Of a stretch of 27,647 bases of DNA, positions 1 to 27,647 are shown piece by piece. Under the pieces are notes generated by a model. The model was given only the letters and a program-made list of their open reading frames with translations. It did not search any database and was not told where the DNA came from. The DNA comes from a virus. Within the stretch, counting starts at the first letter, position 1. Each line of letters starts with the position of its first letter. The DNA lies in IMG/VR virus record IMGVR_UViG_3300045256_000072, positions 1-27,647 of that record; one strand, given 5' to 3'. The translations under genes were made by a program, and so were the position numbers.

Positions 1-900
1 CTTCGCAGCACCGAGGTTGACGGTTCACCAGTCATGGTGTGGGCAACGTGTGCGGAAGACATTACCCGGCAATGGCGGGGTGCCGCTTTGTTTGAGTCGT
101 TCTCGGGATCGGCGTACACCCAGGTTGCAGCAACCGGAAGCGAAACTGGAATTGGTGTGTGCAACACCACCCTTGGTGTTGGTCCTTTGGACCAATGGGA
201 TATGGCAAACACCTTGGACGTGACGGTAAACCAGGGTGTGCTCGAATCTAAGACGGATTTGGAAGTGCTCAATGGTGCCAACCGTGCGGTGGTTGGTGGA
301 GAGATCATCGGCTTTGTGAATGCCGTGCTGATTGGCACCAATCAGTATCGACTCTCACGGTTGATTCGTGGTCAGCGTGACACCCGGGATGACGTGGGCA
401 CCCATGCGGCCAACGAGCGATTTATCCGTCTCGATGACAATGGGCTCAACATTGTCCAGATCGAAGCAGCACAAGTAAACGTTGCTAAATTGCACAAGTC
501 GGTTGCCACGGATGGAGCGGTGGCCGATGTTCTCACCAGCACCACGTTGACACCAACCGGGCGGAACCTGCGGCAATTCGCCCCGTGTCGGTTGCGGCAC
601 ACCGGCACGGCGGCTACCACGGTCAACGTGTCTTGGACGCGGCGTAGTCGTGCAATCACGCGGTTGTTTGGAAACTCGTTCCCAATCAACCACACAGATG
701 AGTCGTACGTGCTGAAGTTCTATGATGGGTCGGACGTGTTGAGGAAGACCGTGACCGTGACCGGTGCAACTACGTTTGCCTATACCCAATCGGCTCGCAT
801 TGCCGACTTTGGATTCAACCCAACCTTCATGCGGTTGAGGATCGGGCAGAACGGCCCCCTCGGCGTTGGCAACTTGGCGGTGTACGATATGAACCTGTGA
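1..900 (+). CDS. Tail-hub / host-specificity protein, GTA-like, C-terminal part
   Basis: The frame is open to the first base of the window, so this is the 3' end of a longer gene; 299 residues are visible. The visible part matches the C-terminal region of the large tail-hub proteins of gene transfer agents and related siphophages: a WRGAALFES segment, then ESKTDLEVLNGANRAVVGGE, then EIIGF leading to YRLSRLIRGQRDT and ERFIRLD. That order (a 'LNGAN' segment, an 'EI.GF' strand, then 'YRLS.L.RG') is characteristic of this family as I know it. Such proteins sit at the tail tip and take part in host recognition and DNA delivery. The last 100 residues look like a separate beta-rich domain. The DUF2793 gene follows after a 9-base gap in the same direction, as expected for a tail-tip operon. 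Family assignment is by motif reading, not by search. Confidence 0.75.
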   Translation, partial: LRSTEVDGSPVMVWATCAEDITRQWRGAALFESFSGSAYTQVAATGSETGIGVCNTTLGVGPLDQWDMANTLDVTVNQGVLESKTDLEVLNGANRAVVGGEIIGFVNAVLIGTNQYRLSRLIRGQRDTRDDVGTHAANERFIRLDDNGLNIVQIEAAQVNVAKLHKSVATDGAVADVLTSTTLTPTGRNLRQFAPCRLRHTGTAATTVNVSWTRRSRAITRLFGNSFPINHTDESYVLKFYDGSDVLRKTVTVTGATTFAYTQSARIADFGFNPTFMRLRIGQNGPLGVGNLAVYDMNL

Positions 901-909
901 GAGTGAACC

Positions 910-1812
910 ATGAGCACGTCCCCTCGTCTTGGCATTACCCGTTTGATTGAAGGTCAACTTGGCGGTGAAGTTACAGTCAACGATGGTTTCAATCTCGTTG
1001 ATTTGTTCACACAGATGACTGTTCAATCCCGTGTTGTGGTGGCACAACCGGGTTCTCCAACTGACGGACAAGCGTGGATCATCCCCACGGGTGCCACGGG
1101 CGCTGCATGGTCCGGGCAGGACGGAAAGATCGGACGGTGGTTGAATTCGGCGTGGGTGTTCATCACCCCGGTTGCCGGGTTGCGGGCGTGGGTGGTGGAC
1201 GATGCGAACGTGGCGGTGTATGACGGAACGCGGTGGACCGGGGCGGCACGCAGCGTTGGCTTCTATCGTCAAGTCGGCACGTCCCCGGAGCGGTGGTACG
1301 TGCCGAACAACAAGAACGCAACGGCCCTGACTGGTGGCGGTGTGTCGCTGACGGCAAACACCATGTTTGCCGTGCCGTTTGTGTGCGAGCGTGGCGGAAC
1401 CATTGACCGAATCGGGTTCGCCACGGGCGGCACGGCATCCGGCAACGTTCGAGTGGGGTTGTACGAGGCAACCAGCCGAACGGATATCCGCCCCGGCAAC
1501 CTGATCTACGATTCGGGCAACATTGCAGTCACAACGAACACCTCGTACAAGCACACCATTCCCACACCGATCACGTTGATTCCCGGTGAGTTGTACTGGT
1601 TGGTGATTGAACCATCCGCTACAACGGCAGTGCAATCGGTTCCGTTGGCTGCGTGTGAACCCATCTTCGGCGGTGACGGCAGCGGCAACTTCCCAACGGC
1701 GTTTGGCGTTGGGTTTACTTTGGCAAACACTGGGGCATTGCCTTCCACGTTCGGAACGCCCACCGTGCTTACCACGGTTCCGCCGGCTATTTGGGTTCGC
1801 TACTCTGGCTAA
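910..1812 (+). CDS. DUF2793 tail-fibre-like protein
   Basis: A 300-residue protein. Residues about 3-112 read as a DUF2793 domain: SPRLGITRLIEGQ, then VTVNDGFNLVDLF, then a DGQAWIIPTGATGAAWSGQD stretch and a final 'W..DD.NVAVYDG.RW'. DUF2793 proteins are found next to GTA and siphophage tail-hub genes, mostly in Alphaproteobacteria, and are thought to be tail-fibre or baseplate components. The rest (about 115-300) is Gly/Thr/Val-rich with alternating hydrophobics, consistent with a beta-sandwich receptor-binding or carbohydrate-binding domain, but I do not recognise a family there. GAGAGTGA lies just before the ATG as the ribosome site. The gene ends tail-to-tail with the last gene of the leftward operon, the two stop codons overlapping by a few bases. 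Confidence 0.8.
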   Translation: MSTSPRLGITRLIEGQLGGEVTVNDGFNLVDLFTQMTVQSRVVVAQPGSPTDGQAWIIPTGATGAAWSGQDGKIGRWLNSAWVFITPVAGLRAWVVDDANVAVYDGTRWTGAARSVGFYRQVGTSPERWYVPNNKNATALTGGGVSLTANTMFAVPFVCERGGTIDRIGFATGGTASGNVRVGLYEATSRTDIRPGNLIYDSGNIAVTTNTSYKHTIPTPITLIPGELYWLVIEPSATTAVQSVPLAACEPIFGGDGSGNFPTAFGVGFTLANTGALPSTFGTPTVLTTVPPAIWVRYSG

Positions 1813-2108
1813 TACGCAGGCACGCCCAAGTCGAAAGACGGCCCGTCTTCATCATCAGACCCGATCATGCCCGGTGGTGCGGTTGGGTCCGTGCTGCGGA
1901 TACACTCCATCTTCACCAATCGAAATTCCAGTGGACCAAGACAACCCTCAACCGGGTTCTCTTTGACACCACCCATCTTGCACGTGAACATCCACGCGGC
2001 TTCATCGGCGTTGGCGGCAACGGCCCGCATACACCCGGCACCGTGGGCAACCCGTTTGATCGGGCAGTATCCAACAAACAAGATTCGGTAATGCTTGAGC
2101 TCGTTCAT
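1809..2108 (-). CDS. Unknown protein, last gene of the leftward queE operon
   Basis: A 99-residue protein beginning MNELKHYRILFVGY. I chose the ATG at 2108-2106 because it overlaps the TGA of queE as ATGA, the coupling used throughout this phage; a longer frame runs 19 codons upstream inside queE. It has a hydrophobic N-terminal strand, four Cys residues and an acidic C-terminus (SDDEDGPSFD). I do not recognise a family. Its coupling to queE suggests co-expression with the 7-deazaguanine enzyme, but nothing in the sequence shows a role in that pathway. Its stop codon overlaps that of the convergent tail gene. Confidence 0.6.
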   Translation of the reverse strand: MNELKHYRILFVGYCPIKRVAHGAGCMRAVAANADEAAWMFTCKMGGVKENPVEGCLGPLEFRLVKMECIRSTDPTAPPGMIGSDDEDGPSFDLGVPAY

Positions 2109-2830
2109 GGCAGGCCAGCAATCTTGTGGACTTGGACAGAAAGCCGGTACCCATGTTTCATGCACACTTCGGATGCAGCCCGGAGGTTCCGGGCGTTTGC
2201 CTCGGCGTTGCCCTCATCACACGGTTGAATGAACACGGGCACGGCGGGAACACAACCGGCTTGTTCCGGCCACGGGCGGCAAATACGCTCATCCTGCCCG
2301 AGGATTTGTGTTGACTTGTTGGGCAGCCCGTCTACCGGATCAACTTCACCAGCACGCAGCACGTACTTGTACGCAGTGGCTGCACTGGCAATATCCGGGT
2401 GGATGCGGCGGGTCTTGGGTGACACCACCAAGTCATCAATCCAACAACCCTGCGGAACGGGCAGCGTTCCGGCAGTCTCAACCTGAATGCGGAAGAACCG
2501 CTCATGCACACGGGGTGCGTGCAATCGAACGGTAAGTGGTGCGATGTTCTGCCGGAGCGGTTCGCCCCCGGTCAACACCACCAGTGACGTTGGCCCGCTA
2601 CACACGGTGTTGATCTTGGCCACGAGCTCATCCAGTGTGGGCTTCCACGTGGACGACTCAAACTCGGTATCACAGAAATGACACCGAAGGTTGCACCCGG
2701 CCAACCGAACGAACACGGCGGGTGTTCCGGCAAGTGGCCCTTCGCCTTGAATGGTGTGGAACACTTCCTGCACCCACAAGGTTTGACCATCACCGATGTC
2801 TGCTTTGCGAACAGGATTCTTGCCGTGCAT
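2105..2830 (-). CDS. queE: 7-carboxy-7-deazaguanine synthase QueE (radical SAM)
   Basis: A 241-residue radical-SAM enzyme. QueE converts 6-carboxy-tetrahydropterin to 7-carboxy-7-deazaguanine (CDG), the ring-contraction step of queuosine and 7-deazaguanine synthesis. Visible motifs: the substrate-loop entry FHTIQGEGPLAG (24-35), the cluster motif with C46, C50 and C53 (CX3CX2C, then DTEF), TGGEP (87-91), a VETAGT strand, QPCDE and a C-terminal LSVQVHKIAG, all in family order and at normal length. GGAG lies 6 bases before the ATG and overlaps the end of the upstream GNAT-like gene. The downstream gene overlaps as ATGA. It lies over 12 kb away from queD, folE and dpdA and on the opposite strand, so the pathway is split between two transcription units. 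Confidence 0.92.
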   Translation of the reverse strand: MHGKNPVRKADIGDGQTLWVQEVFHTIQGEGPLAGTPAVFVRLAGCNLRCHFCDTEFESSTWKPTLDELVAKINTVCSGPTSLVVLTGGEPLRQNIAPLTVRLHAPRVHERFFRIQVETAGTLPVPQGCWIDDLVVSPKTRRIHPDIASAATAYKYVLRAGEVDPVDGLPNKSTQILGQDERICRPWPEQAGCVPAVPVFIQPCDEGNAEANARNLRAASEVCMKHGYRLSVQVHKIAGLP

Positions 2831-2832
2831 GA

Positions 2833-3570
2833 TTACTCCGTACTCAATGGCTTGATGAACATATCCCGGGTGGCCGATTGTGCCAGCCCCAACCGATCAT
2901 AGGAACGAAGGGCATCCGTGTTGCGCTCATCCACGCAGCACGTGATGAGTTTGCCCCCGGCGGCTGCCGTCAACATCGACGTTCCAAGACCGATGCCCCG
3001 GGCTTGCGGAGCGAGGCCGAGGTATAACAAATCTCGTTGCGTGTCGAGTTTGCCAAGCAAGCACACACCAACGGGCACACGATCAAGATAACACACCACA
3101 GACTGTGTGGGGTCCAGCCCGTGTGCCCGGTGCGAATCCAACGCCTCGGACGGAGAACGGTATGGGCACAACTCGGGACAATCGGCGGCATCCTCGTAAC
3201 TCAAACCGATCAAGTTTGCAACCAGCGCGTGTGTGTCCCGTGCCCCCAACCGGAACTCAAGATCCGCAATAGTGCGAAGTTGTCCCCGGGCGGTGTGTGG
3301 CCGCTTGACCCACCCTCGCAGGAACACCATGCGGGTGAGGTGGGTGAACCCGGCGGCGGGGTATGGGGCGGGCGTGGATGCCCCGTGGAACGCCAACGCC
3401 AACCGACCACCCGCAACCACGGCGGCTCGGCACAACGAGCCCACGGCGGCGGCAATGGCCCCGGGCGGGGCTTCCCCGGCGGCAACGTGGACCATCCACC
3501 AGCCCCCCGGGATGGATTGCCCGATCACGGCACCGGAGGGCTGCAGGTTGATCGTGATCTCATTGCTCAT
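2833..3570 (-). CDS. GNAT-like acetyltransferase
   Basis: A 245-residue protein whose C-terminal half reads as a GNAT N-acyltransferase fold. There is a strand LLYLGLAPQA followed by the acetyl-CoA pyrophosphate-binding loop RGIGLG (191-196), then LITCCVDERNTDALRSYDRL with the typical Asn (N217) and Tyr (Y224) of motif B. The N-terminal half is Ala/Gly-rich and may be a degenerate second GNAT lobe (inference). Substrate cannot be told. It sits directly before queE with only 2 bases between them, and its ATG overlaps the end of the upstream gene by 11 bases. Acetyltransferases occur in several phage base-modification clusters, so a link to base tailoring is possible but unproven; acetylation of a host protein is an equal alternative. 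Confidence 0.65.
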   Translation of the reverse strand: MSNEITINLQPSGAVIGQSIPGGWWMVHVAAGEAPPGAIAAAVGSLCRAAVVAGGRLALAFHGASTPAPYPAAGFTHLTRMVFLRGWVKRPHTARGQLRTIADLEFRLGARDTHALVANLIGLSYEDAADCPELCPYRSPSEALDSHRAHGLDPTQSVVCYLDRVPVGVCLLGKLDTQRDLLYLGLAPQARGIGLGTSMLTAAAGGKLITCCVDERNTDALRSYDRLGLAQSATRDMFIKPLSTE

Positions 3571-3790
3571 GGCGTTTGCTCAAATGCTCGCCTTTGACCC
3601 ATGCCCGTGCTTGGCACCAGTCGATCTTCTCGGTGCGTTTGTGTCCTTGTGGTTGTACCCAAGCATGGGCTTTGCACCCATCAACCAGGGTGCCGATGAC
3701 GAACCGGTTGGTGTGTCGGCCTCGGAACCGGACCAACACGCCTTTGTACCGGGGTAGATCCTCAAACGTCAGATGGGGGCGGGGGTTCAT
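3560..3790 (-). CDS. Small basic protein of unknown function
   Basis: A 76-residue basic protein. The start at 3790 is chosen because GCAGGAG lies 7 bases before the ATG, and because this ATG overlaps the TGA of the preceding zinc-ribbon gene as ATGA; an upstream ATG at 3829 is inside that gene and lacks these features. The segment GVLVRFRGRHTNRFVIGTLV followed by AHAWVQPQG has the alternating pattern of a small SH3-like beta barrel, often a nucleic-acid or protein-binding fold, but this is only a shape argument. No family recognised. Confidence 0.6.
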   Translation of the reverse strand: MNPRPHLTFEDLPRYKGVLVRFRGRHTNRFVIGTLVDGCKAHAWVQPQGHKRTEKIDWCQARAWVKGEHLSKRHEQ

Positions 3791-4008
3791 TGAACGACTC
3801 CTGCGATGAACGAACCACACCCGGGGCACGTTGCCCCAAGTGGAACGGGGATTGTCTCACCAAGATCGGCCAAACACACCGGGCACACGATGGACGCGGG
3901 CAACCGGACACGCTCGCGGGAACGGCGTTCCTTCAACCGGGCGGATGCAGCCGCTCGAACGTGGGAAGCAACCCGACGCTTCGGACTGAACCGAACGCGG
4001 TGCTGCAT
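3787..4008 (-). CDS. Small zinc-ribbon protein
   Basis: A 73-residue protein with a very basic N-terminal half (residues 1-38, Arg-rich helix RAAASARLKERRSRERVR) and a C-terminal zinc ribbon formed by C42-x2-C45 and C61-x2-C64 (CPVC and CPGC). The combination suggests a nucleic-acid-binding or transcription-related protein, without a specific function. The start at 4008 has GGAG 7 bases upstream; a frame open further upstream has no ribosome site and would run into the previous gene. An AGTACGG motif lies 9 bases before this ATG (see findings). The stop overlaps the next start as ATGA. Confidence 0.65.
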   Translation of the reverse strand: MQHRVRFSPKRRVASHVRAAASARLKERRSRERVRLPASIVCPVCLADLGETIPVPLGATCPGCGSFIAGVVQ

Positions 4009-4033
4009 GGGAATACTCCGTACTACGGCGTGG

Positions 4034-4333
4034 TCAAAGGTCACAACGGCGGGTGAGTTCGTTCCGGGTCTCATCAAGCAAACGCTTGACCGTGGCGTAT
4101 GGCACCGGCGATGATTCCCGGCGGGTACGCCCCGGCACCGGGTCCAAGAACGTGAGCCGTCCGGTGTTCGTCTCGAGCACCACGGCCCACCGCTTCGCCC
4201 AATCCTCCAACTCGTCAAGTTCGAGATCGGGCACCGTGCCGAGATGCCACTTGAGGGCGGCGGTGTCGGACGTGTGCGCTAGACGGAGGGTGGCGTTGGT
4301 GCGTGTCTTGGTGAGGTGCGTGTACTTGGCCAT
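4034..4333 (-). CDS. Unknown 99-residue protein of the leftward operon
   Basis: Start MAKYTHLTKTRTNATLRLAH is fixed by AAGGAG a few bases before the ATG at 4333. The protein is mixed alpha/beta, with an acidic helix (PDLELDELEDWAKRW) followed by strands AVVLETNTGRLTFLDPV and a C-terminal helix (ATVKRLLDETRNELTRR). It is the second gene after the leftward promoter. I see no known family. Confidence 0.6.
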   Translation of the reverse strand: MAKYTHLTKTRTNATLRLAHTSDTAALKWHLGTVPDLELDELEDWAKRWAVVLETNTGRLTFLDPVPGRTRRESSPVPYATVKRLLDETRNELTRRCDL

Positions 4334-4392
4334 GATTCGACTCCTTGGGGTGAATCTACACCGGCCCGTTCCCGGGGCGGTGTGGGTGGGTG

Positions 4393-4629
4393 TTACCAAC
4401 CGAATCGCTCACCAAACTCACTCATCGGCCAGCGAACCAACCGACCACGGCTCCGCTCCTTCAACACGTCCGGCCCGTGACACGCGGCCTGTAAACGGTT
4501 GTGCAGCATCCGTGCCATCTTCGCCACGTTCTCCGCTTCCGGGGACTGCCCAATGGCATCGAGGGCCAACGCGGCCTTCACCAGGTGCATCATCTGCTCG
4601 TGCATCACTTCGGTTTGCTGACGGTTCAT
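4393..4629 (-). CDS. Unknown helical protein, first gene of the leftward operon
   Basis: A 78-residue protein beginning MNRQQTEVMHEQMMHLVKAA. The ATG at 4629 has GAAAGG 8 bases upstream; the frame stays open further but only through the hairpin of the transcript leader. The predicted protein is almost entirely helical with many Met residues (MHEQMMHLVKAALALDAIG, then AENVAKMARMLHNRLQAA). It is the first gene behind the leftward copy of the repeated promoter element, so it is probably expressed early or strongly. Function unknown. Confidence 0.6.
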   Translation of the reverse strand: MNRQQTEVMHEQMMHLVKAALALDAIGQSPEAENVAKMARMLHNRLQAACHGPDVLKERSRGRLVRWPMSEFGERFGW

Positions 4630-4673
4630 TGTTTGGCCTTTCTCGTTTGGGTTCCCCGGGGCAACGTGCCCCG

Positions 4674-4739
4674 AACACGATGAGTATGGCATAGATATCG
4701 GCCTCGTGCAGCTGGATCGTCAAAGAATTCTGGAATTTG
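4674..4739 (-). promoter_or_regulatory. Leftward copy of the repeated extended -10 promoter element
   Basis: Read on the minus strand, an upstream box around GAATTC (AAATTCCAGAATTCTTTG) is followed after 23 bases by CCGATATCTATGCCATACT and CATCGTGTT. TG-C-CATACT fits an extended -10 (hexamer complement at 4683-4688); no convincing -35 is visible. The same arrangement recurs at 4803-4868 and 13188-13253. The predicted leader contains GGGGCA-CGT-TGCCCC (4658-4672), a small hairpin, before the ribosome site of the gene at 4629. It would drive the seven-gene queE operon. Confidence 0.6.
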
Positions 4740-4758
4740 TGGCCGTACCCTACCAAAC

Positions 4759-4798
4759 TGTGAACAAACCACTGGTTATCCACAATCTTTGTGGACAA
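4759..4798 (+). promoter_or_regulatory. Inverted DnaA boxes between divergent promoters; candidate origin
   Basis: TTATCCACA (4776-4784) is a perfect consensus DnaA box. TGTGGACAA (4790-4798) is the complement of TTGTCCACA, one change from consensus, giving an inverted pair with a 5-base gap. A weaker box TGTGAACAA (4759-4767, two changes) lies beside them. They sit exactly between the leftward and rightward copies of the repeated promoter. This layout suggests a replication origin or a DnaA-responsive switch; activity is inference. Confidence 0.5.
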
Positions 4799-4802
4799 CT
4801 GG

Positions 4803-4868
4803 AAATTTGCCGGAATTCTTGTCCGTGTAGTGGCCTGATGCCGATACCTATGGCATACTCATCGTGTC
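4803..4868 (+). promoter_or_regulatory. Rightward copy of the repeated extended -10 promoter element
   Basis: AAATTTGCCGGAATTCTTG (4803-4821), 19 bases, then CCGATACCTATGGCATACT with hexamer CATACT at 4854-4859 preceded by TG-G, then CATCGTGTC. Sequence and spacing match the copy at 13188-13253. The predicted leader folds as GTGTCCCGG-gtgtt-CCGGGGCAC just before the AAGGAG of the gene at 4911. Confidence 0.6.
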
Positions 4869-4910
4869 CCGGGTGTTCCGGGGCACAAATCACCAGCCAA
4901 GGAGCCAAAC

Positions 4911-5249
4911 ATGGCGAACATCAAGGGCATCACGATCACCGGCAGTCTCCCGTTCGATCTAGGCGCCACGTGGGATGACGGGTACCGGGGCATCAACCCG
5001 ACCAAGTACGAGAAGCTCCGTTCGTTCTTGTACGCCTTCATGCAGCCCCACTTCGGGCTGAAGATGACGTGGGAACGGCACAATGAGTACTACGTCCCCA
5101 ACACCCACGGGGGCAAGACGAACATGGTGCCGTTCACGATCACTGGGCAGGAGGCCGTGACGTTCGCTTGGTTTGATGGGCTGGTGGAAGCCATCAAGGG
5201 CGTGGGCGGGACGATCACCAAGGCCGGTGCGGTGAATCTCGAGGCCTGA
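4911..5249 (+). CDS. Unknown protein, first gene of the rightward unit
   Basis: A 112-residue soluble protein beginning MANIKGITITGSLPFDLGAT, with AAGGAG 8 bases before the ATG. The sequence is mixed: a Tyr/Phe-rich middle (KYEKLRSFLYAFMQPHFGLK, then HNEYYVPNTHGGKTNMVPF) and a C-terminal helix with Gly-rich turn. Codons here favour AAG, CTC, GTG and GAG, like the DUF932 and ssDNA-binding genes and unlike most neighbours, suggesting strong expression. It lies directly behind the rightward promoter. No family recognised. Confidence 0.7.
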   Translation: MANIKGITITGSLPFDLGATWDDGYRGINPTKYEKLRSFLYAFMQPHFGLKMTWERHNEYYVPNTHGGKTNMVPFTITGQEAVTFAWFDGLVEAIKGVGGTITKAGAVNLEA

Positions 5250-5317
5250 ACCAACCACGAGGCCCTCGCTCAACGGTGAGTGCCTCACTTGTCCTCAAAC
5301 CCTAAAGGAGTCGATCA

Positions 5318-5587
5318 ATGAGCAAGCGTTGCATTTGCGTTACGACGGCGTATTCGGATTGCCCAATCCACGGGGAAGACTCGATCAAACGCAAACTGAT
5401 GACCCGAGAGGAACGGATCAAGGAACTTGAGGAGGCTCAAGCGGAGGCGTGCAAACTGCGAGACGCTGAGTATGCCAAGATGCACGAGGCCGAGGCCAAG
5501 GCCAAGGGGGCTGCGGCACAAGTGAGTTTGTTGGACACGATGTTGATTGCCACGTACAAACTGCCTGCTGGCCACACCCCGGCCTAA
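5318..5587 (+). CDS. Small Cys-rich/coiled-coil protein, unknown
   Basis: An 89-residue protein with AAAGGAG 8 bases before the ATG. The N-terminus has three Cys and a His (CIC, then DCPIH, residues 5-18), a possible small metal site. Residues about 28-72 form a strongly charged heptad helix (EERIKELEEAQAEACKLRDA and on), very likely a coiled coil. Function unknown. Confidence 0.65.
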   Translation: MSKRCICVTTAYSDCPIHGEDSIKRKLMTREERIKELEEAQAEACKLRDAEYAKMHEAEAKAKGAAAQVSLLDTMLIATYKLPAGHTPA

Positions 5588-5592
5588 GGCCA

Positions 5593-5608
5593 CGGGCACG
5601 GATGCCCG
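5593..5608 (+). other. Short intergenic hairpin
   Basis: CGGGCA-CGGA-TGCCCG forms a perfect 6-base-pair stem with a 4-base loop just after the stop of the preceding gene and before the ribosome site of the next. There is no T-run, so it is more likely an mRNA-end or stability element than an intrinsic terminator. Confidence 0.35.
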
Positions 5609-5633
5609 ATGAATCCCGTGAAAGGATCTCACC

Positions 5634-5933
5634 ATGAACAAACGGTTGATGCGTGATCTTGCCCATGAACTCGGACGGTCCCCTGATGAGCCCGGCACGG
5701 CCCGGCTGCGGCGGGCGTTGGACGAGACCCCACCGAAGACCCGCCCCGGGCGTTGGGAACGGTTGGGGCGAATCGTGGCGGCTGCCAATGCCGTTGTGCT
5801 CGGTGTGGCGGGTGGCGTGTTCTACACCGTGGCAGCACGTGGGCACGGAGATGTTGCTTTGTTGGTGATTGCCTGCGTTTGTGTTCTCGGCGGTGTGGCG
5901 GCTGCCGTGGTGGCGTTGCGGAGTACGTGGTGA
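5634..5933 (+). CDS. Small two-helix membrane protein
   Basis: A 99-residue protein with GAAAGGA before the ATG. The N-terminal half (1-45) is basic and soluble. Residues about 46-66 (VVAAANAVVLGVAGGVFYTVA region) and 73-93 (VALLVIACVCVLGGVAAAVVA) are two hydrophobic segments separated by a short ARGHGD turn, so a hairpin of two transmembrane helices with the basic part in the cytoplasm is predicted. It could be a holin-like or superinfection-exclusion protein, but nothing decides this, and no lysis gene is visible next to it. Confidence 0.65.
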   Translation: MNKRLMRDLAHELGRSPDEPGTARLRRALDETPPKTRPGRWERLGRIVAAANAVVLGVAGGVFYTVAARGHGDVALLVIACVCVLGGVAAAVVALRSTW

Positions 5934-5953
5934 TACAAACTCGCTACCCGGGG

Positions 5954-6210
5954 TGCGACTCAACGGGCGGCGGATCAATCAATGACTTTGAGTCGCAACG
6001 GTTCCGAGCGGGCACAATGTCCCGGCGGAATAGTCGTGGTGAATTGGACCCTACACCACGCGGCGGGATGAAGCCCGCCGGCTCGTTGTGCATCCGTGGC
6101 CGCTTGCTTCAACCGTGCAAGCCAAATGGTGAAGATGCACCCGTCGAAGCCGCCCACTGCACCCGGCACAAGACGGACCCCATGCGTAAGTCATGCCGTG
6201 GGGTCCGTCT
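5954..6210 (+). other. Hairpin-rich stretch without a convincing gene
   Basis: The gap 5934-6242 holds five inverted repeats in a row: a 10-bp stem 5954-5963/5988-5997, a 7-bp stem 6035-6041/6054-6060, directly abutting a 7-bp stem 6061-6067/6074-6080, a 6-bp stem 6102-6107/6117-6122, and a 12-bp stem 6171-6182/6199-6210. Frames through it have poor starts, and the longest one clashes with the next gene. It may be a structured RNA or a cis-acting leader; the strand is assumed from its neighbours. Confidence 0.4.
6171..6210 (+). terminator. Strong hairpin, possible terminator
   Basis: AGACGGACCCCA pairs perfectly over 12 bases with TGGGGTCCGTCT around a 16-base loop. The downstream bases (CTTCCAACC) are pyrimidine-rich but not a T-run, so intrinsic termination is uncertain. 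Confidence 0.4.
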
Positions 6211-6242
6211 CTTCCAACCCCTGCACCTTACTTGGAATTCCA

Positions 6243-6578
6243 ATGGAATCCTCAAAGACAACATACCGTGTCTTCCACTGCGGAGGTGCGACTGGTGAAC
6301 GTCAATACCTGACTGGCACTGACGGCACACCGGTTGAGTGGGATTCCAAAGAAGCGGCATGGCATTCCATTCGCTGTCTCTACTCAACGCGGGGTTCATG
6401 GGGCACAACTGCCCCGGCGGTGGTGTGCCGTGCCACGGATGGTGAGGTGTTCATTGCCAAGTACCTGCCCCCACGCGGCATGACTGAAGAGCCGGTGCCC
6501 CACAATTGGAAATCTCGTGAGTGGTTCTCGGCGTGGTCCCCGGAGCAGCGGAACGGGCAGTGGCGGTTCGTCGATTAG
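6243..6578 (+). CDS. Unknown 111-residue protein
   Basis: Begins MESSKTTYRVFHCGGATGER at the ATG at 6243; the frame is open upstream but only through the hairpin-rich stretch. The protein is Trp-rich in its second half (HSIRCLY, NWKSREWFSAWSPEQRNGQW) and looks like a small mixed alpha/beta domain. The start codon overlaps a perfect 12-base palindrome, TTGGAATTCCAA (6232-6243), and there is no good ribosome site. Function unknown. Confidence 0.5.
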   Translation: MESSKTTYRVFHCGGATGERQYLTGTDGTPVEWDSKEAAWHSIRCLYSTRGSWGTTAPAVVCRATDGEVFIAKYLPPRGMTEEPVPHNWKSREWFSAWSPEQRNGQWRFVD

Positions 6579-6590
6579 TACGGTATAGGC

Positions 6591-6914
6591 ATGGCGACAC
6601 GAACCGTTCTTGTTGGTGGACCGTTTGCAGGGCGTGTGGTGACGTTGGATCAACCCATGCCCACCATCAAGATGATGAACCCGAGACGGGCGGCATCAGT
6701 GATGTTTGAGGCCAATCCGAGGGCGTTCCCTGAACGGAATGACCCGGGCTTCATGGTTGATGTTTGTGAGTATCGGTTGACGGCAGCCGTGCTTGAAGGT
6801 CCCGGCGTTCGGATCGAGTGCACGGCGTTTGTTCATTCGTCCATCACGGATGAGGAGATGCCACGCTTCGTGATTGGTATGGCGTTGGCGTTGAATCTGG
6901 TGGACAGAAAGTAA
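6591..6914 (+). CDS. Unknown phage protein
   Basis: A 107-residue protein beginning MATRTVLVGGPFAGRVVTLD; 'GGPF.G..V' openings are common among small uncharacterised phage proteins. It starts 12 bases after the previous stop. The bases before the ATG are AGTACGG plus 7, a motif that recurs ahead of several starts here, and there is no clear ribosome site. Alternating strands and a final helix suggest a small alpha/beta domain. Function unknown. Confidence 0.6.
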   Translation: MATRTVLVGGPFAGRVVTLDQPMPTIKMMNPRRAASVMFEANPRAFPERNDPGFMVDVCEYRLTAAVLEGPGVRIECTAFVHSSITDEEMPRFVIGMALALNLVDRK

Positions 6915-6924
6915 GAGGTGACCT

Positions 6925-7536
6925 GTGCAAATGACAACCAAACGCAAGGCTCGTCTTCCCGGCGGTTCGTGGGTGCATCCGTTCACGGCAACAACGATGC
7001 TGGATGCCCGGTGGGACTTCAATTACAAGGGTTCAGCGAAGTGGCGGTGCATCGGATGCCAAGGCCTTCGATTGCACTTGAACCGTGGGCGTTACGAATT
7101 CAAGTATGAGCATTCGTACCGTGGTGACAATGGCAAGACGTGCAACAACAACATCACGGACCATCGGTTGTTGCGTGAGGTTGGGATGCACAAGTTCAGT
7201 TCCCCGGTGAAGACGTATAACTACAAGTTGTTTGACCTCAACGCGGTGTTGAACACCCCACCTACCAACACCAAGTACGGAAGGTCGGCATGGTGCAAGC
7301 GGTATGATCGTGCGCTGGCGGCCTACGCCAAGGCGCTTCGTTCGTTGCTCATTGCCGTTGGTTGCGAGACCAAAAAAGCGAACGCCCGCCATGAGGTGTT
7401 GACCAACCCCAAGACCCGAATCAAGATGATGAAGGCGTTGCCGGTTGATGGTACCGTTGGTTCCAAGTACCGTGAGATGATGGATCGTGTGCGGAGGTCC
7501 GACTCGTCCAAGAACCTGCTCGATCCCAACAAATAA
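6925..7536 (+). CDS. Unknown basic protein, possible zinc site
   Basis: A 203-residue basic protein. I kept the GTG at 6925 because AGAGG lies 6 bases upstream of it and 12 from the ATG at 6931. A Cys pair (WRCIGC) followed by a further Cys and His (GKTCNNNITDH) could form a zinc-binding unit in the N-terminal third. The C-terminal half is Lys/Arg-rich and helical (RALAAYAKALRSLLIAVG, then NPKTRIKMMKAL), which would suit nucleic-acid binding. I do not recognise the family. A weaker reading is a highly diverged HNH or zinc-finger nuclease, but no HNH triad is visible. Confidence 0.6.
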   Translation: MQMTTKRKARLPGGSWVHPFTATTMLDARWDFNYKGSAKWRCIGCQGLRLHLNRGRYEFKYEHSYRGDNGKTCNNNITDHRLLREVGMHKFSSPVKTYNYKLFDLNAVLNTPPTNTKYGRSAWCKRYDRALAAYAKALRSLLIAVGCETKKANARHEVLTNPKTRIKMMKALPVDGTVGSKYREMMDRVRRSDSSKNLLDPNK

Positions 7537-7594
7537 GACATCCCGGCGTGTGCCGGTGTGCGTGTGGTTGCCTTGTTGTGTGAAAGGACAAACG

Positions 7595-8224
7595 ATGACT
7601 GTTGCTGAACGTAGCCGTGTGGTTCGTGCCGATTCCCCCACCAACGGTGCCGAGGGTGCCGTGAAGCACCTCGAGCCGTACGCGGTGGAGATGGAGGTGG
7701 AAGGGGCGTGCCGGCTGATCTTCCACCGGTGGAACGTTGAGGCTGTCAACGAGAAGGCCGCTGCCAAGAAGGGCTCCGCTGCCAAGAAGACGGATGACCT
7801 CGAATCGTACGTGTGGCGGAACAAGGCACGTGAGTTGTGCATTCCCGGCGAGTACCTGCGTATGGCGTTGGTCAACGCGGCCAAGTTCAAGCAGGACCCG
7901 CGTTCGCCTCGCAAGTCCGCAATGGACCTGTTCAAGGCCGGGCTGCTCGTGTCCACCGAGCTTGCTTCGCTTGGCAAGACCGATTGGGATCTCGTTGACA
8001 CCCGGCGGTGTGTGGTGCAGCGGTCGGGCATCAACCGGAGCCGGCCCGCTATGGAGGCGGGTTGGCGTACGAAGTTTGTGGTGGAAGTCATCCTGCCCGA
8101 GTACATCGACACCACGATGCTTCGTGAGGTGGTCGATCTCGCGGGGCGTGTGGTTGGGTTGGCCGACTTCCGCCCCACGTACGGGCGCTTCAACGTGACC
8201 GGTTGGAACGTCCGCAAGTCCTGA
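7595..8224 (+). CDS. Conserved-looking phage protein of unknown function
   Basis: A 209-residue protein with GAAAGGA 6 bases before the ATG at 7595; an in-frame upstream extension has no ribosome site. Features: a strand EPYAVEMEVEGACRLIFHRW, a Lys/Ala-rich spacer, then a helix PGEYLRMALVNAAKFKQDPR and a C-terminal VVGLADFRPTYGRFNVTGW. The ending resembles an uncharacterised phage family I have seen ending 'GDFRP.YGRF', and the strand-helix pattern with a Gly/Pro-rich end recalls RAMP/Cas7-like RNA-binding folds, but that is speculative. Codon choice (AAG, GCC, CTC) resembles that of the ssDNA-binding and DUF932 genes, suggesting an abundant protein. A terminator follows directly. Confidence 0.65.
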   Translation: MTVAERSRVVRADSPTNGAEGAVKHLEPYAVEMEVEGACRLIFHRWNVEAVNEKAAAKKGSAAKKTDDLESYVWRNKARELCIPGEYLRMALVNAAKFKQDPRSPRKSAMDLFKAGLLVSTELASLGKTDWDLVDTRRCVVQRSGINRSRPAMEAGWRTKFVVEVILPEYIDTTMLREVVDLAGRVVGLADFRPTYGRFNVTGWNVRKS

Positions 8225-8236
8225 TGTTCTTCGCCA

Positions 8237-8270
8237 GGGCACCGGGTTCGTGAAGGGCCCGGTGTCCTTT
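8237..8270 (+). terminator. Intrinsic terminator
   Basis: GGGCACCGGG (8237-8246) pairs with CCCGGTGTCC (8258-8267) through ten pairs including one G-U, with an 11-base loop, followed by TTT. It lies 12 bases after the stop of the upstream gene and fits a short rho-independent terminator. Confidence 0.55.
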
Positions 8271-8328
8271 CAGATGGGGTTGTGCTCCGTGTGGTCCGGT
8301 TCGGTGTGGTTTGGCACGGTCAGCCCTA

Positions 8329-8334
8329 TACAAT
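8329..8334 (+). promoter_or_regulatory. -10-like hexamer of a possible leaderless promoter
   Basis: TACAAT ends 6 bases before the ATG at 8341, which would put the transcription start at or within a base of the start codon. No ribosome site precedes that ATG, and a terminator lies just upstream. No clear -35 is seen, so confidence is moderate. Confidence 0.4.
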
Positions 8335-8340
8335 AACACT

Positions 8341-8595
8341 ATGGCAGCCACGAACAGACAACGTGTCCGTCTCGATCAACCCGCCGATGCCGGTTCAGTG
8401 GTTGATTTGAGTTCGTTGCTCAATACGGCTGAAGTGGCTAAGTTGTTCAATCGTTCACAGCTGACTATTCAGTTGTGGCGTAAGCACAAGCAACTTCCGT
8501 ACATTCGGATTCGTGGGGCACGGCGTGACACGATCCGCTACGACTTGAATGCGGTGCGGAAGTGGGCGGTGGACACCGGGAACACGATGCAATAG
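8341..8595 (+). CDS. Excisionase/MerR-like helix-turn-helix protein
   Basis: An 84-residue protein. Residues about 26-76 read as a winged helix-turn-helix of the excisionase type (HTH_17/MerR-like): LLNTAEVAKLFNRSQLTIQL is the helix-turn-helix, followed by WRKHKQLPYIRI as the wing and DLNAVRKWA as the closing helix. Such proteins bind DNA as excision factors or small transcription regulators. No integrase is visible, so a regulatory role in front of the replication genes is more likely. I prefer the ATG at 8341 over a TTG at 8311, because the latter overlaps the -10-like hexamer. Confidence 0.75.
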   Translation: MAATNRQRVRLDQPADAGSVVDLSSLLNTAEVAKLFNRSQLTIQLWRKHKQLPYIRIRGARRDTIRYDLNAVRKWAVDTGNTMQ

Positions 8596-8606
8596 TACGG
8601 GGTTGT

Positions 8607-8669
8607 ATGCTCATCACGTTCAAGAAAGATGTTGTTGAAACTGGCCATGCTCGGCAAGGGACCCAATGA
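8607..8669 (+). CDS. Possible 20-residue leader ORF
   Basis: A short frame encoding MLITFKKDVVETGHARQGTQ. Its TGA overlaps the next ATG (8666) as ATGA, the coupling used between many genes here, and its own ATG is preceded by AGTACGG plus 6 bases. It may be a coupling peptide for the next gene or chance. An overlapping 34-codon frame starting MLLKLAMLGKGPNE, behind AAGAAAG, is an alternative. Confidence 0.3.
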   Translation: MLITFKKDVVETGHARQGTQ

Positions 8670-9178
8670 ACAAATCACTGCCGAAGACATCAGTGAATGC
8701 AACGAGTTCCGCCCGAGCGCCACTGTTTGACACAATCAGCACCGGCTTGCCCCGGTTGACCAAGGCACAACTCAAACAAATCCAGGCTCGTGTCAACACT
8801 TTGCTTGGTTCCGGTGCCGATGGTGACGTGGGGCGGTTCTATCCGGCGTTTGTGGCGTTGTTCCCGAAGTCCGAGCGGGTTCCGCCGGTGTCCGTGTTGG
8901 TGTCCAAGGCCAAGTCGTTTAGGACCGATGCGCTCGATCTTGAAGCGTTCGTGCGTAGGCGGTTTGTCCCGGCACAACCAGCGCTGCACCGGCGGGGCGT
9001 GGGGCTCGTATTGGCCGCTTTGATGGACATGGTGGGCGATGAGGGGCACCCAATCACCCCGATCACCGTGGCCCGGCATTTGGGCCGGTATCGTGAGGCG
9101 GTGGAAGCGGCCTACCCGGGCTACGCGGAGTCCGGCATGTTGCCGTTGTTGTTGAAGTACGATGGTGCCAAGCGATGA
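8666..9178 (+). CDS. Unknown protein upstream of the helicase
   Basis: A 170-residue protein beginning MNKSLPKTSVNATSSARAPL. The first 30 residues look disordered; the rest is helical (LTKAQLKQIQARVNTLLGSG, then FYPAFVALFP, then RRGVGLVLAALMDMVG and TPITVARHLGRYREAVEAAY). AAGGGA lies close to the ATG. Its stop overlaps the DnaB-like helicase start as ATGA, and in phages the gene directly ahead of the helicase often encodes a helicase loader or origin-binding protein. That role is an inference from position only; no AAA+ motif is present. Confidence 0.65.
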   Translation: MNKSLPKTSVNATSSARAPLFDTISTGLPRLTKAQLKQIQARVNTLLGSGADGDVGRFYPAFVALFPKSERVPPVSVLVSKAKSFRTDALDLEAFVRRRFVPAQPALHRRGVGLVLAALMDMVGDEGHPITPITVARHLGRYREAVEAAYPGYAESGMLPLLLKYDGAKR

Positions 9179-10620
9179 AACTGTCCTCGGGCATCCAAGA
9201 GTTGTTGGTGGCCATGTTGTGCTTCGACTCCGCCAAGGGCGGTGGTCGGTTGGTGCGGGGTCTCATTCCAACCAAGTCGTTTGATCCCTACTACCGTGAC
9301 GTTGCCGAAGCGGCGGTGGCGTACATTGACAAGTACAGTCAGGTTCCCGGTGAACACACGCTGGACCTCGTGGCGGCAATCAAGGAACGGATGCCCGATG
9401 AGGCGTCCGTGTTTGATCGTGTCTACCAATCGCTTGAGTCGTGCAAACACAACATCAACCGTGAGTACGTTCTTGCTCAAGCCACGGCGTTCCGCCGGTA
9501 TCAGCAAATCCGTGGTGGCATTGGTGAAGCCCTTGAAGCGTTGAAGCGTGACGATGAGGGTTCGGTTGAAGAAGCGGCTGCGGCATTGGCCAACGCCACA
9601 AAGACGCAATACGAGTTGTTTGACGCGGGCACCCAGTTTGACGACACCGAGCGGTTGCTGCGGTTTCTTGGCAAGGAACACGATGCGTTCCCGTGTGGCG
9701 TGCCGGAGCTGGATCACGTGGGGCTTGGACCGGCACGGAAGAAACTACACGTGTTCGCTGCGTTGTCCGGGCACGGCAAATCGTGGTGGTTGTTGCACTT
9801 GGCCAAGGTGGCGTGGCGGCACAACCTTCGTGTGTGCTATATCAGTCTTGAATTGTCAGAAGAGGAATGTTCCCAGCGGTTCGTTCAATCCGTGTTGGCG
9901 TTGACCAAGAGGCGTGAACGTGAACTGACCCGCCAGCGCTTTGAGAAGGACGAATTGGGCCGGGTGGTGCGATTTGATCCGTTGGATATTGCGGAGCGGT
10001 TGGCGTTGAACGATGACGGCGTGAAGACCAAACTGACACGGAAGTTGGAACGCTACAAACGCAGGCCCGCGTTGTTCATCAAAGAGTTTCCGCCCAACAC
10101 AATCAAGGTGCCCCAGGTGGAGGCGTATCTCGATTCTCTCGAGGCGTCACACGGGTTCGTTCCTGATCTGGTGCTTGTTGACTACGCTGATAGGTTCATC
10201 ACTGATCCCAAGAATTATCGGCACGATCTTCGGAATCACTATGAATCGTTGCGTGCGGTGGCAATGAAGCGGAACATTGCCGTGGCTACGGCAACACAGT
10301 TGAACCGGACGGGATACGGCACCAAAGTGCTCAAAGCCAAACACGTTGCCGAGGGCATTGGTAAGGTTGAGACGGCAGACGTGTTTATCACGTTCAACCG
10401 GACGGATGCGGAGAAACGGCTCAACGTGGCCCGGCTGCACGTGGACAAGGCACGTAGTGACGTGGACAAGTTCACGGTGCTGATTGCACAGAATTACACG
10501 ATGGGGCAGTTCGTGTTGGATTCGGCCCGAATGTCCCCGTCTTACTGGAACCTCATTCCTGATGATGACGATGAGGACGGCAAGGACCACCACGGCGAAG
10601 CACCGGACGATCACGAATGA
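9175..10620 (+). CDS. Replicative DNA helicase, DnaB/gp41-like
   Basis: A 481-residue RecA-fold helicase that would unwind the fork ahead of the polymerase. The N-terminal 160 residues are helical (the primase/loader-interacting part in this family). The core has Walker A ALSGHGKS (196-203), a YISLELSEEECSQRF segment typical of DnaB H1a/H2, Walker B LVLVDYADRF, a sensor-like AVATATQLNR, then a KVETADVFITF strand and a C-terminal acidic tail (PDDDDEDGKD). Length and motif order fit DnaB-like or T4 gp41-like phage helicases. It is coupled by ATGA overlaps to both neighbours, so helicase, SNF2 protein and primase form one operon. Confidence 0.88.
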   Translation: MKLSSGIQELLVAMLCFDSAKGGGRLVRGLIPTKSFDPYYRDVAEAAVAYIDKYSQVPGEHTLDLVAAIKERMPDEASVFDRVYQSLESCKHNINREYVLAQATAFRRYQQIRGGIGEALEALKRDDEGSVEEAAAALANATKTQYELFDAGTQFDDTERLLRFLGKEHDAFPCGVPELDHVGLGPARKKLHVFAALSGHGKSWWLLHLAKVAWRHNLRVCYISLELSEEECSQRFVQSVLALTKRRERELTRQRFEKDELGRVVRFDPLDIAERLALNDDGVKTKLTRKLERYKRRPALFIKEFPPNTIKVPQVEAYLDSLEASHGFVPDLVLVDYADRFITDPKNYRHDLRNHYESLRAVAMKRNIAVATATQLNRTGYGTKVLKAKHVAEGIGKVETADVFITFNRTDAEKRLNVARLHVDKARSDVDKFTVLIAQNYTMGQFVLDSARMSPSYWNLIPDDDDEDGKDHHGEAPDDHE

Positions 10621-12215
10621 GGACACCTCCGTACATCTCACCGGCGGCGGTTGAAGAATTGCTTGCACGTAAGCGCAAGGATTCGGACAAAGCCAAGGCG
10701 TTTGATGAGTCCGCATTGGATGCCAAACTTGCCCAATTGGACCCGGTGCCGGACTTTGTGACGGCACCACGCAAGCACCAGAAAGTCGGATTCTTGCTTG
10801 GTGCAACTTACCCGGCGTATCTCATGTTCTTTGACATGGGGCTTGGTAAGTCATGGCTTATGCTCAATCTGTTCAAGTGGCGTAAACAACGTGGCGAAGC
10901 GCCCAAAGCGTTGCTTGTGTTGGTGCCGCTTGAGTCGTTGGTGATTGGTTGGCAAGAACAAGTTGAGACGCACACACCATCGTTGACGTACGCGGGCGTG
11001 GCGGGTTCGTCGGGGCAACGTGAAGCGGCGTTGTCTTTCAACGCTGGCGTGGTGGTGATGACGTACGCCACGTTTCTTCGGTTGGTGACGGTTGAGGTGC
11101 CCGTGGTTGATGACGGCGAGCACCAGCGGACGAAGGGCGGCAGACCTAAAGTCAAGTGGGTGGTGGACCACACCAAGGTTGTTGACGTGATGGGGGCGTT
11201 CTCTGGCTTGGTGGTGGATGAATGCACGGCAATCAAGAATCATCAATCTCAAACGTACAAAGCGGTCAAGTCCGCTGGTGAGTGCGTGTTGTTTCGCTAT
11301 GGATTGGCAGGCCGTCCGCTCGGGCGTGACCCGGAAGCGTTGTGGTCTCAATTCAAGGCAATCGACCACGGCGAATCACTGGGAGAAACGTTGGGGTTGT
11401 TCCGTTCGGCGTTCTTCAAGCCCAAACGCAACTACTGGTCTGGTGGATTTGACTGGGTACTGGACAAGTCCAAAGAGCATTTGCTTCGTCGTTGCACGCG
11501 GCACCGGTCCATCACGTATGCCGAGAATGAGTGTGCTGACTTGCCCCCGTTGGTGCGGGTGGTTCGGAAGGTCAAATGGGCACGGGAGAACCGTGAATAC
11601 CACGAGCGTTTGATTGACGAGATGCGTGAGTCCAAGGGTGCGTTCCGGTTGGTTGAGAACGTGTTCTTGAGGATGCGGCAGTTGTCCAGCGGTTACCTTG
11701 GTGTGGTAGACCCGGAGGGCGAGCGGGTCCAAATCAAGTTCAAGGACAACCCGAAGATGGATGAGTTGGTGGCGGTGTTGAACGAGGTGCCGTTGGACAG
11801 GAAAGCCATCGTCTTCAACGACTACACCATCACGGGTGACTTGATTTGTGAGCGATTGAAGACCGAGAAGATCAAGCACGTTCGGTTGTTTGGTGGCACC
11901 CGGGACAAAGCCGGCGTGTTGGACAAGTTCAAACGTGACCCCAAAGCCCGGGTGCTTGTGTTGCAGTCGGCAGCGGGTTCGTTCGGGTTGAATCTTCAGG
12001 TGGCGAATTACTGCATCTTCTACGAATCCCCGGTTGACCCGATCATCCGGGCACAAGCGGAGAAACGGGCACACCGGACGGGGCAAACCGAGACCGTGTT
12101 CATCATTGATCTGGTTGTCAGGCAATCCGTTGATGAGCGTGTGCTCAAATTCATCAAGGAAGGCAACAACCTGTTTGAGGCCGTGCTTCGTCAAGCAAGT
12201 ACGTTGTGGGCGTGA
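10617..12215 (+). CDS. SNF2-family (superfamily 2) DNA helicase/translocase
   Basis: A 532-residue ATP-dependent DNA translocase. Motif I is MGLGKS (74-79, in FFDMGLGKSW). Motif II is DECT (201-204) in place of the usual DEAH/DEGH. A C-terminal helicase lobe runs from about 380, with a VLVLQSAAGSFGLNLQVA segment and motif VI QAEKRAHRTGQT. This is the normal two-lobe SNF2 layout without added domains. Phage members lie with replication genes and are thought to remodel protein-DNA or branched-DNA structures. It overlaps the helicase upstream (ATGA) and the primase downstream (GTGA). Confidence 0.88.
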   Translation: MRTPPYISPAAVEELLARKRKDSDKAKAFDESALDAKLAQLDPVPDFVTAPRKHQKVGFLLGATYPAYLMFFDMGLGKSWLMLNLFKWRKQRGEAPKALLVLVPLESLVIGWQEQVETHTPSLTYAGVAGSSGQREAALSFNAGVVVMTYATFLRLVTVEVPVVDDGEHQRTKGGRPKVKWVVDHTKVVDVMGAFSGLVVDECTAIKNHQSQTYKAVKSAGECVLFRYGLAGRPLGRDPEALWSQFKAIDHGESLGETLGLFRSAFFKPKRNYWSGGFDWVLDKSKEHLLRRCTRHRSITYAENECADLPPLVRVVRKVKWARENREYHERLIDEMRESKGAFRLVENVFLRMRQLSSGYLGVVDPEGERVQIKFKDNPKMDELVAVLNEVPLDRKAIVFNDYTITGDLICERLKTEKIKHVRLFGGTRDKAGVLDKFKRDPKARVLVLQSAAGSFGLNLQVANYCIFYESPVDPIIRAQAEKRAHRTGQTETVFIIDLVVRQSVDERVLKFIKEGNNLFEAVLRQASTLWA

Positions 12216-13183
12216 CGTTCGATCTTGCCCAGTTCGTGATTCGGCGGGGCATTGACCACGTGACCCGTGGGCCGAACGTGGCCCGTGGCCATATCAACAT
12301 CAAGTGCCCGTTCTGCGGTGATGACCCAAGCCACCACCTCGGCATTCAAGTCAAGGGTGGTGCGTGGGGGTGTTGGCGTGACCGGCGGCACCGTGGCAAA
12401 GACCCACGGCGGTTGGTGCAGGCGTTGCTTCGGTGTTCGTTGGATGAGGCAGACCGGATCGTGGTTGACGGTTCGGACTTGTTGGCCGTGGGTGTGGACG
12501 GGTTGACGGAACAACTCAAAGCGTTGGATGCCGAGCCCCGGCGGGTGGTGAGCAAGCGGGTGGTGTGGCCCGATGGTGTGTACCCGGTTGACGAGCAACC
12601 CAATGCCAAGCGGGCACGTGTGTACCTTGAAGAGCGAGGGTTCTTGGCTGGTGACGTGCTGGCGGTGGCCAACCACTACGGGCTTCGGGTTGGTGTGAGT
12701 GGTGAGTGGCGGGGGCGGTTGTTGGTGCCGGTGGTTGATCGTGGCCGGTTGATTGGATGGACGGGGCGGGCGATGGGCAAGGCGGAGATCAAGTATCGGG
12801 CACACCCAGGCGGTGACACCATCAAGCGGTATCTGCTCAACGCGGATGCGGCACGGTTGCCCGGTGCGGAGGTGTTGGTGGTGGTGGAGGGTCCGCTGGA
12901 CACGATCAAATTGGATTGGTACGGGCGTGGGTGCGGTGTGGTGGTGGTCGGGCTCATGGGGGCATCATGGACCCCCACCCAAACGGCGGCGCTCGTAGCG
13001 CTCGGTGGTTCGTTCCGCCGGGTGGTGGTGCTGCTCGATCCAGACGCCGACGTTCAAGCCCTCGACCTCCAAAGCCGGCTCCGATCCGTGCGGGCGGTTG
13101 TGCATCGGTTGGACGTGGCCCCGGACCCCGGGGCATTGACACCCGGGCAAGCCCGGCGGTTGGCACACCAACTATCCGCCTGA
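12212..13183 (+). CDS. DNA primase with zinc finger and TOPRIM domain
   Basis: A 323-residue DnaG/T7-primase-like protein that would make RNA primers. The N-terminal zinc-binding unit has C32-x2-C35 (CPFCGDDPSHH) with H41/H42 and C54 (GAWGCWRD). The TOPRIM part carries the catalytic glutamate in VLVVVEGPLD (E226) and the metal-binding DPDAD (276-280). There is no helicase domain, which fits the separate helicase gene. I chose the GTG at 12212, which overlaps the TGA of the upstream gene as GTGA; a GTG two codons earlier is possible. The promoter element for the DUF932 gene begins right after its stop. Confidence 0.85.
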   Translation: MTFDLAQFVIRRGIDHVTRGPNVARGHINIKCPFCGDDPSHHLGIQVKGGAWGCWRDRRHRGKDPRRLVQALLRCSLDEADRIVVDGSDLLAVGVDGLTEQLKALDAEPRRVVSKRVVWPDGVYPVDEQPNAKRARVYLEERGFLAGDVLAVANHYGLRVGVSGEWRGRLLVPVVDRGRLIGWTGRAMGKAEIKYRAHPGGDTIKRYLLNADAARLPGAEVLVVVEGPLDTIKLDWYGRGCGVVVVGLMGASWTPTQTAALVALGGSFRRVVVLLDPDADVQALDLQSRLRSVRAVVHRLDVAPDPGALTPGQARRLAHQLSA

Positions 13184-13187
13184 CAAA

Positions 13188-13253
13188 AAATTTGACAGAA
13201 TTCTTGGCCGATGAGTTGCCCGGTACCGATACCTATGCCATAATCATCGTGTC
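13188..13253 (+). promoter_or_regulatory. Third copy of the repeated extended -10 promoter element
   Basis: AAATTTGACAGAATTCTTG (13188-13206), 19 bases, then CCGATACCTATGCCATAAT and CATCGTGTC. The extended -10 is TG-C-CATAAT (hexamer 13239-13244). The predicted leader (about 13250-13324) folds into CCCGG-gtgtt-CCGGG inside GTCGG/CCGAC, then GCCCGGT-ggt-ACCGGGC, before the DUF932 gene. A TTGACA at 13192-13197 is too far upstream to be the -35 of this -10. Confidence 0.6.
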
Positions 13254-13324
13254 GGTGGCCCGGGTGTTCCGGGTGGCCGACAAACACGAACGCCCGGTGG
13301 TACCGGGCAGAAATGGATCGAGTC

Positions 13325-14278
13325 ATGCCTGCGAACGTTCAGACTATGGCGTACGTCAACCAGACCCCGTGGCACGGCATTGGTGCGAAGATGGAGGCCG
13401 GTAAGGGCATCGACGAGTGGCGGCGGGCGGCTGGCATGGATTGGTTTGCCGAGGAGGGCCCGGTCTACATCGAGACGCCCGATTGCATGCTGGAGATTCC
13501 GAACACCAAGGGCCTGTTCCGGTCGGACAACAAGATGGTGCTGGCCACGGTGTCCAAGAATTACAAGTCGTTCCAGCCGTCCGAAGTTCTCGAGACGTTC
13601 CGCGAGTACGTCGAGGACCTCGGCATGTTCGAGATGGAGACCGCCGGTGTTCTCGACGAGGGCCGTAAGGTGTGGGCGCTTGCTCGCTCGACCGATGCCG
13701 GCTCCGATATCGACGCGGGCGGCGGGGACCGGGTGAACCGGTACCTGCTGCTGGCCACCTCGTTTGATCGTTCGCTGGCCTCGATTGCCATGCAGACGAG
13801 TGTTCGGGTGGTTTGCCAGAACACCCTCTCGGCGGCGCTGGGTGGCCAGCGGGGTTGGGTGAAGATCCGGCACTCGGCCAAGGTCAACGCGGCGGTTATC
13901 AAGCAGCGCCTCATGCTCAACGAACAGTGGGCGGAGTTCGCGGGCATCGTCCGCAAGTTGTCCGCTATCCGGGTGGCCGAGGACAAGGCCCGTGAGATGC
14001 TCACGGTGGTTGCGAAGGATTGCCTGAAGCCCCGTACCGAGGATGGTCTCAAGGACCACGTGGACGAACTCATGGGCTACTACCGCACCTCCCCGGGTGC
14101 CGAGTTGGCCTCGTCCAAGGACACGGCTTGGGGCCTCGTGAATGCCGTGACGTTCTACACGGACCACAAGGCCACGGTTCGGAAGGAGAACAACTCCCGC
14201 CGGCTTGAGAAGGCGTGGTTTGGCACCAACGCCGGGATGAAGGCCAAGATCACCGAGATGGCTCTGGCTCTGGCCTGA
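13325..14278 (+). CDS. DUF932 phage/plasmid-like protein
   Basis: A 317-residue member of the DUF932 family (phage/plasmid-related protein, TIGR03299 type). The opening MAYVNQTPWHGIGAKM, the KMVLATVSKNYKSFQPSEVL segment, TSVRVVCQNTLSAAL and the region ending LVNAVTFYTDHKATVR are all in family order. The molecular role of DUF932 is unknown; members are widespread in phages and plasmids and often abundant. Start choice: the ATG at 13325 gives the canonical N-terminus, though one at 13313 is also in frame. It has its own promoter and a structured leader, and is followed by a large hairpin, so it is probably a single-gene unit. Codons are strongly biased to AAG, CTC, CTG and GAG, unlike the TTG-rich primase before it, which suggests high expression. 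Confidence 0.85.
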   Translation: MPANVQTMAYVNQTPWHGIGAKMEAGKGIDEWRRAAGMDWFAEEGPVYIETPDCMLEIPNTKGLFRSDNKMVLATVSKNYKSFQPSEVLETFREYVEDLGMFEMETAGVLDEGRKVWALARSTDAGSDIDAGGGDRVNRYLLLATSFDRSLASIAMQTSVRVVCQNTLSAALGGQRGWVKIRHSAKVNAAVIKQRLMLNEQWAEFAGIVRKLSAIRVAEDKAREMLTVVAKDCLKPRTEDGLKDHVDELMGYYRTSPGAELASSKDTAWGLVNAVTFYTDHKATVRKENNSRRLEKAWFGTNAGMKAKITEMALALA

Positions 14279-14294
14279 TTCGGACCTCCGGTAT

Positions 14295-14342
14295 CCGCCC
14301 CGTTCGCCAAGTACCCCTCGACTGGGAACGGCAACGGGGCGG
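14295..14342 (+). terminator. Large hairpin with two alternative stems
   Basis: CCGCCCCGTT (14295-14304) pairs perfectly with AACGGGGCGG (14333-14342). A shorter stem, CCGTTC (14300-14305) with GAACGG (14326-14331), uses part of the same left arm, so the two are mutually exclusive. There is no T-run after it. It is either a terminator-like boundary after the DUF932 gene or an attenuator. Confidence 0.4.
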
Positions 14343-14369
14343 TTCCGGTGGCCCGGATGGTCCGGCCAC

Positions 14370-14398
14370 TTGATAGTGTCCCGTGTGTGGTGAACAAT
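14370..14398 (+). promoter_or_regulatory. Sigma-70-like promoter
   Basis: TTGATA (14370-14375), a 17-base spacer and AACAAT (14393-14398), 13 bases before the ATG at 14412. It lies between the hairpin at 14295 and the next gene, so it could start the operon that leads into queD. Confidence 0.5.
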
Positions 14399-14411
14399 CA
14401 GGACCCAGCCC

Positions 14412-14705
14412 ATGCCCGAAACTGACACCAACCAGATCCGCCACGTTCCGTTGACGGATGAGGATTTGACTGTGTTGGTTTGTGAGATGCGGCGGGCTTG
14501 CTACCGTGCCCAGGCCAACGCGGCGGATCAAACGCGCTTGGACCGGGGCGATTGGGCACAACACTCGGTCAAATTGCAGTCGCTCACGCGGCACCTCGGG
14601 GCTTGGTTGTCCCCACGGTTGCCGCTCTCATCCAAGGATCCGAAGCATGTCTACGTTGACCACACCGGTTGCGGAACGCCCCACCATGCCGAAGGGGCCG
14701 ATTGA
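14412..14705 (+). CDS. Unknown 97-residue protein
   Basis: Begins MPETDTNQIRHVPLTDEDLT, with CAGGA 8 bases before the ATG. The central part is helical and charged (DLTVLVCEMRRACYRAQANA, then WAQHSVKLQSLTRHLGAWL); the C-terminus is rich in Pro, His and Gly. Its end overlaps the start of the next gene by about 60 bases. It is the first gene behind the sigma-70-like promoter. No family recognised. Confidence 0.55.
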   Translation: MPETDTNQIRHVPLTDEDLTVLVCEMRRACYRAQANAADQTRLDRGDWAQHSVKLQSLTRHLGAWLSPRLPLSSKDPKHVYVDHTGCGTPHHAEGAD

Positions 14706-15408
14706 CCCACGCCAGGACGAGCGCTTGATGGACTGTACGGCTCGGGTGTGGACGGCCAAATACATTGCTGCGAACGTGTGGCGGGTGCAGCCGGACATGG
14801 ACGAAGACGATTTGTGGCAGGTTGCCCATATGGCGTGGTTCCGGTTCTGCCCGGGAAGTCGCTGGTACACCCAGCGTGACGGCAGCGAGCACCCCGGGTG
14901 GTTCCGGTCAGATCGTGGCATCGCTTCACGTATGCAAGCGTACAAGTTGGCGTTGGTCCGTGACGTGTGCAGCCTGTCCAAGGGTGGCGGCAAGTGCGGG
15001 GTGGGGTGGACCAACAAAGTCAATGAGCGGGCTGTCTCGACGTTCACTGATGACAACGTGGACGGTTCCACCGTGGTTGGGATGTTCGAGACGGGCACGC
15101 CGGTTTCTTCGCGGCTGCTTGATGATGAGCGGGATTGGGTGGCCCCGGCTACCCCGCCCGGGCTGGACGATGAGGAATGGCAAATTCTGGCCCTCGAATG
15201 CCCGGACCTTGTGGAGCTGTACCGTGTCTTTGTGTTGGAGGGCAAGCGGCCCAGGCGGTTCAAGCGGACGGAGCTCCAGGAGCGCGAGATTGAGCGTTGT
15301 GTTGATGCGGTGTTGGTCAGTCGTGGGCTTCGCCCTCGGTTGAGTACGGTGGCGTGGTTGAAGAGCGTCTTGAAAGGGCGAGCGAATGCGAGTCACACGG
15401 ATCGTTGA
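14647..15408 (+). CDS. Unknown protein with a sigma-70 region 2-like segment
   Basis: A 253-residue protein; the ATG at 14647 has AAGGA 8 bases upstream, and a second ATG at 14686 is possible. The segment ERLMDCTARVWTAKYIAANV followed by DEDDLWQVAHMAWFRF recalls sigma-70 region 2 (helix 2.1 then the 'DLvQe....lw.a' of 2.2), and the later RGIASRMQAYKLALVRDV recalls helix 2.4. The C-terminal part (EWQILALECPDLVELYRVFV, then RTELQEREIERCVDAVL) could be a helix-turn-helix but lacks a clear region 4 signature. A phage sigma-like factor is therefore a weak hypothesis; other DNA-binding proteins fit as well. It overlaps the start of queD by 23 bases. Confidence 0.6.
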   Translation: MSTLTTPVAERPTMPKGPIDPRQDERLMDCTARVWTAKYIAANVWRVQPDMDEDDLWQVAHMAWFRFCPGSRWYTQRDGSEHPGWFRSDRGIASRMQAYKLALVRDVCSLSKGGGKCGVGWTNKVNERAVSTFTDDNVDGSTVVGMFETGTPVSSRLLDDERDWVAPATPPGLDDEEWQILALECPDLVELYRVFVLEGKRPRRFKRTELQEREIERCVDAVLVSRGLRPRLSTVAWLKSVLKGRANASHTDR

Positions 15409-15850
15409 GTTTGATGCCGGGCACCGAATCCCACACCACGGCTCAAAGTGCCGGAACGTTCACGGGCACCGGTACCGGCTTGAAGTGACCTTTGAGGGTC
15501 CGATCCGTGAGGCAAACGGTGCGGAAGACGGTGGTATGGTGCTGGACTTTGGCGCTATCAAGTCAGTGTTGATGAGCAAGATCCATGATCCGTGGGATCA
15601 TGCCATGCTTGTTTGGAAGAATGACGTGGCGTTGCTTGAAGCCATGCGAGTGATGGGGGATAATCACAAGACGGTTGTGTTGCCCTGTGTGCCCACGGCG
15701 GAACACTTGGCACAATTGGTGTTTGACGTGTTGGACGCGGAGTTCAATCGGATCTACGGCAGCGAACTCCGTCTTGTTTTTGTGCGTCTCTTTGAGACGC
15801 CGAACTGTTGGGCCGATGCGGTTGCCCCCAACAACGTGAAGGGACAGTGA
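15386..15850 (+). CDS. queD: 6-carboxy-tetrahydropterin synthase QueD
   Basis: A 154-residue member of the 6-pyruvoyl-tetrahydropterin synthase family. QueD converts 7,8-dihydroneopterin triphosphate (from FolE) to 6-carboxy-tetrahydropterin, the substrate of QueE. The zinc ligands H13 (FDAGHRI), H26 and H28 (NVHGH) and the catalytic Cys C22 (GSKCRNVHGH) are all present, as are the later DHAMLV and PTAEHLAQLV segments carrying the catalytic His/Asp and Glu, and a closing ET motif. Length is slightly above the usual 120-140 because of an insert around EANGAEDGG. It starts inside the previous gene; the acidic-protein gene follows after 3 bases. Confidence 0.92.
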   Translation: MRVTRIVEFDAGHRIPHHGSKCRNVHGHRYRLEVTFEGPIREANGAEDGGMVLDFGAIKSVLMSKIHDPWDHAMLVWKNDVALLEAMRVMGDNHKTVVLPCVPTAEHLAQLVFDVLDAEFNRIYGSELRLVFVRLFETPNCWADAVAPNNVKGQ

Positions 15851-15853
15851 CAT

Positions 15854-16633
15854 ATGGCACGGTCGAAGATTGAGAGTGCGGTGCTGGCGGCAACCAAGCA
15901 AGAGCCGAAGGGCGATGACGAGAAGTATCAGGCGTACCTGCTGCGTCTCGTCAAGGCGGTTGACGCGCTGGACGAGAAGACGTGGCGGAAGCTGCCCGAT
16001 TCCGCTCAGGATTGGCACGAAGCCGGCGTGAACGCGGTGAAGGCCGGGAAGCCGATCCAGAACTTCTCTGACGTTGGCGAGGACGAGCCGGCTCCGGCAC
16101 CCAAGGCCAAGCCGAAGGCCACGCCCGTTGCCTCCAAGCCCGCCGAGGACGATGACGACGAGCCCGAGGCCGGTGCCGATGAGGATGCCGGTGAGGATGC
16201 CGGTGATTCCGATGACGAGCCGGCGGATGAGCCCGCCGAGGATGACGAGCCCGAGGCGGGTGCCGATGAGGACGGTGCCGATGAGGACGAACCGGCTCCG
16301 GTGACGAAGCCCAAGCCGTCCAAGCTGAAGGTGGCGGCGGAGGACAAGCCGGCGAAGGCCCCGAAGCCCCCGAAGGCGGCCAAAGAGCCCAAGGGCCCCG
16401 GTGCCACGAATACCCTCATGGGCATCGTGATTGAGGACCCCGGTCTGTCCAAGGCCGAGGCGCTCGAGAAGCTGGCGGCGGCTGGGATGACGATGAGCCC
16501 GGCGGCGGCTTCCACCGGGTACTACATGACTCACCTCGTGCTGCGTGCGCTGAAGGATCGTGGTGTGCTCGACGTGTACGCTGGGGCTTCCAAGCCCAAG
16601 CGTGCGAAGACCGCCGCTGCCGCTGCCGAGTAA
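15854..16633 (+). CDS. Acidic linker protein with helical C-terminal domain, in the modification cluster
   Basis: A 259-residue protein in three parts. Residues 1-75 are a helical domain (KYQAYLLRLVKAVDALDEKT, then SAQDWHEAGVNAVKAGK). Residues about 76-180 are a low-complexity Asp/Glu/Pro/Ala/Lys region with EPAPAPK and EDDDDEPEAG repeats. Residues about 183-245 are a compact helical domain (TNTLMGIVIEDPGLSKAEAL, then GYYMTHLVLRALKDRG) that looks like a small winged-helix or helix-turn-helix unit found in phage proteins. It sits 3 bases after queD and just before the QueC-like gene. The acidic-proline linker is nearly the same type as the tail of the ssDNA-binding protein at 24807. Function unknown. 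Confidence 0.7.
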   Translation: MARSKIESAVLAATKQEPKGDDEKYQAYLLRLVKAVDALDEKTWRKLPDSAQDWHEAGVNAVKAGKPIQNFSDVGEDEPAPAPKAKPKATPVASKPAEDDDDEPEAGADEDAGEDAGDSDDEPADEPAEDDEPEAGADEDGADEDEPAPVTKPKPSKLKVAAEDKPAKAPKPPKAAKEPKGPGATNTLMGIVIEDPGLSKAEALEKLAAAGMTMSPAAASTGYYMTHLVLRALKDRGVLDVYAGASKPKRAKTAAAAAE

Positions 16634-16649
16634 TCAACGCCAATCACAC

Positions 16650-16675
16650 CCGGTGCCGTTTAGCGACGGCACCGG
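16650..16675 (+). terminator. Perfect intergenic hairpin
   Basis: CCGGTGCCGT pairs perfectly with ACGGCACCGG around a TTAGCG loop, 16 bases after the acidic-protein stop. No T-run follows (AGTATTC). A similar hairpin at 25948-25975 also ends in CACCGGAGT and also follows an acidic-tailed gene. Confidence 0.45.
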
Positions 16676-16699
16676 AGTATTCAATCAAGGAGCGTTCCC

Positions 16700-17185
16700 A
16701 TGACCAAACCCGGGTGTCTTGTTGTATGCCGTGGCGGCGTTGGGTCCGTGTTTGCGGTGTTGTGGGCGTTGGGTACGTATTCCAACGTTCACGTGGCAAT
16801 CACGGCAACGGACGAGGCCGAGACCAAACTTGAGCAGGCCTTGTTGGCAATTGAGTCCGCCACGGGTAAAACCATCGAGCGGCACGTGTTGCCGCTTGAA
16901 GATCCGCTGGAAGGTGTCTCACCCGGTGCCGTGTTGTTCAGCACCGTGGCGGCTGGTGCGGAGCTGGCGCTGGGCAATTCCGTTGGTGCCGTGGTCTTGG
17001 ACATTACCGCTCAAGACGTGCAACGTGTGGGTGTCAACCTGCTCAACGCACTTTCAATGGCGGTTCAAGCCGTTGAGACCCCCGATTCGATCAATCTGGC
17101 CATGCCGGGTTTGTTGTGGGATGAGAACAAGATCCGTTCGGACACTCGCCCCGGAATGGCCGAGGCGTTGGCCGCTCTCGAGTGA
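16700..17185 (+). CDS. Degenerate QueC-like protein
   Basis: A 161-residue protein with AAGGAGC 7 bases before the ATG. It appears to follow QueC (7-cyano-7-deazaguanine synthase) without its catalytic parts. The opening CLVVCRGGVGSVFAVLWAL aligns with the QueC ATP-pyrophosphatase loop 'VVxFSGGxDSTTCLxWAL', but the SGGxDS motif has become RGGVGS, losing Ser and Asp. VLFSTVAAGAELALGNSVGA aligns with the QueC 'NLLFLSFAAxFAxxxGA' helix, and VLDITAQDVQRVG with the substrate region. The QueC C-terminal zinc cluster (four Cys) is absent, and the protein is about 60 residues shorter than usual. Its place between queD and folE supports the relationship. It may be a non-catalytic subunit, a base-binding protein or a repurposed enzyme. 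The alignment is from memory and needs a profile search. Confidence 0.55.
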   Translation: MTKPGCLVVCRGGVGSVFAVLWALGTYSNVHVAITATDEAETKLEQALLAIESATGKTIERHVLPLEDPLEGVSPGAVLFSTVAAGAELALGNSVGAVVLDITAQDVQRVGVNLLNALSMAVQAVETPDSINLAMPGLLWDENKIRSDTRPGMAEALAALE

Positions 17186-17192
17186 CACGCAG

Positions 17193-17213
17193 CGCCGGCT
17201 GATCCTTCCGGCG
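17193..17213 (+). other. Intergenic hairpin after the QueC-like gene
   Basis: CGCCGG (17193-17198) pairs with CCGGCG (17208-17213) around a 9-base loop, 7 bases after the stop. It is followed by a second hairpin at 17225-17258. Confidence 0.35.
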
Positions 17214-17224
17214 TTGAATCAACC

Positions 17225-17260
17225 ACGCCCCGTTCGTCTGTAATAGGCGGCGGGGCGTTT
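17225..17260 (+). terminator. Hairpin before folE, possible terminator
   Basis: ACGCCCCG (17225-17232) pairs perfectly with CGGGGCGT (17251-17258) around an 18-base loop, followed only by TT and GC. It lies 16 bases before the folE ATG, so it could act as a weak terminator or as a translational control element for folE. Confidence 0.4.
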
Positions 17261-17276
17261 GCAGTACGGGGACAAC

Positions 17277-17990
17277 ATGGCAAAGTACCGTGTGAACGAT
17301 GCGGGCATGTTGGTTGATCCGACTGGGGCAGTTGTTCCCGGTCCCGGCATTGGTTGCTTGGCTGAATGGGCACGGGACGTGGCAAACGCGGCGGTTGCCC
17401 ACGGGCAGGCTGAAGCGAACAAGACCAAGTCAACTACACCCGAGCAAACCATTCGGCAGTTGTTGGCGTTGGCCGGTGATGACCCCGAACGGGAAGGGCT
17501 TGCAGAAACACCGGCCCGGGTGCTCAAGGCGTACACCAAGTGGTTTGGTGGTTATTCCGTGGACGTGCCCGGGTTGTTCAAGACGTTTGAGGACGGCAGT
17601 GAGCATTACGATCAACTGATCTTGCAACGCAACATTCCTGTGTGGTCTCATTGTGAGCACCATATGGCACCGATCATTGGTGTTGCTCACGTGGGGTACG
17701 TTCCTGATAAGCGAATTGTGGGGTTGTCCAAACTCACGCGGTTGGTGGATGCGTTCTCACGTCGGTTGCAAGTTCAGGAGCGTATCACCACACAGGTTGC
17801 CGATGCACTGGTGGAACATCTCAAACCGCTTGGTGTGGCGGTGGTGCTTGAGTGTCGGCACTTGTGCATGGAATCCCGTGGGGTTTGTGTGTCCAACGTG
17901 CCAACCACCACGCAGGCAGTACGTGGCGTGTTCATGGACAAGCCCGAGGCCCGTGCCGAATTCCTTGATGCCGTTGGAAGGCCCAAATGA
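17277..17990 (+). CDS. folE: GTP cyclohydrolase I FolE
   Basis: A 237-residue GTP cyclohydrolase I, which converts GTP to 7,8-dihydroneopterin triphosphate, the first step toward folate and 7-deazaguanines. Motifs: DDPEREGLAETPARVLKAYT (68-87), the zinc site SHCEHHM with C126 and H129, IVGLSKLTRLVDAFSRRLQV (148-167), QERITTQVADAL, and the third zinc ligand in RHLCM (C197). All key residues are present. The first 50 residues are an extension beyond the minimal fold. ATG 17277 is preferred to an in-frame start at 17259, which lies in the hairpin. An AGTACGG motif lies 7 bases before the ATG. The stop overlaps the dpdA start as ATGA, tying the two together. Confidence 0.93.
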   Translation: MAKYRVNDAGMLVDPTGAVVPGPGIGCLAEWARDVANAAVAHGQAEANKTKSTTPEQTIRQLLALAGDDPEREGLAETPARVLKAYTKWFGGYSVDVPGLFKTFEDGSEHYDQLILQRNIPVWSHCEHHMAPIIGVAHVGYVPDKRIVGLSKLTRLVDAFSRRLQVQERITTQVADALVEHLKPLGVAVVLECRHLCMESRGVCVSNVPTTTQAVRGVFMDKPEARAEFLDAVGRPK

Positions 17991-19144
17991 AGAAACAAGT
18001 TCGGTTGATGTTGGATTCGGGGGCTTACACGGCGTGGGGGCTAAACAAGACAATTGATCTTGTTGAGTACATTGATTGGATTGGCAATCACCAACACCTG
18101 TTGGATTCGTACGTTTGTCTTGACGTTATCCCGGGTGTTCGCGGGAAGGCGGTGTCACTTGCCGATTTGGAGGACGGGGCGAAGCAATCATGGAAGTCGT
18201 TTGTGGCCATGCGAAAGGCGGGGCTGGACCCAATGCCCGTGTGGCACCTTGGGGAACGACTGTATTGGTTGGATAAGATGTTGGATTCCGGGGCAACTTA
18301 CGTGGGCATCGGTGCCCGTGGGTTGACGGATCGGCAGTTTCGGTACGATCAAGTCTTTGCTCACTTGTGCGGGCGTGGTGGGTTCCCGTCCGTTCGCATT
18401 CACGGGTTTGCTATGACAAGCCCGAAGCTGTTGTACCGGTATCCGTGGCATTCGGTGGACTCTACCACGTGGGGGCATTGGTCCCGGTACGGGTGCGTTC
18501 AAGTGCCCACCGTGGTTGACGGCAAACCGTTCTATGGTGCCCCGCCTCATATCGTCCACGTGAGTGATTTGAGCCGCTCAGCCGGTGCGTTGGCGATTGA
18601 CGCGGCGGTGCTCAAACAGCCCGCACAGTACACGAAGCTTGGTGTGGCGGAACGTCGCTACGTGGATGATTACCTCGCTTCGCTTGGGCTTGATTACGCC
18701 CGGGTGTCCACTGATGGTGATGCCAGGATTGAGGCCAACGTGGCCTACTTCAAGCGAATGGCCGAGACGTACCACCCCAGCCCGTTCATGGGCGTGGATG
18801 ATTCCGGGTTGTTCGGTGGTGAGTCCACCCCGCCCCGTGACGGCACCACGATCAACGAACATGGTGATATGAGGATGGTGTTCTCTGCCGGAACGTCAGC
18901 CAACTACGCGGCAATCATGGTGAAGCTTGGTTGCCGTGACCAACTGATCTCATATTGGGAACTCAAGGACCGAAAGGGCTTTGATCTGGCCGAGTACGTG
19001 CGGACTGGTCTGTTGCCCGAACGTAAGAACAAAGTGACCAAGAAACCGTCCAAGGTGCGTGGGGTTGATGTTGTGGTTGCCCCGAAACTTCCCAAGAGGC
19101 GTGCCAAGCCGGTTGGTTGGAAAGGACTTCAGTATGGAACGTGA
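17987..19144 (+). CDS. dpdA: DpdA-like DNA 7-deazaguanine transglycosylase
   Basis: A 385-residue member of the tRNA-guanine transglycosylase superfamily, of the phage DpdA type, which exchanges guanine in DNA for a 7-deazaguanine base. The TGT-like active-site strand reads RLMLDSGAYTAW with D10 as the counterpart of the 'DSGGFQ' Asp. This is followed by YVCLDVIPG, HLGERLYWL, YVGIGARG, then RIHGFAMTSP and PWHSVDSTTWGHW, where D158 is a candidate catalytic nucleophile. The C-terminal third (from about 300) is basic (KNKVTKKPSKVRG, then KLPKRRAK), consistent with DNA contact. It overlaps folE as ATGA, which fits a dedicated DNA-modification operon. Family call is by motif and context; which base it inserts cannot be read. 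Confidence 0.85.
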   Translation: MKKQVRLMLDSGAYTAWGLNKTIDLVEYIDWIGNHQHLLDSYVCLDVIPGVRGKAVSLADLEDGAKQSWKSFVAMRKAGLDPMPVWHLGERLYWLDKMLDSGATYVGIGARGLTDRQFRYDQVFAHLCGRGGFPSVRIHGFAMTSPKLLYRYPWHSVDSTTWGHWSRYGCVQVPTVVDGKPFYGAPPHIVHVSDLSRSAGALAIDAAVLKQPAQYTKLGVAERRYVDDYLASLGLDYARVSTDGDARIEANVAYFKRMAETYHPSPFMGVDDSGLFGGESTPPRDGTTINEHGDMRMVFSAGTSANYAAIMVKLGCRDQLISYWELKDRKGFDLAEYVRTGLLPERKNKVTKKPSKVRGVDVVVAPKLPKRRAKPVGWKGLQYGT

Positions 19145-20192
19145 AGCGTTGGTGTCTAAACTGTCCCTCGTGGCCCCCGCTCTGTCCAGCAAAGACATCA
19201 TTGCGGTGTTGTCTTGCGTGTGCTTCGATGGTGCCACGGTTACGGCTTATGATGACGTGGTGGCGATTCAGGCCCCGTTGGAGATGGATATCAAGTGTGG
19301 GGTGCGTGGCTCAACCTTGCTCGGGTTCCTGAACGTGTGTAAGTCGTCTGAGGTGACGCTGGAGAAGCGCAAGGATTGCGTGTACGTCAAGGCGGGCAAG
19401 GCGGATCTCAAGTTGCCGTTTGTTGAGCCCGCCGACTTTGTGTTCAAGGTCCCGGCGGATGAAGCGGTGGTGCTGCCTACCACGGAGGACTTCATCAACG
19501 GCGTGGCTTCCATGCTCGAATCAATGGGTGTGGACACCTCCCACCCGTGGCGTCTTGGTGTGTCGGTTGAATTCAGCGCCGAAGGTGCCACGTTGTTCAC
19601 CAACAACAACATGCACGTTGGTTGCCGTCAGTTCGTTCCGATGGACACGGTGCCGAAGGCGTTGCGTGACCGGTTCTATACGCTGCACCCGCAATTCATC
19701 ACACTGCTTGTGAACATGGCCAAGAAGGATTGGCCCAAGACCATTGAGTTTGGTTCGGCGTGGGCGTGTGCCCGGTTCGAGTCCGGGGCGGTGTTGTACG
19801 TTCGGCTCATTGAGCAAACGGATCAGAAGAACCATCACGCGGTGTTCCGTGCGGCAAAGGCGGAGTTTGCCAAGTACAAGGGCCAACCGTTCCCCAAGGG
19901 CTTTGAGCGGACGCTGCAACGTTCGTTGGTGGTCCTCGAAGGACTGAATGATCGGGTGTGCCAATTCACGGTGTCCGGTGGTTCGCTGGCATCGGAAGCC
20001 AAGTCGATGTTTGGGGAAGCCAAAGACGTGTCGGTGTTGGCGGGGCACGTTGACGCGGTGTCTATCTCGTTCCCCGATATCATGTTGAAGGCCATGCCGG
20101 GGTGTGATTCGGTGGCGTTCTCACCGAAGGGCGTGGTGTTCACGGGTCCGAATCGTGTGGCCCTCGTTCGTGCCCAAGCCAAAGTGGGTTGA
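19134..20192 (+). CDS. Putative DNA polymerase sliding clamp (DnaN-like)
   Basis: A 352-residue protein with GAAAGGA 7 bases before the ATG at 19134; the start overlaps the end of dpdA. The opening LVSKLSLVAPALSSKD followed by VLSCVCFDGATVTAYDDVVA resembles phage beta-clamp-like proteins (first-domain pattern 'L..V.p.lS.K....LSC..F.g..v.AYDD..A'). Length (about 350) and a closing SVAFSPKGVVFTGPNRVALV strand pair fit three clamp-type domains. It sits directly before the polymerase gene and 3 kb before a clamp-loader ATPase, which supports a processivity factor. Similarity is weak by eye, so a structure prediction would be needed to be sure. Confidence 0.65.
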   Translation: MEREALVSKLSLVAPALSSKDIIAVLSCVCFDGATVTAYDDVVAIQAPLEMDIKCGVRGSTLLGFLNVCKSSEVTLEKRKDCVYVKAGKADLKLPFVEPADFVFKVPADEAVVLPTTEDFINGVASMLESMGVDTSHPWRLGVSVEFSAEGATLFTNNNMHVGCRQFVPMDTVPKALRDRFYTLHPQFITLLVNMAKKDWPKTIEFGSAWACARFESGAVLYVRLIEQTDQKNHHAVFRAAKAEFAKYKGQPFPKGFERTLQRSLVVLEGLNDRVCQFTVSGGSLASEAKSMFGEAKDVSVLAGHVDAVSISFPDIMLKAMPGCDSVAFSPKGVVFTGPNRVALVRAQAKVG

Positions 20193-20201
20193 CATTCGTC
20201 T

Positions 20202-22748
20202 ATGGATGATCTGTTTACACGTGCAGAGCAACGGGCGGCACCGGCGGTGGCTCAACCAAAGTCGGTTGTGTCGCTGCAACTGTTGCACAAGATGGAGTGT
20301 CGTGCCTGTCCGTTGAACAAAGCGGACGTGTGCAGCCCCAAGATGCAACCCGAAGGACCCGATGATCCGTTGATCTACGTGCTTGATGAGTACCCAAGCA
20401 AGGACACGGATGAGCGGGGAGTGCATTTGTCCGGTGGTTCTGGTAAGTTGTTCCGTGGGTGTGTTCCTGAAGAGGTGTTGGATCGGGTGCGGTACAACTC
20501 GGTGATTCGTACCCGCCCACCAAACCGGGTGCCGGACCCGGTTGAGATCGAGTGCTGCCGTCCATCCATCGTGCGGGACATTGAGCGGACCAAACCCAAA
20601 GCCATCATTGGGCTTGGCAACATTCCGCTTCAATGGTTGACTGGTTATTCCGGCATCGAACCGTGGCGTGGTCGGAGGATGCCCGTTCGTGTTGGTTCCC
20701 ACGTGTGTTGGTTCTTCCCGGTGATGCACCCGGCGTACGTCCTCAAGATGGAATTTGACCGTGGAGAATCGAAACTTGGGAAGGAATACCGGTGGGCGTT
20801 CAAGCGTGACATTCAACGTGCCGTGGGGCTCGTATTGGACGGGCTGCCGGTGCCGGTGGTCCACGGCCCGGATGATGCCCGGAACGGCGTGGAACGAATC
20901 GTGCCCGGTCCCGGTGCCCTTCGGGCGTTGAAGGACGCGGTGGCCCGAATCACGGATGGACAAGCCCTTGTGGGCATCGACCTCGAGACCACAAAGTTGA
21001 GGCCGTTCTCTAAAGGGGCGGCGGTGTTGTCCGTGGCGTTGTCCAACGGAACGACTACGGTGGCATTCCCGTTTGACCATCCGGCGGCATCGTGGGGGGA
21101 TGAGCGCAATTCCGTAGTCAAGTTGATTCGGCGGGTGTTGTTGGATTCGGAGCGGGCACGGGTTGCCCACAACGCAAAGTTTGAGATTGAGTGGTGCGGG
21201 GTGGTGTTTGGAGAGGACACCGTGCGGGGTGGTGTGTGGGAATGCTCGCAGGCAGCGGAGTACATTCTCGATTGTCGGGCTGGTTCCGGTGTGCAGTCGT
21301 TGGGTGGTTGCACCATGCAGGAATTCGGGCTCGATATCAAGCGATTGTCAACGGTGGATGTTGAACGCCCGTTGTCTTATCCGGTTGATGCGTTGCTTGA
21401 ATACAACGGCATGGACGCGGCGTATTCTGTGCGTTTGCTGCTTCGGTATTACAAGCGGTTGTCTCGTGAAGGGTTGCTTGATGCGTACAAGATGCACGTG
21501 AAGCGGTTGCCCACACTGGCACAAGCGCAAATTGACGGTGTGCCGGTTGACCAGGCCCGGGTTCGTGCCTTTGACGTTGATCTCGGCGGGCGTGCGGATG
21601 CCCTTCGCAAAGAAATTGCGGCGTTGCCCGAGGTCAAGTCGTACGTTCGTGCGGTTGGTCGGTTCAATCCTGAATCATCGGAGGAAGTAGCTAAACTGTT
21701 GCGTGACCACCTCAAACGCAAAGAAGGCGAACAACGCAACGGAAAGTACAGCACGGACAAAGAAGCGTTGGACAAGATGAAGGATTGTGCCGTTGCCGGT
21801 TTGGTGTTGAAGTTGCGTGCGGTTACTAAATTGCATTCAACGTACATCACCCCGTTGTTGCCGGGTGACGACTCGTTGGTGTACCCCGATGGGTTGTTGC
21901 ACACGAACTTCAACACCACGTTTACCGACACCGGGCGGTTGTCTTCCGATGAACCGAATCTGCAGAATTACCCCAAGCGTCGCAATGCCGAGATTCGGGC
22001 GGTGGTGGCCCCGCGTTCGGATGAAGTGATGATTGCAGCTGACTACGGGCAGATTGAGGCCCGTGTGATTGCAATGGCTAGTCGGGATAAGAGGTTGGTT
22101 GATGCGTTGTGGCACAACTACGATATCCATATGGCGTGGGCGGAGCGGGTGGCCACGTTGGATGACCGGGTGTTGAAGGCACGCGGAGGCAATATGAAGG
22201 TGTTGCGCTCCGATATCAAGAACATGCTGGTGTTCCCGGCGTTCTACGGTGCGTTCCCCGCGTCTATTGGGGCATCGTTGCAAATGCAACCACGGGTGGT
22301 TGATAAGTTGTTTGATGAATTCTGGTCTGAATTTGCCGGTGTCAAGACGTGGCAGGAGGACTTGTTGGCCGGGTACGAGCGTGATGGTTACGTCTCTTGT
22401 TTGACTGGCAGACGCCGGTATGGCCCGCTCAACAAGAACATGATTATCAACAGCCCAGTGCAGGGCACGGCGTCTGATCTGGTTGTTGGTGCCATGAACC
22501 GTTTGAGCGTTCACGCTTACAACGATGAGGGCAAACGCCACTTGCAGGCACGTATGAACATCCACGATGACCTCACTTTCATTGTACCTAAACGGTTGGT
22601 TGATGAGTCAGTGAATGACATTGTGCGGCAAATGGTGCGGGTGAAATACGATTGGATCAACGTTCCCATCTCGGTTGAGGTGGCCGTTGGTCCGAACTGG
22701 CACGAACTCAAAGAAGTTGGCAAGTTTGAGTCCCATAAGATGCAATGA
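20202..22748 (+). CDS. Uracil-DNA glycosylase / 3'-5' exonuclease / family A DNA polymerase fusion
   Basis: An 848-residue three-part protein. Residues 1-210 read as a UDG family 4/5-like domain: C33-x2-C36 (ECRACPL), a Gly-rich SGGSGKLF loop, NSVIRTRPPNRVPDP, ECCRPSI (C118/C119), KAIIGLGNIPLQWLTG and HPAYVL (176-181), resembling iron-sulfur UDGs. Residues about 250-430 are a proofreading exonuclease with D260/E262 (GIDLETT), N324 (VAHNAKFEIEW) and D405 (YNGMDAAYSV). Residues 430-848 are a Pol I-type polymerase: TGRL (R580), motif A IAADYGQIEAR (D614), motif B DIKNMLVFPAFYG (671-683) and motif C NIHDDLTF (D789). All polymerase and exonuclease residues look intact; UDG activity is less certain. 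There is no 5' nuclease domain. It would be the phage replicative polymerase. Confidence 0.88.
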   Translation: MDDLFTRAEQRAAPAVAQPKSVVSLQLLHKMECRACPLNKADVCSPKMQPEGPDDPLIYVLDEYPSKDTDERGVHLSGGSGKLFRGCVPEEVLDRVRYNSVIRTRPPNRVPDPVEIECCRPSIVRDIERTKPKAIIGLGNIPLQWLTGYSGIEPWRGRRMPVRVGSHVCWFFPVMHPAYVLKMEFDRGESKLGKEYRWAFKRDIQRAVGLVLDGLPVPVVHGPDDARNGVERIVPGPGALRALKDAVARITDGQALVGIDLETTKLRPFSKGAAVLSVALSNGTTTVAFPFDHPAASWGDERNSVVKLIRRVLLDSERARVAHNAKFEIEWCGVVFGEDTVRGGVWECSQAAEYILDCRAGSGVQSLGGCTMQEFGLDIKRLSTVDVERPLSYPVDALLEYNGMDAAYSVRLLLRYYKRLSREGLLDAYKMHVKRLPTLAQAQIDGVPVDQARVRAFDVDLGGRADALRKEIAALPEVKSYVRAVGRFNPESSEEVAKLLRDHLKRKEGEQRNGKYSTDKEALDKMKDCAVAGLVLKLRAVTKLHSTYITPLLPGDDSLVYPDGLLHTNFNTTFTDTGRLSSDEPNLQNYPKRRNAEIRAVVAPRSDEVMIAADYGQIEARVIAMASRDKRLVDALWHNYDIHMAWAERVATLDDRVLKARGGNMKVLRSDIKNMLVFPAFYGAFPASIGASLQMQPRVVDKLFDEFWSEFAGVKTWQEDLLAGYERDGYVSCLTGRRRYGPLNKNMIINSPVQGTASDLVVGAMNRLSVHAYNDEGKRHLQARMNIHDDLTFIVPKRLVDESVNDIVRQMVRVKYDWINVPISVEVAVGPNWHELKEVGKFESHKMQ

Positions 22749-23143
22749 ATACCCTCTGGAGCAAACCCGGTCAGTCCTTGCCCAGGATTACAGATCCGGC
22801 GGTGATTGCCCGCTTTATGTCCAAGGTTGAAGTTACACCGGAAGGCCGTTGGAAGTGGAAGGGTGCCAAACTGTCTACGGGTTACGGTGCGTTTAGATAT
22901 GGCGGGCGGGTGACGTGTGCCCACCGTATTGCTTACGCAATTGCCGTGGATGCCGTGCCCGATGGTGAGACCGTACACCACCTGCCCGAGCCTGATGGTT
23001 CTGAAGACCGGTTGGACGTGACACCACAGCGGTTGGGGTTGCTATCACACAGTGACAACTGTAGAGATGGGTCCAACCGTCGCTGGGAACGTGAACGGAG
23101 TACGGATGACAAAGCGAACCCCGTTGACGATATCCCGTTCTAG
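22745..23143 (+). CDS. HNH-type endonuclease-like protein
   Basis: A 132-residue protein. The opening of the fold reads WKWKGAKLSTGYGAFRYGG, then TCAHRIAYAIAVDAVPDGET followed by VHH and finally RLGLLSHSDN. This is the HNH_3-like pattern (H60, H78/H79, N105) of free-standing phage homing or nicking enzymes. The Cys residues that bind structural zinc in many relatives are absent. It overlaps the polymerase stop as ATGA and ends 8 bases before the clamp loader, so it sits as an insertion between two replication genes, a typical homing-endonuclease site. Activity cannot be judged. Confidence 0.7.
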   Translation: MNTLWSKPGQSLPRITDPAVIARFMSKVEVTPEGRWKWKGAKLSTGYGAFRYGGRVTCAHRIAYAIAVDAVPDGETVHHLPEPDGSEDRLDVTPQRLGLLSHSDNCRDGSNRRWERERSTDDKANPVDDIPF

Positions 23144-23151
23144 GAACTGCA

Positions 23152-24102
23152 ATGTCTGAAATTGAACCGCTGATTACACGGTATCGCCCCGATGACTTTG
23201 ATGGGGTGATTGGGCAACCGGACGTGGTGAAGGCCTTGCGGCTCACGTTGTCCAAGGGCGATTCGCGGGCGTTCCTGTTCTACGGCCCGGCGGGAACGGG
23301 CAAGACGACCTTGGCACGGATTGTGGCCAAGCACGTTGGGGCTGACCGGCTCAACGTTCGTGAGGTTGACGCGGCCAAGTACAACGGCGTGGATGACATG
23401 CGGGAACTGACCAGCATGCTCGGTTTGTCGGCGTTGGGCAAATCTCCGGCTCGGGTGTTGATTGTGGATGAGGCCCATGCAATCAGCAAGGCGGCGTGGC
23501 AATCGTTGCTCAAGTCGATTGAGGAACCACCACCCCACGTGTATTGGATGTTCTGCACTACTGAATTGGCCAAGGTGCCCAAGACCATCCAGACCCGGTG
23601 TCAAACGTACGGGCTGAAGCCCGTTGACCCGGAAGTGTTGCACAAGTTTATTCGTGGCGTTGCCAAAGCCGAGGGCATGACAGTTGACCCCGAAGTGCTC
23701 GAGGCGGTGGCCTACGAAGCCCAAGGTTCGCCCCGGAGGGCGTTGTCCGCGCTTGGACAGTGTGCCGGGTTGGATAGCGCGGATGCCGTTCGGCGAATGA
23801 TGGGCAAGATGGGTGAGCCCGATGATGAGATGATTGAGTTCTGCCGTACGTTGGTGTCCGGCCAGGTGTCTTGGGTCAAACTCTCTGCAAAGGTGATGAA
23901 GCTCCCGTCCGATCAGGACCCCGAGACCGTTCGGCGTGTGGTGTTCGACTACATCACCAAGGCGTGTGCCGATACCACGGCCCCGGACAAGGCCGCTGGT
24001 CTGTTGAACGTGTTGGAGGCGTTTGCCCAGCCGTACCCGCCGGATGCGGCTAAAGGTCACTTGTTGTTGAGCGTTGGGCGGGTGTGTTTCGCCACGGAAT
24101 GA
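23152..24102 (+). CDS. Clamp-loader AAA+ ATPase (DnaX/RFC/gp44-like)
   Basis: A 316-residue AAA+ ATPase that would load the sliding clamp. It opens with ITRYRPDDFDGVIGQPDVV, the clamp-loader N-terminus. Walker A is GPAGTGKTT (45-53), Walker B VLIVDEAH (D106, E107), sensor 1 FCTT (134-137), and the clamp-loader TRC box is at 148-150. A three-helix lid (SPRRALSALGQ) and collar region follow. It lacks the bacterial DnaX zinc module and is as short as T4 gp44. A single large subunit is seen and no separate small subunit (gp62-like) is recognised in this window, so the partner may be one of the unknown genes. Confidence 0.87.
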   Translation: MSEIEPLITRYRPDDFDGVIGQPDVVKALRLTLSKGDSRAFLFYGPAGTGKTTLARIVAKHVGADRLNVREVDAAKYNGVDDMRELTSMLGLSALGKSPARVLIVDEAHAISKAAWQSLLKSIEEPPPHVYWMFCTTELAKVPKTIQTRCQTYGLKPVDPEVLHKFIRGVAKAEGMTVDPEVLEAVAYEAQGSPRRALSALGQCAGLDSADAVRRMMGKMGEPDDEMIEFCRTLVSGQVSWVKLSAKVMKLPSDQDPETVRRVVFDYITKACADTTAPDKAAGLLNVLEAFAQPYPPDAAKGHLLLSVGRVCFATE

Positions 24103-24114
24103 GTACGTGTACCT

Positions 24115-24648
24115 ATGCTGACAGGCAAAGATCGTTCAATGGCGGTTGACATGGAGATCCGTTCCCGGCTGGCGATTGACAAACATTCGCTGGATCGGTG
24201 TCTGATGGAACAACCGGCGTTGTTTCTTGATGCGTCAGACGAGTACACCCGGGCACGTAGCCAGGCGGATGAACTCAAAGAGGTGTTGAAGCAAACCGAC
24301 GCTGAAATTGCTTCGGAGATCCGCGAGTCAGGCGACAAGCACACCGAGAAATCAATTGAGGCGTGTGTGCTTCAAGACAAACGGCACAAACAAGCGTTTG
24401 CGGCTTGGTTGGCTGCACAGCGTGAAGCGGATGAATGGGATACGCTCAAGCAAACAATCCATCAACGCGGATACGTCCTCAAAGACATGGTGGCGTTGTT
24501 CGTTGCCGGGTATTACCAATCCGCCACTACCACCGGTGCAAACGCGGGTGTGGTGCGGGACGCTATGAACGAAGGTCGGCGTGCGAAGATCGCGGCAGCG
24601 AGAAAAGCCCAGTCGGGTTCGGGGACGCGGGAAAGGGCCAAACTGTGA
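24115..24648 (+). CDS. Conserved phage coiled-coil protein, possible recombination mediator
   Basis: A 177-residue protein; ATG at 24115, or at 24139 (MAVDMEIRSRLAIDKHSLDR), cannot be separated since neither has a good ribosome site. The pattern RSRLAIDKHSLDRCLMEQPA followed by a long charged helix (SQADELKEVLKQTDAEIASE), KHTEKSIEACVLQD and a hydrophobic KDMVALFVAGYY resembles an uncharacterised phage family encoded near RecA/UvsX and ssDNA-binding genes. Its position beside such genes makes a UvsY-like recombination-mediator role plausible, but I know of no direct evidence. The next gene starts on its stop codon as GTGA. Confidence 0.7.
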   Translation: MLTGKDRSMAVDMEIRSRLAIDKHSLDRCLMEQPALFLDASDEYTRARSQADELKEVLKQTDAEIASEIRESGDKHTEKSIEACVLQDKRHKQAFAAWLAAQREADEWDTLKQTIHQRGYVLKDMVALFVAGYYQSATTTGANAGVVRDAMNEGRRAKIAAARKAQSGSGTRERAKL

Positions 24649-24803
24649 CTTGGTACCATTGGTTGATGCTCGTTGTTTGCGTTGTGATTGTGGTTCCACT
24701 TGTGTTGTACTTTGTGGTGCATTTGGTGTCTCATGCTTGGAGTACGGCACGATACCGGGCCTTCCAACGGTTCATCAAAGACGCCAAGAACAAGAAAGGG
24801 TGA
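24645..24803 (+). CDS. 52-residue single-pass membrane protein
   Basis: Begins with GTG overlapping the previous stop as GTGA, with GAAAGGG upstream. Sequence: a short WYHW start, one long hydrophobic segment (LMLVVCVVIVVPLVLYFVVH) and a basic C-terminus (YRAFQRFIKDAKNKKG). The predicted topology is one transmembrane helix with the basic end in the cytoplasm. It stops 3 bases before the ssDNA-binding gene, in an operon of soluble replication proteins, so its purpose is unclear; membrane anchoring of replication or a small inner-membrane toxin-like role are guesses. Confidence 0.65.
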   Translation: MTWYHWLMLVVCVVIVVPLVLYFVVHLVSHAWSTARYRAFQRFIKDAKNKKG

Positions 24804-24806
24804 TTC

Positions 24807-25943
24807 ATGCCGTTCAAGTTTGCTCCCCGTTCCAAAGAAACCGTGACCGCCAGGGCTCGTGACAAGGGCAAGTCGTTTGACGGCCCGATCATCGGTGACG
24901 TGGCCCAATGGAAGCCCAAGGAAGGCAAGAACCGCATTCGGATCATTCCGTGGAGCACGGACCCGGCCCGGCTTGGTTTGGGCATGGACTTGTGGGTGCA
25001 CTCCGGCGTGGGTGCGGACAATTCCACTTACGTGTGCCTTGCCAAGATGAAGGGTGAGGCGTGCCCGATTTGCGAGGAACGGGCCTCGCTCGATGATGAG
25101 GAGGCGGCCAAGGAACTCCGTCCCTACAAGCGGGTGGTGTGTTGGATCATCGACCGGAACGCCGAAGACGAAGGCCCCCAGTTGTTTCTCATGGGTGCCA
25201 AGATGGAGTCGGAACTCAACGAGCTTTCCGTTGACGAAGCCGGCGAGATCCTGCAAATTGACCACCCGGACGAGGGTTATGACGTTGAGTTCAGTCGTGC
25301 CGGTAAGGGCATGAAGACGCAGTACAGCGGTACCAAGATCAGCCGGCGCTCTACCCCGTTGTGCGAGTCTCCCAAGCGTCAGGACAAGTGGCTTACGTAT
25401 TGCCTCGAGACCCATCCGGTCGGGGATTGCGTGCAGTATTACGATGCGGCTTACATTGAGAAGTTGCTCAATGGCAAGGCCGACAAGTCCGAGGACGATG
25501 ATGATGCCCCCAAGCCCCGTACGCGGGCGGAGGCACGGAAGCCCGCCGAGGATGATGACGAGCCCGCCCCCAAACCCAAGTCCCGTGCGGTTGACGATGA
25601 CGATGAGCCGGCTCCCCGGCGGCGGAAGCCGGCGGCGGATGAGGGCTTGGATGACGAGGACGATGCCCCGCCGACTCGTAAGCGCCCCGTCGCTGACGAT
25701 GACGACGAACCGGCACCGAAGCGGAAGCCGGCGGCGGATGAGGACGATGAGCCCGCCCCCAAACCCAAACCCCGGGTTGTGGATGATGAGCCGGCTCCCC
25801 GGGCGAAACCGGCCAAACCGCCCTTCGAGGCTGATGACGACGAACCGGCACCCAAGCCCAAGCCGAAGGCAAAGTCCGCCGAGGACGATGACGACGAGCC
25901 GGCTCCCCGGCGGAGGAAGCCTGTGACCGATGACGATGAGTGA
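24807..25943 (+). CDS. gp32-like single-stranded DNA-binding protein with long acidic tail
   Basis: A 378-residue protein with AAAGGG before the ATG. Residues 1-225 read as a T4 gp32-type ssDNA-binding core: basic N-terminus, GKNRIRIIPWS, then a zinc site of H65 (LWVHSGVG), C77 (YVCL) and C86/C89 (CPICE), and GYDVEFSRAGKGMKTQYSG. Residues 226-378 are about nine imperfect repeats of DDDDEPAPKPK/RRRKP type. An acidic end is the family's usual partner-docking site, but 150 residues of alternating acidic and basic-proline repeats is unusually long. Codons (AAG, GAG, GCC, CTC) fit high expression. Alternative: another zinc-containing DNA-binding protein of phages. Confidence 0.78.
   Translation: MPFKFAPRSKETVTARARDKGKSFDGPIIGDVAQWKPKEGKNRIRIIPWSTDPARLGLGMDLWVHSGVGADNSTYVCLAKMKGEACPICEERASLDDEEAAKELRPYKRVVCWIIDRNAEDEGPQLFLMGAKMESELNELSVDEAGEILQIDHPDEGYDVEFSRAGKGMKTQYSGTKISRRSTPLCESPKRQDKWLTYCLETHPVGDCVQYYDAAYIEKLLNGKADKSEDDDDAPKPRTRAEARKPAEDDDEPAPKPKSRAVDDDDEPAPRRRKPAADEGLDDEDDAPPTRKRPVADDDDEPAPKRKPAADEDDEPAPKPKPRVVDDEPAPRAKPAKPPFEADDDEPAPKPKPKAKSAEDDDDEPAPRRRKPVTDDDE
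25483..25943 (+). repeat. Acidic-proline coding repeats
   Basis: The tail of the ssDNA-binding gene repeats units of GATGACGACGAGCC(C/G)GC plus a Pro/Lys or Arg-rich part. The stretches at about 25597-25632 and 25888-25922 are almost identical at DNA level (both encode DDEPAPRRRKP). Such repeats can expand or contract by recombination. Confidence 0.7.
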
Positions 25944-25947
25944 TAAA

Positions 25948-25975
25948 CCGCTGCCCGGCTCGAGACGGGCACCGG
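25948..25975 (+). terminator. Hairpin after the ssDNA-binding gene
   Basis: CCG-c-TGCCCG pairs with CGGGCA-c-CGG (one C-C mismatch) around an 8-base loop GCTCGAGA, 4 bases after the stop, without a T-run. The layout matches the hairpin at 16650-16675. The 140-base gap that follows up to the recA start has no other feature I can support. Confidence 0.4.
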
Positions 25976-26084
25976 AGTCCGTGACACCCCGCCAACCCCG
26001 AGGGTGAATGCCTGCAAAGCGTATCGGGGACAGGACAACGGCAGTCACTGCGGCACGTACCTCAACGGGCACGTGTCGGCATTC

Positions 26085-27101
26085 ATGGCAAAGCAAAGAC
26101 CACGTTTGGATGATTCGGCACCGGTGGCCTCCCCGGGCGGTTTGTACTTCACCGACAATGGAACGGTGGAGCGGATCACTACGGGATGCACCATGTTGGA
26201 TTTGGTGTTGAACGGGGGATGGTGCGAGGGACGAATTGCCAACATCGTAGGTGACAGGTCCACGGGCAAGACGCTGCTTGCTATCGAAGCGTGTGCCAAC
26301 TTTGCACGTAAACACCCGAAGGGCAAGATCTGCTACGCCGAGGTCGAGGCGGCGTTTGATTCGGCCTACGCTGCGGCCCTCGGGTTCCCGGTGGACCGGG
26401 TGGAGTTCGTGCCGGACGTGTTTACGGTTGAGGATTGGTTCAAGTCTATTGAGGCCGTGGCTAAAGCGGCCAAACACCCCGTGTTGTACGTGGTGGACTC
26501 GCTTGATGCGTTGAGCGACAAGGCCGAATTGGAGCGTGAGTTGGGTGACGGCACGTATGGTGCCAACAAAGCCAAGCAGCTCGGGCAAGCGTTCCGGCGT
26601 GTGGTTCAGTTGTTGGAGAAGCGGCGTGTGACGCTGTTTATCATCAGCCAGGAGCGTGACAAGATCGGCGTGGTGTTTGGCAAGAAATCAACCCGGAGTG
26701 GTGGCCGTGCGTTGGATTTCTACGCCAGCCAAATCTTGTGGTTGTCACAAATCGAGACGCTCAAACGTAAGCGGTTGGGTGCGGAGCGTGCAGTTGGTAT
26801 CGTGGTGCGTGCCAAGGCGGAGAAGAACAAGACCGGGTTGCCCTTCCGTGAGTGCCGGTTCCCGTTGATGTTCGGGTTTGGCATCGACGATCTGCGGGCG
26901 TGCATCGAGTTCCTGATTGAAGCCGATGGGCTCGATAAGCTCAAACTCACCAAGGAATCTGCGGACAAACTCATCAAGGGTGCGGACAAGTTGGCCGATG
27001 ATGAATACGCACAGTGGTTGGCGGATGCCCAACAAGCCGCCCGTGACCATTGGGCGGAAATTGAGGCCGCGTTCAAGCCTCGGCGAGTAAAGTATCAATG
27101 A
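26085..27101 (+). CDS. RecA/UvsX-like recombinase
   Basis: A 338-residue recombinase that would pair homologous DNA in phage recombination and replication. Motifs: ITTGCTMLDLVLNGGWCEGR (31-50), Walker A GDRSTGKT (56-63), ICYAEVEAAFD with the catalytic glutamate region, Walker B VLYVVDSLDALSD (D138), FIISQERDKIGVVFGKK as the L1/L2-type segment and GGRALDFYASQILWL. These fit the short RecA-like family of siphophages. Start: the ATG at 26085 gives the usual N-terminus (MAKQRPRL) but has no ribosome site; the frame is open to a GTG at 26004. A good site (GAGGGTGA) instead precedes an ATG at 26008 in another frame. The stop overlaps the next start as ATGA. Confidence 0.87.
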   Translation: MAKQRPRLDDSAPVASPGGLYFTDNGTVERITTGCTMLDLVLNGGWCEGRIANIVGDRSTGKTLLAIEACANFARKHPKGKICYAEVEAAFDSAYAAALGFPVDRVEFVPDVFTVEDWFKSIEAVAKAAKHPVLYVVDSLDALSDKAELERELGDGTYGANKAKQLGQAFRRVVQLLEKRRVTLFIISQERDKIGVVFGKKSTRSGGRALDFYASQILWLSQIETLKRKRLGAERAVGIVVRAKAEKNKTGLPFRECRFPLMFGFGIDDLRACIEFLIEADGLDKLKLTKESADKLIKGADKLADDEYAQWLADAQQAARDHWAEIEAAFKPRRVKYQ

Positions 27102-27647
27102 AGCCCGGTGGTGGTTCCATCAAAGGCAGTGCGTTTGAGCGTACGATTGCCACACGGCTCTCGTTGTGGGTGTCGGACTTCAAGCACGATGATTTGTACT
27201 GGCGAACGTCTAATAGCGGTGGACGTGCCACGCTCAAGAACAAGACGTCAACTAACGCGGTGCTTGCTCACCAAGCCGGCGATATTGCAGCTATGCGGCC
27301 CGAAGGTCAGTTGTTGCTTTCGATGTTCATTGTTGAATGCAAACACTGGGCCTCGCTGCATATGGATAAGTTGATTTGGGGGTTGCACACCGAAATTGCT
27401 GATGCGTGGGTCAAACTTGGTGCCGATTGCAAGCGACACCGGCGAATGCCCATGTTGATCGGCAAACAGAACCTCAAGCCCGAGATCGTGATCTTGAGTG
27501 AGGTGGGGTATCGTGCGTTGCAGTACGGCATTGAGGGTGGTGCGCTGCCGATTCACGCAACGTACCCACAGTGGCGTATGGTGGTGATTGCCCTTCGAGA
27601 CATGCAAGTGCTCTCGTTTGCCCGTATTCGGCAAGCCGCCAAAGAGA
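27098..27647 (+). CDS. PD-(D/E)XK nuclease, Holliday-junction resolvase-like (3' end cut)
   Basis: The frame starts at an ATG overlapping the recA stop and runs off the window; at least 183 residues. The opening KGSAFERTIATRLSLWVSD is the usual N-terminal helix with its Glu (E15). It is followed by RTSNSGGRAT, then QAGDIAAMRP, and LSMFIVECKHW with the E-x-K of the catalytic strand: the GDI...VECK layout is that of PD-(D/E)XK nucleases, as in phage Holliday-junction resolvases. The position after the recombinase fits processing of recombination intermediates. A restriction-type or repair nuclease of the same fold is the alternative. Confidence 0.75.
   Translation, partial: MKPGGGSIKGSAFERTIATRLSLWVSDFKHDDLYWRTSNSGGRATLKNKTSTNAVLAHQAGDIAAMRPEGQLLLSMFIVECKHWASLHMDKLIWGLHTEIADAWVKLGADCKRHRRMPMLIGKQNLKPEIVILSEVGYRALQYGIEGGALPIHATYPQWRMVVIALRDMQVLSFARIRQAAKE

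Follow-up and report, generated by a model that had tools for sequence, protein, structure and literature searches.

Gene Content of the Locus

We analyzed a 27,647-nucleotide stretch of viral DNA (IMG/VR record IMGVR_UViG_3300045256_000072), hereafter called the window. The features discussed below are as follows.

2105–2830, minus strand: QueE (7-carboxy-7-deazaguanine synthase, radical SAM); PF04055, phrog_2076 (8.4e-50)
15386–15850, plus strand: QueD (6-carboxytetrahydropterin synthase); PF01242 (3.8e-30), phrog_2389
15854–16633, plus strand: acidic protein, whose counterparts in related phages separate QueD from QueC; phrog_38529
16687–16692, plus strand: likely ribosome-binding site AAGGAG, 7 nt 5′ of the ORF161 ATG
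16700–17185, plus strand: ORF161, 161 codons from an ATG start; a protein derived from QueC that lacks its catalytic motifs
16730–16747, plus strand: codons for RGGVGS (ORF161 residues 11–16), at the position of the SGGxDS pyrophosphate loop, with S replaced by R and D by G
17277–17990, plus strand: FolE (GTP cyclohydrolase I); PF01227 (1.3e-65)
17987–19144, plus strand: DpdA-type DNA transglycosylase; phrog_887 (3.7e-38)
19134–20192, plus strand: DnaN-like processivity factor, a syntenic marker; phrog_947
20202–22748, plus strand: PolA-type DNA polymerase, a syntenic marker; phrog_17

The setting is that of 7-deazaguanine DNA modification, as an earlier note on this DNA had proposed: QueD (15386), FolE (17277), and DpdA (17987) lie close to ORF161, and QueE stands outside the cluster, 13 kb away on the opposite strand, where a GNAT acetyltransferase gene (2833–3570, minus strand) adjoins it. 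All four enzymes are thus encoded in the window, and FolE, QueD, and DpdA have the expected active-site residues. FolE residues C136, H138, H139, and C207 (alignment numbering) are invariant, as are D10 and D158 of DpdA in a three-sequence alignment. QueD is 49% identical to that of a related phage, L005, with C22, H26, H28, D71, H72, and E137 common to both. QueE was assigned solely from its family match and a CxxxCxxC-type motif (CNLRCHFC); its match to TIGR04508 (2.1e-25) falls below the curated cut-off. QueF was not found in the window and was likewise not found near QueC in L004, L006, or L007, so its absence from the window says little. In the PolA tree, the window is sister to L005 (SH-aLRT 88), which carries QueF.

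Related phages were retrieved with DpdA, QueD, PolA, and FolE queries, and their gene order at this place is QueD, acidic protein, QueC, FolE, DpdA, DnaN, PolA. The order acidic protein, QueC, FolE, DpdA recurs in 22 loci, several of them from one record, and ORF161 occupies the slot where these phages have a full QueC. The acidic protein adjoins QueD or QueC in many relatives and is also present in related loci with no Que genes found, for example, L107, L122, and L135. Other variations concern the flanking genes. In 19 loci (including L003:6473–7369, L154, L205, L153, L158, L161, and L165; at least two of the 19 are re-fetches of L003's record), the FolE ORF has an N-terminal extension bearing phosphoribosyltransferase-type motifs. 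Two or three tandem DpdA-like ORFs per cluster are found in L006, L007, and L106.

Coding Character of ORF161

The ORF161 frame is intact and without breaks, its codon-usage score is 0.206 per codon (0.147–0.297 for the other genes of the window), and its GC content by codon position resembles that of those genes. Under a first-order Markov model of ORF161 composition, 161 consecutive codons would escape a stop with a probability of 0.028, so the open frame on its own is a weak argument for a living gene. Taken with the codon usage and the ribosome site, it makes ORF161 look like one, and neither of the marks of a pseudogene, a broken frame or lost coding statistics, was seen in it. The protein is 58–71 residues shorter than the solved QueCs (219 and 232 aa), matching the deficit of about 60 residues given in the earlier note, and about 95–130 residues shorter than the syntenic phage QueCs. 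A frameshift concealing the lost motifs was considered and rejected, as the approximately 66 bp 5′ and 91 bp 3′ of ORF161 leave no space for these motifs.

ORF161 Lacks the Catalytic Motifs of QueC

We compared the motifs by aligning ORF161 with 18 QueCs. Both the alignments and residues 11–16 themselves agree with the earlier observation that RGGVGS stands where QueC has SGGxDS, and this pyrophosphate loop is therefore absent from ORF161. The YxQxHxxE motif is also absent, the aligned residues being EAETKLEQ, and the stretch that would hold VPxRN is gone. At YPDC, ORF161 aligns AQDV, in which D alone is kept, in an uncertain part of the alignment. The zinc motif C(x)8CxxCxxC, with Tyr189, lies in a region upstream of which ORF161 terminates. 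Only two cysteines, C6 and C10, occur in the whole protein, which consequently has no Cys4 site; the four-Cys zinc end reported missing is indeed missing.

Published mutants indicate what such losses would entail. In E. coli QueC, the substitutions Y35A, R99A, Y131A, and Y189A each destroy function (PMC13329287), and in QatC a double S156A/S161A substitution in the SGGxDS loop kills defense (PMC13279940). The clusters detailed in the available part of the 2026 QueC-family survey retain the ATP loop (PMC13329287). Because of the QueC and QatC mutants, ORF161 is expected to be catalytically inactive and should not convert CDG to preQ0. Of the previous claim that this copy is unable to run the usual reaction, the loss of the signature stands, and the inactivity itself is an expectation by analogy with these mutants.

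Zinc-Free QueCs in Related Phages

The earlier note missed that loss of the zinc cysteines alone is widespread in the QueCs of related phages and does not have to imply an inactive enzyme. Of 132 nonredundant QueC-family sequences from phages, 35 were marked as devoid of all four zinc cysteines. One of these, L022, was rejected as an alignment artifact because its sequence holds CGVCPTC, and 34 remain. The zinc-free QueCs retain SGGxDS, VPxRN, and full length, and 32 of the 35 sequences first marked have an unbroken YPDC. Joined by the partly reduced sequences of L005 and L007, the zinc-free QueCs make up a 36-row group in the QueC tree (SH-aLRT 92). Edwardsiella phage ZHS has a QueC of the zinc-free kind. 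The 34 include those of L001, L006, L008, L009, L011, L013, L018–L021, and L024, as well as L093, L146–L149, L151, L155, L156, L167, and others. QueF uses preQ0, and its presence in L005 and in the zinc-free L024 suggests that the zinc-free QueCs, judged from gene content, may still work.

Sequence and Predicted Fold Point to QueC Descent

Searches of ORF161 against Pfam, PHROGs, NCBIfam, and PDB sequences gave nothing usable. PF06508 had no match at E ≤ 1 within the window, nor by hmmscan with ORF161. Comparison with the QueCs of related phages was more informative. A close profile of 17 QueCs scored ORF161 at 9.4 bits, above the best of 5,000 shuffles (5.2), which upholds the QueC-like pattern described earlier; a broader 55-sequence profile gave 5.9 bits and no separation, with one shuffle reaching 14.2. 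When the 1,601 ORFs of 20 loci in which no QueC had been detected were ranked, ORF161 came first by the close profile (9.1 versus 5.8) and second by the broad one. By BLASTP against the same-position QueC of the relative L003, 24 of 81 residues are identical, starting from residue 1, with an E value of 2e-6 that applies to this single comparison only. The best BLASTP score of ORF161, 32.3 bits, was tied by 1 of 1,000 shuffles. The collinear similarity takes in the WAL, EGxSP, and LFxxxAA motifs.

Alignment-free structure prediction of ORF161 gave a best model with a mean pLDDT of 68 (35–46 for the other four). Among 50 matches listed for this model, B. subtilis QueC 3BL5 (E = 6e-4) had the highest TM-score of the near-full-length matches, 0.58 on QueC; the best E value belonged to Csm6, and glycosyltransferases and dehydrogenases were also matched. 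A model guided by the 17 QueCs reached a mean pLDDT of 74, and its top three matches were 3BL5, 2PG3, and Cap9, all of the QueC family; it depends on that QueC alignment and is not independent evidence. A structural likeness to QueC is supported by TM-score and by the guided model, but not by the best alignment-free E value. In these models, ORF161 has a predicted QueC-type fold and probably retains a shortened Rossmann-type core.

None of these lines is sufficient alone. Combined, the QueC slot, the collinear similarity, and the predicted fold make a convincing case for descent from QueC, in keeping with the ancestry first suggested for ORF161; the ancestor was most likely the queC that this phage itself had in the cluster.

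No Second ORF161 Found among Related Phages

A single-protein scan of viral contigs returned no second ORF161, and tblastn of ORF161 in phages gave chance matches only. Searching 13 related records with ORF161 yielded only weak QueC matches. Alignment scans with DpdA, QueD, PolA, and FolE retrieved relatives and no second ORF161, and searches of genome contigs produced nothing with DnaN and five distant relatives with PolA. The 20 loci in which QueC went undetected were checked specifically, and none yielded a further ORF161-like candidate.

We also inspected the 171 QueC-family ORFs of the fetched loci. Four lack an exact xGGxDS: a contig-end fragment shared by two loci, a second fragment, and a sequence that reads SGGLDT. 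No complete QueC-family protein without a GGxD loop was found among the 171, in a profile search that a QueC as diverged as ORF161 would escape. QueC-family genes of L035, L041, L048, and L054 that appeared to lack SGG were rejected as candidates, their loops being TGGxDS. In L035, L036, L041, L048, and L054, two QueC-family genes stand side by side, and the loop of one of them is TGGxDS.

The earlier note had envisaged a conserved non-catalytic QueC and had proposed looking for the same variant in other phages with DpdA. Such conservation found no support: ORF161 was a singleton in every scan of related phages and is the only such copy that we found.

A Pathway That May End at CDG

FolE, QueD, and QueE would convert GTP through CPH4 to CDG. 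If QueC is lacking, CDG would be the last product; the pathway would now stop at QueE, and DpdA would put CDG, or preQ0 made by the host, into DNA. The likeliest reading, to which we give about an even chance, makes ORF161 a pseudoenzyme derived from QueC, with CDG as the endpoint of the pathway. Which base enters the DNA, and what ORF161 may still do, are inferred here. Reportedly, according to a 2023 paper, dCDG can occur in phage DNA. FolE, QueD, QueE, and DpdA are present without a PF06508 match in records of 59.6, 87.3, 68.9, and 65.3 kb, and in Mycobacterium phage Bipper QueC is the sole missing enzyme (PMC6884629). Host QueC could also supply preQ0 to the phage. That ORF161 has been kept as a non-catalytic partner made from QueC, such as a CDG carrier or an adaptor for DpdA, in a phage with CDG in its DNA, seems unlikely to us.

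The main rival, which we hold to be less likely, is that a working QueC lies outside the 27.6-kb record, so that the in-cluster copy was freed and drifted or was retasked, and the base derives from preQ0 as usual. The record is a fragment, and the window stops 10 kb past FolE. The earlier reading missed this status, and two related records place a full QueC about 15 kb from FolE. L108's record has no QueC between the acidic protein and FolE and a full QueC approximately 15 kb downstream, where a DUF5591 protein of the archaeosine-synthase type lies 0.4 kb from it; in L170's record, QueC lies approximately 16 kb downstream of FolE. Against such a relocation, the best QueC match in the 19 related records that have one falls within the cluster region that was retrieved, close to FolE or DpdA, and the sister phage L005 still has QueC in the cluster. 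A relocated full QueC with a DUF5591 gene close by, one short ORF between them, is seen at L138:5613–7809 (minus strand).

The remaining explanations concern ORF161 itself. It is a singleton that has diverged far beyond its neighbors, with large in-frame losses, as a functionless pseudogene being lost might have; the intact frame, the ribosome site, and the gene-like coding statistics (codon usage and positional GC) make this improbable. We consider it very improbable that a different small protein of the Rossmann type, such as a GGVGS-type nucleotide binder, replaced queC in place. Such an origin would fit the lack of a library match, the occurrence of GGVGS in ThiF/E1-type loops as well, and the Csm6, glycosyltransferase, and dehydrogenase matches of the alignment-free model; it fits poorly with the position of ORF161, with similarity to QueC that is collinear from residue 1, with QueC as the best listed TM-score, and with the finding of no ThiF match to ORF161 at E ≤ 1.

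As this copy is probably no maker of preQ0, the phage must use an earlier precursor or an outside supply. A living descendant of the ORF161 type without the ATP loop would be a QueC pseudoenzyme, and ORF161 draws attention to phages in which CDG seems to be the final product of the pathway. Separately, the zinc-free clade makes the zinc requirement of QueC testable.

Comparison with Known Systems

ORF161 resembles QueC (PF06508; solved structures 3BL5 and 2PG3) in its FolE-adjacent position, predicted fold, and collinear N-terminus. Canonical QueC has approximately 220–290 aa with SGGxDS, YxQxHxxE, VPxRN, and Cys4 motifs, whereas ORF161 has 161 aa and none of these. The zinc-free phage QueCs (L001, L006, L008, L009, L024, and others) share the gene neighborhood of ORF161 and have also lost the zinc cysteines, yet they keep SGGxDS, VPxRN, full length, and mostly YPDC, which ORF161 does not. 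QatC and Cap9 share with ORF161 a QueC scaffold that deviates from the canonical enzyme; both are catalytic and retain the ATP loop, whereas the loop of ORF161 is lost to RGGVGS (PMC13329287, PMC13279940). Closest in gene content are the QueC-less clusters of the Bipper type (PMC6884629), in which, as here, FolE, QueD, QueE, and DpdA occur and an intact QueC was not seen, and for which CDG is a possible base, as it is for the window. Unlike those clusters, the window keeps a decayed QueC descendant in the queC slot.
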